From positions 2,833,488-2,897,487 of the forward strand of contig NZ_CP070608.1 in assembly GCF_017068455.1 (NCBI RefSeq): a stretch of 64,000 nucleotides of DNA, written 5' to 3'. The stretch comes from Fulvivirga lutea. GTDB taxonomy: Bacteria; Bacteroidota; Bacteroidia; Cytophagales; Cyclobacteriaceae. The notes under the pieces are model-generated. The model had not been told where the DNA came from. It saw nothing but the letters and a program-made list of their open reading frames with translations, and ran no database searches. Made by a program: the position numbers and the translations under genes. Shown in pieces: positions 1 to 64,000 of this stretch; positions within the stretch are counted from its first letter, which is position 1; the number at the start of each line of letters is the position of its first letter.

Positions 1-2
1 GA

Positions 3-1637
3 GCATCTAATTCAGCAGCATTAGTGAGTGGCGTTGCAGCATTGCTCCAACAAGAGTATAAGGCTATTAATAATGAATATCCCGAGTCGGCATTATTGAA
101 AGCTGCTTTAATCAATGGTGCTGATGATGTAGGAGCCAAAGGCATTGATTTCCAGACAGGATACGGATCACTGAATGCAAAAAAGAGCTTGCAAATCATT
201 ACTAATTCACAATTTTTCAGCGGATCCCTGACTAATGGCGAAGAATCTATTGTTAACCTAACAGTGCCTCCAAATGCAGTAAATCTCAAAGTTACGTTGT
301 GTTGGACTGATGTCCCGGGACTGCCAAATTCATCTAAGTCGTTAATTAATGATCTGGATATTAAACTGGAGAAAGATGACATTACTACCTTACCGTGGGT
401 ATTAAATGAGACTCCATCAGGAATTAGCAATGAACCCACAAGAGATGCTGATCATTTGAATAATGTTGAGCTAATAAGTATTGAAGTGCCTGAAGGTGGT
501 GATTATAATGTGGTTGTTCAGGGTTTTGATATTGCCGGCAGTCCTCAGCCATTTTATGTTACTTATTCTTATGACATACTAGATTCATTTGAATGGACTT
601 TCCCAACCTCTACAGACAATATGCCTTACAATGGCGAAACCGCAAGCTACTTTAGGTGGGAAACTACATTAATTGGCTCAGGCAGATTGGAATACAGTAT
701 AGATGATGGTAATGAGTGGTTATTGATCGATGACAATGTGAATTTGGAAAAGGGCTATTACAGGTGGCAGCCGCCTTCAATGACTGCACACGGTAGAGCC
801 AGAATAATTGTAAATGGAGATATACATGAGACTGATTTATTTGCTATTTCAAGGCCATTGAATGTGCGTGTATTATTTAATTGTGCAGATTCTTTACTCG
901 TGAGCTGGCCAAAAATTGAGGGTGTCGTTGATTATCAGTTGAGCACCATTACCAACAGCAACTATCTAGAAAATTTCTCCATTACCTCTGACACCTCCAT
1001 GATTATTAATAGAAATCAGCTTAGTACAAATTTTTTAACCGTTAAACCAAGGTTCGCTAATCCTCCTGAATTAATTGGTTCACCCACTTTTGATGTTGAC
1101 CTATTAGGAACTAATTGTTTTATATCATCATTTTCAGCCAATGTGGTGGAGAATCAAATTCAGCTTGATTTATCATTAGATCTTACATATGGAGCTAAGG
1201 AAGTAATGTTTGAAACGTTGGAATCAGAACAAGTTTTTAATCTTGGTACCATGCCTGTTGTTAATCTTGTCACTACCGGAATCGATACTGACCCTTCCAA
1301 TGGATTGAACAGGTATCGAGCTACCTTACTATTTGACAATGGAGAGCAATTGGTAAGTGATACGATTGGAGTGTACTATTTAGAAGAATCGAAAGTACTT
1401 GTATTTCCAAATCCATTAAGTTCTGAAGACTTTTTAAGTGTATTAACTAAAGATTTCGATGGATCTTCCATTACATTTCAATTAATAAATAGGGAAGGGC
1501 AGTTGATATTTGAAGACGTATTATTTTCAACTAGTAATTCCATTGCACTACCTGACGTTACCTCAGGCCTTTACTTCTACAGAATAATAACCAATGAGGG
1601 AACAATAACAGAAAGGTTGTTCATCCTAAGGGAATAG
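3..1637 (+). CDS. Secreted S8 (subtilisin-type) serine peptidase, 5' truncated, T9SS sorting tail
   Basis: The gene is cut by the window start, so only the end of the protease domain is present. The first codons read ASNSAALVSGVAALL, the region around the catalytic serine of S8 peptidases (serine codon at about 6-8). Next comes a beta-sandwich with LKVTLCWTDVPG and LINDLDI, typical of the domain after the protease in KP43-like subtilisins, then fibronectin-like sequence. The last 80 or so residues begin VFPNPL and match a type A Por secretion (T9SS) sorting domain, so export to the surface or medium is expected. The catalytic Asp and His lie outside the window. It is likely a nutritional extracellular protease; the substrate is unknown. 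Confidence 0.85.
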   Translation, partial: ASNSAALVSGVAALLQQEYKAINNEYPESALLKAALINGADDVGAKGIDFQTGYGSLNAKKSLQIITNSQFFSGSLTNGEESIVNLTVPPNAVNLKVTLCWTDVPGLPNSSKSLINDLDIKLEKDDITTLPWVLNETPSGISNEPTRDADHLNNVELISIEVPEGGDYNVVVQGFDIAGSPQPFYVTYSYDILDSFEWTFPTSTDNMPYNGETASYFRWETTLIGSGRLEYSIDDGNEWLLIDDNVNLEKGYYRWQPPSMTAHGRARIIVNGDIHETDLFAISRPLNVRVLFNCADSLLVSWPKIEGVVDYQLSTITNSNYLENFSITSDTSMIINRNQLSTNFLTVKPRFANPPELIGSPTFDVDLLGTNCFISSFSANVVENQIQLDLSLDLTYGAKEVMFETLESEQVFNLGTMPVVNLVTTGIDTDPSNGLNRYRATLLFDNGEQLVSDTIGVYYLEESKVLVFPNPLSSEDFLSVLTKDFDGSSITFQLINREGQLIFEDVLFSTSNSIALPDVTSGLYFYRIITNEGTITERLFILRE

Positions 1638-1708
1638 TTTGATGATAATTTATTAATCCCAGAAATTGGAACTATTCTCTCTACAATACGTTCTTAGTGT
1701 TAGAAAAT

Positions 1709-1824
1709 AATGACAGTAAGTTGTCATTACCAAGTGTAGCGGTACTAGCCAAAAAACAAAGCGGAGTATCGCATAAAGAGAAATGAATTTCTCAGCTAAG
1801 CAGCCGGTTAAATCCGGTTTTTTT
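1709..1824 (+). ncRNA. Candidate structured RNA or long 3' leader ending in an intrinsic terminator
   Basis: The spacer after the S8 peptidase gene folds into consecutive hairpins. AATGACA/TGTCATT (1709-1715/1722-1728) has a six-base loop. GCGGTACT/AGTATCGC (1739-1746/1765-1772) pairs with one G-U. GAGAAAT/ATTTCTC (1778-1784/1787-1793) is followed by a CCGG/CCGG stem and seven T (1804-1824). The last element looks like a plus-strand terminator. The whole could be a small RNA, or simply the 3' end of the peptidase transcript. I recognise no known RNA family and see no clear promoter. Confidence 0.35.
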
Positions 1825-1828
1825 ATGT

Positions 1829-2068
1829 CTAATTTTCAGAGCGAAGTACTATATCCTCGATTTGGTTCATCAAAGTTTCTCTGCTCGCTTCAGATAAAAG
1901 GTACTTTCTTTCAAGAAGTCTGATAGACATCTCGTCCATGATAAAATGACCTCTTAGAAAGGCAATCTTGTCATCGAAATTTGTTAATCCTTTAAATTTA
2001 TTGCGTTCGGTTGGTGAGTCCATAATTAGTTCAACCTTACTTATAAAACGATCAGAATTTTGAGTCAT
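1829..2068 (-). CDS. Hypothetical small protein (79 aa)
   Basis: A 79-residue soluble, charged, mainly helical protein with no signal peptide or membrane segment and no family I recognise. It begins with ATG and lies convergent to the S8 peptidase, with its stop codon a few bases after the terminator of the preceding spacer. It stands alone, with about 100 bases to the M20 peptidase gene downstream on the same strand. Codon use resembles its neighbours, which supports a real gene; its function is unknown. Confidence 0.6.
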   Translation of the reverse strand: MTQNSDRFISKVELIMDSPTERNKFKGLTNFDDKIAFLRGHFIMDEMSIRLLERKYLLSEASRETLMNQIEDIVLRSEN

Positions 2069-2176
2069 AAACCATACTAATTATGATCGCAATATATTAA
2101 TTCTCTGATTAAGTCTCAGGCTTCAATCAAATTATATTCGAAAAAAATTCTGAATATAAAAATAGTACTATTTAGA

Positions 2177-3478
2177 TTACCTTCTGGATGACAATCGATA
2201 CATTAACAAGGCAGCTCTTTTAGCTTGAACGGAGATCATATTTAAGTTTCCTGTTTCATTTATTGTATGATCATCGGCACCAGAAAGCCCTAAACCATCT
2301 ACGGCCATATCCACTCTTCCTGATGTAAATGAAATATCAGCAGCCCCTGCATTTCTGGGATTAACTGCGGTTACATGTCCATAGCCCAATTCACGACTTA
2401 TCATATTATAAAGGTTCAATAAAAATTCATTGCCTTTAGTGTTTGTTAATGGAGGATAACCACCTTCTGAATCGAAGATAAGTTCAGCCGAACTTTCAGG
2501 ATAATTTTCAGTGACAATTCTGTTCATCACTTCTTTTGCCATAGCGAGCTGTTCTAATGAAACCGCTCTAATGTCACCTTTTACAATCACATCTTTAGCA
2601 ACTACATTTTGTTTTCCATAAGCTGTGCCTGCACTTTTAGAATCATCATAGGTTACATCAGTTCCTCCAAGAATTAAACCTGGATTAAAAGTAAGGTTTT
2701 CTTCTTTTGACAATTCCTGATAAAATGAGTTGAGTATGCGTGAAGCCTCATAAATGGCGCCTGATCCTACTTTATCAGTGAATACCTGCGATGAATGTGC
2801 AGCATTACCCTTTACGTTTAGTGTCCAGCTGGTAGAACCTCTCCGAGAAGTGACAATTGTTTTAGGGTTTCCATCAGCATTTTCAAAACCAAGGGCAATA
2901 TCCGCCCAATCAGCTGCATCAGTCAGTTCTTTTTTTGATAGGGCGAGGGGAGATCCGCTACGCTCTTCATCACCTGTCATTACCACTTTTACTGAAAGGT
3001 TTTCCAAAACACCTGCGTCTTTCAGTGCTTTCAGTGCAAGCAGGATAATAATATCGCCACCTTTCATGTCAGCAACGCCCGGTCCCTGCATGATGGAATC
3101 ATTAACCATGGTATACTTCTGAAAGGGGCTCTCAGGTTCAAATACGGTATCTAAATGACCTATCATTAGTATTTTAATGCCTTTAGTTCCGTTATTGGAT
3201 GCTACTAGATGACCTGCTCTTCCAAATGCATCACCAGAGGTCATAGAAGCTTCCATCCCTAATTTTTTAAATTCCTCTACCAATCGGTTACCTACTTTTT
3301 GAACACCCTTGAAGTTCATGGTGCCACTATTAATGTTTACTATTTCTTTAAGCAATTGGGTATAATAGGTAGTGTTATCTTCAACTGATTTCAAAATAAC
3401 CGGCTTCACATCACTTTGTGACCAAGAAATGGAAGTAATGGTCAAACTCAATATCAGAAGTGCTGAAAGTTTTTTCAT
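2177..3478 (-). CDS. Secreted M20 family metallopeptidase (CPG2/glutamate carboxypeptidase-like)
   Basis: A 433-residue exported zinc hydrolase. Residues 1-20 are a signal peptide. M20 metal-site motifs are present: GHLDTV (H108, D110), VADMKGG (D137) and TGDEERSGS (E171, E172), with a C-terminal GADDH histidine near residue 406. The lid/dimerisation domain lies between about 210 and 330 and has NVKGNAAHSS. The family removes C-terminal residues from peptides or acylated amino acids using two metal ions; glutamate specificity is a family guess only. An intrinsic-terminator-like hairpin sits directly ahead of the start codon, so expression may depend on read-through from the small gene upstream. 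Confidence 0.9.
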   Translation of the reverse strand: MKKLSALLILSLTITSISWSQSDVKPVILKSVEDNTTYYTQLLKEIVNINSGTMNFKGVQKVGNRLVEEFKKLGMEASMTSGDAFGRAGHLVASNNGTKGIKILMIGHLDTVFEPESPFQKYTMVNDSIMQGPGVADMKGGDIIILLALKALKDAGVLENLSVKVVMTGDEERSGSPLALSKKELTDAADWADIALGFENADGNPKTIVTSRRGSTSWTLNVKGNAAHSSQVFTDKVGSGAIYEASRILNSFYQELSKEENLTFNPGLILGGTDVTYDDSKSAGTAYGKQNVVAKDVIVKGDIRAVSLEQLAMAKEVMNRIVTENYPESSAELIFDSEGGYPPLTNTKGNEFLLNLYNMISRELGYGHVTAVNPRNAGAADISFTSGRVDMAVDGLGLSGADDHTINETGNLNMISVQAKRAALLMYRLSSRR

Positions 3479-3481
3479 ATC

Positions 3482-3509
3482 AAAAAAAAAGAGATCACTA
3501 ATGATCTCT
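3482..3509 (-). terminator. Hairpin plus T-tract directly before the M20 peptidase start
   Basis: On the minus strand AGAGATCA-TTAG-TGATCTCT is followed by nine T, a textbook intrinsic terminator. The T-tract ends three bases before the ATG of the M20 gene, so it either ends transcripts of the upstream 89-residue gene or attenuates the peptidase gene. Confidence 0.7.
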
Positions 3510-3534
3510 AAGTATAAGTTAAAGGTAATAATTA

Positions 3535-3804
3535 TTATTTATCGGATGTTTTGCACTCTTCGAATTGATTAAGTGCTTTTTTGGCTGCTTTTTGATCAGC
3601 CTCTTCCATAGTAACACCTTCTTCTTGTGATTCGTTGAATTCAATAAACCATGCCTCCATTGTATTGTCATAACAATCATCAATAGGCTCATCTGCCATT
3701 AAACCATTCAATCGGTCAACAGGATTACTATAATTTGTAAACATCATGGCGAGGCCGACAACTACTGCCAAGACAAAAACAAAAAAGAAAATGGGATATC
3801 TCAT
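3535..3804 (-). CDS. Small membrane-anchored protein of unknown function (89 aa)
   Basis: The first 25 residues form one hydrophobic segment, a signal anchor. The remaining 64 residues are acidic (several DE-rich stretches) and contain two cysteines, one in CYDNTMEAW and one near the end in FEECKTSDK, which could form a disulfide in the periplasm. No family is recognised. It is divergent from the AraC-type regulator gene and ends just before the terminator that precedes the M20 peptidase. A real gene is likely given the clean start and neighbour-like codon use. Confidence 0.6.
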   Translation of the reverse strand: MRYPIFFFVFVLAVVVGLAMMFTNYSNPVDRLNGLMADEPIDDCYDNTMEAWFIEFNESQEEGVTMEEADQKAAKKALNQFEECKTSDK

Positions 3805-3908
3805 GATTATTTGGTGTTTCTAAATTGAATATTAATGTTACGTAAAATAACAGAAAGCTCTATTAATTGATTCAATTCTCAACTAATTTACGCAAAAGTT
3901 TATAATTA

Positions 3909-4781
3909 GTGAAGGAAAAAAAAGATATTAAAGTCTATAGCTTGCAAGATGAGCAGCATCCATCCAGATTTTTTAGACTGGAAAAAATGGAAGATCATTA
4001 TGATGATGTGAACGGCACTACTGATGATCCACACCGTCATGATTTTTATGCTATTATTTGGATCAAAAAAGGGAAAGGGTTTCATCTTGTAGATTTTAAT
4101 AAATATGATCTTGAGGACAATCAAATCTATTTCCTTTCTCCTGGGCAAATTCATCAAATATCAACCACTGAGAAGCCTTATGGCTGGGTACTTTCATTTT
4201 CTGCAGATTTCTTACTGATCAACAATATACCTACCTCATTTATCAAGAATATTAATCTTTTTAAACCTTACAATGAATCCCCGCCATTAAAGCTAGAAGA
4301 TGAACCTGCATTAACTATTGAATCTGTAATCGAACAGATGCTTCCTTTCTTTGAAGGTGATGGAGCCTATAAAAATGAAGCTTTAGGAGCTTTGTTACAG
4401 CTCTTGCTGATTCATTGCAACCACGCGTGTGAATTTCCAGAGCCTTTGGAAACACAAGCTTCTTGTGTACTCATCGACTTCAGGAATGAGGTAGAGAGCC
4501 ATTATATGGAATTACATAAGGTAAATGAGTATGCCAATAGGCTAAATATTACACCTAAGCATTTAAATGAAGTGGTGAAGGAGAATTTGGGCTACACAGC
4601 TAAAGAGTATATACTCGACCGTATTATCATGGAAGCCAAACGATTACTCCTGCATTCAGATTTATCATCTAAACAAGTAGCGCTACACCTTGGCTTTAAA
4701 GAGCCTGTCCATTTCAGCACGTTTTTTAAAAATATAGTGGGTGTAACTCCTGGTCAGTTTAAACAAGAGTTTTCAAAATAA
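3909..4781 (+). CDS. AraC family transcriptional regulator with cupin sensor domain
   Basis: A 290-residue regulator. Residues about 30-130 form an AraC-type cupin sensor (HRHDFYAIIW, then FLSPGQIHQI). Residues 190-290 carry the two helix-turn-helix motifs of the family (NEYANRLNITPKHLNEVVK, then SSKQVALHLGFKEPVHFS). The start used is GTG; an in-frame ATG follows at 3987 but would cut into the sensor domain. It reads in the same direction as the pirin, 98-residue and nitroreductase genes about 100 bases downstream, and is the natural candidate to control them. Confidence 0.88.
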   Translation: MKEKKDIKVYSLQDEQHPSRFFRLEKMEDHYDDVNGTTDDPHRHDFYAIIWIKKGKGFHLVDFNKYDLEDNQIYFLSPGQIHQISTTEKPYGWVLSFSADFLLINNIPTSFIKNINLFKPYNESPPLKLEDEPALTIESVIEQMLPFFEGDGAYKNEALGALLQLLLIHCNHACEFPEPLETQASCVLIDFRNEVESHYMELHKVNEYANRLNITPKHLNEVVKENLGYTAKEYILDRIIMEAKRLLLHSDLSSKQVALHLGFKEPVHFSTFFKNIVGVTPGQFKQEFSK

Positions 4782-4898
4782 AGGAGATTTTGCCCTAATT
4801 TCTCATATTCCGACATTTCTATAGTCATACCCGACATTTTTGTAATACCCTTCTTCTGATTCATTGCGTTATTTGATGTGTAAACATTGATTAATGCC

Positions 4899-5768
4899 AT
4901 GAACAGAAAAAACTTTATCTCAAAAGCACTTTTAGGCACTGCAACAGCAGTGGTTGGAAGTAGCATTTTAAAAGCAGAAGATCAATCATCAAAAAAAGAA
5001 TTATTAAAACCGGTAGGGTTTAATCACCTACCAAATAAGGAGGAAAGAACAATGAAAACAGTATTGCACAAAGCAGAAACCCGAGGCCATGCAAATCATG
5101 GTTGGCTAGATTCTCATCACACATTCAGTTTTGCCAATTACTACAACCCTGAGCGTGTACACTTTGGAGTTTTAAGAGTGTTGAATGATGATATCGTGGC
5201 GCCAAGCAGAGGCTTTGGAACGCACCCACATGATAACATGGAAATTGTTTCAATACCACTATCAGGTGACTTAAAGCATAAAGATAGCATGGGTAATGAA
5301 GCCATCATTAGAGAAGGAGATGTGCAGGTGATGAGTGCAGGAACAGGAATATTCCACAGTGAATTTAATGCCAATGATGATAAGGAAGTTCGATTCCTTC
5401 AGATCTGGGTATTTCCAAATAAAAAGAATGTAGAACCTCGTTACGATCAGATTTCGATTCGTGATGTAGAGAAGAAAAATGAATTCTATCAGGTCTTATC
5501 ACCAAATAAAGACGATCAAGGCGTATGGGTGCATCAGGATGCATGGTTTAACCTTGGCAAGTTTGACAAAGGTGTTGAGACTGAATATTGTCTCAATAAA
5601 GCGGATAATGGGGTTTATGCCTTCATTCTAGAAGGGGAAGTAGAAATCAATGGACAAAAACTAACTAAACGTGATGGCTTGGGTATCAGTGAAACCGACA
5701 AGCTATCAGTAAAAGCAACCAGTGACAATGCACGGGTGCTTTTAATGGAAGTGCCTATGACTTTATAA
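4899..5768 (+). CDS. Pirin family cupin protein with N-terminal export-like extension
   Basis: From residue 52 on this is a standard pirin, a bicupin whose N-terminal half binds iron. The ligands are visible in HPHDNMEIVS (two His) and FHSEFN (His and Glu). Some pirins oxidise quercetin; others act as redox sensors. The first 50 residues are extra and start MNRKNFISKALLGTATAVV, a charged then hydrophobic stretch like a signal sequence. A second ATG at 5052 has a strong AAGGAGG site eight bases upstream and gives the normal cytoplasmic pirin start MKTVLHKAE. Two forms may be made from one gene. The next gene starts on the base after the stop. Confidence 0.88.
   Translation: MNRKNFISKALLGTATAVVGSSILKAEDQSSKKELLKPVGFNHLPNKEERTMKTVLHKAETRGHANHGWLDSHHTFSFANYYNPERVHFGVLRVLNDDIVAPSRGFGTHPHDNMEIVSIPLSGDLKHKDSMGNEAIIREGDVQVMSAGTGIFHSEFNANDDKEVRFLQIWVFPNKKNVEPRYDQISIRDVEKKNEFYQVLSPNKDDQGVWVHQDAWFNLGKFDKGVETEYCLNKADNGVYAFILEGEVEINGQKLTKRDGLGISETDKLSVKATSDNARVLLMEVPMTL
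5037..5054 (+). promoter_or_regulatory. Strong Shine-Dalgarno before an internal pirin start
   Basis: AAGGAGG at 5037-5043 lies eight bases before the in-frame ATG at 5052. Strong sites of this kind are unusual in Bacteroidota, which mostly initiate without them. It supports 5052 as an alternative or the main start of the pirin gene. Confidence 0.5.
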
Positions 5769-6065
5769 ATGGAAAAGAAGTATCGTGTTATCATATTAGC
5801 TAAAACCATTTCTGCATTACTGACTAGGTTAGTAAATAATTTAGAACAATTTACAGGTGAAGGCTATTCAATATACAAAGAGCTTGATAATGTGGATTTG
5901 AACACGTATGATATACTACTGGTAGGCGGAGGTATTACCAATGAAGAAATTGATATGCTAAGAGATAGAATTAGCGCAGAAAAACTGTCAATAAAATTAA
6001 TTGAACATTATGGTGGAGGCAGCGGGTTGCTTCCACAAGAATTGTATGCAGCAATAAACAAATAA
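5769..6065 (+). CDS. Small alpha/beta protein of unknown function in the pirin operon (98 aa)
   Basis: It starts on the first base after the pirin stop codon, so the two are almost certainly co-transcribed. The sequence alternates beta strands and helices, with a strand and glycine turn ILLVGGG near residue 50 and a second glycine-rich patch YGGGSGLLPQ near the end. This suggests a small Rossmann-like or receiver-like fold. No phosphoacceptor or cofactor motif is clear, and I do not recognise the family. The nitroreductase gene follows seven bases later. Confidence 0.65.
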   Translation: MEKKYRVIILAKTISALLTRLVNNLEQFTGEGYSIYKELDNVDLNTYDILLVGGGITNEEIDMLRDRISAEKLSIKLIEHYGGGSGLLPQELYAAINK

Positions 6066-6072
6066 ATAACGA

Positions 6073-6642
6073 ATGAAACCAAAAATAGACAATCAATACC
6101 CAATTATTGAACCGATAGCCAACCGATGGAGCCCAAGGGCATTTGCTGATAAAGCAGTGACCAAAGAAGACATCATGCCGCTTTTTGAAGCAGCCAGATG
6201 GGCGGCAAGTTGTTTTAATGAGCAGCCATGGCGTTTTAAAGTGGGAATAAAAGGAGAGGAGATGTATGATAAGATTTTCAATACTCTCGGAGAATTCAAT
6301 CAAAATTGGGTGAAAACAGCCCCTGTTGTGGTGTTAGTTTGCGCTAAGAAAGCTTTTGATCATAACGGCAAGCCAAATGCTCATTCCTGGTATGATTCAG
6401 GCCAGGCAGTGGCCAATTTGGCAACACAAGCTACGGCCAATGGATTGTATCTACACCAAATGGCTGGCTTCGATCGTGATAAAGCAGAAAAGGAAGTAGT
6501 TAAGGATGATCATTACGATGCTATATGTGTTTTTGCCTTAGGTCATTTAGGTAATCCTGATCAATTACCTGATCAATTAAAAGAAAAAGAAGAAGCAAAG
6601 CAGCAGCGTTTAGGACTGGATCAAATTGTTAGCTTCTCCTAA
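6073..6642 (+). CDS. Nitroreductase family FMN-dependent oxidoreductase
   Basis: A 189-residue protein with the nitroreductase signature. RWSPRAF near residue 19 contacts FMN phosphate, and the AARWAAS/NEQPW segment is typical of the family. These enzymes reduce nitro compounds, quinones or other electrophiles with NAD(P)H in the cytoplasm. It is the last gene of the pirin operon behind an AraC regulator, which suggests an inducible response to quinones or similar electrophiles (inference). Its end overlaps the convergent membrane protein gene by four bases. Confidence 0.9.
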   Translation: MKPKIDNQYPIIEPIANRWSPRAFADKAVTKEDIMPLFEAARWAASCFNEQPWRFKVGIKGEEMYDKIFNTLGEFNQNWVKTAPVVVLVCAKKAFDHNGKPNAHSWYDSGQAVANLATQATANGLYLHQMAGFDRDKAEKEVVKDDHYDAICVFALGHLGNPDQLPDQLKEKEEAKQQRLGLDQIVSFS

Positions 6643-7217
6643 GGCATATATGAATCTAGCATACGCATATCTGTGAGTATGTAAATGACGATGCCTAAAA
6701 ACGTAATACTTTGGAATGCCAAATGAGCCCAGTGGTTATTGGTTTTAGATACGATAAACACGATGTATGTCAGAAGGTACGCGAACTGTGGTAACTGCAT
6801 GCTTAACGGCATCTCTGAAATAATTGAATTGTGTAAGATACTTAAAACAACAGTGGAGGAACCTATAATAAATAGGTATCTCCACTGATCTATATAGTAT
6901 TGTTTGAAATCAGTTTCTGCACTTCTCAAACCTGTGGGAAAAATCATTCTGGCCATAATAAACAAAGCAATCGGGTAGGCTAAAAGAAGCAAAACTACTT
7001 TTAATGTCCAAGATTCCACCACATTGGCATACTCGTAATTGATCCACCAATCTTGTATGTGTAGAAGAAATATAAAGATCACGAAGAGGGTGTGGGGTAG
7101 ATATAGCTTGGTATTTCTGAAATTAGAAATTACATCAGCTATGCCTGTGAGTATTTGGGCTATGCCCAAACCTAATATTAAAGAAGTAAGAACGACAACG
7201 TATTCGAATTGATCCAT
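6639..7217 (-). CDS. Multi-pass membrane protein of unknown function (192 aa)
   Basis: The protein is hydrophobic throughout, with about six predicted membrane segments (for example residues 8-28, 42-58, 74-93, 112-130, 143-156 and 166-182) and no signal peptide. Charged loops are short. No transport or enzymatic motif is recognised. It starts with ATG, is transcribed alone, and converges on the nitroreductase gene with a four-base overlap, so no terminator fits between them. Confidence 0.65.
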   Translation of the reverse strand: MDQFEYVVVLTSLILGLGIAQILTGIADVISNFRNTKLYLPHTLFVIFIFLLHIQDWWINYEYANVVESWTLKVVLLLLAYPIALFIMARMIFPTGLRSAETDFKQYYIDQWRYLFIIGSSTVVLSILHNSIISEMPLSMQLPQFAYLLTYIVFIVSKTNNHWAHLAFQSITFLGIVIYILTDMRMLDSYMP

Positions 7218-7300
7218 TAATAGTAAAAATATTACATTGAATAGTTAAAAATAAGGTTTTCAATTAAAATTGTGTTTTGCCGTAGAAACATACCTATCTT

Positions 7301-9730
7301 ATGACCAATTTATACTCCAACAATTTATTAAAGTCGATAGTATTTTTGATTTTATTCAAAATGCCTCTTACTGGGAATTCTCAGTTTTATGGGTATGGCA
7401 AACCTGATACTGAACTAGGAAATAATTATCAATTGTTTAGTTTCGATGAAGGTGATGAGAAATTAAATATTTTAAGAGGTTTTAATAGCGGCAGTTTCTC
7501 AATTCCAAATAACACTTCATTCACAGAAGTCGATGATTATTTATGGACTGCATTCGTTGATGGTCCATACGGAAGAGGAGTGGTTTTAAAATTAGCTAAA
7601 GATGGGAGTACGTTAGAAAGAATAGTTGAATTTGATGGAAACAATGGTAAAGAACCACAGAGTTCTCTTGTTCTGAATAATGGGTTCTTATATGGTATTA
7701 CTAAAGAAGGTGGGGGTAATGATAATGGTGTTTTATATTCAATTGAATTAGCAACAAATAACTTTAAAGTACTTCATCAGTTTGATGAACAGAGTGGATA
7801 TGAGCCAAATGGTATAAGTATCCATAATGACATAATATATGGTACTTGTAAACTAGGAGGGAATTTTGATTTAGGTACTATATATAGCTTCAGTATAAAT
7901 GAAGGTTCGTTGACAGTTCTTGAGCATTTTGATGGAGTTAAAACCGGAAAGCATCCATTAGGAAAATTGTTTTACATGAATGGTGAGTTGTGGGGTGCCA
8001 GTATTGATTATCATATATATAAGTACAACATAGAATTAGGAGACTACTCAATACTACATGAGGTTTATAATGGCAGTCCAGAAAATACAGTAGAGGAATT
8101 TTCAAATTTCAGCTTCATTCAATTTAATAATAGAATTTATTCAATAAATAGTGGCTATACTCAAAATAATGGTATAAGAAGTTTCAATCTAGATGGTCAG
8201 GATTTGCAACAACATAATCCAGATGTGTCAGGTAGGTTATATGGTGATTTAGCATATAATAACGGGTATCTATATTTTTCAAGCGATGAGGGAATATTCC
8301 AAATGAATGAATTGAATGAGATAATCCGGGTTTTCGAAGAACCAAGTTTAACCACACCAATCTTTAATGGTTCAACTATATATTTATTTTATAACGATAG
8401 ATTACTTGAGTATGATACAGAACCAAACGAATTGACCACTATTAGAGATTTGAATCCTTGTTATCTTGGTTGCACAACTAGGGGTGCGCCTATTAAAGTT
8501 GGAGATAAGTTATGGGGTTTAGTTCGAGCATTTGATTATAATTCTAATTTTTATGTTGCACTTTACCATATAAATCTTGATGGGTCGAACTTTTCAATTA
8601 TTAGGAGATTTTCAGGGGCGGATATTCAGTTTAACAGTGAATTAAATCTCACCTACCATGAAGGTAAAATATGGCTTAAAGCTAATTCAGATGATGTTGG
8701 ACTATTTGGAGGTGTCATTTTTAATGTAGATGTCATTACAGGGGATGTAAATGATTTTTTAGAATTTCAATTTGAGGATCGGTTATATGATTTTAAAGGT
8801 AAATTTTTAGTATTTGACAATAAACTTTGGGGTATTAGTAATCAGATTGTAAATAGCTTCTTGTTTTCGATTGATCTAAACTCTAAGGAATTTATTTCAT
8901 ACGAAGAGTTATTTTTTGGAGATCTAAGAAGTGAAATACTTCTTTTTGATAATAAACTCTATTTTGCTAATTCTAGAAATATTGTTTCGTTTGATCCATC
9001 CTCTGATGATTTTAATCTTTTGCACAATTTCGAACCAAATGAAAAGGCAGTTGATGGTCTAATAGTCGTTGATGGAAGATTGTTTGGCTTACTATCTTCA
9101 GGAGGAATGACCATTGATGCAGCTTTACATACAGGAGGTTTGATATTTAGTATTAATACAGACGGTTCTGATTATCAGGAAGAATACATTTTTGATTCAA
9201 ATTTAAATAATCCAATAGGAAGCTTGGCAAAAAGAGGCTGCAAGCTCTATGGCATGGCAAATCCATATGTCAACTTCGAAACCAATATCTATGGTTCATT
9301 ATATTCATATGATGTTTTAAGCAAAGAGCTAACGGAGGAATATGTGATAGGTGAAAAAACGGGATATGCATATTCATTTTGGGCGCCTTCTGAATTACTT
9401 TATATTGGTAATAATGAAGTATGTGAATTACCAATAAATGAAGAGGAAATAATAAATGAAGAGGAAATAACAAGTGTTTCTTTTGACAGCAATGAGTATT
9501 ATCTAAAAGTTTATCCTAACCCTACTTCAGATATTTTGAAAATCAACAATTCAGTTAGAATTAATGCATCTAATCAATATCATATAACAAATATTAATGG
9601 TCAAGAAATCAAAACGGGGAAGCTTTTGGAAGACAAAGCTATTAATGTATCTGAGTTACCAAATGGTATTTATTTTTTAACAATATCATCAAAAACAATA
9701 ACAAAGACATTTAAATTTATTAAAAACTAG
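7301..9730 (+). CDS. Secreted GloVer-repeat protein with T9SS sorting tail
   Basis: An 809-residue exported protein. Residues 1-28 look like a signal peptide. The body is built from repeats such as LVLNNGFLYGITKEGG and the later IIYGTCKLGGNFDLG, the choice-of-anchor GloVer (Gloeo/Verruco) tandem repeat, which probably folds as a beta-propeller. After an acidic linker, the last 75 or so residues begin VYPNPTSD and are a Por secretion sorting domain, so the protein is expected to be exported by the type IX system and attached or released at the surface. No catalytic motif is seen. It is transcribed alone. Confidence 0.82.
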   Translation: MTNLYSNNLLKSIVFLILFKMPLTGNSQFYGYGKPDTELGNNYQLFSFDEGDEKLNILRGFNSGSFSIPNNTSFTEVDDYLWTAFVDGPYGRGVVLKLAKDGSTLERIVEFDGNNGKEPQSSLVLNNGFLYGITKEGGGNDNGVLYSIELATNNFKVLHQFDEQSGYEPNGISIHNDIIYGTCKLGGNFDLGTIYSFSINEGSLTVLEHFDGVKTGKHPLGKLFYMNGELWGASIDYHIYKYNIELGDYSILHEVYNGSPENTVEEFSNFSFIQFNNRIYSINSGYTQNNGIRSFNLDGQDLQQHNPDVSGRLYGDLAYNNGYLYFSSDEGIFQMNELNEIIRVFEEPSLTTPIFNGSTIYLFYNDRLLEYDTEPNELTTIRDLNPCYLGCTTRGAPIKVGDKLWGLVRAFDYNSNFYVALYHINLDGSNFSIIRRFSGADIQFNSELNLTYHEGKIWLKANSDDVGLFGGVIFNVDVITGDVNDFLEFQFEDRLYDFKGKFLVFDNKLWGISNQIVNSFLFSIDLNSKEFISYEELFFGDLRSEILLFDNKLYFANSRNIVSFDPSSDDFNLLHNFEPNEKAVDGLIVVDGRLFGLLSSGGMTIDAALHTGGLIFSINTDGSDYQEEYIFDSNLNNPIGSLAKRGCKLYGMANPYVNFETNIYGSLYSYDVLSKELTEEYVIGEKTGYAYSFWAPSELLYIGNNEVCELPINEEEIINEEEITSVSFDSNEYYLKVYPNPTSDILKINNSVRINASNQYHITNINGQEIKTGKLLEDKAINVSELPNGIYFLTISSKTITKTFKFIKN
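9433..9468 (+). repeat. Perfect 18-base tandem duplication inside the GloVer gene
   Basis: AATAAATGAAGAGGAAAT occurs twice in direct succession and encodes the doubled acidic NEEEI linker just before the sorting tail. It looks like a recent in-frame slippage duplication. Confidence 0.85.
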
Positions 9731-9805
9731 GTTCAAAACCATTTACTTGGTTATTTCAAATAGTTTTTCAACTTGTTTTGAATCTTACACACTTGGAGTT
9801 AAATT

Positions 9806-10408
9806 CTACATCTTTCTAAACTCAATATTAAACCAAGTACGATCGATAAAAACACTTATGAGTTCCCCATTTTTATAGGTATATACATTCTCTTTGCCAT
9901 TAGGGAGGTATACCATGTATTTGCCTTCTTCCAAAACTTCTACTGGGCAATAGTCCAGAAAACGCTCTGAAAAGACTTTACTCACACCTTTAGGCTCTTT
10001 GTAATACAGCATGGCGGATGGAAAACTAATTGCTCCAAAGTTCTTTTTGTAGCGTTCATCTTTTTCAGTCATAAAACATAGATACTGGTGATTTGAAATA
10101 TGAACCAATGAAGCAGAATCTTCCTGATTTTTATTCATATAAACAGCGGTATAGCTTTCATCAATGGAACCATCAGAAAATGTTACTTTATGAATGGTTC
10201 TTCGATTATACTTTTTGAATAGTACTTTGAAAGTTACATCAGACTCTATTTCATAATATTGAACACCATTTTCTTCTGTTAAAGTGGCGTTAATTCCACC
10301 AATTTTACCACCGGCCAAGTGTATACTGTAGTTATATTTTTGCCCGCTACTGCTTATAGAAAAACAGATTAATGCAGTAAGAAATATGATACAAATTATT
10401 TTTGGCAT
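9806..10408 (-). CDS. Secreted protein of unknown function (DUF6134-like)
   Basis: A 200-residue protein with a signal peptide at about 1-22. The mature part is a beta-rich domain that starts YNYSIHLAGGKIGGINATL, the pattern of small Bacteroidota envelope proteins such as DUF6134; that assignment is tentative. A late CPVEV contains one of two mature-region cysteines. No catalytic residues are recognised. It is monocistronic, with its start 73 bases from the divergent oxidoreductase gene. Confidence 0.6.
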   Translation of the reverse strand: MPKIICIIFLTALICFSISSSGQKYNYSIHLAGGKIGGINATLTEENGVQYYEIESDVTFKVLFKKYNRRTIHKVTFSDGSIDESYTAVYMNKNQEDSASLVHISNHQYLCFMTEKDERYKKNFGAISFPSAMLYYKEPKGVSKVFSERFLDYCPVEVLEEGKYMVYLPNGKENVYTYKNGELISVFIDRTWFNIEFRKM

Positions 10409-10481
10409 AAACTTAAAGTTAAACGTTGGCTTGGAAGGATTAGCATGCTAGCAGTGGAATTTTAAAAATACTTTTTATTAG

Positions 10482-11504
10482 ATGAATCGATTAGCCTATA
10501 GAATTAATAAAGCTGGAAATATCAATCGGCTTAAGTTGGTTGAAGAACCTTTAGGAGAACCTGAAAAGAATGAAGTGCAAATAGAAGTGAAGGCCATAGG
10601 ACTCAACTTCGCAGATATATTTGCAATTCTTGGGCTTTATAGTGCCACACCAAAGGGTAGTTTTGTGCCTGGTTTAGAATTTTGTGGTGTAATATCTAAG
10701 CTTGGGTCAGATGTCAGTGAGTGGGAAGTAGGCAATAAAGTGATGGGGGTAACTCGGTTTGGAGGTTATGCAAATTACCTCAACCTGCATTCAGATTATA
10801 TTACTAAACTACCTGATGGCTGGTCGTATGCAGAAGGTGCTGGTTATTTGGTGCAGGCATTAACTGCCTATTACGGTCTTTTTAATCTGGGTAATATTCA
10901 AAAGGGGCATACAGTGTTAATCCATAGTGCAGCCGGTGGTGTTGGAATTCAGGCTAATAGAATGGCTAAGAAAGTAGGGGCCTATACAATTGGTACGATA
11001 GGAAGTTCTTCCAAAATTGATGTTCTCAAAAGAGAAGGTTATGATGATTTTATTGTCAGAGATAGTTCATTCAAACGAAAGTTAGAAGAAAAACTAAAAG
11101 ACAGAGAGTTAAATATTGTGATGGAATGTATTGGAGGTAAAGTGTTTAAAGCTGGGTTTGAATTACTTGCTCCACAAGGCAGATTAATTAATTATGGTTC
11201 TGCCAGGTACGGTAGTAATACTAATATTCCTAATTGGCCTGATCTTATCTGGAAATACTTAACCAGACCTAAAATTGATCCTCAAGGGATGATTGAAAGT
11301 AACAAGGCCATTTTAGGATTTAACTTGATTTGGTTATACCATAAACGTGAGTTAATGAGACAGATCATCACAGAAATGGAAGCCATGAATTTACCAGCCC
11401 CATTCATTGGCCATACCTTTGAATTTGAACAAATGCATGAGGCAATAAAGCTCTTTCAGTCAGGAAAAACGGTGGGGAAGGTCGTAGTTACTTTTCCAGT
11501 ATAA
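10482..11504 (+). CDS. Zinc-independent MDR quinone oxidoreductase-like (VAT-1/QOR type)
   Basis: A 340-residue medium-chain dehydrogenase/reductase. The N-terminal GroES-like domain (about 1-125) lacks the zinc-binding cysteines and histidine of alcohol dehydrogenases. The Rossmann domain begins near 140 with VLIHSAAGGVGIQA, the NADPH-binding loop of quinone oxidoreductases, and the C-terminus ends GKVVVTF. Length and motifs fit NADPH:quinone or enoyl reductases related to VAT-1. Substrate is unknown. Its stop overlaps the convergent 1424-residue gene by 17 bases. Confidence 0.88.
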   Translation: MNRLAYRINKAGNINRLKLVEEPLGEPEKNEVQIEVKAIGLNFADIFAILGLYSATPKGSFVPGLEFCGVISKLGSDVSEWEVGNKVMGVTRFGGYANYLNLHSDYITKLPDGWSYAEGAGYLVQALTAYYGLFNLGNIQKGHTVLIHSAAGGVGIQANRMAKKVGAYTIGTIGSSSKIDVLKREGYDDFIVRDSSFKRKLEEKLKDRELNIVMECIGGKVFKAGFELLAPQGRLINYGSARYGSNTNIPNWPDLIWKYLTRPKIDPQGMIESNKAILGFNLIWLYHKRELMRQIITEMEAMNLPAPFIGHTFEFEQMHEAIKLFQSGKTVGKVVVTFPV

Positions 11505-14500
11505 ATGAAAATATATGCGTCTTTTTATCATCAGTAATTAATAGTATATACTTGCCAGGACTATTATTTCTTAAATTGATAACATGAGTACTACTATTGC
11601 TCAAGGTGCCATTGACAACTTCTTGGCCTGCTATATTTACAACTCTATATTGAGCAAGATTTTTGAAGTTATATCTTAATTTAATTTCACCATCGATCGT
11701 AGGATTCGGGTAAACAATTATTTTATTATCCAAAGCCTTATCTACAGATGTTACTTCATCATCAACTTCTTCATCAAACTCAGTCAATATTGATGCTTCA
11801 TTAGATCTAAAAGATCTACCTGATACGTTGTATGCATAAACTGTATAGAAGTAGGTTGTTCTGTTGGTTAAATCAGCATCAGAATAAGTTGTAATATTTG
11901 AAGTTATTGAATCTATCGGCTCATAGTTTGAATTATTATTGATTGATTTATAAATAATAAAACCTTCCTCATCATCAGAATTATCGATCCAAGTTAATTG
12001 TATAGTATTATCCACTTGATCTAAAATCAAATTTGTCGGTTCAATTGGAGGGTTTCCTTCAGGTATATCAGAAACTTCATTAGAATAAGCAGATGAGCCA
12101 TAATCGTTGTAAGCTCTTACTCTGTAAAAGTATTCATCGCCAATCACAACATTATTATCAAAGTATATAAGTGAGGAATTCGCATAAATTGTATCTAAGT
12201 TGTAATAATTAAGATTATCAACTTCAGATCTTTCCAAAACAAATCCAATTTCATTTTCAGAATTATCATTCCAAGTTAAAATTAGCTGTTGCTCATTATA
12301 AATATTGACTTCCAAATTACTAGGAGCAAATGGTGGGAAGCCCACGTTAATTGTGTTGCTTGGTAGTGAATAGCCATTGTCCTCATAAGCTAATACTCTA
12401 AACTCTAAATTGTTTTCACTAGTAACACTCCTATTGTAAGTAGTAATATTAGAGCTAACGGTATCATAATTATAGTAATGCCCCAAATTATTAATTCTCT
12501 TTTGAATAATAAATCCTACTTCATTAATTGAATTATCTTCCCAAGATAATGAGAGAATATCATCATCAATGCCGTTAGACACTAGATTAGTAGGGGCTTC
12601 TAAAAGTTGAATTTCTTCTATAGTTATTATTTGATTTGCAGCTACATTTTGTATTGTTTGAATACCATTATTTGGCCAAAATACTCTTAAGTCAACAGTA
12701 TTATTTTGTGCCAAGCCAAAATGCTGAACCAAACTTGATTGGCTATCATTACCAGAGTTTGTATGGATTTCCTTAGTTAAAATATCTTCCGATCTAATAA
12801 CTTGAATTTTACTCCCAATTGCATTCTTATTATTTATAATACCTAACAATTTGACTTTTAACCAATTATTGGTGCTGCCATTATTAATAAAAAGTTCATT
12901 TTGGGTATTACTGGTTACATAAATATCTTGATGTCCATCATTATTAATATCCCCAACAGATACCGATGTACTATAATATTCATTTGAAAATGCATTCTCG
13001 TCTATTAATTCAAAATTCTTATTACCTAAGTTTTTATATAGCACCTTGCCAATATCTGTAACTATAACAACATCCTCGTAACCATCATTATCAAAATCAA
13101 TCCAGGAACTACTACTACCACCTACATAGTCCTGTGTTATTTGATTAAACGTATAAGTAAATGCACCATACCCATCATTTTCGTAAAATTCATCACCTCC
13201 ATTTACGTTATTTGTTATTAATACATCTAAATCTCCATCATTATCATAATCAGCCCAAGAAGACCCTACAGTGGCAGAAGAATATTCACTTAGACCGTTA
13301 TTTGTATCTAATTCTAAGTTTCCTTGCCCATCATTAATGTAAATTGGATTAGACCCGAAGTAGCTGGAACCAAATAAATCTGGCCATAAGTCATTATTAA
13401 CATCAATAAATGAAGCGTCAATCTCACTAGTATTTGTAAATTGATTACTTTCATCAGATACTCTAGTAAATGTATTATTTTGGTTATTTATAAATAATTC
13501 CCCCTTTGCATCCGAACTATTTGCAGTATAGAGATCAATAAACCCATCGTTATTTACGTCACCAAATGTAGAACCATTATTGTCTATTTCTGAAATAAAG
13601 TCGCTTTCGCCAATTCTGGTAAAGCTATCATCTCCATTATTAATATATAACCTATCTTGATAGACGGAGGATGATGTAACAAAGACATCTGGAAATCCAT
13701 CGTTGTTAATATCGCCCCAGTTTGATGAGCGCTTTTGAAAGCTGGAGTTTGTTAAATCATTATTAACCAGTTCAAAATTTTCCCCATCAATATTCTTATA
13801 TAAATGACTTTCGTTAAAGTCATTTAAAATGAATATATCTAACATACCATCATTATTGTAATCAATAATGTTTGAAGACGTAGAGCCATACAGCAAATCT
13901 TCTATTGTGTTGTTTGTGGAAAGACTAAAAAAACCTTTTACTGGTAATGTAATTGATGTGCCGATTGCCCCAGAGTTACCAGAAATGTTAGAAGCTACAA
14001 GTTCATAATAATAAGTTTCCTCGTTAACAACATTAATGTCTTTATATTGAGTTGTGTTTGCACTTAACACTTCTAATAATTCAAAGTTGTCATTTGCTCC
14101 AACTGACCTTCGAATTTCAAAAGCATCTTCTGAGTTAGATAGATCGTTCCAAGTGAGCTCAACACTTCCATCTACTGCATATAAAGCTGTTAAATTAGAG
14201 GGTGTATTTGGTAGATCATCAGCACTCGATATAATAAACGTATTTTCAGTGGAAAACTCAGAGAAATTACCTCCATTGTCAATACTTTGTACTGACCAAT
14301 AATATGTGCCATCAGGTAGATCATTTAAAATGATACCATTATTAGCGATGAAATTTTCAATCACTGGATTCTGAAGATATCCAGTTGAAAGATTAGCATT
14401 AGGAGAAATAAACTCAATTCCTCCTTCTGTTGTTCCTATCCTGATATTATAATACAAACCAGAACTCCCGGAATTATCATCACTTGAGGCGTCCCAAGAT

Positions 14501-15762
14501 AACTCAGCGGATTTATTGTTTACATCACTTACGAGGTTTGTTGGAGCAGATGGAGCGGAATTATTACTTCCTGTCAAGTTTTTGTAAATATTAGTTTCTT
14601 GTTGAAATGATAAATCCCATCCCGTAGTTGCTATATCCACTTTAGAATCATTATCAAAATCACCTAGTGCAAACCTTGAATAAGTATAATTTACTATTCC
14701 AGTATTAGAATCAATATTAAAATTTCCACTACCATCACCATAGTAAATTCTTGTTCCAGATCCGTCATCAAAAGATGCACTTAAAACAATGTCAGCATTT
14801 CCATCATTATTTAAATCGCTAAATTTAAGTTCAAATACTTCATAAATACCAGGTAATCCAGTGTTCTCTTTGAAGTTAAAACCCGCTACAGAACCCAATT
14901 GGAGTGTTGAATAATAAGACTGAGTACTTACTGCACCTACTGTTAGGATATCTAAGAAACCGTCATTATTGATATCATGCCAGAATGATCTAGTTCTGAA
15001 ATCAGGTTCAAAATTATCGCCAAGGTTAATTTGAGCTTCGGAAAACTCCCAATCGCCATTATTAGTATATATGTTAGCGATATAATTTGTTAAACTATTA
15101 TTAGTTCTCTCTTGACCAGAAAGAAGAAAGTCAATATCTCCGTCTTTATCATAATCACCCACATCTAAATTACCATATTGTAATCCTGGGAATTGTGATG
15201 TTGTTATCCTTGAAAATGTTAAATCACCATTATTTTTATATAAGACAGTTCTCAGCTTATAGACTTCATTGTAACCGAATAAAATAATATCTAAAATACC
15301 ATCATTGTTGAAGTCAGCCATTTTTATGTTACCATTAAAATAGGAATGCTCACTATCAACATCTAATTCTGTAAAAGTGCCATCTCCATTATTAACTCCT
15401 ATTAAAGTCTCATTTGGCCCCTCAACATCTGCAGTTTCAATACCCATCCTAACTACATCTAAATACCCATCATTATTTAAATCCCCCCATGCGCTATGCG
15501 ACTTCCTTAAAGGTGTAAGACCAATTCCAGTAAGTTTGGTAAAACTTCCACCATTATTTTGGTATACTTCAAGTGTTTTTGCAGGTCCGAAAGGGTAGTC
15601 ACTTATAAATAAATCTAAATCATCATCACCATCAATATCTATCCATTGAATATCTTCATCCGCATGTTTAACTAACTCAGGAACACTAAGACTTTCAAAT
15701 GATTGACCAAAAGAAATGAATGTTAAGTGAGAAATAAAGGCTGTGAATAAGATTAATCTCAT
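11488..15762 (-). CDS. Giant secreted FG-GAP/FN3/ASPIC-UnbV protein with T9SS sorting tail
   Basis: A 1424-residue exported protein. Residues 1-19 are a signal peptide. Two blocks of FG-GAP/VCBS repeats with calcium-binding DxNNDGxxD loops (about 25-390 and 620-950) probably form beta-propellers and surround two fibronectin type III domains. An ASPIC/UnbV domain follows (WLKVKLLG, IHTNSG, VFWPNNG; about 960-1050), then three more FN3 domains (APTNLVS, APSNLEV and EPTNLIL), and a sorting tail starting VYPNPT. Similar CRTAC1-like proteins are common in marine Bacteroidota and are thought to bind polymers or surfaces. Function is inferred only. No neighbour suggests a partner. Confidence 0.88.
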   Translation of the reverse strand: MRLILFTAFISHLTFISFGQSFESLSVPELVKHADEDIQWIDIDGDDDLDLFISDYPFGPAKTLEVYQNNGGSFTKLTGIGLTPLRKSHSAWGDLNNDGYLDVVRMGIETADVEGPNETLIGVNNGDGTFTELDVDSEHSYFNGNIKMADFNNDGILDIILFGYNEVYKLRTVLYKNNGDLTFSRITTSQFPGLQYGNLDVGDYDKDGDIDFLLSGQERTNNSLTNYIANIYTNNGDWEFSEAQINLGDNFEPDFRTRSFWHDINNDGFLDILTVGAVSTQSYYSTLQLGSVAGFNFKENTGLPGIYEVFELKFSDLNNDGNADIVLSASFDDGSGTRIYYGDGSGNFNIDSNTGIVNYTYSRFALGDFDNDSKVDIATTGWDLSFQQETNIYKNLTGSNNSAPSAPTNLVSDVNNKSAELSWDASSDDNSGSSGLYYNIRIGTTEGGIEFISPNANLSTGYLQNPVIENFIANNGIILNDLPDGTYYWSVQSIDNGGNFSEFSTENTFIISSADDLPNTPSNLTALYAVDGSVELTWNDLSNSEDAFEIRRSVGANDNFELLEVLSANTTQYKDINVVNEETYYYELVASNISGNSGAIGTSITLPVKGFFSLSTNNTIEDLLYGSTSSNIIDYNNDGMLDIFILNDFNESHLYKNIDGENFELVNNDLTNSSFQKRSSNWGDINNDGFPDVFVTSSSVYQDRLYINNGDDSFTRIGESDFISEIDNNGSTFGDVNNDGFIDLYTANSSDAKGELFINNQNNTFTRVSDESNQFTNTSEIDASFIDVNNDLWPDLFGSSYFGSNPIYINDGQGNLELDTNNGLSEYSSATVGSSWADYDNDGDLDVLITNNVNGGDEFYENDGYGAFTYTFNQITQDYVGGSSSSWIDFDNDGYEDVVIVTDIGKVLYKNLGNKNFELIDENAFSNEYYSTSVSVGDINNDGHQDIYVTSNTQNELFINNGSTNNWLKVKLLGIINNKNAIGSKIQVIRSEDILTKEIHTNSGNDSQSSLVQHFGLAQNNTVDLRVFWPNNGIQTIQNVAANQIITIEEIQLLEAPTNLVSNGIDDDILSLSWEDNSINEVGFIIQKRINNLGHYYNYDTVSSNITTYNRSVTSENNLEFRVLAYEDNGYSLPSNTINVGFPPFAPSNLEVNIYNEQQLILTWNDNSENEIGFVLERSEVDNLNYYNLDTIYANSSLIYFDNNVVIGDEYFYRVRAYNDYGSSAYSNEVSDIPEGNPPIEPTNLILDQVDNTIQLTWIDNSDDEEGFIIYKSINNNSNYEPIDSITSNITTYSDADLTNRTTYFYTVYAYNVSGRSFRSNEASILTEFDEEVDDEVTSVDKALDNKIIVYPNPTIDGEIKLRYNFKNLAQYRVVNIAGQEVVNGTLSNSSTHVINLRNNSPGKYILLITDDKKTHIFSFILEK

Positions 15763-15872
15763 AATTCTATTTTGTGAAACAAATGCAAAGTTCCCTAGAA
15801 TTAATTAATTAACCGAAAATATTTTATTGTAAGAAATTAAGGTCTGAAACAAATTTTAAAACCGAATTATAC

Positions 15873-16292
15873 CTAAATATACTTCTCAATATCTGAAAAC
15901 TCACTGATCTGCTTTTCAGTTAGCACTTTCAACCAGGAGGCAACATAATCCAACAATTCCGTTTCCCCTTTGTCACGAATGTATTCGGCCATGTATTTTA
16001 CATGTGCTATTATCCACATTGATTCAGCCATTTTAAAAGTGACATCATATTGTGCTGAGCCTTCGAGATTGATATTCAGACAAAGTCCAACCCGAGCCAG
16101 CTCTTTATACACTTCCTGCAATGTAGCCAACTCAATTTCCTGAGATGAATAGGTTTGAGAGTTCATGAAGTCTTTAAATTCCTGGTATTTAAGGTTTTCA
16201 CCTTTACGTTTTAGAAAAGATTCTATGGCTTCGCATGAATGAGTACATGCAACTTTATCTTCTTCTGATTCTAAAAATATTGGAAATTCCAT
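15873..16292 (-). CDS. Hypothetical cytoplasmic protein (139 aa)
   Basis: A mostly helical, acidic protein without signal peptide or membrane segments. Two cysteines occur early (ACTHSCEA) and one in the middle. I do not recognise the family. It is transcribed alone between two divergently placed large genes. CAAAAATA at 16312-16319 reads TATTTTTG on the minus strand and fits the Bacteroidota -7 box at a good distance from the ATG, but a matching -33 TTG is not evident. Confidence 0.6.
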   Translation of the reverse strand: MEFPIFLESEEDKVACTHSCEAIESFLKRKGENLKYQEFKDFMNSQTYSSQEIELATLQEVYKELARVGLCLNINLEGSAQYDVTFKMAESMWIIAHVKYMAEYIRDKGETELLDYVASWLKVLTEKQISEFSDIEKYI

Positions 16293-16458
16293 GGTGGTTC
16301 GGGTTTCAGACCAAAAATAGCAATATGGATGATAACTACTTGTTTAGTCAGTAAAAATCCGTACTAAAATTTATTAAGCAAATGATTATTAGGAACATAA
16401 TTAATTAATAATCAAATTGTTAAAATTTTATTTAGCAACTCAAAATCAATCTGATACT

Positions 16459-18600
16459 ATGAAGAATGTTCTGAACATTACTACGATCTGTCTGATCGCC
16501 TTATTAATTAATATAGACGTCACTGCACAGAAGAACACAAGTCAGGAAAATAATTACAAAACAAGAAATAGTATATCATATTCCTATTCCACTAAATATG
16601 ATAATGGCTATGTGATCTTAACCGATGGTACAGAACTTCAAGGACAAATATCTATCTACGGAGCGTCATTTGATAAGATTTGGGGAGTTAAGATCATCAC
16701 AACATCAGGCAGAAAATTGATTCTTTTTGATAATAGCGTTAAAGAATTTGGTTTAAGAGATGGCGTAATAAATGAAACTCCATATGATTTTACATGGGTG
16801 CAGAAAGATACCAAATTGATAGATGTGAGAAAGGGCTATGCACCTTATGGCTATGTAAATTTAAAAGATGGTAGCCAAATGGAAGGTAGAATTGAACTCC
16901 GTGAAGTCAAGAGTAAATTAGTATCCATTGAATTACGCGATAACGATAAAAATAAAAGCAAAATTGATGTTGAGAACATTACCAGTTATGGCGCTAAGCT
17001 TTTTAAAGACGAAAAGTTTGTTGGACCCTGGAAGTTAGTGAACTGGAAGCCCCGTGCCAGTGATTTATCAAATGATAAGTCATATTCATTTAAGGGGTAT
17101 ATGATACTAAATAATGGTAGCAGAAAAGAAGGTCTCCTCACAGTTTATAAAAAAGAGAATATCATGAAGGATGTTGAGGTAAATGAGGAGAAAATAGATT
17201 ATGCTGACATAAAAGAGTATGGGTTTGCCTTCAAAATTGATGATTATTATGCCTATATCAGTGAAGACAATGACCCCAATAATGTTTATTCGAACCCAAT
17301 AGAGACTTTATTTGCTCCCGGAATTATAAAATTAAGTGATGATAGTACCCTTAAAGGTTTAGTTGCAAAAGCAAACACATCGGAGTCTTCAGATATTCTA
17401 TTTGCTAAAGATAAATCATCAAATGTGATTTTTTACGAAAGCAATCAGGTAGATGAAATTGAGCAAGAGGTATCTCAAGAGGTGTTAATGGCCAAGTCGA
17501 ATAAGAATTATGAAGATCAATATTTAAATGGATACAAGAGGTTGGGCGATAAAGAATGGAAAATCGAAAAAGAAAATCAGTTGGTAACTGTTTATGCACC
17601 TCATTTTGGTTATGTAGTAGACTTTAAAACCAATGAACTCCTTATAGGAGAATTGGAAGTAAAGGCCTATAATAATGCTGGCGTAACGCTAATAATAACA
17701 GATAACAATGGTAATACCAGCAAAATGAATAGGCATAAAGGATATGGACTACTGGATAAGAATAATAAGTTATCTTATGAGGAATTCTTGAAAGTAAATA
17801 ACGTGGAGGCTACGAAAAAAGAAGAAGTTGTTACTAAAAATGAAACAAACAACGCTAAGACCGAGAATGAACCCGAGCCAATTCAGTTTGATTCAAGTAA
17901 CGGGGTTGACGGGTATATCGTACTAGATAATGGTGAAAAAATTGAGGGTAAATTGTCACTTTTAAACTATAATAAATTCTTCTATAATGTGGTGCAAATG
18001 AAGACTGCAGCAGGAGAGGTGTATAATTATGAAAATGACCAATCCATCAAGCTAATTGTGGTTAATGATGGTGAGGAAAATAAATTTGTTGAATGTGATG
18101 GAGCGTATGTGCCTGTTTTTGAGAGTTATGGTAAATTCGTTCATTTTAGAAATCCATACCCCACTACATTATCTTTTGCAGGAGCTTTAGCTGACCAATT
18201 TATGGATCAGGCAAACGAAGAAGCAAGTGAGTTCCTGAATAATGAAATGGATAAAGCAGCTATAAAAAATGCTATTGATAAACAGAAAAAAGGTGATTGG
18301 GATGAAAAAGACCAACGTAATTTAAATGACTTTTTATCCAAGGAAAAAATTAAATTCGGCAATTCAACGCTGTTCGAAAACATGTATGTAAAAGAACATT
18401 TAGTAATGAATATTGAAACGGGTAGTAGGGGTATGTATTTACCTGATGGTTTGACCATTGGAAATACCTACGAGATGAAAGGATTTATGAGAGGCTGTAT
18501 TGAATTTCATGATCTAGAGAGTGATGAACAAAAGGCGCATATGAAATTGAAAGACCCGATGAAAACATTAAAATTTTTGGAAGAAAGCTTTAGTAACTAA
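16459..18600 (+). CDS. Secreted repeat protein of unknown function (six GY-DG-GxI modules)
   Basis: I start this at the ATG at 16459 because it opens a clear signal peptide (MKNVLNITTICLIALLI, cleavage after VTAQ); the frame is open further upstream but lacks a signal there. The mature protein is built from about six related modules that begin with a glycine, a hydrophobic strand and a DG-type turn, for example GYVILTDGTELQGQI, GYVNLKDGSQMEGRI, GYMILNNGSRKEGLL and GYIVLDNGEKIEGKL. The last 150 residues are different and helical. No known domain is recognised. The HEAT-repeat gene follows 13 bases later, so the two probably share a transcript. Confidence 0.72.
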   Translation: MKNVLNITTICLIALLINIDVTAQKNTSQENNYKTRNSISYSYSTKYDNGYVILTDGTELQGQISIYGASFDKIWGVKIITTSGRKLILFDNSVKEFGLRDGVINETPYDFTWVQKDTKLIDVRKGYAPYGYVNLKDGSQMEGRIELREVKSKLVSIELRDNDKNKSKIDVENITSYGAKLFKDEKFVGPWKLVNWKPRASDLSNDKSYSFKGYMILNNGSRKEGLLTVYKKENIMKDVEVNEEKIDYADIKEYGFAFKIDDYYAYISEDNDPNNVYSNPIETLFAPGIIKLSDDSTLKGLVAKANTSESSDILFAKDKSSNVIFYESNQVDEIEQEVSQEVLMAKSNKNYEDQYLNGYKRLGDKEWKIEKENQLVTVYAPHFGYVVDFKTNELLIGELEVKAYNNAGVTLIITDNNGNTSKMNRHKGYGLLDKNNKLSYEEFLKVNNVEATKKEEVVTKNETNNAKTENEPEPIQFDSSNGVDGYIVLDNGEKIEGKLSLLNYNKFFYNVVQMKTAAGEVYNYENDQSIKLIVVNDGEENKFVECDGAYVPVFESYGKFVHFRNPYPTTLSFAGALADQFMDQANEEASEFLNNEMDKAAIKNAIDKQKKGDWDEKDQRNLNDFLSKEKIKFGNSTLFENMYVKEHLVMNIETGSRGMYLPDGLTIGNTYEMKGFMRGCIEFHDLESDEQKAHMKLKDPMKTLKFLEESFSN

Positions 18601-18613
18601 GCACAGATTATAA

Positions 18614-19144
18614 ATGCCAATAGACGAAAAGGAACTTCTCTCAATAATTGAAAAAGGAGATGATGAAAAAGCCTTTGAGGCTTCAGATTCATTAGGAGCA
18701 ATAGGTGGTGATGAGACATTAAATCACCTTGTCTCTTTGCTTAAAAATAATAATCCTGATGTTCAATTTCTTGCATCCAGAACGCTTGGGTTAATGAAGA
18801 ATAACGGAGCAGCTCTTGAACCGCTGATAGAAGCCGTCAATAAGAAGGACAATTCTGCAATTGCTGGCGATTTATTAATGTCTCTTGATGGATTTGATGT
18901 AAGTGATCATTATGTTGAAATTTTCAAACTGTATCTTTTTGGTTCATTCAAGGTTTCTAAATTGGCTAAAGAACTACTTGATTATAAGGAATTTAACATT
19001 ACGCCTCGAGTTCTAAAAAAAGCAAAAAAGCATTGGAATCATTATCAAAACAATATCAAACAGGATGACGCTTACCTGCTTAAAAAAGAAGAAGTAGAAG
19101 AGATTCTTGACGATTTACAAGACTTTTTGGATAGTACTGACTAA
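18614..19144 (+). CDS. HEAT-repeat protein (176 aa)
   Basis: A soluble, all-helical protein with HEAT/PBS-like repeats, seen in AFEASDSLGAIGGDETLNHL and QFLASRTLGLMKNNG, where paired helices carry the typical alanine and leucine pattern. Such repeats act as protein-binding scaffolds. It has no signal peptide, unlike the secreted gene 13 bases upstream with which it probably shares a transcript. The end overlaps the convergent transporter gene by four bases. A precise role cannot be given. Confidence 0.75.
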   Translation: MPIDEKELLSIIEKGDDEKAFEASDSLGAIGGDETLNHLVSLLKNNNPDVQFLASRTLGLMKNNGAALEPLIEAVNKKDNSAIAGDLLMSLDGFDVSDHYVEIFKLYLFGSFKVSKLAKELLDYKEFNITPRVLKKAKKHWNHYQNNIKQDDAYLLKKEEVEEILDDLQDFLDSTD

Positions 19145-20469
19145 TCGAGCTTAATTTCTAGTTTCCATGCAAAAAGGATAAGTACTATTGATAGTATGCA
19201 AGCAGATACTAAGGTGATAAATCCGCCATCCCAGCCATAACTATCAACAATAGCACCCATTGCTACATTAGCAAACACAGCGCCTCCTAAATAGCCAAAT
19301 AAGCCCGTAAACCCAGCTGCAGTACCAGCAGCCTTCTTCGGCACTAAATCAAGTGCATGAACACCAATAAGCATTACTGGGCCATAGATTAAAAATCCAA
19401 TACCCACTAAGGAAATACTATCAATCAATGGGTTTCCTGCGGGGTTTTGCCAATAAATTAGGATGAACAGTAAAACTAAAACCATGTAAATAACACTCAC
19501 AGGCCCGCGCATGCCTCTGAACCATTTATCGCTCACATATCCGGCCAAGATGGTGCCTGGTATTCCGGCCCATTCATAAAGAAAATAAGCCCATCCGGTT
19601 TGTGTCAATGAAAATTGTTTGGCTTCAGAAAGATAGGTTGGTGCCCAATCTAAAACTCCATATCTAATCAGATAAACAAAGGCATTGGCAATTGCTATGT
19701 GCCATAATACTTTATTGTTAAATACATAATCAAAGAATATTTCCCTGGCACTAAAATTTGTATCCTCGTCTGACTTTAGCTTATCTTTTGGATAGTCTTT
19801 TTTATAATCTTCAATAGGGGGCAAACCACATACGGTGGGCCTATCTCTAACCAACAAATAAACTATTGATGCTATAGCCAGGGCGATTACGCCAGGTAGG
19901 TAAAATTTAGATTCCCATTCGCCAAACCATGAAACACCTAGTATCGCTAATGGGCCTATGAGTCCACCACCAATATTATGAGCTAAATTCCATATTGACA
20001 TTTTTGTGCCACGCTCTTTAATGGAAAACCAATGTACCATTACTCTTCCGCTTGGAGGCCAACCCATGCCTTGAAACCAACCATTTAAAAGAAGAATGAT
20101 AAACATGATTGTAACTGATGAGGTCAGAATGGGTATGAGTCCCATAGCAATCATTAATGAGGCAGACAACGCCAAGCCGATCGACATAAACTTGCGTGCA
20201 TCGCTTCTGTCACTCACATTGCCCATCAAAAATTTGCTTAACCCATAAGCAATGGACACTCCGGAAAGAGCAAAACCAAGCTCTGTTTTGCTAAAACCCT
20301 GTTCAATTAAATCAGGCATTACCAAAGTGAAATTTTTTCTTACCAGATAGTAGGCTGCATAACCAATGAAAATTCCAGCAAAGACTTTAACTCTTTGTCT
20401 TTTGTACTCAGCATCAATTTTATCTTCTGGCAGCTTTGGGGCAGGAGGTGATGGTTTTAGAGAAAACAT
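19141..20469 (-). CDS. glpT: MFS organophosphate:phosphate antiporter, GlpT-like
   Basis: A 442-residue, twelve-segment major facilitator protein of the OPA family. The stretch GMGWPPSGRVMVHWFS followed by an NLAHNIGGG segment is nearly diagnostic for glycerol-3-phosphate or hexose-phosphate:Pi antiporters, and YYLVRKNFTL in the first membrane segment holds the substrate-binding arginine of this family. It would import an organophosphate across the inner membrane in exchange for phosphate. glpQ or glpK are not adjacent, so the exact substrate is not proved by context. A Pmp3-like gene lies just upstream on the same strand. Confidence 0.85.
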   Translation of the reverse strand: MFSLKPSPPAPKLPEDKIDAEYKRQRVKVFAGIFIGYAAYYLVRKNFTLVMPDLIEQGFSKTELGFALSGVSIAYGLSKFLMGNVSDRSDARKFMSIGLALSASLMIAMGLIPILTSSVTIMFIILLLNGWFQGMGWPPSGRVMVHWFSIKERGTKMSIWNLAHNIGGGLIGPLAILGVSWFGEWESKFYLPGVIALAIASIVYLLVRDRPTVCGLPPIEDYKKDYPKDKLKSDEDTNFSAREIFFDYVFNNKVLWHIAIANAFVYLIRYGVLDWAPTYLSEAKQFSLTQTGWAYFLYEWAGIPGTILAGYVSDKWFRGMRGPVSVIYMVLVLLFILIYWQNPAGNPLIDSISLVGIGFLIYGPVMLIGVHALDLVPKKAAGTAAGFTGLFGYLGGAVFANVAMGAIVDSYGWDGGFITLVSACILSIVLILFAWKLEIKLD

Positions 20470-20490
20470 TATATGTAGTAATAGTGAAGT

Positions 20491-20655
20491 TTACTTGTCA
20501 TGTTTAGCAATCACCCATACAGCATGAATAATACCTGGGAGGTACCCAAGGAGAGTAAGGAGAATATTCAACCAAAATGCACCACCTATTCCTACTGTTA
20601 GAAAAACACCAACAGGGGGTAATAATATTGAAAATATCAGTCTTATAACACTCAT
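20491..20655 (-). CDS. Pmp3/YqaE family small membrane protein (54 aa)
   Basis: A short gene, easily missed. The translation begins MSVIRLIFSILLPPVGVFL and continues with GGAFWLNILLTLLGYLPG and ending HAVWVIAKHDK. The LPP-GVF, GGAFWLN and GYLPGIIHA pattern is the signature of the Pmp3/YqaE/SNA family: two membrane segments and a conserved proline-rich turn. In yeast and plants these proteins affect membrane potential and salt tolerance; bacterial roles are unclear. It lies 21 bases upstream of the GlpT-like gene on the same strand and may share its transcript. Confidence 0.9.
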   Translation of the reverse strand: MSVIRLIFSILLPPVGVFLTVGIGGAFWLNILLTLLGYLPGIIHAVWVIAKHDK

Positions 20656-20756
20656 AGAATTACGGTTTGATTTAATCTAAGATAATGGATTTATTGGATT
20701 GTATTTAATGTTGAAATCTGGCAGGTATTTAATCATATTGTGCAGCTTTGCGTGGC

Positions 20757-21716
20757 ATGAGCGATTTAACCTTATCGAGCCTATCGAAGAACTATAATTC
20801 AGACCGGAAGGCCTTAATTAAGACTGATTTATTCTTTAAGCACGGGGTTCGTACAGCTCTGGTTGGTGAAACTGGTTCAGGTAAATCGACCTTATTGAAG
20901 CTTATGGCCGGTTTAGAGCAGCCGGATGATGGGGAAGTTCTTATTGGTAACGAGAGGGTAGAAGGTGCTCACGAGAGGCTCATCGCAGGGCATAAAGATA
21001 TTGCATACTTATCGCAGCATTATCAGTTACCAAAATTCATTACTGTTGAAGAATATCTATTCGATGAATATTCGTTTTCTGAGGAAGATCTCAATCAGAT
21101 CTATGCCGCTTGTCAATTAAAAGATTTAAGACTTAGAATAACTCAAGAACTATCTGGTGGGGAAAAACAGCGAGTAGCTTTGGCCAAACAGCTTTTGAAA
21201 AAACCAAAATGGTTGTTGCTTGATGAACCCTTTTCTAATCTGGATTACGCACATAAAAGAATTATTAAGAACGCCTTAGATGCTATTGAAAATTTGCTTG
21301 GAACCTCATTAATACTGGTTGCTCATGAACCTACAGACATTCTACCATGGGCAGAGCGAATAATTGTTTTAAAGAACGGACAAGTAATTCAAGATGATGA
21401 GACAAAAACTGTATACTATGATCCTATAAATGAATATGTAGCTAGTTTACTAGGTGCCTATAATCTTATTAATCCGAGTTTGCTAAAAACCAATGGCACA
21501 TCATTTAAAGAAAATCTCATTGTAAGACCTGATAAAATAGCAATTAAAGAAAAGGTAGATGAGGGACTAGCAGGGAAAGTTATAATGAATAAGTTTTTAG
21601 GTAATTATGCTGAGGTCGTGGTTCAGGTAGATAAGGAACTAATTATTGTTTCTTCAAAAATGAGCTATCAACTGGGCGATATTGTTAGTTTAAAATTCGA
21701 AGACTTTAAAAAATAA
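20757..21716 (+). CDS. ABC transporter ATP-binding protein with TOBE domain, no permease nearby
   Basis: A 319-residue ATPase; I choose the ATG at 20757 over the upstream TTG. Motifs: Walker [10 protein letters not shown] (about 36-44), Q-loop YLSQHY, signature LSGGEKQR, Walker B LLLDEP and switch histidine VAHEP. Residues about 250-319 are a TOBE/MOP-like beta-barrel starting [10 protein letters not shown], as in molybdate, sulfate, iron or sugar importers, where it binds a regulatory ligand or a partner. The usual permease and binding-protein genes are absent; the next gene four bases downstream is yjdM/phnA. It would have to pair with a distant permease. Confidence 0.85.
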
Positions 21717-21720
21717 TAAT

Positions 21721-22059
21721 ATGTCAGATAAAAATAGCTGTCCGGAATGTAATTCACCTTATGGATATTCAACAGGAGTTTTGATGATGTGCCCTGAGTG
21801 CGGACATGAATGGAATGCTGAATCACAAACAGAAGAACCTGAAGACATAACTATCATTGATTCTAATGGTAATGTGCTACAAGATGGAGATACCGTTGTA
21901 GTAATTAAAGATTTGCCAGTGAAAGGCGCACCAAAACCGATTAAGGCTGGGACTAAGGTTAAGAATATCCGACTTACAGATGGTGACCACAATATTGATT
22001 GCAAAATTGATGGTTTTGGATCTATGGCCTTGAAGTCAGAGTTTGTAAGGAAAGCTTAA
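21721..22059 (+). CDS. yjdM: YjdM/PhnA family zinc-ribbon protein
   Basis: A 112-residue protein with an N-terminal zinc ribbon (CPECNSPYGY, then MCPECGHEW: four cysteines) and a C-terminal small beta-barrel with QDGDTVVVIKDLPVKG, highly characteristic of PhnA/YjdM. The family was once linked to alkylphosphonate use, but it is not a phosphonoacetate hydrolase and its role is not settled. It is four bases downstream of the orphan ABC ATPase and overlaps the convergent 123-residue gene by four bases. Confidence 0.92.
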   Translation: MSDKNSCPECNSPYGYSTGVLMMCPECGHEWNAESQTEEPEDITIIDSNGNVLQDGDTVVVIKDLPVKGAPKPIKAGTKVKNIRLTDGDHNIDCKIDGFGSMALKSEFVRKA

Positions 22060-22427
22060 TTAAGAGAATTGAGCCATGCTTTAGCTTTATCAGGATCAAT
22101 AAACACTTTAGTATGAATGCCTTTCTTTTTACAAGCCAGTTCCCAAATATGCTTTAGGTCTAACATCTCTTCGTTTATTATCGAGGCAATTTTCAAGGTA
22201 TTATCAATTGGCTCAATATGGAGTTCTTTTATTTGTTTTAAGGCCATAGATGGCTCAAAATCAAAAGAAACTTTCATATAATCGGCTAGCATTTTATCGA
22301 GCCCATGATGTTGTGCGAGCTTATTGAGTAAATCAATGCTATGAATGAATTGGACTACATCCTTCCTAGAACCATTGCCGGTAATTAGTAAATAATCGTC
22401 TTTTATGGTAAGTGTATAAGGTTCCAA
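22056..22427 (-). CDS. Hypothetical protein (123 aa), possible SpoIIAA/STAS-like fold
   Basis: A soluble protein with a TTG start, as no suitable in-frame ATG exists. It has an initial beta pair (YTLTIKDDYLLITGNG), helices and a late strand (GIHTKVFIDPDKAKAWL), resembling SpoIIAA/STAS-like proteins that end in the same DPDKAKAWL-type helix. The similarity is by eye. The end is convergent with yjdM by four bases. Cytoplasmic; function unknown. Confidence 0.6.
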   Translation of the reverse strand: MEPYTLTIKDDYLLITGNGSRKDVVQFIHSIDLLNKLAQHHGLDKMLADYMKVSFDFEPSMALKQIKELHIEPIDNTLKIASIINEEMLDLKHIWELACKKKGIHTKVFIDPDKAKAWLNSLN

Positions 22428-22589
22428 ATCAGGTAAAAGTTAACTCATTGAAAACTGTAATTCATGCGTATTTAAATTTACCAAAAAGAGTTGATTAAGC
22501 CTAAATGGCAGGTTTGTATGACAGTCTGTCGTTAAATATGAATAGGCATTGACTTTGTATATGATGTTGCAACATTAAATTAGTATACT

Positions 22590-22979
22590 ATGAGATACGA
22601 CAGAGATATTAAAGTAGTTCACGAGATATTAAAATCAGTAGACATAAATAATACATTAAACGGTGGGCGAAGTGAGCCTCAAATAGCAATAAGAAAAGAG
22701 GGTGAATCCTATTTATTAACGGCCAGAGTTCCAGGTGTAGATATTCTGGATCTTCAGGTAGAAATATTGAACGGGAAAGTAATTGTGCATCATCCAATGC
22801 TTTTCGATTCTGATTCAGGCATATTAACTGTTCCGCAAGTAGTTGCTGCTTTTCCTATCACAAATGGCATTGATTATGAAAACATTGAAGCACGCAAAGT
22901 GGATGAAAGGCTAGAAGTGCGATTGCCCTGGAATGATTTGAACAAAGGATATAACCGGCACATTGATATTAATTTTTAA
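22590..22979 (+). CDS. Hsp20/alpha-crystallin-like protein
   Basis: A 129-residue protein with an alpha-crystallin-like beta-sandwich. PQIAIRKEGESYLLTARVPG near residue 30 and LQVEILNGKVIVHH correspond to the first strands of Hsp20 proteins. Unlike typical Hsp20 members it lacks a clear C-terminal I-x-I motif, so chaperone oligomerisation is uncertain. It stands alone and ends in a strong terminator. It may be a stress-related small chaperone, or a CS-domain relative. Confidence 0.65.
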   Translation: MRYDRDIKVVHEILKSVDINNTLNGGRSEPQIAIRKEGESYLLTARVPGVDILDLQVEILNGKVIVHHPMLFDSDSGILTVPQVVAAFPITNGIDYENIEARKVDERLEVRLPWNDLNKGYNRHIDINF

Positions 22980-22982
22980 TTG

Positions 22983-23010
22983 CAAGGCACTCAACAGAGT
23001 GCCTTGTTTA
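22983..23010 (+). terminator. Intrinsic terminator of the Hsp20-like gene
   Basis: CAAGGCACTC-AACA-GAGTGCCTTG forms a perfect ten-base-pair stem with a four-base loop, followed by TTTATT. It lies three bases after the stop codon and also faces the convergent DJ-1 family gene. Confidence 0.85.
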
Positions 23011-23023
23011 TTAAATATCAGTT

Positions 23024-24118
23024 TTAATTTAATCTTCTCAACAAACCAACCATGTCGTACGCTCGTCCTAATTGTAGCTGCCAAATAGCAATAAGTGAAT
23101 GACCTCCAATGAGTGCTTTATTGACTTTTACAGTCTGAGATTTTAATTGCTCAAGTTTATTAACAGCGCGTTCGTAGCCATATGTTTCATATACGCTTAA
23201 AATAGCTTCGGCATTCTCTTCACCTGTTATTTCCCGGGCTTTAGGTTCATAACCCATTTGCTTAATCATGCTTTCGGCAATAAGCCATGTAGACCATGGA
23301 TTTTGACCAGTTACCACACGGCCGTCAACCACTACATTTTCTAAATACTTAGCACCTTCAATGAACTGAGCTCCATTTTGTGATAACTTATCCTGCAATA
23401 AAAAAGGAAATATTTCACGAGCATCACTGATTAGTAATAGCTCTTCAGCATTGGTGAAGCCTGAAACTTTCTTATCCTTAATAAGCAAATCACCATTGCT
23501 TAATTGAACATTTACCAAGGCTGCAGGGCCATGGCAAACAGCACCAATTACTTTGTCAGATTCGTATAAATCTCTTACAACTGATTGTAATTGAGCGTTG
23601 TCTGGAAAATCAAACATGGTCCCTTTGCCACCCACAAAGTAAATGGCTTCATAATCTTTTGAATTGATATTTGAGATAGGAATTGTGTTTTTAATTTTAT
23701 ACTGAGCTACCTTATCATTTAGAAATGCATAGTCATACATACCCATATCATCCATCACCACAGGAGCTTCACCGCCTTTAGGACTAGCTACATCAACTTC
23801 AAACCCATTAGCAATAAACACATAATATGCTCTAGACAGCTCAGTAAATTCAAAACCTGTTCCTTTTCCACTAGTACCCATTTTATCGATACTTGTAACA
23901 ACTGCTAATATTCTGCCTCGGTGTCTGATTGAATCTTCAGACAAGTAAGGAATCTCTTGAGGTGTAATATTTGAGTAATCTACTTTTTCAGAGGCATCGG
24001 TTTTTATTAGGCTTATGAACCAAAAACCAAATCCAACCAATAGGATAATAAATGTGGCTATTCCGCCTAACGACCACTTGATAATTTTTTTGACTTTCAT
24101 TTTTCTTTTTTTGAACAA
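23024..24118 (-). CDS. DJ-1/PfpI family protein with N-terminal membrane anchor
   Basis: A 364-residue protein; an in-frame ATG seven codons in may be the true start. A hydrophobic segment near residues 15-34 anchors it. Residues about 65-260 form a class I glutamine-amidotransferase-like/DJ-1 domain with VASPKGG and the nucleophile cysteine in GAVCHGPAAL, closest to Hsp31-like glyoxalases/chaperones. The last 100 residues are a helical extension of unknown role. An AraC-type regulator gene lies directly upstream on the same strand with paired palindromes between, suggesting linked control. Confidence 0.85.
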   Translation of the reverse strand: MFKKRKMKVKKIIKWSLGGIATFIILLVGFGFWFISLIKTDASEKVDYSNITPQEIPYLSEDSIRHRGRILAVVTSIDKMGTSGKGTGFEFTELSRAYYVFIANGFEVDVASPKGGEAPVVMDDMGMYDYAFLNDKVAQYKIKNTIPISNINSKDYEAIYFVGGKGTMFDFPDNAQLQSVVRDLYESDKVIGAVCHGPAALVNVQLSNGDLLIKDKKVSGFTNAEELLLISDAREIFPFLLQDKLSQNGAQFIEGAKYLENVVVDGRVVTGQNPWSTWLIAESMIKQMGYEPKAREITGEENAEAILSVYETYGYERAVNKLEQLKSQTVKVNKALIGGHSLIAIWQLQLGRAYDMVGLLRRLN

Positions 24119-24150
24119 ATGAAGTCTTATAACATGTAATAATCTTATTG

Positions 24151-24181
24151 AATGATCATTTCGAAAGACTTAATGATCATT
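24151..24181. promoter_or_regulatory. Paired palindromes, candidate operator upstream of the DJ-1 gene
   Basis: The perfect palindrome AATGATCATT occurs at 24151-24160 and again at 24172-24181, 21 bases centre to centre or two helical turns. They lie 33-63 bases upstream of the DJ-1 family start, and the second overlaps the stop codon of the AraC-type gene. A partial copy (AATGATCAAT) lies upstream of the regulator gene near 25277. This fits a dimeric regulator site; the regulator is not known. Confidence 0.45.
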
Positions 24182-25217
24182 TGATGAATTTATTTCTGTA
24201 GCTGTTTGGGGTTTCCTTTGTTAGTTTTTTGAATGCAGTATTGAAACTCGATATGCTGTTAAATCCAACATCGAATGCAATAGAGGAGATGGTGCGATTA
24301 TTAAACGCCTCATTTTCGAAAAGAGACTTAGCCTTTTCAATTCTGAATTGATTGATGAAACTATTGAAGTTTTGATTTGCCTTCTTGTTAATAGCCATTG
24401 ATAACAATTGCGGACTTACTCTCATGGAGCTGCTTAATGATTGTAACGTTAAATCAGCATTTTCGAATAAGCTCTCTTCTTCGATTAGCTTTTCCACTTT
24501 ATGATACAATTCATTTATTTGCTCATCAGTCGCAGAAGTTGTTTTATATTTTATAGAATTTACTTTCTCAATTAAACCTTCTTTAATAACAATAAAGCTA
24601 ATCGTATACGCTGCCATTGAGTATAAAATCGGACCAATGATATATGGAATGTCATCATCGAATAGATTTAGAACATAGGCAAACCAGATTATAATTAAAC
24701 CAAAAAATAACAATTTGATGAGTTTAAAACCACTTTGGTTGAGGTTGTCACTATTTTTCTTGGCTGTAAGAAAGCCAATTAACAAATAGATCAATAAATG
24801 CAGGTAGTACGTAAGAAAAGCGATGGCAAATAGCCAAATAGGATAGATGGATAAATAGACTTCTTCCATCCAAAATCCAAAAATCAAACCAATAAGTGCC
24901 GGAATAAAATGTAAATAGTGTTTTGACTTTACAGTGAACGATTGATCCGTTAAAGTCTTTACCATCATTAGAAATAATGGGCCAATCATAAACATTGTGG
25001 CTAAACCTATGAAAATGATTTTTGTATGTAAATCTTCAGCAAACTCAAGAAATACTGATTTGCCAATTCTGAATGAGAGGATCAAAAGCAAGTAGGCAAG
25101 CAATTTATTGGTCAGTGAGTTGCCTTTCGTATAGGTGAATAGAAACACTGCTAAAAAAAGGCCGTGAATAACCCCTAATCCGCTAATAATTACTAATACG
25201 ATATCGCTAAAAGGCAT
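24177..25217 (-). CDS. Membrane-bound AraC family regulator (seven TM segments plus HTH)
   Basis: A 346-residue protein. The N-terminal 215 or so residues have about seven hydrophobic segments. Residues 235-346 are an AraC DNA-binding domain (LTLQSLSSSMRVSPQLLSMA, then ISSIAFDVGFNSISSFNTAF). Membrane-integral AraC regulators of this architecture are common in Bacteroidota and probably sense an envelope signal. It is immediately upstream of the DJ-1 gene. The palindromes near both genes suggest that it regulates itself and its neighbour (inference). Confidence 0.88.
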   Translation of the reverse strand: MPFSDIVLVIISGLGVIHGLFLAVFLFTYTKGNSLTNKLLAYLLLILSFRIGKSVFLEFAEDLHTKIIFIGLATMFMIGPLFLMMVKTLTDQSFTVKSKHYLHFIPALIGLIFGFWMEEVYLSIYPIWLFAIAFLTYYLHLLIYLLIGFLTAKKNSDNLNQSGFKLIKLLFFGLIIIWFAYVLNLFDDDIPYIIGPILYSMAAYTISFIVIKEGLIEKVNSIKYKTTSATDEQINELYHKVEKLIEEESLFENADLTLQSLSSSMRVSPQLLSMAINKKANQNFNSFINQFRIEKAKSLFENEAFNNRTISSIAFDVGFNSISSFNTAFKKLTKETPNSYRNKFIK

Positions 25218-25399
25218 GGGTGTAAATTAAATGAATTTGAATGGATATACATTGGTGCGACTCAAAGGTTACATCTGAATGATCAATAATGAAAGATTTT
25301 CTTTCCGGAAATAACCCGTATTCAACATTAACCCTTTAAAGTATGCGAGTTTCTTACTTGCTGCATATACCTTTCCCTAAATTTTACTTTCTTTATGAA

Positions 25400-27367
25400 A
25401 TGATCTTCATAAAGAAAATCTTATTCACATCCACACTAATAGTACTCTGTGTCTCGATGACTCATGGCCAATTTGCGTTGCAATATAAAGGGCCATACCA
25501 AGTGCTTGATTACAAGGGAGTTGCTCAGTTTGATTTTCAAATTTCTGATGGAGATACAATTTTAACAGGTGATTTTGAACATTTTCAATCCAATGTCGAG
25601 CAGCTCATAAAAGGGAAGGACAGTTACTTTAATTTCAAAGGAAGGTTTGATAATAATGTGCCTGTTGGCGACTGGCGATTTACATTCGGTGAGTATAAGG
25701 CCAGCACCACCAAAAATGTAAATCTTAACGATTTTAAATATCAAGTAGCCTTAAATGGCACGCAGCATGAAGCTTACGGTTCGTTGCAAAATGGAAAGCC
25801 AAACGGTAAATGGGAGCATTCTATCAATAAAATTAAAGAAGGAGAGGCCGAATCAACATTATTCAAAAGTCAGGTAGATTTTGCCAATGGCATTCCTCAA
25901 AAGAGTTTTGAGATACAAAACGAAACCAATACACTTATTGGTAGATTTTTAAGAGATGGACTCGCTCATGATGTTTGGGAACTGTACTCATCTAGCGATC
26001 CAAGTTCTATTGAAACCTGGCAGTTTATTGATGGAATACTCAAGCATGTGAAAGTTAAATCATCAGACACTACCTACACAACAACTATTTTTAATGATGC
26101 AATCACTAATCCAGTATCGGTTAATCTAGATGCTAACTATCTGGCTGTTATTAATCTATTTCTAAAACTCAATTCAGATAACCATGCTCAAATAGAAGAT
26201 GGCGTTAATAGTCTCTTAAGCCAAAATGCGGATCAGTACGATAAGATATTTTCCGTTCTAAGTGCACTAGGAGATACAAAATATCGACCTGAATTTAAGG
26301 TTAAATTGAATCTTAACCCATTAACAAACAAGGAGTTAAGGTATATCAATCAAACAAAAGAATTGTATGAGAAATCGAGTGAAATTGCCACTTCATTACT
26401 GGCAAGCACACAACTGAGCCTATTAAAACTATCAGATCAGGAAGTAGCGTTTTTAACTAGCGTTATAAAGCTGATTAATAAACAGTATCTAAAAACTGTT
26501 AAAGAGATTTTAGAATATCAAAGTGCTGATTTACTAAAATATGTACCAAGAAACAGTATTCTTTCTAAAGTTGCACAAGACTCCCTTCGTGCGTCATTTA
26601 CCGTGAGTTATGAATTTAACGACTCTTCTTTTACACAAACCCACTTATCTAATAATTACACTCAATTCGAATTGGCCAAAACAGATTTAGAAGGCTTGAG
26701 CGAATGGATGAAATACCTGGATACTGTAATAGAAAATATAAATAAGACCTTATCGAATAAACTTACGAGAGAGCTGCAGGAACAGGAGTTAATGGCACTA
26801 GAGGAGCAGATAATTAAGGAAAATGATACGCTTAATGCTATGATTGATACACTGATGACAAAGAGTGCACAATCCACTGCCAAGTCTTTTCAAACCATTA
26901 AATCATTTGCAAAAGGCAGCCTAAGCCAGTATTCTACATTTGAAAATATGGCAGATAAACCAACGAAAGCTAGAGAGTTGATTAAGTGTTTTAACCAATT
27001 GGAGATTTTGATTGAAACACTAGCCCTTCAGCAACAACGAGATGAAGAGATAAAACAGCTCTACTTAGATGAGGTCTGGAATCCGTTTACAGCAACCTTA
27101 ATGGATGAGGAAGTTAAAAGGCGAATTACTAATGCTTATTTCAATATTCTACAGCCATATCTATATGAAACTATTGAATTAAAACTCAATTGTGCCAATG
27201 CCCAAGATTTAGCCGATCTTTTTGATAAGTTATTCATTCAGATGCAACAGCTACGTAATGCTGATACTAAAAAATTAGAGCGCAAGCTCAAAAAAGAAAA
27301 TGATGCTGTTGAAATTCTAAGTTTATTTTCAATTAAAAATACTTTACAAACTGAAGGGGATGATTAA
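25400..27367 (+). CDS. Secreted protein with MORN-like N-terminus and long helical region
   Basis: Start chosen at 25400, where MIFIKKILFTSTLIVL opens a signal peptide cleaved after THGQ; the frame is open upstream. About 655 residues. The N-terminal 230 contain MORN/YwqK-like motifs (FKGRFDNNVPVGDWRFTF, and NGKPNGKWEH). The rest is helical, with probable coiled coils (LTRELQEQELMALEEQI and nearby). The C-terminus ends in a charged helix. It overlaps the DUF2490 gene by eight bases, so translation is probably coupled. Function unknown; an envelope role is likely. Confidence 0.7.
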   Translation: MIFIKKILFTSTLIVLCVSMTHGQFALQYKGPYQVLDYKGVAQFDFQISDGDTILTGDFEHFQSNVEQLIKGKDSYFNFKGRFDNNVPVGDWRFTFGEYKASTTKNVNLNDFKYQVALNGTQHEAYGSLQNGKPNGKWEHSINKIKEGEAESTLFKSQVDFANGIPQKSFEIQNETNTLIGRFLRDGLAHDVWELYSSSDPSSIETWQFIDGILKHVKVKSSDTTYTTTIFNDAITNPVSVNLDANYLAVINLFLKLNSDNHAQIEDGVNSLLSQNADQYDKIFSVLSALGDTKYRPEFKVKLNLNPLTNKELRYINQTKELYEKSSEIATSLLASTQLSLLKLSDQEVAFLTSVIKLINKQYLKTVKEILEYQSADLLKYVPRNSILSKVAQDSLRASFTVSYEFNDSSFTQTHLSNNYTQFELAKTDLEGLSEWMKYLDTVIENINKTLSNKLTRELQEQELMALEEQIIKENDTLNAMIDTLMTKSAQSTAKSFQTIKSFAKGSLSQYSTFENMADKPTKARELIKCFNQLEILIETLALQQQRDEEIKQLYLDEVWNPFTATLMDEEVKRRITNAYFNILQPYLYETIELKLNCANAQDLADLFDKLFIQMQQLRNADTKKLERKLKKENDAVEILSLFSIKNTLQTEGDD

Positions 27368-28181
27368 TAAGTCAGTCATATTTTGCACCTTGTGTGTGAT
27401 GATTTGGGCAGCAACGTCTGGCTGTCTGATGGCACAAGATCGTCCTAAAGAATCGGTTTATAAAGAACCTGTAACTGCCATGTGGATTAACACCTATGGC
27501 AATATCCGCATCAGTAATCATTTATTTTGGATAGCGCAAACACATTTTAGAACTGAGGAAAAGGATGGAACTCCTTTTGCAGGTCAGATCGCTCAAATCT
27601 ACAATCGCCATGCTCTGAGTTATCTTTTTTCAAAGAAGTTTAATGTTAGTCTGGGTGGTGTACTTAGAGTTAATTGGAATACCGCAAAAAACACAGAAGG
27701 CCAAAAATCCACTGTTCCTGAATGGCGGATATGGCATGAATATATGTTTGCTATGCCATTTGATAGGCTAATGGTATACCATCGTTTGAGGGTGGAACAC
27801 AGATGGACTAAAGGGTTTAATCCGGATAGTGAATTTATTTTCAGAAACAGATGGCGCTATATGTTTAAACTAAAAATGCCGGTTGGTAAACCTAAATTAG
27901 GATCAAACACATTTTACTTTTCTCCTGAAGCTGAGCTCATTATGCAGAGTGGTGGGCCTGTAATTGACAGTCCTATGGAAGATTTAAGGCTTCATGCCTC
28001 GTTTGGTTACATCATCAACCCACGACTCAGCGTGGCTACAGGTGTTATGCATTCGCATGGTCAGGATATTTCCGATGGGACTATTTATAAGCAAAAATGG
28101 ACGATGCGTTTTCATGTATATTTTTCTCCTGACTTAAGAAAAGTAAAGCATAAGTTGCCATCAATCCATACTGGTGATTAA
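27360..28181 (+). CDS. DUF2490 family outer-membrane beta-barrel-like protein
   Basis: A 273-residue exported protein with an N-terminal signal sequence (about 1-25). The mature protein alternates amphipathic strands rich in W, Y, R and H, as in MWINTYGNIRISNHLFW and ending WTMRFHVYFSPDLRK, the DUF2490 pattern. This family is predicted to be a small outer-membrane barrel. The start overlaps the preceding gene by eight bases and the MORN gene follows 13 bases after, so it is the middle gene of a three-gene envelope unit. Confidence 0.82.
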   Translation: MINKSVIFCTLCVMIWAATSGCLMAQDRPKESVYKEPVTAMWINTYGNIRISNHLFWIAQTHFRTEEKDGTPFAGQIAQIYNRHALSYLFSKKFNVSLGGVLRVNWNTAKNTEGQKSTVPEWRIWHEYMFAMPFDRLMVYHRLRVEHRWTKGFNPDSEFIFRNRWRYMFKLKMPVGKPKLGSNTFYFSPEAELIMQSGGPVIDSPMEDLRLHASFGYIINPRLSVATGVMHSHGQDISDGTIYKQKWTMRFHVYFSPDLRKVKHKLPSIHTGD

Positions 28182-28194
28182 TTAAACAATAAGT

Positions 28195-29058
28195 ATGTTC
28201 AACCAACCTAAACGGCTCTTATTTAGTTATTTACTGACAATTGTATTCGCAGCATTGGCATTTTATTTCTTTACTCAAACTGCAGAAGATAAGAGTGATT
28301 CTTCAAAGCTCGAAACCCTTCAAAATAGTAATGAATCTTTGCAAAGAGATATAAAAGCACTTCTCTATCTTGATTCACTTATCCAACAAGGTAGATATGC
28401 TGATGTAATGAAGGTAAAGGAGAATGCCCATAAAGATTCCATACCTTCCTGGTTAGTAGATGCGATTGATCAGCGAATTGCCATTGTGAATATGCTAAAA
28501 GCTAAATCGCAGGAAAGAATAGTTGAAGAGGATACGACACAGGCAGATGAAGGTGCGGATGCAGAGTCAACCCGATATGCCACGCCAGCTGAAGTAAGAA
28601 AATACGACTCATTAATTTTTGCCTTGGATAAAGCCAATCATCAAATAAATAACCTTGAAAGGCAATTAAAACAAGACACCAGAGGCGATTACATTACTTT
28701 TAAGACTAAAAAAGGCCGCGAGGTACATTATGTAGGTTCAGTGAAAAACAAGATGGCTAATGGAAAAGGAATTGGTTTGTTGAATACAGGAAGTCGTTAT
28801 GAGGGCTATTGGAAAGATAATATGCGGCATGGTGAGGGTAAATTCTTTTGGCCGGATGGTGAATATTATGAAGGCTCCTATGTAAATGATGAACGCAGCG
28901 GAATTGGTACTTATTCATGGCCTAATGGAGATCGTTTCAAAGGCGAGTGGGCAGGAGATATGCGTAACGGTCAGGGTGTTTTTTATAATAAAGAGGGTGA
29001 GGTAATCGCTAAAGGAATCTGGAAAAATGATGAGTTAGTGACTGTCGTTAAGAATTAG
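28195..29058 (+). CDS. Inner-membrane-anchored MORN-repeat protein
   Basis: A 287-residue protein. One membrane segment (about 9-27) is followed by a helical/coiled-coil region (35-165), then four MORN repeats from about 180 (YEGYWKDNMRHGEGKF, YEGSYVNDERSGIG, FKGEWAGDMRNGQG). MORN repeats are beta-hairpins that bind proteins or lipids. The MORN part is probably periplasmic. It is the third gene of an operon whose first gene also has MORN-like motifs. Confidence 0.85.
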   Translation: MFNQPKRLLFSYLLTIVFAALAFYFFTQTAEDKSDSSKLETLQNSNESLQRDIKALLYLDSLIQQGRYADVMKVKENAHKDSIPSWLVDAIDQRIAIVNMLKAKSQERIVEEDTTQADEGADAESTRYATPAEVRKYDSLIFALDKANHQINNLERQLKQDTRGDYITFKTKKGREVHYVGSVKNKMANGKGIGLLNTGSRYEGYWKDNMRHGEGKFFWPDGEYYEGSYVNDERSGIGTYSWPNGDRFKGEWAGDMRNGQGVFYNKEGEVIAKGIWKNDELVTVVKN

Positions 29059-29103
29059 ATTTAACTATTTACACTATGAATTGTTCTACTACAAAACAAT
29101 GAA

Positions 29104-29511
29104 ATGCCAATACCTAAACTCATATTAAGCTATTTGCTGACGACTATAGTCTTTTTTGCCATTGATTTACTTTGGTTGGGCATTATTGCTAAAGATCTTT
29201 ATAATCGACTATTAGGTAATTTTTTGGCTCCAAACGTAAATTGGACAGCGGCCATCATTTTTTATCTACTATTCATTATAGGCATATTTATCTTTGCCAT
29301 TTTCCCAGCTATTGAGAAAGAATCGGCTTGGAAAGCCATTTTATTGGGTGCTTTGTTTGGGTTTTTCACTTATGCGACTTATGATCTCACCAACCTTGCA
29401 ACCTTGAAGGATTGGCCTCTAAAAATTGTATTCATAGATATTGCCTGGGGTATTATTCTCACTGCAAGTGTGAGTGTTTCTGGTTATTATATTACAAGAT
29501 GGCTGTCTTGA
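29104..29511 (+). CDS. DUF2177 family membrane protein
   Basis: A 135-residue protein with four membrane segments. FAIDLLWLG near residue 19 and GFFTYATYDLTNLATLKDW near 80 are hallmark DUF2177 motifs. Its function is not established. The start is 45 bases after the MORN gene, and the DUF1295 gene begins inside its last codons (13-base overlap), so the two are translationally coupled. Confidence 0.88.
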   Translation: MPIPKLILSYLLTTIVFFAIDLLWLGIIAKDLYNRLLGNFLAPNVNWTAAIIFYLLFIIGIFIFAIFPAIEKESAWKAILLGALFGFFTYATYDLTNLATLKDWPLKIVFIDIAWGIILTASVSVSGYYITRWLS

Positions 29512-30263
29512 ATTATGTCTGGCAAATAGCCATTATGCTATTTGTTTTCGCTGCACTGAGCTTTGCAGTGTCCCTAATTCTAAAAAGAAATGATGTTGCT
29601 GATGTTAGCTGGGGTTTAGGCTTCGTATTGGTATGTGTTTACCTTTTAATTAAGTCAGATATAACAACTCCATTACTTATAAGCTGCTCGTTGGTTATAA
29701 TTTGGGGTTTAAGGCTCAGTATTTACATTGCTATTCGGAATAGCAAAAATTCAGAGGATTTTAGGTATAAACAATGGCGAGATGAGTGGGGGACTAATTT
29801 CTATTGGCGGTCATTCCTCCAGGTGTATCTGCTACAAATGTTAATTTTGCTGATCATATCAGCCCCGCTACTATTGCTTGCCTCTGGTTCAATTAATAAA
29901 TCACCTGATGCTCTGACATGGTTAATCATATTAGTATGGTTTATAGGCTTTGTTTGGCAGGCTGTTGCCGATTACCAGCTCTTTATCTTTAAGAAGAATA
30001 GCTCAGGAAAGGTAATGAAGACAGGGCTATGGAAGTATTCCCGGCATCCGAATTATTTCGGAGAAATTGTAATGTGGTGGTCGCTCTATTTTCTGACATT
30101 AAGTTTTGGATCGTCTTTATTAGGTATAATAAGTCCTATTTTAATCACCTATCTCTTATTCAATGTTTCCGGTGTACCGATGCTAGAGGAGAAGTATAAA
30201 AAGAATCAGGAGTATCAGGAGTATGTTGATTCAACACCAGCCATTTTCCCCAAACTGTTTTAA
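29499..30263 (+). CDS. DUF1295 family membrane protein (steroid 5-alpha-reductase-like)
   Basis: I start at the ATG at 29499, giving 254 residues that begin MAVLNYVWQ; the longer upstream frame is noise over the DUF2177 gene. About six membrane segments. The C-terminal half has KTGLWKYSRHPNYFGE, the NADPH/isoprenylcysteine-methyltransferase-like motif of the 5-alpha-reductase/DUF1295 family, which probably acts on membrane lipids. The partner DUF2177 gene overlaps by 13 bases. These two families are often neighbours, so a joint lipid-modifying role is plausible but unproved. Confidence 0.85.
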   Translation: MAVLNYVWQIAIMLFVFAALSFAVSLILKRNDVADVSWGLGFVLVCVYLLIKSDITTPLLISCSLVIIWGLRLSIYIAIRNSKNSEDFRYKQWRDEWGTNFYWRSFLQVYLLQMLILLIISAPLLLLASGSINKSPDALTWLIILVWFIGFVWQAVADYQLFIFKKNSSGKVMKTGLWKYSRHPNYFGEIVMWWSLYFLTLSFGSSLLGIISPILITYLLFNVSGVPMLEEKYKKNQEYQEYVDSTPAIFPKLF

Positions 30264-30288
30264 TACGTAAAACACCTTACCATCTTGC

Positions 30289-30303
30289 TTGTTATTATAA
30301 CAA
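30289..30303. promoter_or_regulatory. 15-base palindrome upstream of the 86-residue gene
   Basis: TTGTTAT-T-ATAACAA is a perfect inverted repeat 13 bases before the ATG of the next gene and 26 bases after the DUF1295 stop. It could be an operator; as a hairpin it lacks a T-tract. Confidence 0.3.
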
Positions 30304-30315
30304 ACAGTTAGAATT

Positions 30316-30576
30316 ATGACAGAGACTGAAGTTCAGGAAATTATAAAAGATATTCCCGTAGGCTCAAAACTGGAAATAATTAAAAAAGATGGGACTATTC
30401 TCGATGTAGTTTTGTCAAGCCATGATACCAACGCGGTTGAAGAAAAAAACTATGACAGTTTAACTGTGCCACACCTTCCACCTGCATTAATTGTGCAAGG
30501 TAGAAGATGGGGAGTTTACAGAATGGAGATTGATGAAATATCTAATATAGCCGTTTTAGAGACAAAAAAATCATGA
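30316..30576 (+). CDS. Hypothetical small beta-rich protein (86 aa)
   Basis: A short soluble protein, mainly strands, with a proline-rich middle (VPHLPPALIVQGRRWGVYRM) and no signal peptide. It resembles a small beta-barrel but I cannot assign a family. It lies between the DUF1295 gene and the convergent glnS gene, with a palindrome before its start, so it may have its own promoter. Confidence 0.6.
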   Translation: MTETEVQEIIKDIPVGSKLEIIKKDGTILDVVLSSHDTNAVEEKNYDSLTVPHLPPALIVQGRRWGVYRMEIDEISNIAVLETKKS

Positions 30577-30582
30577 TCGCGA

Positions 30583-32619
30583 TTAAGCCAACTTCTTTGC
30601 TTCTTTTGCTAAAAGTTCATTCTTATCTTCCAAACCCTTTTGAATAAATTCATCAATTTGTTCATTACGATCCAAGCCACCTTTTAAAAGTACTCCAAGA
30701 GCAAGGGTAACGCCTATTCTCGTACCGACCTTTTTAGCTGCGGTATTAAATAGTGGCTCCAACTCTTCGTAAGTTACGTTTTCCGATAGCTCCAGAATGT
30801 TCGCTCTTGCCGCCTCAAGCTTGTCACCTGAAAGGTTCGTATACTTTTTAGCTATCTTCTGAATTTCGTTAATCGCACTTCTCTGTCCCTGACCTTGATT
30901 GGGGTTTTTAGCAGTTTTTTGCTGTTGAGGTTTGTTATCAGGTTGTTGCTTAGCCCACGTATCTTTTAATCCAACGGTTTTATTGAATATTAAGTGACTA
31001 GGTGAAGAATCTTTATCCAACGTGAAATAGCCTAACCTCTGAAATTGATATTTATCATCCAATTGAGCATTCATTAAATAAGGCTCTAAATAGGCCTCTT
31101 TAACAATATTCAAAGAGTTAGGGTTAACAAACTCCATGAAACCCTTCTCTTCATGACTGTCAGGTGCTTCATCTAAAAACAATCGATCATACTCGCGCAC
31201 TTCTGCTTTAATAGCATGTTTAATAGAAACCCAGTGTAGTGTGCCTTTTACTTTACGCATACTGGCCTCTGTTCCACTGCCTGATTTAGAATCCAGGTCA
31301 GCTGTACAATGAATTTCAGTGATATTACCATCAGCATCCTTTACCACAGTCTCACCTTTAATTATGTAGGCATTCTTTAGCCTTACTTCATTACCAATAG
31401 TTAGCCTGAAAAACTTGTTGCCGGCATCTTCCTTAAAGTCTTCTCTTTCGATATACAGTTCTCTAGAGAAGGGAACTTCATGAGTCCCTGAGTCTGCATC
31501 TTCGGGATTATTTTCTGCGATGAGTAATTCTTCCTTTCCTTCAGGGTAGTTGGTAATAACCAGTTTTACAGGGTCTATTACGCCCATTACCCGTGTAGCA
31601 GTCTTATTCAAATCTTCACGTATACAGAACTCAAGTAGTGAAACATCCGTTACGCCATCACGCTTAGAAATACCTGACACCTCACTAAATTTTCTGATTG
31701 ATGCAGGAGTGTAACCCCTTCTTCTTAATCCGGAAATGGTTGGCATTCTTGGGTCATCCCAACCAGAAACCGTTTTGGTTTGTACTAATTCTAACAACTT
31801 ACGCTTACTCATTACGGTGTAACTCAAGTTACGCCTTGCAAACTCACGTTGCTTCGGTCTCAACTTACTTTTATCATAAATCTGATCCAAAAACCAATCG
31901 TACAGCTCTCTGTGTGATTTAAATTCAAGTGTGCACAATGAATGCGATATCTGTTCTATGTAATCCGATTCACCATGTGCCCAATCGTACATGGGATAAA
32001 TGCACCATTCATTACCTGTTCTATGATGTGCTTTATTAATAATTCGATAGAGTAGAGGGTCGCGCATGAGCATATTCGGAGAAGCCATATCAATTTTTGC
32101 TCTCAAAACATATGTTCCTGCCTCATACTCTCCATTTTTCATTTTCTCGAAAATGGCTAAGTTTTCTTCCACGGGTGTATCTCTAAATGGACTAGCCGTG
32201 CCTGGCGTGGTGGGTGTTCCTTTTTGTTCGGCTATGGCTTCTGAAGACTGTCCATCTACATAAGCCTTGCCTTGTTTAATAAGCTCAATGGCCCAATCGT
32301 ATAACTGTTGAAAGTAGTCTGATGAGTAACACTCTGTGGCCCATTGAAATCCAAGCCACTCAATATCATTTTTAATAGCATCAACATATTCCTGCTCTTC
32401 CTTAGCGGGGTTGGTGTCGTCAAATCGAAGGTTAACAGGAGCATTGTATCGTTCGCCAAGTCCAAAATTTAAACAAATAGAAGCAGCGTGGCCAATATGT
32501 AGATAGCCATTGGGTTCAGGTGGAAAACGAAAACGAAGCTGCTCTTGAGGCAGGCCATTCGCTAGGTCTTCTTCAATAATTTGTTCAATAAAGTTTAATG
32601 ATTCTGGCGCTTCTTTCAT
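30583..32619 (-). CDS. glnS: Glutaminyl-tRNA synthetase with extra C-terminal domain
   Basis: Charges tRNA(Gln) with glutamine in the cytoplasm. The class I motifs are present: HIGHA at about residue 33 (HIGH) and VMSKRKL (KMSKS-type). The core ends near residue 556 with TVGLKDTWAK, as in E. coli GlnRS. A Q/K/P-rich linker and a helical domain of about 95 residues follow (INEIQKIAKKYTN to the end), not present in E. coli. I start at the ATG at 32619 (MKEAPESLN); the longer frame runs through a well-matched promoter at 32638-32667 and is not coding. Confidence 0.95.
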   Translation of the reverse strand: MKEAPESLNFIEQIIEEDLANGLPQEQLRFRFPPEPNGYLHIGHAASICLNFGLGERYNAPVNLRFDDTNPAKEEQEYVDAIKNDIEWLGFQWATECYSSDYFQQLYDWAIELIKQGKAYVDGQSSEAIAEQKGTPTTPGTASPFRDTPVEENLAIFEKMKNGEYEAGTYVLRAKIDMASPNMLMRDPLLYRIINKAHHRTGNEWCIYPMYDWAHGESDYIEQISHSLCTLEFKSHRELYDWFLDQIYDKSKLRPKQREFARRNLSYTVMSKRKLLELVQTKTVSGWDDPRMPTISGLRRRGYTPASIRKFSEVSGISKRDGVTDVSLLEFCIREDLNKTATRVMGVIDPVKLVITNYPEGKEELLIAENNPEDADSGTHEVPFSRELYIEREDFKEDAGNKFFRLTIGNEVRLKNAYIIKGETVVKDADGNITEIHCTADLDSKSGSGTEASMRKVKGTLHWVSIKHAIKAEVREYDRLFLDEAPDSHEEKGFMEFVNPNSLNIVKEAYLEPYLMNAQLDDKYQFQRLGYFTLDKDSSPSHLIFNKTVGLKDTWAKQQPDNKPQQQKTAKNPNQGQGQRSAINEIQKIAKKYTNLSGDKLEAARANILELSENVTYEELEPLFNTAAKKVGTRIGVTLALGVLLKGGLDRNEQIDEFIQKGLEDKNELLAKEAKKLA

Positions 32620-32637
32620 GTTTAAAAAATTGAATGG

Positions 32638-32667
32638 CAAAATTAGTGCAATTGCATTCAATTGCAA
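32638..32667 (-). promoter_or_regulatory. Predicted glnS promoter (Bacteroidota type)
   Basis: On the minus strand TTG (32667-32665), a 19-base spacer and TAATTTTG (32645-32638) match the Bacteroidota consensus TTG-N19-21-TAnnTTTG. The implied start of transcription is about 10-12 bases before the glnS ATG, supporting that start codon. Confidence 0.6.
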
Positions 32668-32675
32668 TGTTTATA

Positions 32676-32707
32676 TTGATCCATAAAAGTTTAATTCTAT
32701 AATATTG
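32676..32707 (+). promoter_or_regulatory. Possible promoter of the 82-residue gene
   Basis: TTG (32676-32678), 21 bases and TAATATTG (32700-32707) match the Bacteroidota promoter with one mismatch. It lies only five bases before the ATG, so the mRNA would be leaderless or nearly so. It is back to back with the glnS promoter. Confidence 0.35.
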
Positions 32708-32712
32708 TAGCT

Positions 32713-32961
32713 ATGTTCGACACACACAATTTTTCTAAATCTCTGGAAGAAGATGTTTTTGATAGCTGGCTGGAAGCTGGCAGAAATAGCAAATTGGGTT
32801 ACGAGTATATGGTTGTAGTATGGCTTACTATGGAAGAGGAATTTAAACCAATCTATTTAGAAAGAAGGGATCAACTGTCTGAACTAACCGATATTTCTAA
32901 TTTAACCGAGGTTGTTGTGGCCGCCTATGATCTGTATTCTGAGTCTAAAGTTACTATCTGA
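32713..32961 (+). CDS. Hypothetical small acidic protein (82 aa)
   Basis: An acidic, helical, soluble protein without recognised domains. It starts with ATG only 93 bases from the divergent glnS start. The sequence has an aromatic, tyrosine-rich middle (NSKLGYEYMVVVWLTMEEEF). It is transcribed alone and is followed by a short palindrome that may stop transcription. Function unknown. Confidence 0.6.
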   Translation: MFDTHNFSKSLEEDVFDSWLEAGRNSKLGYEYMVVVWLTMEEEFKPIYLERRDQLSELTDISNLTEVVVAAYDLYSESKVTI

Positions 32962-32981
32962 CCGAACTTAGTATTGATAGA

Positions 32982-33005
32982 AATTGTGCACAATTCTTTT
33001 GTTTT
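32982..33005 (+). terminator. Palindrome with T-rich tail after the 82-residue gene
   Basis: AATTGTGCACAATT is a perfect 14-base palindrome followed by CTTTTGTTTT. As RNA the stem would be only five pairs, so it is a weak terminator; it could equally be an operator for the permease gene 130 bases downstream. Confidence 0.35.
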
Positions 33006-33133
33006 CATATCTAAGAAGCCTATTATAACCATATTCTAAGCAGAAATGATCATGTAATAATGAATCAGAACACAATTAGCTCTTACATTAGTGTTTAAAG
33101 AGCGCGCATACTGTCGTTATTAATAATAAAGCA

Positions 33134-34240
33134 ATGAAGAACTGGCTTCAAACGAAAAGTTTAATTTCTAAAAGAAGATTTTCACTCATTAATCTTCTGT
33201 TCAGAAAAGAAAGGAAATTCCTGTTTTTCATAGGAGCTTGTTTTTTAATGGCCGGAATCGTATATCCATTCCCACATATAGCTATGTGGTTAGGCTTTAT
33301 CTTTGCCGCCTATTCAGCCGTTGCCAATGACAGTATTCAAACTATAGGTACATTTATATCTTCCAATTCAGAACGGAAATGGTGGCTCTTGTGGCTTTAT
33401 ATTGGCATTATATTTCTTATTACTGTTAGTGTTAGTTGGATCCTGTTTGATGGAGATGTTTCATTTCAACGTTTGGCTTCCAAAGGATTTGCAGAACCGC
33501 CAACTTCTTTTCATTTTCTACAAATTTCTGCCCCAATCTTCCTAATTATCCTAACGAGGTTTAAAATGCCCGTTTCAACAACTTTCCTCTTGCTTAGCTC
33601 ATTTAGCATGAACAGTGGTGCAATTCAGGGCATTTTAATGAAAAGCTTGATCGGTTATTTCATTGCTTTCATTGGAGCCATGTTAGTCTGGCTCGTGCTG
33701 GAACATAAAATGAAAAAGTTGTTCGTAAATAAGGCCAGTAATTACTGGTTCGTTTTACAATGGCTAACCAGTGGGAGTTTATGGGCTCTTTGGATCATTC
33801 AAGATGCCGCCAACATTGCTGTCTTTTTACCAAGGAGTTTGAATTTGTTGGAATTCTTAATCTTCAGTCTCGTTATATTCATTGGACTGGGCCTAATTTT
33901 TTACTTAAAAGGCGATAAAATACAGTCTATTGTTGAAGAAAAATCTAATGTAAAGGACGTAAGGCCAGCGACAGTCATTGACTTAGTTTATACATTAATT
34001 TTAGTGTTTTTTACGTTGTTCAATACTGTTCCAATGAGTACCACCTGGGTATTCATAGGCTTGTTGAGTGGGCGTGAATTGGCCATTAAAATCACAGAAA
34101 GAAAAAAGCTTACCAAAACATTTGTTCTCATTGCTAATGACGCGTCCAAAGCCATTGCAGGTTTAATAATATCTATAGCCATAGCTATTGCCTCTAACCC
34201 AAAGCTGAGATCTGAAATTCTACAATCTCTAGGTTGGTAA
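33134..34240 (+). CDS. Divergent PiT-like (inorganic phosphate transporter family) membrane protein
   Basis: A 368-residue protein with about ten membrane segments. Two short motifs resemble the inverted repeats of PiT/Pho4 transporters: AVANDSIQTIGTF near residue 60 (compare the GANDxxNxxG motif) and PMSTTWVFIGLLSGRE near 300 (compare the PVSTT motif). Similar PVSTTFLLLSSF occurs near 150. PiT proteins carry phosphate with a cation across the inner membrane; here the substrate may differ because the signatures are weakened. It stands alone. Confidence 0.6.
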   Translation: MKNWLQTKSLISKRRFSLINLLFRKERKFLFFIGACFLMAGIVYPFPHIAMWLGFIFAAYSAVANDSIQTIGTFISSNSERKWWLLWLYIGIIFLITVSVSWILFDGDVSFQRLASKGFAEPPTSFHFLQISAPIFLIILTRFKMPVSTTFLLLSSFSMNSGAIQGILMKSLIGYFIAFIGAMLVWLVLEHKMKKLFVNKASNYWFVLQWLTSGSLWALWIIQDAANIAVFLPRSLNLLEFLIFSLVIFIGLGLIFYLKGDKIQSIVEEKSNVKDVRPATVIDLVYTLILVFFTLFNTVPMSTTWVFIGLLSGRELAIKITERKKLTKTFVLIANDASKAIAGLIISIAIAIASNPKLRSEILQSLGW

Positions 34241-34333
34241 ACTATCGCTTTTTTAAAACCTTTTTAAAGCAGTAAATCATTATGCAGGTCACTACCAAGT
34301 GAACACTTAACATAAATAATAGGGGTTCTAATT

Positions 34334-35992
34334 TCATATACTCTTACTTCTACGTTTATGTGCAAAATAAACCAACGCAGTTATGCCAATAAATAATAGC
34401 AACAGTACCGTTCTTGCTAAATTTGAATAAAATATTTCCTTTTTAATGAGCTCAATGGCTTGAGGATCAGTTGCTAGACTTAGTGCGTGATATTTTTCAG
34501 TATTAGTGATTTGAAGAATTAACGACTGCCCATCAAAAGGCCAGCTTCCATTTGTTGTTAGATAACTAAACGCATCGATCCAATTGTTATTGACTGGCGT
34601 AATTAATGCACCTAAAAACACTCCAATTAACAGTACAGGAGTAATGTATTTTATAATAAATTTAAAAATCGTTGGCACAGTCATGTCAGCACCGGTAGTT
34701 ATTTCCTTCCAGCCTTTGGTGAGCCCAAATATCCAGGCGAAAAGAATAGTTTCGGCCAAAGCGAAAATTACCAACGATACGGTACCTGCCCAATAATCAT
34801 ATTGTTCGAAATAGCCGTATTTATAGAACAGCACGCAAGGTAGGCCCAGCGCCAAGACCATTAAACCGAAGGATATGGCTCCTTTTATCTTGTTCCAACC
34901 GAACTCATCGCTCATAAAACCCATCCATGGTGTTCCCATGGCCAACGATGACGTAATTCCGGCAAAAAAGAGTAGTCCGAACCAAAAAACACCTGCTACA
35001 GAAGCTAGCACGGCACCCCACTGATTGAAAAGAAAAGGCATGGTTTGAAATGCCATACCAAAGCTCATGTGTTCCTTTATCCAATCGAGACCAAAGTAAC
35101 CTGCAGCAATGGGTATTACTATTAAGCTACCCAAAACTATCTCAACAAATTCATTGGTAAATCCGGCTGTTGTAGCATTTAGTGCGATGTCATCTTTACT
35201 TTTTACATAGGCTGCATAGCAATGAATAGTGCCCATGCCTACCGATAAGGTAAAAAATATTTGCCCCGCAGCTGCAAGCCAAATGCCGGGTCTCAGTAAT
35301 GAGTCGTATTGTGGTGTCCATAAATAGTTGAGTCCGTCCCATGCATTGGCAAGCGGGAACTGCTCAGACACAGCGGTGGTGCCAATAGTAAGACCCTTAA
35401 AGGCCAAAAAAATGCCGAATAAGATAAGCAAAGGCATACCTATTTTTGCTACTTTTTCAATACCTGCTAGGCCTTTGCTAAGTATGTATGTATTGATAAC
35501 TACACAGATTATAAAGAAAAATACTGCTTCACTTGGTATGCCTAAAAACGAGGTTGATAGGTTAATATAGTCATCAAAGAATAAGGCAATTGAAGACTGA
35601 GACAATGATGAAAAGGTACCTTTTATACTATGTATTGCATATGACAGAGTCCATGATTCTATGTAACAGTAGTAGGCAGCCACTGCAATGTTGGTAAATA
35701 TTCCAAACACCCCTATATACTTCCATATAGGTTTAGAACTCATTGAGTTCAGTATAAATGGAGTGGAATGATGGCCATGTCTACCTCCAAACCTACCCAT
35801 CGACCATTCAATCCATAGTAGCGGTATACCCATTAAAACAAAGCAAACTAAATAGGGGATAATGAATGTACCCCCACCGTTATTAATGGCCTGTACTGGG
35901 AACCTGAGAAAATTTCCCAGACCTACAGAATTACCTGCCATCGCCAGGATCAGACCTAATCTCGAACCCCAGGCTTCTTTTGTTGAACTCAT
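34334..35992 (-). CDS. Sodium-dependent symporter, SNF (NSS) family
   Basis: A 552-residue, twelve-segment sodium symporter. The first membrane segment reads AGNSVGLGNFLRFPVQAINNGGG, close to the sodium- and substrate-binding segment of LeuT-type transporters, and is followed by FIIPYLVCFVLMGIPLLWIE. It probably imports amino acids or related compounds with sodium; the substrate cannot be read from the sequence. Transcribed alone, divergent from the TerC gene. Confidence 0.9.
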   Translation of the reverse strand: MSSTKEAWGSRLGLILAMAGNSVGLGNFLRFPVQAINNGGGTFIIPYLVCFVLMGIPLLWIEWSMGRFGGRHGHHSTPFILNSMSSKPIWKYIGVFGIFTNIAVAAYYCYIESWTLSYAIHSIKGTFSSLSQSSIALFFDDYINLSTSFLGIPSEAVFFFIICVVINTYILSKGLAGIEKVAKIGMPLLILFGIFLAFKGLTIGTTAVSEQFPLANAWDGLNYLWTPQYDSLLRPGIWLAAAGQIFFTLSVGMGTIHCYAAYVKSKDDIALNATTAGFTNEFVEIVLGSLIVIPIAAGYFGLDWIKEHMSFGMAFQTMPFLFNQWGAVLASVAGVFWFGLLFFAGITSSLAMGTPWMGFMSDEFGWNKIKGAISFGLMVLALGLPCVLFYKYGYFEQYDYWAGTVSLVIFALAETILFAWIFGLTKGWKEITTGADMTVPTIFKFIIKYITPVLLIGVFLGALITPVNNNWIDAFSYLTTNGSWPFDGQSLILQITNTEKYHALSLATDPQAIELIKKEIFYSNLARTVLLLLFIGITALVYFAHKRRSKSI

Positions 35993-36096
35993 ACTTTAGT
36001 AAGACGAGATGAACACAAAAAGTAACACAAAATAAATTACTGTTTGCTTAGTTACTTTTAATTCAGCAGCCGTCTCAATAGTTGAAAAATACTGGC

Positions 36097-37032
36097 ATGC
36101 TAACTTATTTGTGGATATTCTTTTCGATCCTAATCGTACTACTTCTCATCATTGATTTATTTGTTATCCACCGAAAGGATAAAGAAATTTCACTCAAGCA
36201 TTCGTTAATAGAAACGGGTATCTGGATTCTGATTTCATTAGCGTTTAATGTAGTAATCTATTTTACTCTCGGAAGCAAAAGTGGCAGCGAATTTTTAACG
36301 GCTTATCTTATCGAAAAGTCATTGAGTGTAGATAATTTATTCGTATTTCAAATCATATTCACTTATTACTTAGTACCCGCCAAATTACAGCACAGAGTAC
36401 TCTTTTGGGGTATTGTAGGTTCTATTATCATGCGTGCCATTTTCATCTATTTTGGAGTTAAGCTGATAGAAAATTTTGATTTTCTACTTTACATTATGGG
36501 CCTTTTTCTGGTTATAGCAGGTATCAAATTACTACTTGGCAAAGAGTCTAAAATCAATCCTAAAAATAATTTAATAGGTCGACTGATTGGCAATATCATA
36601 CCGGTGATGAAAAATTATAATGGAAATCAATTTTTCGTTACTCGAAACTGGAAAGTTTATGCCACTCCTTTGTTCATTGTACTCGTTGCCATAGAAACTA
36701 CGGATATAATTTTTGCTTTGGATTCTGTTCCTGCCATTCTAGGCATTACTGTCGATCCTTTCATTGTTTACACTTCTAATATTTTTGCCATTCTTGGCTT
36801 GAGAGCACTTTACTTTTCCCTGTCGGGTATTATGTCCCTTTTTCACTTACTTAAATATGGGCTGGGTGTGATTCTGGTATTTATTGGAGTGAAAATATTC
36901 TGTGAAGACTTTTATCATATCGATACTTTATACTCTCTGGGAGTAGTATTAACGGTACTTGTTGGTTCGATAGTGGGATCTTTAATGATAAAACCAAGAC
37001 TGGCCAATAACACAGAAATACCTATACAATAA
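36097..37032 (+). CDS. TerC family membrane protein (Alx/manganese-export type)
   Basis: I prefer the ATG at 36097 (MLTYLWIFF, 311 residues) to the upstream TTG. About nine membrane segments. Conserved acidic membrane residues appear in SLSVDNLFVFQIIF and in the TTDIIFALDSVPAILGIT segment, which bind metal in the TerC/Alx family. Members export manganese or protect against tellurite and metal stress. A single-TM protein gene follows 23 bases later. Confidence 0.9.
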   Translation: MLTYLWIFFSILIVLLLIIDLFVIHRKDKEISLKHSLIETGIWILISLAFNVVIYFTLGSKSGSEFLTAYLIEKSLSVDNLFVFQIIFTYYLVPAKLQHRVLFWGIVGSIIMRAIFIYFGVKLIENFDFLLYIMGLFLVIAGIKLLLGKESKINPKNNLIGRLIGNIIPVMKNYNGNQFFVTRNWKVYATPLFIVLVAIETTDIIFALDSVPAILGITVDPFIVYTSNIFAILGLRALYFSLSGIMSLFHLLKYGLGVILVFIGVKIFCEDFYHIDTLYSLGVVLTVLVGSIVGSLMIKPRLANNTEIPIQ

Positions 37033-37055
37033 CCTTATTACTTAACAATAAACGA

Positions 37056-37520
37056 ATGAAAACAGCAGAAATAATTTTTGGAATATTTTTTACAGCGGCA
37101 ATTTTTGGACCTTTGTTTTATCTATATCATTGGTCTAACAGAAGAAAGACTAAAATGGTGAATGCACTGCAATCTTTAGCCAAGATTCATAGCTTACAGT
37201 TATCTGAAAAAGAAGTTTGGAATGACAAAGGATTGGGTTATGATATATCCAAAAAGTCACTTATCTACATCGCTATTCAAAACCAAATAGTTACAGAAAA
37301 GTATATCAGTATCCTGGATGTTCACGAAATAAAGATTATTACCAACCGAGATGTTGTAACAATACAGTTTCTAAAACATAATCGCGAAGCCATCAACCTC
37401 GAAATCTTTAACACCTTATTTGATGAGCCACTAAATGGTGGATATCATTTATTACTGGCTAAAAAGTGGGTAGACTTGCTAAATAAAGACATTAAAACTC
37501 TTCCAAAGAAGGCGGCTTAA
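37056..37520 (+). CDS. Single-pass membrane protein of unknown function (154 aa)
   Basis: Residues 1-28 form a membrane anchor; the rest is a cytoplasmic domain with alternating strands and one final helix, perhaps a PH-like barrel. The sequence KSLIYIAIQNQIVTEKYISI and the strands after it are typical of such folds, but no family is certain. It is 23 bases after the TerC gene and probably co-transcribed. Its stop lies one base from the convergent 258-residue gene. Confidence 0.6.
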   Translation: MKTAEIIFGIFFTAAIFGPLFYLYHWSNRRKTKMVNALQSLAKIHSLQLSEKEVWNDKGLGYDISKKSLIYIAIQNQIVTEKYISILDVHEIKIITNRDVVTIQFLKHNREAINLEIFNTLFDEPLNGGYHLLLAKKWVDLLNKDIKTLPKKAA

Positions 37521-37521
37521 C

Positions 37522-38298
37522 CTAGTAATAAACCACAATATAGGGTTCCTTTGGTAATGCCCTGTAAATAGAAGTCAGTGCAACATTATCGATTGTAATG
37601 GTTAACTCAGGTTGATATTCATAGATTTCAAGATGTAATATACCAACCATGATGCGATAAGTAGTAGCAGTTATTGAAGTCAGCCGATCGATTAAATAAT
37701 TCCAACTTTGGATGAACCAACCTTCTGTATTGCTGCTTTCTAATGTCAGAAGCATACCATTTTCTGTAGCGTAATGGATGATTGCATTTTCAAAAATGGC
37801 TGAATCAGGTAGAGTGACCATTTTAGCCGCTTCTTCCGCATTTTTTGGAGCAATTTTTACCTTTATAGGTTCTTTTATAATGGTTGCAGCTACTTCTTTT
37901 GAATGTAATGGCCGCTGAAACTGATTATAAACAGTAGATGTGCTAATCGAAGTTAAAAAGTTATCTATATCATATTCACCAATATGAGTGCTGTAAAACT
38001 TCACTCCATTAATGGCAATGGAAACCGAACTATCTGGTAGCGAAATAATGAGATAAATTGAATCCTGAGTGCTACCAATGTCTAATGCCCTTAAATAGGC
38101 CAAATGCCTGACTAATGAATCCTGCGGATGTTCATAATCATAATTTTCTGAATTAACTCCCTGCCAACGCTTATTGACTTTATATGGCGCTGCAATGAGT
38201 TGAACTAATACAAGCACAAATACAATCGCTAAAAGGACTAATGCCAGCTTTTTTAATGAGCCGGGCTTCATTTTAAGTTGAGATAAATCGGGGAGCAT
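37522..38298 (-). CDS. Membrane-anchored periplasmic protein in the L,D-transpeptidase operon (258 aa)
   Basis: One membrane segment (about 18-36) followed by a beta-rich periplasmic domain. I do not recognise the family. It is the fourth gene of a tightly packed operon: its start overlaps the stop of the YkuD gene by one base, so translation is coupled. Context suggests a role with the two L,D-transpeptidases in wall remodelling, for example as a regulator or scaffold. No catalytic Cys/His pair is seen; the domain ends EPYIVVYY. Confidence 0.68.
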   Translation of the reverse strand: MLPDLSQLKMKPGSLKKLALVLLAIVFVLVLVQLIAAPYKVNKRWQGVNSENYDYEHPQDSLVRHLAYLRALDIGSTQDSIYLIISLPDSSVSIAINGVKFYSTHIGEYDIDNFLTSISTSTVYNQFQRPLHSKEVAATIIKEPIKVKIAPKNAEEAAKMVTLPDSAIFENAIIHYATENGMLLTLESSNTEGWFIQSWNYLIDRLTSITATTYRIMVGILHLEIYEYQPELTITIDNVALTSIYRALPKEPYIVVYY

Positions 38299-38942
38299 TA
38301 AAATAGATATACTTTAGAACCAATATTTAATTTTTTATAGATGAGCGCGAGGTTTTCATCATTTAAACGAATGCAGCCATGGGTTACGGGCAAACCGATA
38401 AACCGCTGATATATAGTGCCATGTATGAGGTACCCGTCACCAAGACTCAATGCATAATCGCCTAATACACCATATTCAAACCTGGAAGAATGGTTGATAG
38501 CAGGCACAGGTAATCCTTCTTCAATAAATGCCCAATCTGGCTTTTTCCAAATCGGGTTTTTCTTCTTGTTTAGAATTTTAAATTCACCTTTGGGTGTCTT
38601 AAATATCCATTGTTGCAGATCGCCATTTTTGAGTAACACATAACTGCCGGTTGAACATTTACCTTGCGCCAGAAGTGTATCAGCCTCGTACAAATAAAAT
38701 TCGTTTGCAGTACTGTTTACAACAAGGTAGTTAGATTTTGGCTTCAATTTGGTCAGCCGTTTATCTATAACTTTTAGCTCTGAATTAATCGCTTGGGTAA
38801 GCGAGTCAGCAAGAGCAGTACCCGGAGTGGATGTATTTAATGTAAGTAATGAAATTCCTACTTTAATTGCCAGGTAAATGGCAAGTGGGAGTAAGGCCAC
38901 AGCTATTAGCTGAGGTTTGGAAAGAATTGCAGGTATGTTCAT
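38298..38942 (-). CDS. L,D-transpeptidase (YkuD fold), second in the operon
   Basis: A 214-residue protein with an N-terminal membrane segment (about 11-32). The catalytic motif is complete: HGTIYQR (His) and VTHGCIRLND, with the nucleophile cysteine near residue 191. L,D-transpeptidases cross-link peptidoglycan stems or attach proteins to them in the periplasm. The start overlaps the upstream transpeptidase by four bases (ATGA) and the end overlaps the next gene by one, a translationally coupled cluster. Confidence 0.88.
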   Translation of the reverse strand: MNIPAILSKPQLIAVALLPLAIYLAIKVGISLLTLNTSTPGTALADSLTQAINSELKVIDKRLTKLKPKSNYLVVNSTANEFYLYEADTLLAQGKCSTGSYVLLKNGDLQQWIFKTPKGEFKILNKKKNPIWKKPDWAFIEEGLPVPAINHSSRFEYGVLGDYALSLGDGYLIHGTIYQRFIGLPVTHGCIRLNDENLALIYKKLNIGSKVYLF

Positions 38943-40036
38943 TTTACCACCATTAAATCTTCCAATGGCCGAGTAGATCCAACAATAACGACTGGTGTGT
39001 TCAATGGAATGAGTGCGAACATTTTATCCATATCATTATTTGTTAGCGCAACGCAGCCGTCAGTCCAGTCGATACCTTTACCACCATGCCCATGTATTTC
39101 TATTTCGCCACCAATGGCTACGTTTTTTGGAATGGCACCATCTTTAATTTTCTGCGCATGCCTTTTTTTATCATCTTCATTGGGGTAATTCAGTAGGAGG
39201 GCTTTGTAGTACTTGGTTTCTGCGTTCTGCTTTTTCTTAATTACCCGATATATTCCTTCAGGCGTAGTTTTATCCCCGGCATGTTGTTTATCGCCAATCC
39301 AATTATAACCTAACTCAATGGGGAGTGTTGCTAGGCACTTGCTGCGATAATACAATTTGCATTCCCTGTTCAGCTTATCGACTATCACGACATACGAATA
39401 ATTGTCGGTTGCATTTTTTAAGGCATTACGTTGCAATGTCTCCCATAATTCAAAATCATTAAAATACTGCTTCAATGTGAAGCCTGAATTATTGATCATT
39501 TCAGTTATAAAATGTTCATAGTCAGTCAGTTTATTAATATCTATGACTGATTTATTCTTTAAAGCCAATTGCATTTCGTCAAGCATGAGGTTGGCTTCTG
39601 TAATTGTTTTACGCTCAGCTTCTTTAATTGGAAAATTCGAGTAAGTGTGTTTAAAATATTCATGCAAATCCCTTACTCTTTCATAGCTTTTCTGACTGGT
39701 CAGCCAGAAGTTCTTATCCTTTTCAAGGGCTATTTTTTGGGATAAATTGGTGTTCTTGATAGCCTCATTAAGCAGCAATTCTACATTGTCATACCTTCTG
39801 AAAAATGGCATTTTCTGATTTTCACTATCCAACAATAGCATTGCAGAATCGTAATTTACTTGAGCTAATTCAAACTGGTCTGTGGCTAACGCCTCAGCCT
39901 TGGCTCTTTTGGCAGTTAGTAAACCGCTTCTTGCTTCTTCCAGCAAAGAAAGTGGTGGCTGGGGCCAATCTACTATGAAAATGACTAATCCGAAGACCAG
40001 AATAATCAGAATGCTTATGATGAGGTATTTGCGCAT
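38939..40036 (-). CDS. L,D-transpeptidase (YkuD fold) with helical N-terminal region
   Basis: A 365-residue protein. Membrane anchor at 3-22, then about 170 residues of helix (ARSGLLTAKRAKAEALATDQ, a DUF4398-like pattern also seen in the lipoprotein encoded upstream), and a catalytic domain at about 215-365 with EIHGHGGKG and WTDGCVALTN, giving the His and Cys of the active site. It probably works in the periplasm on peptidoglycan. A hairpin with a T-tract separates it from the lipoprotein gene. Confidence 0.88.
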   Translation of the reverse strand: MRKYLIISILIILVFGLVIFIVDWPQPPLSLLEEARSGLLTAKRAKAEALATDQFELAQVNYDSAMLLLDSENQKMPFFRRYDNVELLLNEAIKNTNLSQKIALEKDKNFWLTSQKSYERVRDLHEYFKHTYSNFPIKEAERKTITEANLMLDEMQLALKNKSVIDINKLTDYEHFITEMINNSGFTLKQYFNDFELWETLQRNALKNATDNYSYVVIVDKLNRECKLYYRSKCLATLPIELGYNWIGDKQHAGDKTTPEGIYRVIKKKQNAETKYYKALLLNYPNEDDKKRHAQKIKDGAIPKNVAIGGEIEIHGHGGKGIDWTDGCVALTNNDMDKMFALIPLNTPVVIVGSTRPLEDLMVVK

Positions 40037-40043
40037 AGTATCT

Positions 40044-40086
40044 AAAAAATCAAATGCCCCACTTGGTTATTAGCCAAAGGGGCATT
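40044..40086 (-). terminator. Hairpin and T-tract between lipoprotein and L,D-transpeptidase genes
   Basis: AATGCCCC (40053-40060) pairs with GGGGCATT (40079-40086), with an inner TTGG/CCAA stem. On the minus strand it is followed by GATTTTTTAGA just before the transpeptidase start at 40036. It could be a leaky terminator that makes the lipoprotein more abundant than the enzymes. Confidence 0.65.
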
Positions 40087-40107
40087 ATTCAAAACTCCAC
40101 TACCAAA

Positions 40108-40707
40108 TTATTTTTTAGCAGATTTATACTTGCTTGTAATATCTTTTAGCTCAGTATTAAGTGTTGTAGCTTTATCTTTAGCGACTGTTGCTTTTTCCAA
40201 TGAAGGTTGTAACTGACCTTGCTCAAGTAAAGTATTAGTTTCTGTTAAAGTAGATTCAAGAACAGAAAGCTCACCTTTCATTGCTAATAAGGCAGTTGTA
40301 CCTTCTTTGCCTTTAGGCGCTTCTGTAATTAGCTGCTGATTTTCAGCAATAAGTGCTTTCACCTCATTAATAGTGGCAGTTACTTTAGCTTTAACTTCTT
40401 CTTTTTTCACTTCAACATTGGTAGTAACCGTTGTAGCAAATGAAGAAACACCTTCTAAGTTTTTAATCGCATTTTGGTAGTCTTTAAAGAACTTACCGCT
40501 CTCTGCATCTACTGATGTCATAGCATTTTTCAACGAATCTTCAAGTAACTGATAGTTTTCAGCATCATACATTTCAGCTCCGCTTGTTTTAGCATTTTCC
40601 ACTGCAGCACTTGCCTTATCAATAGCTTCTTTTGGTAACTCCTGACAACTTGTAAGCACTAAAATACCTGGTATAATAGCACTTAGAATTAAAATATTTG
40701 TTTTCAT
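40108..40707 (-). CDS. Lipoprotein with DUF4398-like helical domain
   Basis: I start at the ATG at 40707, which opens the lipoprotein signal MKTNILILSAIIPGILVL ending in the lipobox LTSC; the frame is open nine codons further upstream. About 199 residues. The mature protein is helical, with the ASAAVENAKTSGAEMYDAEN pattern of DUF4398, often found in outer-membrane lipoproteins near wall enzymes. It is the first gene of the L,D-transpeptidase operon, divergent from the ECF sigma gene. Confidence 0.8.
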   Translation of the reverse strand: MKTNILILSAIIPGILVLTSCQELPKEAIDKASAAVENAKTSGAEMYDAENYQLLEDSLKNAMTSVDAESGKFFKDYQNAIKNLEGVSSFATTVTTNVEVKKEEVKAKVTATINEVKALIAENQQLITEAPKGKEGTTALLAMKGELSVLESTLTETNTLLEQGQLQPSLEKATVAKDKATTLNTELKDITSKYKSAKK

Positions 40708-40844
40708 TATGTGATTTCCTAACTTATCCGCCATGTTTACTGGCGATGTAAAGAACTCTTAATTGCCTTTTAGACGTGAGAGTAACTGTAAGTAACGCAT
40801 CATTCAAATAAATAATTTTTTAGCCTGAAAACTGTGAGCAAAAC

Positions 40845-41417
40845 ATGAAAGACCCCGGAGAGGAGAAGTTGGATGATAATGCACTAATAGGCCTTATTAA
40901 GCAGGGAGGGACAGGTTCAAGGTATTTTGAAATTGTATACCATCGTTATCATACCAAGGTTAAAAATAAATGCTATTCAATTGTAAAAAATAAGCAGGAG
41001 TCCCTTGACTTGGCGGAAGAGATAATGGTTAAAATTTATGAGAAGCTCGATTCGTATAAGGGCACTTCTAAATTTTCGACTTGGGTTTATTCACTTACTT
41101 ATAATCATTGTATTGATTATCTGAGACTTAAAAAAAACCTGCATTATCCGAAATGGGATAATGATCAGGAAATGGCTATCGTGGCCGATACTACGGAGGA
41201 ACTGGCAGAGGATATAAATTATGATAAGCTGATGCTGGTTTTGGAAGAATTACATACCGAAGAGCAGCTACTTATACGCATGAAATATGTGGATGAGATG
41301 TCATTAAAAACAATAGGCGAAGCTTTAAGAATAACAGAAAGTGCAGCGAAAATGCGACTGAAAAGGGCCAGAACCCGGTTATTATATCTTTATACAATGC
41401 GCTATATCAAGGGATAA
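40845..41417 (+). CDS. ECF-type RNA polymerase sigma factor
   Basis: A 190-residue sigma-70 family factor without region 1. Region 2 includes SLDLAEEIMVKIYEKLDSYK and FSTWVYSLTYNHCIDYLR, the core-binding and -10 recognition helices; region 4 follows (DEMSLKTIGEALRITESA plus RLKRARTRL). No anti-sigma gene is adjacent: the next gene is a PepSY-like protein with no membrane segment. It is divergent from the L,D-transpeptidase operon, which it might serve. Confidence 0.92.
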   Translation: MKDPGEEKLDDNALIGLIKQGGTGSRYFEIVYHRYHTKVKNKCYSIVKNKQESLDLAEEIMVKIYEKLDSYKGTSKFSTWVYSLTYNHCIDYLRLKKNLHYPKWDNDQEMAIVADTTEELAEDINYDKLMLVLEELHTEEQLLIRMKYVDEMSLKTIGEALRITESAAKMRLKRARTRLLYLYTMRYIKG

Positions 41418-41475
41418 GTAATATGCATATGTTACCAAATAGTAATTTATCGTCTAAATAAAGAATTAGGTTAAT

Positions 41476-41874
41476 ATGAGTGAAGGACTGATCAAAGCAC
41501 TAATAAAACAAGGAATTAACCCGCCTAAAGCCTGTGCTAAAGCTTTTGAAGAGCAATTCAATGGGTCGACAAGTGTTGAGTGGTTTGAACAGGGTGCCGT
41601 CTATGAGGCTATCTTTTACAAAGATGACTTGGAGCATATTGCTTTATTTCATAAAAATGGACAACTCATTGAGTACAGAAGAACGGTGCCTCAGGGATTT
41701 TTACCACATTCTATCAGGCAATTAATACTAGAAAAAGGCGAAATTATGAATCGAGTGCTTCTGAATAGAGGGAATGAAATTTTGTATGAAGTCATTTATA
41801 GAGATTCAGACCATGTGCGCTTTATGATTCTTCTTACTGATCTAGGGCAGGTAATAGAGCATAAAAAACTCTGA
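41476..41874 (+). CDS. PepSY-like (DUF2874-type) protein, cytoplasmic
   Basis: A 132-residue protein with the pattern of PepSY-like/BLIP-like DUF2874: a helix with KAFEEQFNGSTSVEWFEQG, then strands around AIFYKDDLEHIALFHKNGQ. Members of the family are usually exported, but this one has no signal peptide. Its stop overlaps the start of the DUF2061 gene by one base. It lies 58 bases after the sigma factor gene. Confidence 0.7.
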   Translation: MSEGLIKALIKQGINPPKACAKAFEEQFNGSTSVEWFEQGAVYEAIFYKDDLEHIALFHKNGQLIEYRRTVPQGFLPHSIRQLILEKGEIMNRVLLNRGNEILYEVIYRDSDHVRFMILLTDLGQVIEHKKL

Positions 41875-42344
41875 TGAACACAGTTTCAGCTGAAGGCAAG
41901 CAGCAAGTAATAATTAATACCTATTACCGAAGCCTTACAAAAGCCATTACCTGGCGGATTATAGGAACACTTGACACCATTCTTCTTTCCTATCTTATAC
42001 TTGGCGACACCACGCTGGCGATGAGTATAGGTTTTACAGAACTGGCATCAAAAACATTTCTTTTCTTCATCCACGAACGTATTTGGAACAAAATCAGGTG
42101 GAAAGGAGGGGCCGTTGCCAGCCATCTCAGAAGTTTAATAAAAAGTATTTCGTGGCGTGTTGTAGGCACTATTGATACCATTGTGATTGCCATGCTATAT
42201 ACCAGCGATCCCTTTGCGGCTTTTACCATAGGTGGCATTGAAACTTCCACTAAAATAGCGCTCTTTTATTTGCACGAACGGGTATGGAGCAACATTAAAT
42301 GGGGGCTTAAATTCGCTGATTTACATAAAGAACCACTTCAATAA
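41874..42344 (+). CDS. DUF2061 membrane protein with two repeats
   Basis: A 156-residue protein with two DUF2061 units (SLTKAITWRIIGTLDTI near residue 17 and SLIKSISWRVVGTIDTI near residue 87), each with two membrane segments and ending in a FIHERIW/YLHERVW motif. The duplication is clear by eye. Function unknown. It is coupled to the PepSY-like gene by a one-base overlap. Confidence 0.88.
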   Translation: MNTVSAEGKQQVIINTYYRSLTKAITWRIIGTLDTILLSYLILGDTTLAMSIGFTELASKTFLFFIHERIWNKIRWKGGAVASHLRSLIKSISWRVVGTIDTIVIAMLYTSDPFAAFTIGGIETSTKIALFYLHERVWSNIKWGLKFADLHKEPLQ

Positions 42345-42402
42345 TCCACTTTGGTAGTGATGTAGCTGTAGGCATTCATAAATAAAGCGTATAGAAAACC
42401 AA

Positions 42403-44040
42403 CTACTTCGTTCTTTCGATTTCCTTTAAATTCTCCATTTTCTTGTTACGCAAGAAGCCATTAATATCTTCAAAATGCTCTTTTACCTGTTTATTGCCAA
42501 ATTCAAAGACTTTGTTGACAAGTCCGTCAAGGAAATCCCTGTCGTGAGAAACGAGGATTAGCGTGCCGTCAAAAGCTTTGAGCGCATCTTTGAGAATGTC
42601 TTTGGTTTTTATATCTAAGTGATTGGTTGGCTCATCCAATATTAACAGGTTTACTGGTTGCAACAACAGTTTAATCATCGCCAAACGAGTTCTTTCACCT
42701 CCAGACAGCACTTTTACTTTCTTCTCAATGGTATCGCCACTGAACATAAATGCACCTAAAATGTCTTTGATTTTTGTTCTGATGTCTCCTTCAGCGATCT
42801 GATCGATGGTTTGAAATACGGTTAAACTTTCATCGAGTAGGGAAGCCTGATTTTGCGCGAAATATCCAATTAAGCAATTATGCCCACGTTGCAGTGTACC
42901 TTCATGAGGGATTTCACCCATGATTGCCTTTACCATCGTGGATTTACCTTCACCATTTTTACCTACAAATGCCACTTTTTCACCTCTCGAAATAGTCATG
43001 CTCACATCTTTGAACACCAGATGATCATCATATCTTTTAGCCAAATCAATGGTAGTTACCGGATAACTGCCCGACTTTGGAGCAGGAGGGAACTTAAGGT
43101 TCAATGCTGAAGTGTCTACTTCATCTACTTCCACAATCTCCATCTTCTCCAGCATCTTTACGCGCGATTGCACTTGTAGCGTTTTAGAATAAGTGCCTTT
43201 AAACCGTTCTATAAACTGCTTAATTTCAGCTATTTCCTTGGCCTGATCGTCAAATTGTTTTTGCTGTTGTTCTCTGCGCTCTTTACGCAACTGAAGATAG
43301 TGGGTATAGTTGGTTTTATAATCGTAAATGCGGCCTTGTGTAATTTCTATGGTCCTGTTGGTGAGGTTGTCCACAAACATTTTATCGTGACTAATGACAA
43401 TTACCGCTTTGGCGCTCGACTTTAAAAAATCCTCCAACCATTGTACAGATTCTATATCTAAGTGGTTCGTGGGCTCATCGAGCAGAATTAAATCAGGCTT
43501 CTGTAGCAGAATTTTAGCCAACTCAATGCGCATACGCCAACCACCACTAAATTCGCTGGTAGAGCGTTTGAAATCGCTACGCAAGAAACCCAGACCAAGC
43601 AATGTCTTTTCAATATCTGCATCGAAGTTAGTATCGGCTATGCTGTAATATTTTTCGCTTAGTTCAGATACTTCTTCAATAATTTTACTGTAAGCGTCTG
43701 ACTCATAGTCCGTTCTGGTTTCAAGTTGTACATTCAGCTCCTCCATGCGTTTCTGCATGCTGGTAATGGCTGCAAAGGCTTTAGCCGTTTCTTCGAATAC
43801 CGTGCAATTATCTTCAGTGAGCAAATGCTGAGGCAAATAAGCAATAACGGCATCATTAGGAGCTGAAATTTTGCCTTTGGTAGGTTTATTTACTCCAGCA
43901 ATTATTTTTAATAGTGTGGATTTTCCAGCACCGTTTTTACCCATGAGGGCAATGCGATCATTGGAATTAATATTGAAAGTAATATCACTAAATAGGGTGG
44001 AGCCACTAAATTCTACACCAACAGCATCAACTGAAATCAT
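42403..44040 (-). CDS. ABC-F family ATPase (ribosome-associated type)
   Basis: A 545-residue protein with two ATPase domains and no membrane segment. Walker A motifs GKNGAGKST (near 35) and GKNGEGKST, signatures FSGGWRM and LSGGERTR, and twice LLDEPTNHLDI. The region between the domains (about 240-300, FDDQAKEIAEIKQFIERFKG) is the ABC-F linker that reaches the ribosomal P-site tRNA. It is probably a translation factor of the YbiT/EttA kind; resistance to ribosome-targeting drugs is less likely. It lies 37 bases downstream of the 656-residue gene on the same strand. Confidence 0.9.
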   Translation of the reverse strand: MISVDAVGVEFSGSTLFSDITFNINSNDRIALMGKNGAGKSTLLKIIAGVNKPTKGKISAPNDAVIAYLPQHLLTEDNCTVFEETAKAFAAITSMQKRMEELNVQLETRTDYESDAYSKIIEEVSELSEKYYSIADTNFDADIEKTLLGLGFLRSDFKRSTSEFSGGWRMRIELAKILLQKPDLILLDEPTNHLDIESVQWLEDFLKSSAKAVIVISHDKMFVDNLTNRTIEITQGRIYDYKTNYTHYLQLRKERREQQQKQFDDQAKEIAEIKQFIERFKGTYSKTLQVQSRVKMLEKMEIVEVDEVDTSALNLKFPPAPKSGSYPVTTIDLAKRYDDHLVFKDVSMTISRGEKVAFVGKNGEGKSTMVKAIMGEIPHEGTLQRGHNCLIGYFAQNQASLLDESLTVFQTIDQIAEGDIRTKIKDILGAFMFSGDTIEKKVKVLSGGERTRLAMIKLLLQPVNLLILDEPTNHLDIKTKDILKDALKAFDGTLILVSHDRDFLDGLVNKVFEFGNKQVKEHFEDINGFLRNKKMENLKEIERTK

Positions 44041-44077
44041 ATGAATTGAAATTTGGCCGCAAAGATATTGTTTTCTA

Positions 44078-46048
44078 TCACTCCTTTATCTTCTTCACCA
44101 AATTCCCTTCGCTATCATAAAACTTCCAGGTGCCTACTTTTTTATCTTCTTTATACCTGCCCTTAATAATCAGATTCCCTAAACTATCATATTCGCTATA
44201 GCGCCCGTGTTTTAGGCCATCTTTTAACGACACCTCAAATTTCAATTGGCCGTTGTCAAACTCCTGAGTTAGTTTTTTGTCGTTGAGATCTTCAGGTAAG
44301 ATATTTTCCACTGCAATAATATAATCGTCTTCCATGGCATCCTCTTCAGCAGTATCTTGTTCTGTAGCCAACGAAAGCTCTTGAAGCAAGGACTTCCAAT
44401 TATCTTGTTCAATATTATTTAAATGCTTCATCTGTAAACGATAGGCTAGCAAATCATTTTCAGGCAGCAACTGTATGCCCAAGAGGGGAAAGCCCTCAAT
44501 GTACTTCTTATGCTTTGATAATGCCGCCCAGGATTCGTTATCCATCACATTTTTAGCATCAGTGAGTAGTTCTTGGGCAGATACATATAAAAACAGATTC
44601 GATTCGTGCTTAAACTCTTCCATGAACTCTGCGTACTCTTTGGTGCTGTTCAACGTCTTATTTTCAACCGTAGCGGTAATGATTTTACCCAATGTTTTAG
44701 GGGAGTTACTAAACACAATGTAGTCTTCCAGTATCACATAGTAAGGCTTCTCGATAGAGGAAAACATCTTACCAAAAACCAATTTAAAAAGGCCTTTTAT
44801 GGATAGAAACTTAATCTGATAGCCTTTATAATCAATACCCTTAAATTTTACCGGTGTCTTACGTCTGATTTTCTTTTCAATATAATCGAGGTTTTCGTTT
44901 AAATCATCTACATCGTTATACCTGATGGCTACAGCTAACTCTATGCTGTTTCTGTTACTACTGGAATTGAGTTGTATTAGCCCAATTTCATTGTCGATCC
45001 AGCTGATAATGTTCTCTTCTATGGAAATATCCAAAAACTTCTCTAATCGCTCTTTATTGGATTCATATTCCCCTTCACTTTCATCGTTTTTGAGGATATT
45101 TTCGAGGTTCGCATAAAAGCTGCGCGCATCACTAAAACCCAGACTTGTAAACGCAGAAGCATTTTCCGGTACGATGGCCCCCAGGTTAATTTCTCCTTTG
45201 CCTGTTTTTAGCAGCGCCTGCACCATGTTCGGTTTGCTATCAGGTTCATCAGAATAGCCATGTACGCTAATATAATCATCACCAACAGCAAGATTCAGGC
45301 CTACGTAATCTGAGTACGTTAGAAATTGCAGGTTTTCTTTTTGTGCTTCACTTGATGTGAATTTCTCTAAAAAGGTCTTGAAATTTTTCTGATGAAAGTA
45401 GATAGTAGGGGAGTTTACTTCCATGTATTTGCTGATTTCTACAAAATTCAAATCCCTGGCAATCAATGGTTTAGATTTTTGCTTAATAGATTCCTCAATA
45501 AGTGTATGCGTGGTTGAAAATAGAAGTAGGTTATCTACCAGGCTTAGGTAATAGATTTCCGGGTCATCATAATACGAAAATTCGATAATCTCAGAATCGA
45601 GATACTTTCTATTGAAAATCTTGGCTTCATCACCAATGAACTTGTCGAGATAGTTTTTGAGAAAACCCAACTGGGTAGCTTTTTGCAAATCGCAGGTGAC
45701 CAGAAAATCGTATTTATTGCTGCTTACAGGATGGTACGACAAAACTATAGGCCTGTTAGCCACAAGACTCCAAAGGCCTTCATTCTTTTTAATTTCAGCA
45801 TTCAGGCTATCCACACTTTGGCCTATTGAAGCCAATACCGGATTGGATTTTAAATATTCCCAAATCTCGTTGTTGGTTAATTCTTTCCATTGCGCGAGCG
45901 GCTCCTCCATACTGATAATGAGGGCAGCACTGGCAGGTACCGCATTCATAGGATTATTCTTTTCTACCGGGCTTAGCTGAAAGAAGTAGAAATACACAGC
46001 ACCTAACAAGCCCACCAAAACAACAAAAACAATGAGGAATTTCTTCAT
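44078..46048 (-). CDS. Membrane-anchored DUF3352-like protein with YwqK/MORN tail
   Basis: A 656-residue protein: signal anchor (about 4-25), a long beta/alpha periplasmic domain that begins VPASAALIISMEEPLAQWKE (a DUF3352-like pattern), and a C-terminal 60 residues with MORN/YwqK hairpins (LKHGRYSEYDSLGNLIIKG, KKVGTWKFYDSEGN). Function unknown. It is 37 bases upstream of the ABC-F gene on the same strand. Confidence 0.68.
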   Translation of the reverse strand: MKKFLIVFVVLVGLLGAVYFYFFQLSPVEKNNPMNAVPASAALIISMEEPLAQWKELTNNEIWEYLKSNPVLASIGQSVDSLNAEIKKNEGLWSLVANRPIVLSYHPVSSNKYDFLVTCDLQKATQLGFLKNYLDKFIGDEAKIFNRKYLDSEIIEFSYYDDPEIYYLSLVDNLLLFSTTHTLIEESIKQKSKPLIARDLNFVEISKYMEVNSPTIYFHQKNFKTFLEKFTSSEAQKENLQFLTYSDYVGLNLAVGDDYISVHGYSDEPDSKPNMVQALLKTGKGEINLGAIVPENASAFTSLGFSDARSFYANLENILKNDESEGEYESNKERLEKFLDISIEENIISWIDNEIGLIQLNSSSNRNSIELAVAIRYNDVDDLNENLDYIEKKIRRKTPVKFKGIDYKGYQIKFLSIKGLFKLVFGKMFSSIEKPYYVILEDYIVFSNSPKTLGKIITATVENKTLNSTKEYAEFMEEFKHESNLFLYVSAQELLTDAKNVMDNESWAALSKHKKYIEGFPLLGIQLLPENDLLAYRLQMKHLNNIEQDNWKSLLQELSLATEQDTAEEDAMEDDYIIAVENILPEDLNDKKLTQEFDNGQLKFEVSLKDGLKHGRYSEYDSLGNLIIKGRYKEDKKVGTWKFYDSEGNLVKKIKE

Positions 46049-46356
46049 GGAAAATATTGGAAATAATATCGTACAATCTTATAAAATATTGTTGACAGGC
46101 GCACTTGTAATTCACATGAATTCAAGCCAACAGGTTAAGTTGTATTGCCGGTTACAGACACTCCGGTAAGAAGAAGTAAAATAAATTTGAATTCAATTGA
46201 TCCTTTCAGGTATATTTTGAGTCTTACCCACAACAGGCTCATTTGATTTAAAGGTTTCCGTTTTTCTACAAGCTGATTATTATCATTAACAAGAATGACC
46301 TAGCGAACCATTAAATCAATAATAGGTGCCGATATTAGCAATAGAAATCAACTACT
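46049..46356. other. 308-base divergent spacer with palindromic elements
   Basis: No gene fits here. It contains a bulged inverted repeat (CTTGTAATTCA/TGAATTCAAG, 46104-46126) and a palindrome TTGAATTCAA (46187-46196) that shares the core TGAATTCAA. A GCCGG/CCGG pair lies between them. These may be operator sites for the efflux operon or for the divergent 656-residue gene. No promoter is clear. Confidence 0.35.
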
Positions 46357-47472
46357 ATGAATAAAATAAAGCTTGTTTCCAGCCTTCAAACAGTAGGCGG
46401 ATTACTCGTTTCTTTTCTCATCGCATTGGTTCTTTTATCCGGCTGTTCAAAGGATGAAAACTCAGTTACACCTTCATTGAAGCAAATCACGGAATCGGTT
46501 TATGCTTCTGTAACCATTGAACCAGACAGTATGTATGAGGTTCATTCGGTGGTAAGTGGAATTATTGCCAACATACTGGTGAAGGAAGGCGATACGGTGG
46601 ATTTAGACCAACCCATCGTACAAATAGAAAATTCATCGAGTAAATTAAATTTAGACAATGCGAGGCTGGCACTTCAGCTGGCTAAAGACAACCTGCAAGG
46701 GACAGGCTCACCACTTAAGAGCATGAAGGATCAAATCGAATCGGCAAGACTGAGATATGAGCAGGATTCAGTGGATTATTTTCGCCAAAAACGACTTTGG
46801 GAACAAAATATTGGTACAGCCCGCCAATACGACCAAAGCAAACTGGCCTATGAGATAGCCAAGCAAAACTTATCTGCATTAAAGAAAGAATACAGCAGAA
46901 CAGAAACAGAACTAAAATCGGCTGTGAAGAATGCACGCAATAATTACGAAAATGCGCGCATAGGAAAAGAAGACTTTACTATTACCAGCCGACTGAACGG
47001 CAGGGTCTATGAAATTTTCAAAGAACCCGGGGAATTGATTAGTCCGCAAGAGCCATTGGCCACTATAGGCAATAGCAACTCCTACAAAATTAACATGCTC
47101 GTAGATGAAGTAGACATTGTAAAGGTTGAGGCCGGACAAAAAGTAATAGTACTGCTCGATGCTTTTGATAACCAGCCATTTGAAGCTCATATTACCCGAA
47201 TACTACCTCAAAAAAACAATCGCACCCAGACCTTTTCCGTGGAAGCTGATTTTCTATCGCCACCAAAAAATTTGTACTCCGGTTTATCGGGCGAAGCAAA
47301 TATTATCATCAGCAGAAAAGAGGCCTTAGTCATCCCCAGAAGGTATTTGTTGGAGGGTAATAAAGTAAAAACAAAAGAGCGCGAAGTTTCTGTTACAACA
47401 GGAATAGCTACAATGGAATTCGTTGAAATTCTTTCTGGTATTGACTCAACCACCCAGATTTACTTACCATAG
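46357..47472 (+). CDS. Efflux adaptor lipoprotein (HlyD/MacA-like)
   Basis: A 371-residue membrane fusion protein. Signal ending in the lipobox LLSGC near residue 30. A biotinyl-lipoyl-like domain (VVSGIIANILVKEGDTV), a coiled-coil hairpin (about 95-200; ARLALQLAKDNLQ to KKEYSRTETELKSAV) and a beta-barrel domain (ITSRLNGRVYEIFKEPGELI) follow in order. It links an inner-membrane pump to an outer-membrane channel. The permease gene begins two bases later and the ATPase overlaps that; no TolC gene is in the window. Confidence 0.92.
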   Translation: MNKIKLVSSLQTVGGLLVSFLIALVLLSGCSKDENSVTPSLKQITESVYASVTIEPDSMYEVHSVVSGIIANILVKEGDTVDLDQPIVQIENSSSKLNLDNARLALQLAKDNLQGTGSPLKSMKDQIESARLRYEQDSVDYFRQKRLWEQNIGTARQYDQSKLAYEIAKQNLSALKKEYSRTETELKSAVKNARNNYENARIGKEDFTITSRLNGRVYEIFKEPGELISPQEPLATIGNSNSYKINMLVDEVDIVKVEAGQKVIVLLDAFDNQPFEAHITRILPQKNNRTQTFSVEADFLSPPKNLYSGLSGEANIIISRKEALVIPRRYLLEGNKVKTKEREVSVTTGIATMEFVEILSGIDSTTQIYLP

Positions 47473-47474
47473 CT

Positions 47475-48734
47475 ATGAACTGGCCGGTAATTTTATCCAT
47501 ATCAAAAACACACCTGGTATCAAGGCTGAAACAATCGAGCATTGCGGCCTTAGGTGTAACTTTTGGTATTGGTACATTCATTATACTGGTAAGTTTTATG
47601 ACAGGACTCAACAACTTGTTAGATGGCTTAATACTTAACAGAACGCCTCACATCCACATTTATAACGAAATTAAACCAACCGAAAAACAGCCCATCGATT
47701 ACATTTCTGATGTTGATCAAACGATTAATAAAATATACTCTATCAAACCTAAATGGAGCCAGGAGAGAATTCATAATGCAGTGCCTTTATTAAACCACCT
47801 GAAAGAAGACGAACGCGTAAAAGGTGTTGCTCCACTAGTTCGGGCGCAGGCATTCTATTCTGCAGGCTCTTTGCAAATTAATGGCGTTCTCAACGGAATT
47901 GACATATTGGAAGAGGTGAGGCTTTTTAAGCTTGACGAGTATATTTTTGAAGGCGATGCCCAGGCATTAAGGCGTACTTCCAACGGGATACTCATGGGCA
48001 TTGGAGTAGCGCAAAAATTATCGCTCAAAGTAGGGGACAATGTGCAGATAATTTCAAGTAAAGGTGACATTTTTCCACTCAAAATTGTCGGTTTTTACCA
48101 AAGTGGGTTAGCAGAAATTGACAACACTCAGAGTTATGTCAACCTAAAAACAGCACAACAGATACTAGGCGAGGGCGAAAGTTACATTACAGACCTTAAC
48201 CTAAAGCTTTATAACATAGAAGATGCCGTTCCCATGGCTGCAGAAATTGAACGAAACTATAAGCTAACCGCGGTAGACATTAAAGAGGCCAACGCACAAT
48301 TTGAGACAGGCACATCCATACGTAATATCATCACTTATGCCGTTTCCATTACATTGTTGATTGTGGCGGGCTTTGGCATCTATAACATCCTTAACATGCT
48401 GATCTATGAAAAAATGAATGATATTGCCATTCTCAAAGCCACTGGATTTTCCGGTCGCGATGTGAAGTATATATTCATCACCCAGGCCATGCTTATTGGT
48501 TTGGTAGGAGGTACGCTGGGGCTCATCTTTGGCTATGGCATATCTACCGTCATCGATCATACACCCTTTGAAACCGAAGCCCTACCTACCGTAAAAACAT
48601 TTCCGGTAAACTGGAACCCTGTTTATTATGGCATAGGAATAACCTTTGCGTTGGTATCTACCTTTTTGGCTGGCTATCTGCCATCCAGAAGGGCTGAAAA
48701 AATAGATCCTGTCGAAATAATTAGAGGCCAATGA
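47475..48734 (+). CDS. ABC transporter permease (MacB/LolCE/FtsX type)
   Basis: A 419-residue permease: one N-terminal membrane segment, a large periplasmic domain (about 50-285), then three membrane segments with the FtsX-like end NLDIL-type helix GFGIYNILNMLIYEKMNDIA and LKATGFSGRDV. The last residues PSRRAEKIDPVEIIRG are typical. Operates with the ATPase whose gene overlaps by four bases and with the upstream adaptor, probably to move a lipid, peptide or drug out of the inner membrane. Confidence 0.9.
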   Translation: MNWPVILSISKTHLVSRLKQSSIAALGVTFGIGTFIILVSFMTGLNNLLDGLILNRTPHIHIYNEIKPTEKQPIDYISDVDQTINKIYSIKPKWSQERIHNAVPLLNHLKEDERVKGVAPLVRAQAFYSAGSLQINGVLNGIDILEEVRLFKLDEYIFEGDAQALRRTSNGILMGIGVAQKLSLKVGDNVQIISSKGDIFPLKIVGFYQSGLAEIDNTQSYVNLKTAQQILGEGESYITDLNLKLYNIEDAVPMAAEIERNYKLTAVDIKEANAQFETGTSIRNIITYAVSITLLIVAGFGIYNILNMLIYEKMNDIAILKATGFSGRDVKYIFITQAMLIGLVGGTLGLIFGYGISTVIDHTPFETEALPTVKTFPVNWNPVYYGIGITFALVSTFLAGYLPSRRAEKIDPVEIIRGQ

Positions 48735-49426
48735 GTACAGCCAAGCCAGATAGCATCCTCAGAGCAGATCATATCAACAAATATTTTCATGATCCCGTGG
48801 AATTTCATGTGCTCAAGGATATTTCTTTAGAAATTAAAAAAGGCGAATTTGTGTCTATTATGGGTAAGTCGGGCTGTGGCAAATCAACATTGCTCTATAT
48901 TTTATCTACGATGGATACAGACTACACTGGTAATCTTTATTTGAAAGATAAATTACTGAATGGTGAAACAGGAGATGAACTGGCAAGAGTACGCAATGAA
49001 CATATCGGCTTTATTTTTCAGTTTCACTATTTGCTACCCGAGTTCACCATCTTACAAAATGTGATGTTGCCCGCATTAAAACTAGGTAAGAAAACACGGG
49101 AAGAGATAGAACGTGATGCCATGGACAAACTCAATCTTTTAGATATTGGCGAGCAGGCACATAAGCTGGCATCAAAGGTATCGGGTGGGCAAAAACAGCG
49201 TGTGGCTATTGCACGAGCTCTTATCAACAGCCCGAGTATAATTATGGCTGACGAACCTACGGGCAATCTGGATAGTAAGAACTCCGATAATGTGTTTAAT
49301 ATCTTAAAAGACCTCAGCCATAGCGAAAACCTTTCCTTGTTGGTGGTTACGCATGATGACGATTTCGCCAAGCGCACAGACCGAGTGATTACGATGGAAG
49401 ATGGTAAAATATTATCACACTATTGA
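48731..49426 (+). CDS. ABC transporter ATPase (LolD/MacB family)
   Basis: A 231-residue ATPase with Walker A GKSGCGKST, signature VSGGQKQRVAIARAL, Walker B IIMADEPTGNLD and switch histidine VVTHDD. Sequence is that of the MacB/LolD family, which powers MacB/FtsX permeases by mechanotransmission. It overlaps the permease gene by four bases (ATGA), so the two are made together. A small membrane protein gene follows 15 bases later. Confidence 0.93.
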   Translation: MSTAKPDSILRADHINKYFHDPVEFHVLKDISLEIKKGEFVSIMGKSGCGKSTLLYILSTMDTDYTGNLYLKDKLLNGETGDELARVRNEHIGFIFQFHYLLPEFTILQNVMLPALKLGKKTREEIERDAMDKLNLLDIGEQAHKLASKVSGGQKQRVAIARALINSPSIIMADEPTGNLDSKNSDNVFNILKDLSHSENLSLLVVTHDDDFAKRTDRVITMEDGKILSHY

Positions 49427-49441
49427 TACATTAATAATTTA

Positions 49442-49945
49442 ATGTCAGACATGTCAAGCTTTAGAATTAGGCCTCGATTTAAACATCAAATTCCCTTAAA
49501 AAAGGAGGCGCTGGAAAAACGCATCATCGAACAACTGAAAGAACATAAGCAGTTTAGCTCGCATTATTTGCCTGGACATATTTATATCAAATTTAATACG
49601 GCATTACAGCATTTCTGGTCGCCACAGCTGCACCTTAGTTTTGATGAAGAAGAGGGTAAAACCATTGTGAGAGGGCTATATGGGCCTAACCCAACCGTTT
49701 GGGCGATATTCTTTTTTAGCTATCTAATACTTGGCCTGGTAGCCTGTTTTGTAAGTATTTGGGGGTTTAGCGTATGGAGTTTGGGCAAGGGAGCCGAAAT
49801 ACTGTGGGCGTTACCTGTGATAGGCATCATCGCACTTATCATGTATGTGGCTAGTCAATTCGGGCAAAAGATGGCTGCACAACAGATGTTCGATATTCAT
49901 CATTTTTATGAAAACATCACCAAAGACAAAGTTGAAATCAGCTAG
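49442..49945 (+). CDS. Two-TM membrane protein of unknown function (167 aa)
   Basis: A soluble N-terminal part of about 80 residues, then two membrane segments (about 83-110 and 117-138, around WAIFFFSYLILGLVACF and LWALPVIGIIALIMYVAS) and a short tail. No family recognised. It is 15 bases after the ABC ATPase gene and could be the fourth member of that operon. It ends with a four-base overlap with the convergent small gene. Confidence 0.65.
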   Translation: MSDMSSFRIRPRFKHQIPLKKEALEKRIIEQLKEHKQFSSHYLPGHIYIKFNTALQHFWSPQLHLSFDEEEGKTIVRGLYGPNPTVWAIFFFSYLILGLVACFVSIWGFSVWSLGKGAEILWALPVIGIIALIMYVASQFGQKMAAQQMFDIHHFYENITKDKVEIS

Positions 49946-50127
49946 TCTTCCGATATGGAAATGATGTGCTGTAGCTTCTCAATTTTGGCCTGCTTGTCGG
50001 TAAGCAATTTTCGTTGCTTATCCATAGGGCCGCCTTTTAGTTTGTTAAGCTCTAACGAAAGCTTGTACATCATTTCTTCTAATGCCTCCAGCATCAGGGG
50101 CTTGTAGCTCGAATCGATTTGTAGCAT
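49942..50127 (-). CDS. Small helical protein (61 aa)
   Basis: A short, all-helical, charged protein with probable coiled coil (MYKLSLELNKLKGG and the following KQRKLLTDKQAKIEKLQHII). It starts with ATG 30 bases from the divergent DUF2797 start. The size and helical pattern are like many conserved small Bacteroidota proteins. No known function, and chance cannot be excluded. Confidence 0.5.
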   Translation of the reverse strand: MLQIDSSYKPLMLEALEEMMYKLSLELNKLKGGPMDKQRKLLTDKQAKIEKLQHIISISED

Positions 50128-50157
50128 GGGTTGATCTATTTTGTTTGAGGGTTAGGT

Positions 50158-51090
50158 TTGACTGTTAATTTAGAAGATACACCTTTCAAAGGCAATGGCA
50201 TACCTTTAATTGACAATAAAAAAGAGATATTCAACTATTTTGATTCGCTGGCAGCCAAACATTTAATAGTTTTACCTTCTCTCATTAAAAACGAAAGAAT
50301 GTACAAAGGTGTGTTAACCAAAATGCGGACTGAATTTGGTTCGCCTATAAACTATTATTTGAATCTTGGCGATGAGTCCATCCATATGAATGACCTATTA
50401 GGCCGGCCATTGCAAATGAACTATGCAGGGCAACAATGCCTTAATTGTGGTAAGGACAGAAAGATCTACCGTATGGGACATTGTTATAATTGCTTTTACG
50501 AATTGCCACAAACAGCCGATTGGGTGATCAGACCGGAGCTCTCGAAAGCACACCTTGACATTGAGGATAGAGACCTAGCCTATGAAAAAGAAGTGCAATT
50601 ACAGCCCCATATTGTGTATTTGGCACTTTCCAGCAACATAAAGGTTGGTGTAACGCGTAAAACTCAGGTGCCCACACGATGGATCGACCAGGGAGCCACT
50701 TCAGCACTGGAAATTGTAGAAGCACCCAACAGGTATTTAGCCGGTGTAGCTGAAGTAGCCTTAAAGGAGTTTGTAGCCGATAAAACCAACTGGCGACAGA
50801 TGCTAAAGAATGAAGTGGCAGAAGAAGATCTATTCGAGTTTCGTGATAAGCTATCCCAACATATACCGGAAGAAGTACAACCCTATTTTTTATCGGAGAA
50901 TACAGACAAATGGTTATTGGATTTCCCGGTACACAAATATCCTGTGAAAATAAAGAGCCTGAACCTGGCCAAAACCCCCGAGTTTCGTGATACACTCGTA
51001 GGCATCAAGGGCCAATACCTCATTTTTGAGAACGAAACCGTATTTAATGTACGTGGTAATGAAGGCCTGGTATTGGAACTCACTACGTAA
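50158..51090 (+). CDS. DUF2797 family protein
   Basis: A 310-residue protein with TTG start. The middle has a zinc-knuckle-like array (CLNCGKDRKIYRMGHC then YNCF: C-x2-C and C-x2-C), followed by a conserved HIVYLALSSNIKVGVTRKTQ segment and WIDQGA, the GIY-YIG-like signature of DUF2797. Function is not established; a nucleic-acid role is suggested by the zinc knuckle. The gene is alone on its strand. Confidence 0.88.
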   Translation: MTVNLEDTPFKGNGIPLIDNKKEIFNYFDSLAAKHLIVLPSLIKNERMYKGVLTKMRTEFGSPINYYLNLGDESIHMNDLLGRPLQMNYAGQQCLNCGKDRKIYRMGHCYNCFYELPQTADWVIRPELSKAHLDIEDRDLAYEKEVQLQPHIVYLALSSNIKVGVTRKTQVPTRWIDQGATSALEIVEAPNRYLAGVAEVALKEFVADKTNWRQMLKNEVAEEDLFEFRDKLSQHIPEEVQPYFLSENTDKWLLDFPVHKYPVKIKSLNLAKTPEFRDTLVGIKGQYLIFENETVFNVRGNEGLVLELTT

Positions 51091-51113
51091 CCGGTAGATC
51101 AGCTCACGATAAG

Positions 51114-51141
51114 TTACTCCAACTTAATAAATTGGGAGTAA
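51114..51141 (+). terminator. Inverted repeat after the DUF2797 gene
   Basis: TTACTCC and GGAGTAA pair around a 14-base centre that can add AA/TT with one bulge. There is no T-tract after it, so it may be a transcript-end stabiliser or a factor-binding site. Confidence 0.3.
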
Positions 51142-51212
51142 TGCAACATCCTAAAAATCAACTGTAAATGATGTAAGCAATAGTTTTAGGCCTTTACTAA
51201 AGGATTATAACT

Positions 51213-51767
51213 ATGCTACAAAAACAATTATTGCTGTGCGCATTTATGTTGGTTGCTACGGCTACATCCGCACAAAAACAAACCTTGTCAGAGGGTTTAC
51301 GCCCATTAGCCTTTACACTGGGAAATTGGGAATTTACATGGCACCATCTCGACCCTCAAACCAGAAAATATGTAGATGACGGCAAGGCGTACTCATCGGT
51401 AACGCTCATACATAACGGACTTACCTATGCCGATGAATTTTACAAGAAAAATAAGGACGGCAGCGAAATACGCGGCACAACGTTTAGAGGATACGATCCT
51501 GCAAGTAAAAAATTGAAACTCATGTGGCTGGTTGCAGGAAATTTGTCCTATTCCACGGCCTCAGGCTCAAAAGAAGGGGACAACATTGTATTGTATTTCG
51601 ATGAAGAGCAAAACGACCAATACGGCAACTACCGGGTGCGAATTACCTTTTACAACATTACTTCCAATAGCTATGAATGGAAACAAGATTTTATTTATAA
51701 AGATGGTACCGTTGTAGAGAAAACCATGTTCTATGAAGCAAAGCGAATAGACTCATGGAAGCAATAG
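51213..51767 (+). CDS. Secreted DUF1579-like protein
   Basis: A 184-residue exported protein with a signal peptide (about 1-20, MLQKQLLLCAFMLVATATS). The mature domain starts with a helix and strand LAFTLGNWEFTWHHLDP then RGTTFRGYDPASKKLKLMW, a lipocalin-like DUF1579 pattern. It has no evident catalytic residues. The gene stands alone between the DUF2797 and NUDIX genes. Confidence 0.7.
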   Translation: MLQKQLLLCAFMLVATATSAQKQTLSEGLRPLAFTLGNWEFTWHHLDPQTRKYVDDGKAYSSVTLIHNGLTYADEFYKKNKDGSEIRGTTFRGYDPASKKLKLMWLVAGNLSYSTASGSKEGDNIVLYFDEEQNDQYGNYRVRITFYNITSNSYEWKQDFIYKDGTVVEKTMFYEAKRIDSWKQ

Positions 51768-51883
51768 GAGCGGCTTGCTTGTTTTAGACGTTGCTATGGT
51801 GAGTTAATTGTGTGTGGCTCTGTCTTGATCATTTATTTGTGTATTTTTTATACAACTAATGAATTGATTACAAATTGAGCGAC

Positions 51884-52321
51884 ATGGCAACGCAAAACAT
51901 AAAACTCACAGTAGATGCCGTTATTTTCGGTTATCACTCCGGGCAAGGCATTTCTGTATTGTTAGTAGAAAGAAAGTACGAGCCTTTTGCGAAAAGGTGG
52001 GCTATACCAGGTGGCTTTGTAAAAGACACTGAACCCCTTGAAGAGGCCGCCAGCAGGGAACTACAGGAAGAAACAGGCATTAAAGTTAAAGACTTGGAAC
52101 AGGTGTACGCGTTTGGTGAACCAAACAGAGACCCACGCCAAAGAACAGTATCCGTAGCCTATTTTGGATTGGTTCGTGCCGATGACCATCCACTAAAAGC
52201 AGCCACTGATGCCAAACAAGCTAAATGGTTTGATATCAACGATTTACCGGAACTAGCTTTTGATCATCATGCTATTCTGGATAAAGCCTTAAAGAAGTTA
52301 AAAGCTTCTGATTTGCTTTGA
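51884..52321 (+). CDS. NUDIX hydrolase
   Basis: I use the ATG at 51884; the frame is open from a TTG nine bases earlier. A 145-residue protein with an intact Nudix box: GGFVKDTEPLEEAASRELQE then ETGI. This family hydrolyses nucleoside diphosphates linked to other moieties with Mg2+. Members with a VDAVIFGYHSGQ start often act on ADP-ribose or are regulators (NrtR) with an extra winged helix; the winged helix is absent here. Substrate not defined. Confidence 0.9.
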   Translation: MATQNIKLTVDAVIFGYHSGQGISVLLVERKYEPFAKRWAIPGGFVKDTEPLEEAASRELQEETGIKVKDLEQVYAFGEPNRDPRQRTVSVAYFGLVRADDHPLKAATDAKQAKWFDINDLPELAFDHHAILDKALKKLKASDLL

Positions 52322-52577
52322 TGGTGAGGGGTGATTAAGGTGGGTTGTGTTAATTGGCTTGGTGTTGTGAGTAGTATTCTTGTCCTACCATTGGCGGAAA
52401 TAGTTTGAGCCAAAGCCCTTTTCTTTCCTTTTAAAACTTCCCTTATTTCTTGGTTGTAAAAGAGCACTCTTTTGGCATTTATGGAACAGGAGGGACGGTG
52501 AGAGGGGAATGGCAAATGTGTGCTTAACTTTAAAGTGAATTATTTTTATTTTATTGGAACTATTTTAAACTTTATAG
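52322..52577. other. Gene-free stretch before the toxin-antitoxin operon
   Basis: This spacer (about 305 bases with the promoter that follows) shows no supported gene. The first part is G/T-rich, unlike neighbouring genes, and could be a remnant. I see no terminator of quality for the NUDIX gene. Confidence 0.4.
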
Positions 52578-52608
52578 TTGTTATAGGTGTATATAATTTA
52601 TAATTTTG
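52578..52608 (+). promoter_or_regulatory. Predicted promoter of the MqsR-like/Panacea operon
   Basis: TTG (52578-52580), 20 bases and TAATTTTG (52601-52608) match the Bacteroidota consensus. Transcription would start about 12-15 bases before the ATG at 52627. An autoregulatory site of the HTH antitoxin is expected to overlap it (inference). Confidence 0.6.
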
Positions 52609-52626
52609 CACTGTAATGTCGAATAA

Positions 52627-52983
52627 ATGGCTACAAAATCGGAGGTTGAGCAATTTTTAAAGGAATTCAAAGAAAAATTGAAATTGACTAAAGTCTATTT
52701 TAGAGATGATAGAGGAAAGAATGCTCAAACTTTGGCCGATTTAGAAATTAGACCAATTGATAGAGAGAAAACACTATTAGAATTAGAATTTGAGGATTAT
52801 GCTGAAGGTCCACTTGAAGATACACTCTATAATAAAAGTGACATGTGGGTATTTGGTAAAGAAATAAAAGACAAAGAGATATATATTAAAATTTCTATTG
52901 GTTTTGGTGAAGGAGGTGTAATATGTATTTCATTCCATATAGCTGAAAGACCAATGAACTATCCATTTAAAGGACAACAATAA
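52627..52983 (+). CDS. MqsR-like toxin of a Panacea-type toxin-antitoxin pair
   Basis: A 118-residue protein. The end of the sequence matches the core of MqsR, a RelE-fold mRNA interferase: LYNKSDMWVFGKEIKDKEIY, where E. coli MqsR has a tyrosine-rich segment and the strand VYLKITV, here IYIKISIG. The toxin gene precedes the antitoxin as in mqsRA, and its stop overlaps the antitoxin start (TAATG). RNA cleavage is inferred from the fold; catalytic Lys/Tyr/Arg are not certain by eye. Confidence 0.62.
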   Translation: MATKSEVEQFLKEFKEKLKLTKVYFRDDRGKNAQTLADLEIRPIDREKTLLELEFEDYAEGPLEDTLYNKSDMWVFGKEIKDKEIYIKISIGFGEGGVICISFHIAERPMNYPFKGQQ

Positions 52984-53990
52984 TGAAAAGCCCAATTACA
53001 GGAAAAGAAATGTTACTGAAATTCGAGTTGAGAAAGCTTGAATTTAGAAAGGAGTCATTTACTGTGGCTTATCACTTTTATTTATGTGAGGAAAGTGAAG
53101 AGCAATTCACAACAACTGAATTAGATGAATTGAATATGATTCAATTATACAATCAGTATAGAGAGAAACACAATTTGCCATTTCCCAATGAAATAAAAGA
53201 AATCAGGGAGAAATATGGATTGCCTGCCACTAAGATGTCAGAAATTTTAGGCTTTGGAATCAACAGCTATAGAAATTATGAAGGCGGAGAAGTTCCAAGC
53301 TTGGCAAATGCAAGATTGATTCAGTTGGCAAGTGATCCCGCGAAATTCAGAGATTTAGTAGATCTTTCTGAAACTATTGAATCTGATTATAGAACGAAAC
53401 TTCTTGAAAAAATTGATTTACTAGTAGAAGACCAAGAAGAAAATTTATTTTCATTTGAATTTCAAGACTACCTATTAGGAGAACATATTTCAGATCAATT
53501 TTCAGGTTATAAAAAACCAAGCTTAGATAAATTGACAGAAATGGTTATATATTTTAGCCAAAAGCTGGAGCCATGGAAAACTCAGTTAAATAAACTTCTT
53601 TTTTATGCTGATTTTTTAACCTTCAAAAAAACATGCTTTTCAATGAGTGGAGCTAGATATCGCGCCATTAATATGGGGCCAGTACCAAACAATTACAACA
53701 GTATTTTTGAATACATGGCAAACAAAAATTTTATTGACATATGGATTACTGAATTTCCAAGTGGTGCCGTTGGAGAGCAGTTTAAGACAAATAAGAATAG
53801 AAAGTTCAATTCAAAAGTATTCAGTGAAATTGAATTAGAAGTTTTAAATACTGTTGCCACAAAATTCCAAAGCATGGGAACAAGTGATATCATTGAAATA
53901 AGTCATAAAGAAAAGGCCTGGAAGGCCAATGAAAAAGAAAGAAAAATAATTAGTTATAAAGATTATGGATTTGAATTAAAGGAATTATAA
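52983..53990 (+). CDS. MqsA-HTH/Panacea (SocA, DUF4065) antitoxin
   Basis: A 335-residue fusion. Residues about 60-115 are an MqsA/YgiT-type HTH (EIREKYGLPATKMSEILGFG, then SYRNYEGGEVPS). The N-terminal zinc finger is degenerate: SPITG replaces CPxC and a lone cysteine is in LCEESE. Residues about 190-300 are the Panacea domain (LNKLLFYADFL, then RYRAINMGPVPNN), known to neutralise varied toxins. It would bind the adjacent MqsR-like toxin and repress the operon. ORF overlap indicates coupled translation. Confidence 0.8.
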   Translation: MKSPITGKEMLLKFELRKLEFRKESFTVAYHFYLCEESEEQFTTTELDELNMIQLYNQYREKHNLPFPNEIKEIREKYGLPATKMSEILGFGINSYRNYEGGEVPSLANARLIQLASDPAKFRDLVDLSETIESDYRTKLLEKIDLLVEDQEENLFSFEFQDYLLGEHISDQFSGYKKPSLDKLTEMVIYFSQKLEPWKTQLNKLLFYADFLTFKKTCFSMSGARYRAINMGPVPNNYNSIFEYMANKNFIDIWITEFPSGAVGEQFKTNKNRKFNSKVFSEIELEVLNTVATKFQSMGTSDIIEISHKEKAWKANEKERKIISYKDYGFELKEL

Positions 53991-54010
53991 ATGATCAGCT
54001 GATAAAACAT

Positions 54011-54050
54011 AAAAAAACCCAATTTCTCTGGTGACGCAGATAATTGGGTT
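54011..54050 (-). terminator. Minus-strand intrinsic terminator after the antitoxin gene
   Basis: AACCCAATT (54016-54024) and AATTGGGTT (54042-54050) form a nine-pair stem with a 17-base loop. On the minus strand it is followed by seven T, on the plus strand by no T-tract. It must serve a transcript coming from 54250 or beyond on the minus strand. Confidence 0.7.
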
Positions 54051-54095
54051 CTAATAAGGTGTAAAGTTTTGCCGACTTCATTGAGACTTATCATC

Positions 54096-54203
54096 TCAAT
54101 ACATCACCTTTATTCTGTGCTCCAAATTATGCATAAATCTCCATTTCTGCAAAATTGAGCCCAGAACAGCCATTCGTCTGGGTTTGATGAGGTTTCCTTC
54201 CAT
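54096..54203 (-). ncRNA. Candidate minus-strand small RNA or 35-codon small gene between TA and ubiquitin-like operons
   Basis: The terminator at 54011-54050 shows that this strand is transcribed. The transcript region has hairpins TCCTTC/GAAGGA and ATTGAGA/TCTCAAT, and also an ATG-to-TGA reading frame of 35 codons (start MEGNLIKPRRMAVLGSIL, with internal WRFMHNLEHR; basic, aromatic). I cannot decide between a small RNA, a small protein, or both. It is unrelated to flanking genes by sequence. Confidence 0.35.
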
Positions 54204-54254
54204 CAATCTTAAAAAGCTTGAAGGATTATTAAGTAGAATTAATAATTAGTTGAA

Positions 54255-54515
54255 ATGGAAAATTTAAAGAAAGTAAAAAAGGATGTGACAATCATTGTCA
54301 ACGGAACTCCTCATGAAGTAGAAAAATCGGAAATTAGTTATGATCAGGTAGTTACACTAGCATTTCCTGATTTCCCTCAACATCCCGAAAGGACATATTC
54401 GGTTACTTACGAGAGAGGGCAGGGGAATAAGCCTGAGGGTATATTATCTCCAGGAGGTAAAGTTAATGTTAAACAAGGAATGATATTTTATGTTAAGCAT
54501 ACTGGCCAATCATAA
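54255..54515 (+). CDS. Ubiquitin-like protein of a bacterial conjugation-type operon (multiubiquitin family, single unit)
   Basis: An 86-residue beta-grasp protein. VTIIVNGTPHEVEKSEISYD, then VVTLAFPDFP and YSVTYERGQGNKPEG with a final VKQGMIFYVKHT are characteristic of multiubiquitin-family domains in prokaryotic ubiquitin-like loci; here there is only one unit. The C-terminus is TGQS, not GlyGly. The E1-like gene starts 26 bases inside its end. In related systems the protein is activated by an E1 homologue and joined to a target; here it may end at Gly or work without ligation. Confidence 0.78.
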   Translation: MENLKKVKKDVTIIVNGTPHEVEKSEISYDQVVTLAFPDFPQHPERTYSVTYERGQGNKPEGILSPGGKVNVKQGMIFYVKHTGQS

Positions 54516-55656
54516 TGATGATATAAAGTTATTGATAGACAAGGGATATGCCTTGTCTATTGATAACAATTATCTAGTAATTAGAGACATTCCTTATTTA
54601 GACAATAATAAAGATCTACAGTGGGGTGCAATTGTTTCTAAACTAGTTTTTGTTGATAAAAACAAGGTGAAAATTGAAGATCATCAAATATTCTTTTGTG
54701 GATATCATCCTTGTGAGTTAGATGGAAGCAAAATTAAAAATCTGGGCGGTGGAGTAGTAAAATTAGAATTGAGCTCCGATGATCTTTCCGTACAGAGATC
54801 ATTCTCAAATAAACCTCCAAATGGATTCAAGAACTGGTATGATAAAATAGAGAATTATGTTACGATAATTTCAGGTCCTGCTATTCATTTGTATGATGCG
54901 AACCCACTTACTTTTAGAGTGATTGAGGAGAAGAATGATTCAGTATTTAAGTTTAGCGATACATTAACAAGTCGAGCAGAAATAGGAGACCTTACTAACA
55001 ATTTTAAGAATGATAAAATAGCAATTATTGGACTTGGTGGTACTGGCTCTTATTTGTTAGACTTTCTTGTTAAAACACCTGTAAAACAAATAAGGGCTTA
55101 TGATGGCGATTGGTATCATGTTCATAATTCATATCGTTCGCCTGGAAGATTGTTCGCAAAGGAACTAGGCAAGAAAAAAGCAGATATTTATAAAAATAGG
55201 TACAGGAATTTCAGAAAGGGGATAAAGGTCATACCTGATTATATCCTTTCAGGGTCTGAATCAAAACTAAAAGGAATTACATTTGCTTTTGTTTGCGTTG
55301 ATAAAGGAGCCTCAAGATCTGAAATATTTGACCTATTAGTCAAAATGAAAATTCCATTCATTGATGTTGGAATGGGACTCGATAGAACACAAAACACAAT
55401 TGGAGGTTCTGTAAGAACAACATACTGTTCAGAAGATTCTGTAAAGAAAGTACTAAAGAATAAACACGTTCCATTAAGTGACATACCTGATGATATTTAT
55501 AAAAGTAATATCCAAATAGCTGAATTGAATGCTCTGAGTGCCTGTTTGGCTATTATTAAGTTTAAACAATTGCGGGGGTTTTATAATGACAATAGTAATT
55601 TTTACCATATGTTATTCAATATTGATAGTGTTAAGAACCATGGAATCAATCAGTAG
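54490..55656 (+). CDS. DUF6791-ThiF fusion, E1-like adenylating enzyme
   Basis: A 388-residue protein. Residues about 1-165 match DUF6791 (LLIDKGYALSIDNNYLV, IRDIPYLD, a histidine-cysteine cluster HQIFFCGYHPC at 65-75, FSNKPPNGFKNWY). Residues 175-365 are a ThiF/E1 Rossmann domain with GLGGTGSY (181-188) for ATP, AYDGD near 203-207, RSPGR at 216-220 and VCVDKG. Cysteines at 269, 313 and 352 could form the thioester. It should adenylate the small ubiquitin-like protein encoded just upstream. Start is ATG; no other in-frame start is near. Confidence 0.85.
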   Translation: MLSILANHNDDIKLLIDKGYALSIDNNYLVIRDIPYLDNNKDLQWGAIVSKLVFVDKNKVKIEDHQIFFCGYHPCELDGSKIKNLGGGVVKLELSSDDLSVQRSFSNKPPNGFKNWYDKIENYVTIISGPAIHLYDANPLTFRVIEEKNDSVFKFSDTLTSRAEIGDLTNNFKNDKIAIIGLGGTGSYLLDFLVKTPVKQIRAYDGDWYHVHNSYRSPGRLFAKELGKKKADIYKNRYRNFRKGIKVIPDYILSGSESKLKGITFAFVCVDKGASRSEIFDLLVKMKIPFIDVGMGLDRTQNTIGGSVRTTYCSEDSVKKVLKNKHVPLSDIPDDIYKSNIQIAELNALSACLAIIKFKQLRGFYNDNSNFYHMLFNIDSVKNHGINQ

Positions 55657-56047
55657 CCTCCAGCTAAAAAAGGTCAAATTTTTGCCTTCAAATCTTGAAC
55701 CTGGCATATTATATTTATCTAATGAGTATAATGTGGCAGGCCATTTATGTGCTTGTGGTTGTGGAAATAAGGTTATAACACCACTTGGATCAACCGAATG
55801 GACTTATTTCGAAAAGGAAGGTAAACCTTCTTTAAAACCATCTATAGGGAATTGGCAATTACAATGTCGATCTCATTATTGGATAAGGAATGGTAATATT
55901 TTTTGGTCTGGGCAATGGACTGATGAAGAGATTAAAGAAGGTTGGAAGAATGAAGAACTAAGGCGACAACAATATTTTGCTAAACGAAATAGGAATCAAA
56001 CAAAGAAATCAATTCTAAGAAGAATTATAGATTGGCTATTTAATTAA
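55640..56047 (+). CDS. DUF6527 family Cys/His protein in ubiquitin-like operon
   Basis: I use the ATG at 55640 (135 residues), inside the end of the E1-like gene by 17 bases; a longer upstream frame is only a shadow. Motifs: HLCACGCGNKVITPLG (H35, C37, C39, C41), then PSIGNWQLQCRSHYWI (C76, H79), a likely metal site. DUF6527 is repeatedly found next to multiubiquitin and ThiF genes. It could be a ligase, a processing enzyme or a structural partner; no function is established. The tail is basic and helical. Confidence 0.8.
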   Translation: MESISSLQLKKVKFLPSNLEPGILYLSNEYNVAGHLCACGCGNKVITPLGSTEWTYFEKEGKPSLKPSIGNWQLQCRSHYWIRNGNIFWSGQWTDEEIKEGWKNEELRRQQYFAKRNRNQTKKSILRRIIDWLFN

Positions 56048-56174
56048 AATCTATATTAAAGAATTACATTATGTTAAATAGAATCTCCTAAAAACACTTA
56101 GGAGGGCTGCAAGGCAAAATAGCGGGGTGTGTGTAGGCCTGTGGGCTGCAGCATTATTTTGCCTAGACCTTTTG

Positions 56175-56203
56175 AATACTTTTGGGGCGATGCCAAAAGT
56201 ATT
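56175..56203. repeat. Perfect 11-base inverted repeat
   Basis: AATACTTTTGG and CCAAAAGTATT with a seven-base loop. No T-tract follows on either strand, so it is not an ordinary terminator. ATTTGCCTAG or close copies flank it on both sides. Confidence 0.8.
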
Positions 56204-56611
56204 TGCCTAGCGGCATGAGCGTAAAGCGAACACAATTCAAAACATTCAAACCTGTGAGCCATTATACACTTAGCAATTATTGCTTTTAACAAAGCGTTGG
56301 CTAGCAAGTGTTTTACAGGCAAATTCCTAATCGCTGAGAATCGCGTATTTGAAATCAAACCGTACAATTCCTTGAATATTAAAATTATCAGCGCTGAGCT
56401 TTGCCTGGAAATCTCTTGCATAAGCGTAGGCTCATCAGGCATCAGCCTGACAGCGGGTGGGTAAAACTATTAATAGCTGTTTGGACAGGGCAAGCCGTGC
56501 GGATGATATAGCGCGCTGGCCGAGCGGCTATTTAATATAACGACTAATTATGTAACAATTGTCGTGAACTTCAAACTGTACATCAAGGAGCGCAGCACGT
56601 GTGATTGAAAC

Positions 56612-56694
56612 GGTGACTTAAAAATCCAAGTAAACTGACATTTTGGTGAATAATAAAACAAAGTAATCAAGTTTGGTGACTTAAAAATCAAAGT
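56612..56694. repeat. Direct repeat upstream of the alpha-2-macroglobulin gene end
   Basis: GGTGACTTAAAAATC followed by C/A-AAGT occurs at 56612-56631 and 56675-56694 (19 of 20 bases), 63 bases apart, just before the 3' end of the macroglobulin-like gene. It could be a boundary duplication. Confidence 0.6.
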
Positions 56695-56699
56695 GAAAT

Positions 56700-59600
56700 T
56701 TAGTTTATGATCACTCTTTCTATTTTATTATTTCCATTAAACGCTGGGAAATACATTGATTCTACCTTAACAGGATTCATAGTGTATGTTCCTTTATAAC
56801 GTGGCATAAGTTTAATTTCATATTGGTGTTTACCAGGTTTCAATGTTCTTACGTAGATATTGGTTTTTTCTTTATAATACTCTCTATGCGTCTCATTAAA
56901 GTGTTTCGAATATTTGTTTGAGTAGCTAAATCCGGCAGGAATTGGCACTTCGATCATAAGAAAATCAACTTCATTTTTAATATTTAGGTCTACAATAAGT
57001 GACACTTCTTCACCACTTTTAATAACATAATCTTTACCATCAAAGTAACTACTCACTTTGATATTCCTATCATTAATTGCAGGGTTCTGAATCCATTTTT
57101 TTTGATAAGCAGAAATATACACCGGCAAGTTACTAGATGTACTTAGACTTAATAAACTATCATTTTTGATAGTTCTTTCAATTTCTAGATCATCCACTCT
57201 TTTCCCATTAACTACTAGTGATGGTGAGCTGTTTTCACCAACTATTGATTCAGTTATTTTGGATAATGTTTCAATTACTTGCGCTGATTCATAAGTATTC
57301 TTCCACTTACCTAAAGAACGCTTTTCGAATAAGTAATTTATTGCCCCATTTCTTAAATCAGAAAGGGTGTCGATGTTAGATAAAAGTTTAATCATTCGGA
57401 CGGTATTCACAAATCCATTATTATATACTTTGGAGTTATTATCATCCCAATATATGTTTCCAAGATAGGTTTCCTTGTGTCTATTGATAAGCGTATCCAA
57501 CTTTAAATCAAGTTGTAAATCTTTCTTTAGTTGGTAGTAACTAATTTGATCATGGAGGCCTAAGGAATCTATGTTGAACCTATTCAGATGACTTTCATAG
57601 TCAATATTTTCACCTAATAAATAGAGTGTGTTTAGGGCCCATAATTTATCAGTTGGCTCATAATCTTCAAGATTCCATTTAATCTTGGAAGTGATCGCCT
57701 CTGATTTATAACTCACGGAATAACCGTTTTGCTTAGCTATAATTAAAGCTGAAAGTACATGTTTTGTAATCCAGTCTTCTGATTGAGAATTACCCCACCA
57801 ACCCCACATGCCACTTTCATTTTGGTTTGATTCTAGTTTTTTGATTAGCTTTTTTACTTCTCGTTCTTTTTTAAACGATTGTACATTAGCCTCAGTGATT
57901 TTCTTTAGATAGAGTAATCCCTTCAACTTAGAGGCCATTTGTTCATTACAATCGTAGATATAACTACTTAGTGACACTGCTTCTTCCTGAATTATATCGG
58001 AAGTGCTTTTTAAAAATTTCAGTTTCACATCACCTAAGTTATTATCAAAAGTTAAATGATAGGTGCTGTCTTTTTTGATTTGAAAGAAATAACCTTTTGC
58101 CAATTCAGATCCTTTTTTCTTTATCTCAATAGCACGTGCCTCACCATCAAAGTAATTCCCATTTAGGCTTTTCATTTTAAAAGTAACCATCAAGGAATCA
58201 TTGGTGTCACTTGTTAATCTTATTGAATCGATCAAAGATCTTTGAAGTTTAGATGTATGAGTTTTAACATTTGATCCATTCACTAAAAAGTCATAATTGA
58301 CTCCTAAGGTATCCATTGTATAGTTAGTGATCTTACCGATGGCCATGGTTGTATCACCTTCTACGATAAAATCAGGAAGGCTTAAAAGAGTTGAAACCGA
58401 TTTGACTGATTTGACTGAACCTTCATATTTACCTGAAAACCTTTTGTTTCCCATACCGAGAATAATGGTTTTCCAATTTGTGATATCATCTGGATAAGTT
58501 ACTTCGAATGTGGCTTTACCGTCCTGATCAGTTAATAAATCTGGTTTCCAATAGGCATAATCTGAAAAATTTGACCGAATTGAATTGGCTTGACTGACCG
58601 AAGTTGCATTAATATCCTGCTCTGGTGCATTAATTCCTTTAGATCCTGGAGCTTTTGTCTTTATTAAAATCACACCATTGGACGCTCTTGAACCATATAA
58701 TGCAACGCCATCTTCTGAGGATAGTGTCTCAATTGATTGAATTGAATTTGGGTCTAAATCGGATTGCTTACCAGAGTAAGGCACTCCATCGATAATAATT
58801 AAAGCCTTTGAGTTTCCTACAATGGAGGTGTTTCCACGTATTATAATATTATCAGACGCACCCGCAGCTACTCCAGGAGCTTTGCCTTGTAAGGCAGTTA
58901 CACTATAACCTAGAGCCTTAGACTCTCTTCTAACACCCACAGCTGTAACAACTACCTCGGATAATTGCTGAACATCCGGTGACATTTGAACGTCAATAAA
59001 TCTTCTATTACCGACTTCTATTTCCTCGGTAGCTAACCCTATAAAACTAAATACTAACTCACTTCCTTTTGGTGCATAAAGTGTATAGTACCCATCTATA
59101 TCAGTAACAGTACCAATTCTTGTGCCTTTAACTACTACATTTACCCCTGGAAGCCCACTGCCATCCTCCATTGAAGTGATTCTTCCCGATAACTTATTAT
59201 CGAATGAACTATACCTGTTTGGTTGATTATTTACAAGCTCTTTTATAACTCTAATATTCTTATCTAATTCGCCTTTTATATAATTTGTTTGACCAACATT
59301 CTTTTTTAGAATGGATGAAATGGAGTCAATCATCGAATCGAAAGGAAGTATATTTGCATCGCTAATATTTATAAACAATGTACCATTTTCCTTAATCTCA
59401 TGAACTTCTTGTTCAAAATACTTATCGTCTTCCAAAAGGTATAATAGAGAATAGGAGCCAGGGGGTAGATCTTCGATATTTTTCACAGATGGATTATAGA
59501 CCCGTAATTGGTTAGGATCTGTTACACCCTTTAATATTACTCGATCAGTAAATAAAGAGAGAAATCTAACAGAATCTGATAACTGAATATTTAATCTGCC

Positions 59601-62498
59601 ATGTCCATTTTGAGTTTCTTGTGGAGTTTCATATTTATCACTTTTTCTTTCAGACTCAATTAAATATTCCTGCCATGAAGATTTTATATCAGCCTCTGAA
59701 AGAGCCAATTCTTCAAAATTTCGATAGTTCCAATGAATCTGATTTAGCCATCTATCAAAATAATTAGATCTAATTTCTTTAAGTTTAATTAAGTCATTTG
59801 AGAAAAGATATTCATTACCTGGCTCAACGATAAAGCCTGAGCTGAAATCATTTAATACAGTTAATTTGGCACTATCACTTCTCCAAGGGCCTGACAGTAG
59901 TGGATTGTTTCTACGATAATAAGAAGGTTGGTTTTTAGAAATTAATTCAACCCTTTCATATTGCTTTAAATATGCAAATTGGTTTTTGAAGTTATCATTA
60001 ATTAAGATGAAGTAATTAGCCAAAGTATTTTGTTCATTCTGACTTAATCGCCTTTCTTTTGATTCAATTTTAACTGTTGGTGAATCCTTGTCCATAAGAC
60101 TAAATATGGTCTTAAACCCCTCCTTAAATGAGATATTGCCAAAGGATATCTCTTTATCAGCTAACCTCAATTTGATATCATGTTCAACGTTTGGAGAGAT
60201 GTGAAATGAATAGTTTGCATTTAAAGCAGAACTAAAATAAACAGGATACTCGTCTACATAAATGATATATATTTTTTGAATATTTCCTTTCTCATCGACT
60301 ACAAAAGGGGCAAACTCTGTAGTTCCTGTTGTTATTGGAAATGAATAAGTATAGATACTATCTGGATAGAGAAAGTGATAGTAGGCAATGCTATCAAGTC
60401 CTAACTCTTTATATAGATTAGAGTAATCCAAATATCTATTTTCCGAAAGCCTATTCCCAAAAGTTTCTCTAAAGGAGTTAAACATACTTCTACCAGAATA
60501 GATTTTCCCCATGTAGGGTACTTCAGGCGTTGAGCCATGTTTATTCATGCTCTTTTTGTAAGAATATGCTGTTAAATCAATATTAGGTACCGGTTCTCCA
60601 TTCTGGTCTTTTACTAGTATATCTATTGAAACACTTGAACCTGGGTTAATAACAAGTGGCTCATTGCTTAAGATGTTCAAATTCTTATCGTAATAGGGAG
60701 CCTCCATTTGATTCTCCTCAACATTACCACCCCAAAGGTATTGGTATGAAATAAAGTAAGGTTTTTTGGTAGTAGTTGAGATTCTAAGTTCTTTAGATTT
60801 ATCTTCCAATAAACCACTTAATACCTCTTTTTTACCAGCAAATATTGTATACCAAAATGGAAGACTCCTTTCATTGTTCAATTTAATAAATAACGAATCA
60901 TTTGTCCTATTCCAGTTAATATGCACACCATCATCCTCATTATAAATTGGAAATGAGTAGATGCCTTCACTAGTTTCAATATGATAGGACGATGCAATCG
61001 GCAATATCTTTTCAGAATAAGGTAATATGATCGATTTGGTTAGTATATCATTAGCCCCAGACCTTACAATGAGTTTAGCATTTTGACTATAGCTTTGGTT
61101 ATCCTTTATGTATTTGAAATTTATGGAATCATTTTTCAACTCAAACTTCACTTCGGATGATTTGCTCTTATATTCCAAGTCCAACTCTTTGATCGACCAT
61201 TCATTGTCGCTTGTAAAAAATTTAGCATTAACCTTGTATCCAATATTTGCGGCTGGAAAAATGGAGTCTGGCAAAGTAAAATAAGTGTCTCCTAAAGGAT
61301 CTAATTTGAACTTATGCGTGAATAGCGTATCGTTAACAAAAACTTGATTTTGCTCGAATGAATTCAATCTGTTAAAAGTTATAATTAATTCAACTCTCGC
61401 ATCAGGTAAATTCAAATCATTATCATCCTTGGCAGTTAGAATAAGCTCTAACGGCTCACTACTAAAATGACTTTTATGTTTACTTTTTAAATTGAAATAA
61501 GCTGTATTCAATTCGTAGTCCTCATAATCGAATCCTTCTGAAATTACGGTATGATATTTCTTTTTTTCAAGATTGATATATTGATACCTATCTAGATCAA
61601 AGTCTAATGTATCATGAAGAACAAATTCATGAATATATACGCCCCTACGAGTTGGCTTAATCTTGCCAAGATTTTTAAATTTATTAGCATAATTACCTAC
61701 TGTAAGAGTTAAAGGTTTATTAAAACCGTTGTAGTTTTTTTTGATAATGTAAGCTTTAAATTTGACGGTATCTCCTGGTTTATACTTAGGCTTATTCAAA
61801 GCAATATAACCACCATACTTTTGCTCAGAATTATCTGAATTAAACCAACTCACTATTGTGCCAATAAATCCGGTTGGATATCCCCATCTAACAGACCTAT
61901 AAATATCAACAAATGGCTTCCACAAATACTTTATTGGACTTTTATATTTGATTTTCCGATAGATTCTTGCAGCTAGTTTATTGTTTCTTGATCTACCAAT
62001 TGGTAAGAATGTAGTATGTCCATTATAATTAGCTTTTAATAGCCCATCTAAATTACTTTTATGTTGATAGTAAGTATTTCTACTCTGATTGTACTTAATA
62101 TTTTTATTATCTACATGTAAAGAAGCATTGTCAATATTTTCACCGAATTCATCAAGCAAAACCACTTGAAAATCTTGCTCATTATTTATGATTCTTATTT
62201 CCAAATTATCAACTGACCTGTAGTCAATATTTAATTGGTTACCTAAGGCAACAACATACAGATAATGTCCTACTTCACGTGCTTTATTTTTAACACTGTC
62301 AGTATGAACTGAATCAACCAGGGAATGAAAAAAAATATCACCAACAACTGATATTGACTTTTTGTGAATGGCTTCAGCTTCTTCATTGGTTATTTGATAG
62401 ATATATGTAAATGGACTTGACCTTCTTCCATTTATAAGATCTTGAGCATGTGCTTTGAAGCAAATAATTAATAAAATGAATGTGAAAAATATCCTCAT
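56700..62498 (-). CDS. Alpha-2-macroglobulin-like protein with internal SusC-type plug module
   Basis: A 1932-residue exported protein (signal peptide 1-18). Near 225-330 is an MG2 domain (GGYIALNKPKYKPGDTVKFK). At about 1098-1172 lies a carboxypeptidase-regulatory beta-sandwich (DGSGLPGVNVVVKGTRIGTV) and at 1178-1286 a TonB-receptor plug with LSEVVVTAVGVRR and IIIDGVPYSG, as in SusC proteins but without a barrel. The A2M domain starts near 1309 (YWKPDLLTDQDGKATFEVTY), and the thioester motif is CNEQ (1517-1520), matching CxEQ. It may trap proteases or recognise a nutrient complex in the outer membrane; monocistronic. Confidence 0.88.
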   Translation of the reverse strand: MRIFFTFILLIICFKAHAQDLINGRRSSPFTYIYQITNEEAEAIHKKSISVVGDIFFHSLVDSVHTDSVKNKAREVGHYLYVVALGNQLNIDYRSVDNLEIRIINNEQDFQVVLLDEFGENIDNASLHVDNKNIKYNQSRNTYYQHKSNLDGLLKANYNGHTTFLPIGRSRNNKLAARIYRKIKYKSPIKYLWKPFVDIYRSVRWGYPTGFIGTIVSWFNSDNSEQKYGGYIALNKPKYKPGDTVKFKAYIIKKNYNGFNKPLTLTVGNYANKFKNLGKIKPTRRGVYIHEFVLHDTLDFDLDRYQYINLEKKKYHTVISEGFDYEDYELNTAYFNLKSKHKSHFSSEPLELILTAKDDNDLNLPDARVELIITFNRLNSFEQNQVFVNDTLFTHKFKLDPLGDTYFTLPDSIFPAANIGYKVNAKFFTSDNEWSIKELDLEYKSKSSEVKFELKNDSINFKYIKDNQSYSQNAKLIVRSGANDILTKSIILPYSEKILPIASSYHIETSEGIYSFPIYNEDDGVHINWNRTNDSLFIKLNNERSLPFWYTIFAGKKEVLSGLLEDKSKELRISTTTKKPYFISYQYLWGGNVEENQMEAPYYDKNLNILSNEPLVINPGSSVSIDILVKDQNGEPVPNIDLTAYSYKKSMNKHGSTPEVPYMGKIYSGRSMFNSFRETFGNRLSENRYLDYSNLYKELGLDSIAYYHFLYPDSIYTYSFPITTGTTEFAPFVVDEKGNIQKIYIIYVDEYPVYFSSALNANYSFHISPNVEHDIKLRLADKEISFGNISFKEGFKTIFSLMDKDSPTVKIESKERRLSQNEQNTLANYFILINDNFKNQFAYLKQYERVELISKNQPSYYRRNNPLLSGPWRSDSAKLTVLNDFSSGFIVEPGNEYLFSNDLIKLKEIRSNYFDRWLNQIHWNYRNFEELALSEADIKSSWQEYLIESERKSDKYETPQETQNGHGRLNIQLSDSVRFLSLFTDRVILKGVTDPNQLRVYNPSVKNIEDLPPGSYSLLYLLEDDKYFEQEVHEIKENGTLFINISDANILPFDSMIDSISSILKKNVGQTNYIKGELDKNIRVIKELVNNQPNRYSSFDNKLSGRITSMEDGSGLPGVNVVVKGTRIGTVTDIDGYYTLYAPKGSELVFSFIGLATEEIEVGNRRFIDVQMSPDVQQLSEVVVTAVGVRRESKALGYSVTALQGKAPGVAAGASDNIIIRGNTSIVGNSKALIIIDGVPYSGKQSDLDPNSIQSIETLSSEDGVALYGSRASNGVILIKTKAPGSKGINAPEQDINATSVSQANSIRSNFSDYAYWKPDLLTDQDGKATFEVTYPDDITNWKTIILGMGNKRFSGKYEGSVKSVKSVSTLLSLPDFIVEGDTTMAIGKITNYTMDTLGVNYDFLVNGSNVKTHTSKLQRSLIDSIRLTSDTNDSLMVTFKMKSLNGNYFDGEARAIEIKKKGSELAKGYFFQIKKDSTYHLTFDNNLGDVKLKFLKSTSDIIQEEAVSLSSYIYDCNEQMASKLKGLLYLKKITEANVQSFKKEREVKKLIKKLESNQNESGMWGWWGNSQSEDWITKHVLSALIIAKQNGYSVSYKSEAITSKIKWNLEDYEPTDKLWALNTLYLLGENIDYESHLNRFNIDSLGLHDQISYYQLKKDLQLDLKLDTLINRHKETYLGNIYWDDNNSKVYNNGFVNTVRMIKLLSNIDTLSDLRNGAINYLFEKRSLGKWKNTYESAQVIETLSKITESIVGENSSPSLVVNGKRVDDLEIERTIKNDSLLSLSTSSNLPVYISAYQKKWIQNPAINDRNIKVSSYFDGKDYVIKSGEEVSLIVDLNIKNEVDFLMIEVPIPAGFSYSNKYSKHFNETHREYYKEKTNIYVRTLKPGKHQYEIKLMPRYKGTYTMNPVKVESMYFPAFNGNNKIERVIIN

Positions 62499-62651
62499 AA
62501 ATTACTGGTAAATATATTAATCCAAATTAGGGTAGAAGATTTATGAACTACTCCCGTTATATAGGGGATTTTAGAAATTCTTTTGAAGTGATTTGCGAGT
62601 TCTCGAATAAAAAATGGATGCGAAGATATGAGTATAATGTTAATTGTGCTT

Positions 62652-62686
62652 GAAAAACAAGTTCCACTTTTGATGAAGGTGGAACT
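62652..62686 (-). terminator. Intrinsic terminator of the DUF3800 gene
   Basis: AGTTCCAC and GTGGAACT form an eight-pair stem with an eleven-base loop, followed on the minus strand by TGTTTTTC. It lies directly after the DUF3800 stop. Confidence 0.75.
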
Positions 62687-62690
62687 GTGT

Positions 62691-63443
62691 TTAGTGTATA
62701 CAACCTAAATACATTTCACCAAATCGATCGTAAGCAGCTTGTTTAATCTTAGGGTCACAATTATCCGAGATAAATAGTCCTTTTTTACCAACAACGGATA
62801 CAAAATCAAGTTGAGACTCCCATTTATCTGGGTTAGGGGGAGGATATCCAAAAAATCTAAATCTTAAACCAGCCCATAATTCAAAACCTATCTCAATTTC
62901 CATCTCAGGATCATATCCAGATTTTGGTCCAGCTTTTACTTTTTTATTTATTAAACCTAATTGTTCTTTAAGCATTGTAGAAGATACACTAGCTACTAAA
63001 TCTGCTAGTTGGATGCCCTTTATTTTCATTGAATCTTGTTCAATATTTATGGTTTGTTTTACACCCTCAAACCTATGTTCTTTTCTGAAAATACCTTCAT
63101 CTAAAAATATCTCCACATTGTCTTCAATTTCTTCTTTATTGTACTCTAATAATTGTTTCAAGCCCAACTCTGTTGCTTCAGCAAATTCTTTGGGGATATT
63201 ATTAGAGACAACAATAAAGACTTTTACTTTTGAGAAGAGTCTTCTAAGTTTTTCTCTGACAATTTTCAATTCAGGATTTGAATTTGCCAATCTACTTTTG
63301 AATTCAATTTCATTTGGATCTAGCCCCGTCTCTTTTAAGATATTTGATATCTCCTTATTAAGATCATATTTTGAATAGACAAAAGCACCCAAATAAAACC
63401 CAGCTTGATCATGCTTTGATTCATCATAATATATATAAGCCAT
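62691..63443 (-). CDS. DUF3800 family protein
   Basis: I start at the ATG at 63443 (MAYIYYDESKHD, about 250 residues); an upstream TTG is less likely. The N-terminal YYDES is the hallmark of DUF3800, an RNase-H-like fold with the conserved Asp-Glu-Ser and later acidic residues (IFLDEG and QLADLVA). Family members occur in mobile and defence-associated loci; the activity is unproved. It is divergent from the DUF2971 gene, with a 52-base shared spacer. Confidence 0.85.
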   Translation of the reverse strand: MAYIYYDESKHDQAGFYLGAFVYSKYDLNKEISNILKETGLDPNEIEFKSRLANSNPELKIVREKLRRLFSKVKVFIVVSNNIPKEFAEATELGLKQLLEYNKEEIEDNVEIFLDEGIFRKEHRFEGVKQTINIEQDSMKIKGIQLADLVASVSSTMLKEQLGLINKKVKAGPKSGYDPEMEIEIGFELWAGLRFRFFGYPPPNPDKWESQLDFVSVVGKKGLFISDNCDPKIKQAAYDRFGEMYLGCIH

Positions 63444-63495
63444 ATCTCTCAACTTATTGTAATTTTAAATAGTTCATAATGAGTTAAACAAGAAT

Positions 63496-64000
63496 ATGAG
63501 ACAAATAAGAATTGAGGAAAAAGATTTAGACCAACACATTTATCGTATTTATCCTATGGATCGATTTCTAGAGATGCTTGAAAAAAAGTCTTTGACATTG
63601 GTGAGACCAAAACTCTGGAAGGATCCAATGGAATCTATCATTTTCGATGCCTCGTTTAACATAGCTGGCCAAAAAGGACATTCAGGTAATAAATGGACTA
63701 AGTTCTTTTCTCAATGTTGGACAATGAGCTATGAGTCTTATGCCCTTTGGAACGAATATGCTCCTTTACATAATGGGGTAAGAGTTAGAACAACACTTGG
63801 TAAATTAATTAAACTATTAGATCAGACAATAACGTCCAATAGTAATACATGGTTTATAGGTAAAGTTGATTATAAACCAATAAGGTTAGTTAAAAAATGG
63901 ATTGGTGAAAATCTACCTTATGTGGAAAATATCTATATGGAAAAACTTCCCTACGGCCATATATATTCACTTTTCATAAAGCTCAATCAATATTCTCATG
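63496..64000 (+). CDS. DUF2971 family protein, 3' truncated by window end
   Basis: The reading frame starts with ATG at 63496 and runs past the window end, giving 168 residues. The sequence IYRIYPMDRFLEMLEKKSL then LVRPKLWKDPMESII and CWTMSYESYALWNEY is DUF2971 (a conserved Y-R, P-x-x-W/F-x-D-P and CWT/S pattern). The function is unknown; the family is common near defence genes. It diverges from DUF3800. Confidence 0.82.
   Translation, partial: MRQIRIEEKDLDQHIYRIYPMDRFLEMLEKKSLTLVRPKLWKDPMESIIFDASFNIAGQKGHSGNKWTKFFSQCWTMSYESYALWNEYAPLHNGVRVRTTLGKLIKLLDQTITSNSNTWFIGKVDYKPIRLVKKWIGENLPYVENIYMEKLPYGHIYSLFIKLNQYSH

Follow-up and report, generated by a model that had tools for sequence, protein, structure and literature searches.

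How few genes does the conjugation of a ubiquitin-like protein (Ubl) require? The question is raised by an operon of Fulvivirga lutea that lies in the 64,000-nucleotide stretch of DNA analysed here (the window, whose positions are used throughout). Three overlapping genes encode a Ubl, an E1-like enzyme and a protein of family DUF6527:

54255..54515, forward strand: Ubl, a single Multi_ubiq beta-grasp protein of 86 aa with the C-terminus FYVKHTGQS
54490..55656, forward strand: E1-like enzyme of 388 aa, DUF6791 followed by ThiF (NCBIfam NF004803, PRK06153)
55640..56047, forward strand: DUF6527 protein of 135 aa
54490..54515, forward strand: frame overlap of the Ubl and E1 genes, with the E1 in +1 relative to the Ubl

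The original prediction, made from the sequence alone, had placed three overlapping ORFs at these coordinates, and Pfam matches all of them: the Ubl to Multi_ubiq (PF14452, E 1.5e-16, one domain, residues 11-81), the N-terminal part of the E1 to DUF6791 (PF20590, E 6e-46, residues 10-158), its C-terminal part to ThiF (PF00899, E 3.1e-13, residues 169-380) and the third protein to DUF6527 (PF20137, E 3.1e-23). The overlaps of 26 nt (54490-54515) and 17 nt (55640-55656) are as predicted, as is the lack of a C-terminal GlyGly in the Ubl, which ends TGQS. Pfam scans of the nine neighbouring proteins revealed neither an E2 nor a JAB gene, and Prok-E2_E (PF14462) finds no match anywhere in the genome of this organism. 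The predicted absence of a JAB gene thereby holds for these neighbours. That of an E2 holds for a separate gene, but may not hold in substance: on the weak evidence given below, DUF6791 could have diverged from a BubB-type E2. The same nine proteins include no CD-NTase or MBL partner, and no rhodanese domain was found among the neighbouring proteins scanned. An ordinary Bil or CBASS operon was ruled out, as no E2, JAB or CD-NTase stands beside these genes; chance ORFs were ruled out by conservation of the genes across relatives, and a pseudogene by all three frames being intact and conserved. The 631-nt stretch downstream of the operon is single-copy in the genome, and the genes flanking the operon were of no use for synteny within the genus.

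Comparison of neighbourhoods across genomes shows that the three families co-occur. Among 395 genomes, all 14 with DUF6791 also have both Multi_ubiq and DUF6527. At the 104 E1 loci listed, which are not independent (80 of them come from one pattern search, as the best 80 of 477 relatives), DUF6527 is present in 103 and a Ubl in 103, the one locus lacking the Ubl (L102) being cut by a contig end. The order Ubl-E1-DUF6527, mostly with the 26-nt overlap, is seen in many phyla. The strict unit that had been predicted is thus borne out, and this recurrence of the gene set is more than chance. The E1 found no match in the phage collection, nor did the single protein in a scan of viral contigs; the E1 profile found five viral-contig loci, three with a full-length E1. 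We take these scans to indicate no phage link.

The overlap between the Ubl and E1 frames is exactly 26 nt in 93 of the 104 loci, a constancy that is new here. The remaining 11 comprise seven with the two genes detached, two with a broken E1 frame (L010 and L014), one with an overlap of 29 nt (L076) and the locus cut by the contig end. All seven detached loci are from Bacteroidota, and the three that are in the tree (L024, L026 and L028) cluster in a group of six rows together with three overlapping loci (the window, L022 and L023); detachment therefore does not mark one clade. The aligned first codon of the E1 is not a start in seven of the 93 overlap loci (L022, L032, L039, L049, L053, L054 and L062), where an in-frame ATG occurs 15 nt further upstream. 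In the window, a candidate ribosome-binding sequence lies within the Ubl gene:

54475..54479, forward strand: AAGGA, resembling a Shine-Dalgarno sequence, within the Ubl codons for Q-G and 10 nt before the E1 ATG

Purine runs similar to AAGGA were seen, by eye, in many relatives. The overlap itself carries the end of the Ubl:

54501..54512, forward strand: tail codons T-G-Q-S

Across relatives the tail follows the pattern T-x-x-S (T-x-[QKR]-S), is short (8 residues past a conserved Phe) and ends in Ser in 102 of 103 loci. The exception (L060) ends in Ala; either the Ser is not absolutely required or this copy is degenerate. In the overlap, the last Ubl codon begins with the base that ends E1 codon 7. 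This shared base is T in 92/92 loci where codon 7 encodes N, S, D, H or A, and in 86 of the 87 loci (L060 included) where it is AAN, AGN or GAN; from codon usage in those genes, 46 would be expected. At E1 codon 9, a control whose third base falls outside the Ubl, there are 49 T and 42 C. We conclude from the codons that selection in the Ubl frame acts on the tail itself, although RNA-level coupling could account for part of the base conservation in the overlap. In the seven detached loci the Ubl still ends KHTGQS. This Ser-ended tail, with selection acting in the Ubl frame, is likewise new here.

Selection on the tail bears on whether the Ubl is conjugated at all. It might instead work non-covalently, by self-assembly or in filaments, and the E1 would then be a regulator. 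Filament formation by bacterial Ubls has reportedly been described by Gong et al. in 2025, and multi-ubiquitin chains of known structure are long, at 222-261 aa. The window Ubl, however, is a single domain, and relatives' Ubl ORFs, mostly 80-316 aa, are at most 125 aa in 56 of 103 cases. With the selected tail and the conserved ATP motifs of the E1 also against it, we consider a non-covalent Ubl very unlikely.

These ATP motifs were a point on which the prediction could have failed. In an alignment of 60 E1 sequences, the adenylation residues G183, G184, G186, D205, R216, K230 and D271 are each present in 60/60, and it is very probable, judging from these motifs, that the E1 adenylates the Ubl. 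No Cys is invariant in the same alignment. An E1 that, by its aligned sequences, combines intact ATP motifs with the lack of an invariant Cys is another new observation. The E1 profile matches Citrobacter BubCD (residues 168-301) and TcdA equally well (6.5e-10 each) and MccB more weakly (about 9e-06); the single E1 protein also has a weak match to PaaA (E 0.0097). PADLOC E1-E2 models match the E1 around ThiF only (residues 137-286, best 2e-08).

Adenylation could also serve another end. As do MccB and RiPP enzymes of the ThiF type, the E1 would adenylate the Ubl C-terminus and, with the Ser side chain, yield a nucleotidylated or cyclised end that is itself the effector. The MccB and PaaA matches point this way, as do the reactive side chain of the nearly invariant last Ser, the lack of an E2 gene and the lack of an invariant E1 Cys. 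BubCD and TcdA nevertheless match better than MccB does, the Ubl to be modified is folded and belongs to the BubA family, and DUF6527 is shared with Bub operons; we regard such terminal modification as unlikely. A ThiF fold with a beta-grasp partner is equally what a sulfur-carrier system of the ThiS/MoaD type would present, but with no C-terminal Gly, no rhodanese among the scanned proteins and no invariant Cys, this reading is hardly credible. We therefore return to conjugation, and to the domain that might stand in for the E2.

54805..54807, forward strand: Ser106 codon of DUF6791, invariant in 60/60; proposed, speculatively, as transfer residue

Besides Ser106, H65 and D11 of DUF6791 are invariant, and K108 and K119 near-invariant, in the E1 alignment. 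Against 16 E2s of the BubB type, hhalign gives DUF6791 P values of 0.006-0.011 and probabilities of 3.8-6.4% in colinear alignments that set Ser106 opposite the Ser of the E2 motif WSRH. Against a profile built from six E2s the probability is 0.9% (P 0.058), in global mode P is 0.72, and 2/200 column shuffles score as high as the true comparison. A decoy, ThiF_C, which is unrelated and comes from elsewhere in this E1, scores 22.0 (P 0.007, 18 columns) against 21.1 for the E2; a second decoy, ThiF_N, which overlaps the query, also outscores the E2, and DUF6791 reaches 24.7 with its own reversed profile. No Pfam E2 family matches DUF6791. The resemblance to BubB-type E2s is thus weak and unproven. 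In view of these results, we lowered our estimate that DUF6791 is an E2-like transfer domain from a little short of even to possible but questionable. A diverged JAB was ruled out as the identity of DUF6791 (profile P 0.16-0.25).

The third protein has a predicted metal site among C37/C39/C41/C76/H79, with the motif C-x3-C-x34-C-x2-H in the window, and Ser68, His79 and Cys residues are invariant. Among the papers searched, none names DUF6527 or DUF6791 and none treats a mechanism. With these invariant residues, and with DUF6527 so regularly present in an operon that has no JAB or E2, the protein might be a peptidase in the place of JAB, one that either processes the Ubl by cutting its tail before use or takes conjugates off again, with the Ser as part of its recognition site. 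DUF6527 coexists, however, with a JAB-motif E1 in L165-L168, and so is no simple JAB substitute; the tail is already short, and the Zn-finger-like spacing suggests a structural site. We find such a peptidase improbable.

Upstream of the operon lie candidate controllers:

52627..52983, forward strand: MqsR-like protein of a toxin-antitoxin (TA) pair, possible controller
52983..53990, forward strand: MqsA-type HTH + SocA_Panacea antitoxin, possible controller
54080..54100, no strand assigned: inverted repeat ATTGAGA-7-TCTCAAT in the gap between the TA pair and the Ubl, weak candidate operator

A toxin-antitoxin pair beside the operon had been predicted. The antitoxin is clear (NCBIfam 'MqsA family', E 9.8e-19); its MqsR-like partner is weak in Pfam (E 0.084) and finds support in four plasmid homologues, two of which (47% and 52% identical) are annotated as MqsR toxin and two as hypothetical. 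Homologues of the pair also stand upstream of the Ubl operon in L079 and L093, where 17 nt and 11 nt, respectively, separate the MqsA-Panacea stop codon from the Ubl start, against 264 nt in the window. The window's inverted repeat is not among the repeats listed for these two loci. Elsewhere the pair is also free-standing, in other genomes and on plasmids, and annotations place no Ubl operon near these stand-alone pairs, three further regions being known as ORF lists.

In the wider family a different kind of neighbour prevails. An HExxH peptidase of the M78 type (CapP-like) lies upstream of the operon in 64/85 loci and downstream in none, by a profile iterated within the loci themselves, with all 64 matches keeping HExxH. 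This arrangement is new here. The upstream ORFs number 167 (the two nearest per locus), of which 150 were listed and 122 family-scanned, short doubtful ones being dropped; among these 122 proteins PADLOC finds capP 28 times and capH 21 times. WYL proteins occur in 5/85 loci, and a CapS-like protein in L020 and, weakly, in L037. No CapH/CapP, CapW or CapK/S controller stands beside the operon in the window. The predicted setting in a defence region agrees with relatives of the operon that adjoin defence-type controllers. Its recurrent neighbours of the CapH/CapP type rank the gene set with immune or stress operons that are probably under DNA-damage control; the Mqs/Panacea pair may act as a further controller of this kind. 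The operon is probably stress-induced; we hold the chances for and against an antiphage or stress-immunity role to be evenly balanced.

From these elements we propose the following working. The ThiF domain, to judge from its conserved motifs, would bind ATP-Mg and adenylate the C-terminal carboxylate of the Ubl. The Ubl would be translated with its tail ready, needing no maturation protease, which fits the absence of JAB and does not alone explain it: the stand-alone Bub Ubls of L165, L186 and L190 end exactly at Gly, and JAB is present in L165 and L190; having a ready tail thus does not render JAB dispensable. Since no E1 Cys is invariant, the acyl group would not be held as a family-wide thioester; more speculatively, Ser106 of DUF6791 would take it as an oxyester or position the acceptor. 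The DUF6527 protein would act on the conjugate or target, as an E3-like adaptor or a deconjugase. Controllers of the CapH+CapP, CapW or CapK+CapS kinds would repress the operon until stress lifts the block, a place that the MqsR-like/MqsA-Panacea pair may take in the window.

On balance we favour covalent conjugation of the Ubl to other proteins, and the operon is best read, with moderate confidence, as a minimal and mobile Ubl conjugation operon related to Bub, without E2 or JAB. The fullest version of this reading joins a Ser-ended modifier, an E1 with a built-in, Ser-based oxyester E2-like domain, a zinc-type accessory and a DNA-damage switch into a full pathway of three genes. That no separate E2, protease-matured tail or JAB would be used, and that the last residue would be chemically active, is part of the same reading. 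We regard it as doubtful and have slightly lowered its probability, since a decoy equalled the E2 profile in score. We know of no smaller Ubl-conjugation operon. If true, it would show how little Ubl conjugation needs and would break two textbook rules, the C-terminal glycine and the separate E2. The frame overlap supplies a codon-level argument for selection on the tail, and the last Ser and Ser106 are directly testable by mutants.

How does this operon compare with known systems? The gene set, for which the original prediction knew of no assigned role, is not unrecorded and is also related to Bub. Iyer, Burroughs and Aravind (2006; PMC1779556) describe, in the passages on their type 6e 'domain X', one to three Ubl repeats of about 70-75 aa, an E1 whose uncharacterised N-terminal domain with conserved charged residues replaces JAB, and a metal-binding Cys/His protein, in a sporadic, mobile distribution. 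The window agrees, with one Ubl domain and with H65, D11, K108 and K119 in DUF6791. From that description we infer that domain X is DUF6791 and protein Y is DUF6527. The metal motif follows the same plan but differs in detail, being C-x3-C-x(35-38)-H-x2-C in 2006 and having in the window a spacing of 34 with the last two residues swapped; the same passages report no Ubl tail motif, overlap or controllers. Since 2006 the gene set has been known only from annotation.

With Bub (Citrobacter BubA/BubB/BubCD, of which structures exist) the operon shares a Multi_ubiq Ubl, the same Pfam family being matched by the Bub comparators L165, L166, L168 and L170, a ThiF domain related to BubCD, DUF6527 and plasmid-borne occurrence. 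Bub operons with E2 and JAB often carry DUF6527 (4/8 phylum loci; annotated in 7/10 plasmid loci), although this partner is not known to be a published hallmark of Bub. Neighbours of the CapH+CapP, CapW and CapK+CapS types, which are frequent but not obligatory in Bub, also occur in the family here, though not beside the window operon. Bub differs in its separate or Ubl-fused Prok-E2_E (BubB) and the JAB on its E1, and several Bub Ubls end, or precede the E2, at Gly, whereas the Ubl here ends in Ser. In a second phylum, Prok-E2_E matched 4/299 genomes, one over the cut-off. Even for Bub, a 2026 paper states, protection against phage has yet to be demonstrated.

Bil (BilABCD) shares a Ubl and an E1, but has separate E2 and JAB genes, neither found among the proteins scanned here. 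ThiS/MoaD sulfur carriers differ in their C-terminal GlyGly. The Cap2 E2-E1 of CBASS and the 6A-MBL system join ThiF to a preceding domain, of E2 type or other, as does the E1 here; they differ in that the PADLOC match is confined to residues around ThiF, and CD-NTase, MBL and JAB are absent among the scanned neighbours. A counterpart of the tail is in PDB 9cd2 ('ZDHYS365 multi-ubiquitin domain protein'), a 222-aa protein against the single domain of the window Ubl, whose last domain aligns with nearly the whole Ubl profile (2-78 of 78) and, with its tail TQTDKS, ends in TDKS, the tail type of the Ubl family described here.

The operon comprises three genes in the window:

54255-54515, + strand: Ubl, a single-domain Multi_ubiq protein of 86 aa (Pfam Multi_ubiq, 1.5e-16)
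54490-55656, + strand: E1-like enzyme of 388 aa (Pfam DUF6791, 6e-46, and ThiF, 3.1e-13)
55640-56047, + strand: DUF6527 protein of 135 aa (Pfam DUF6527, 3.1e-23)

Coordinates and Pfam matches agree with the original prediction of three overlapping genes, with overlaps of 26 nt (Ubl/E1) and 17 nt (E1/DUF6527). The E1 also matches NCBIfam NF004803 (PRK06153; 1e-177), labelled just 'hypothetical protein'. Positions 56700-62498 (- strand) encode an unusual fusion, an alpha-2-macroglobulin-like protein of 1932 aa into which CarboxypepD_reg and TonB-plug domains are inserted.

Among 395 same-phylum genomes, 14 have DUF6791, 22 Multi_ubiq and 25 DUF6527 (24 over the cut-off). All 14 DUF6791 genomes carried both other families, as expected if the three co-occur elsewhere. 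Weak DUF6527 matches (about 2e-4) also lie within open frames of 583-595 aa in five genomes of one genus (G202, G249, G253, G382 and G398), which have no Multi_ubiq or DUF6791 match. A pattern scan of genome contigs gave at least 477 E1 relatives, of which the best 80 loci were retained; with 15 loci from the phylum, 5 from plasmids, 3 from viral contigs and the window, this makes 104, every one collected via the E1. Ubl is present in 103 of these (in the exception, L102, a contig end cuts the locus), and so is DUF6527 (absent from L061, 2.6 kb distant in L050). The E1 reading frame looks broken in L010, L014 and L031. Of the 114 plasmid records with an E1 match, 40 are conjugative, 43 mobilizable and 31 non-mobilizable; the phages collection gave no match. 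Among 58 near relatives, counting the window's own genome, the E1 is confined to that genome. Ubl-E1-DUF6527 is thus a real, mobile unit. The E1 tree, of 60 rows, splits deeply into two halves, both fully supported and both with several phyla; the window's neighbours are Owenweeksia and Gramella rows. The tree's 12 phylum groups need 18 label changes (minimum 11), which fits transfer without proving it.

We measured the Ubl/E1 overlap by projection on the E1 alignment, from the start of E1 position 1 to the Ubl stop. The stop lies 26 nt past this start in 93/104 loci, from both tree halves. In seven loci, all Bacteroidota, the genes are detached (gap 5-7 nt by projection); the other exceptions are L010 and L014 (E1 frame broken), L076 (29 nt) and L102 (cut). 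In L022, L032, L039, L049, L053, L054 and L062, the E1 has no start codon at its first aligned position; a same-frame ATG 15 nt upstream would make the overlap 41 nt.

The lack of a C-terminal GlyGly, originally noted for the window's Ubl, extends to the other loci; Ubl tails end in Ser in 102/103 and in Ala in one (L060), with Thr at position -4 in 100/103. The solved multi-ubiquitin protein 9cd2 (PDB) ends in TDKS, as do 28 of the operon loci. In the overlap, the first base of the last Ubl codon doubles as the third base of E1 codon 7. This base is T in 92/92 loci where E1 codon 7 encodes N, S, D, H or A, and in 86/87 with an AAN, AGN or GAN codon (L060 included), against 46 expected from AAY/AGY/GAY usage within the same genes. 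A C would give a terminal Pro, which was not found among the 103 Ubls. At a control site beyond the Ubl stop, the third base of E1 codon 9, there are 49 T vs 42 C. The E1 codon made up of the last two bases of the Ser codon and the first T of the stop encodes a variable residue 8 (H 57, R 21, L 15). A nearly constant T beside a mixed control codon and a variable residue 8 indicates that the constraint on the overlap bases acts mainly on the Ubl frame. The loci are related and their counts are not independent trials, so the within-gene control bears the argument. All seven detached Ubls still end in KHTGQS.

Over 60 aligned E1s, G183, G184, G186, D205, R216, K230 and D271 are invariant, and D207 and N213 occur in 59/60; these are the ATP-binding residues of ThiF/E1 enzymes, kept here in the ThiF domain. 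The cysteines vary, with C269 in 51/60 E1s and C75 in 38/60, and as none is invariant, a family-wide E1~Ubl thioester seems unlikely. Within DUF6791, Ser106 and His65 are found in 60/60 and K119 in 59/60. BubB-type E2s, those of the bacterial ubiquitination-like (Bub) operons, have no invariant Cys, and W-S-R-H is invariant in 16/16. Comparing profiles of DUF6791 (33 or 100 sequences) with these 16 E2s gave P 0.006-0.011, colinear across the domain, and in the widest alignment Ser106 faces the Ser of WSRH. Reversed profiles against the other family score 9.7 and 9.8 (forward 21.7), column shuffles reach the score in 0/100 and 2/200 cases, and 6/8 other profiles score <=16. However, P rises to 0.058 with six E2s and 0.72 in global mode, hhalign's own probability is 0.9-6.4%, ThiF_N (overlapping the query) and ThiF_C (no overlap; 22.0, 18 columns) outscore the E2, and DUF6791 run in reverse against its own forward profile reaches 24.7. 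Pfam gave no cross-matches between members of the two families in either direction. DUF6791 may be a diverged BubB-type E2, although we regard this as tentative and rather doubtful.

In DUF6527, H35, C37, C39, C41, S68, C76 and H79 are common to 59/59 sequences. Nine Bub-type copies lack H35 but mostly keep the Cys cluster, P-S-[IV] and C-x-x-H. A sequence search found no significant solved relative; Iyer et al. proposed a Zn finger, perhaps treble-clef, recognising targets or serving as an E3-like adaptor (PMC1779556).

An M78 (ImmA/IrrE) peptidase with HExxH lies upstream in 64/85 loci and downstream in 0, in flanks of similar length (471,630 vs 446,602 bases). PADLOC named 28 capP and 21 capH among the 122 upstream proteins scanned. 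WYL regulators occur in 5/85 loci, and a CapS-like protein in L020 (weaker in L037), whose neighbour, with distant anti-sigma/kinase matches, we read as a putative CapK. According to a 2026 paper (PMC13373217), DNA-damage-responsive CapW or CapH+CapP adjoin 219/544 Bub operons, and Bub protection against phage is not demonstrated.

Other genes were also seen upstream. A small DUF2188 gene, possibly an extra component or marker, is upstream in 17/85 loci (L027, L035, L039, L042, L044, L047, L048, L050, L052, L066, L068, L070, L074, L075, L078, L083 and L099) and downstream in one. A subtilase (S8) is upstream in 6/85 (L055, L066, L068, L074, L075 and L078), and PADLOC named five of the scanned proteins IetS. 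Sigma-factor, hypothetical or helicase genes lie upstream in L018, L019, L021 and L195. Long proteins with an M78 match occur in L077, L086, L091, L092 and others; in L086, M78 forms one protein with a UvrD helicase plus a PD-(D/E)XK nuclease. UvrD was matched by three scanned proteins.

Where other loci have Cap-type controllers, the window has the toxin-antitoxin pair originally placed beside the operon, a weakly MqsR-like protein followed by an MqsA-type HTH + SocA/Panacea protein (52627-53990, upstream of Ubl). Both genes have homologues (41-49% identical) ahead of the operon in two other loci:

L079, 1305-2665: pair homologues, upstream of the Ubl operon; stop codon 17 nt from the Ubl start
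L093, 4349-5724: pair homologues, upstream of the Ubl operon; stop codon 11 nt from the Ubl start

These distances would be close enough for co-transcription. Both loci lie in the opposite half of the E1 tree from the window. Pair and operon therefore came together on at least two occasions, or stayed together over a great distance. Against a tie to the operon, the pair stands alone elsewhere, including on plasmids, with three full-length homologues besides its own in 118 genomes.

Iyer et al. (2006; PMC1779556) already describe this gene set. In the literature searched, which excluded two key papers, we found no report that the C-terminal Ser is almost invariant or the frame overlap conserved, nor of the proposed link between Ser106 and an E2 or of controller statistics for the E2-less set, all apparently new. 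Among solved structures, the E1 profile matches Citrobacter BubCD (9ea5 and others) and TcdA best, each at 6.5e-10, with UBA5 and MccB next. Eight same-phylum genomes have Multi_ubiq without DUF6791; in one stretch taken from each, a JAB motif (H-x-H-P...S..D) precedes the E1 in 8/8, and DUF6527 is present in 4/8. Among ten proteins from the comparator loci L165, L166, L168 and L170, Pfam found four with Multi_ubiq, three with Prok-E2_E and three with Prok-JAB (one below cut-off). Of the plasmid loci carrying a similar Ubl-E2, 8/10 list a multiubiquitin and a ThiF gene and 7/10 a DUF6527 gene. Locus L192 (Citrobacter braakii) matches solved BubA, BubB and BubCD over their full length (BubCD E 1e-252), and the last residue of the solved BubA piece, 229, is Gly in L192. 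The Bub Ubls examined often have Gly at the end, or just before the E2 or a few residues (e.g. TEG, STPG). With a ready tail, the Ubl would need no maturation protease. Yet the Ubls of L165 and L190 have a ready Gly end despite an adjoining JAB, so such a tail cannot be the whole reason for the absence of JAB. Whereas Bub operons carry an E2 and a JAB, the DUF6791 operon family has neither an E2 gene nor a JAB, as originally noted for the window, and its Ubl ends in Ser. The operon belongs near Bub, with two Bub features, the E2 and the JAB, missing.
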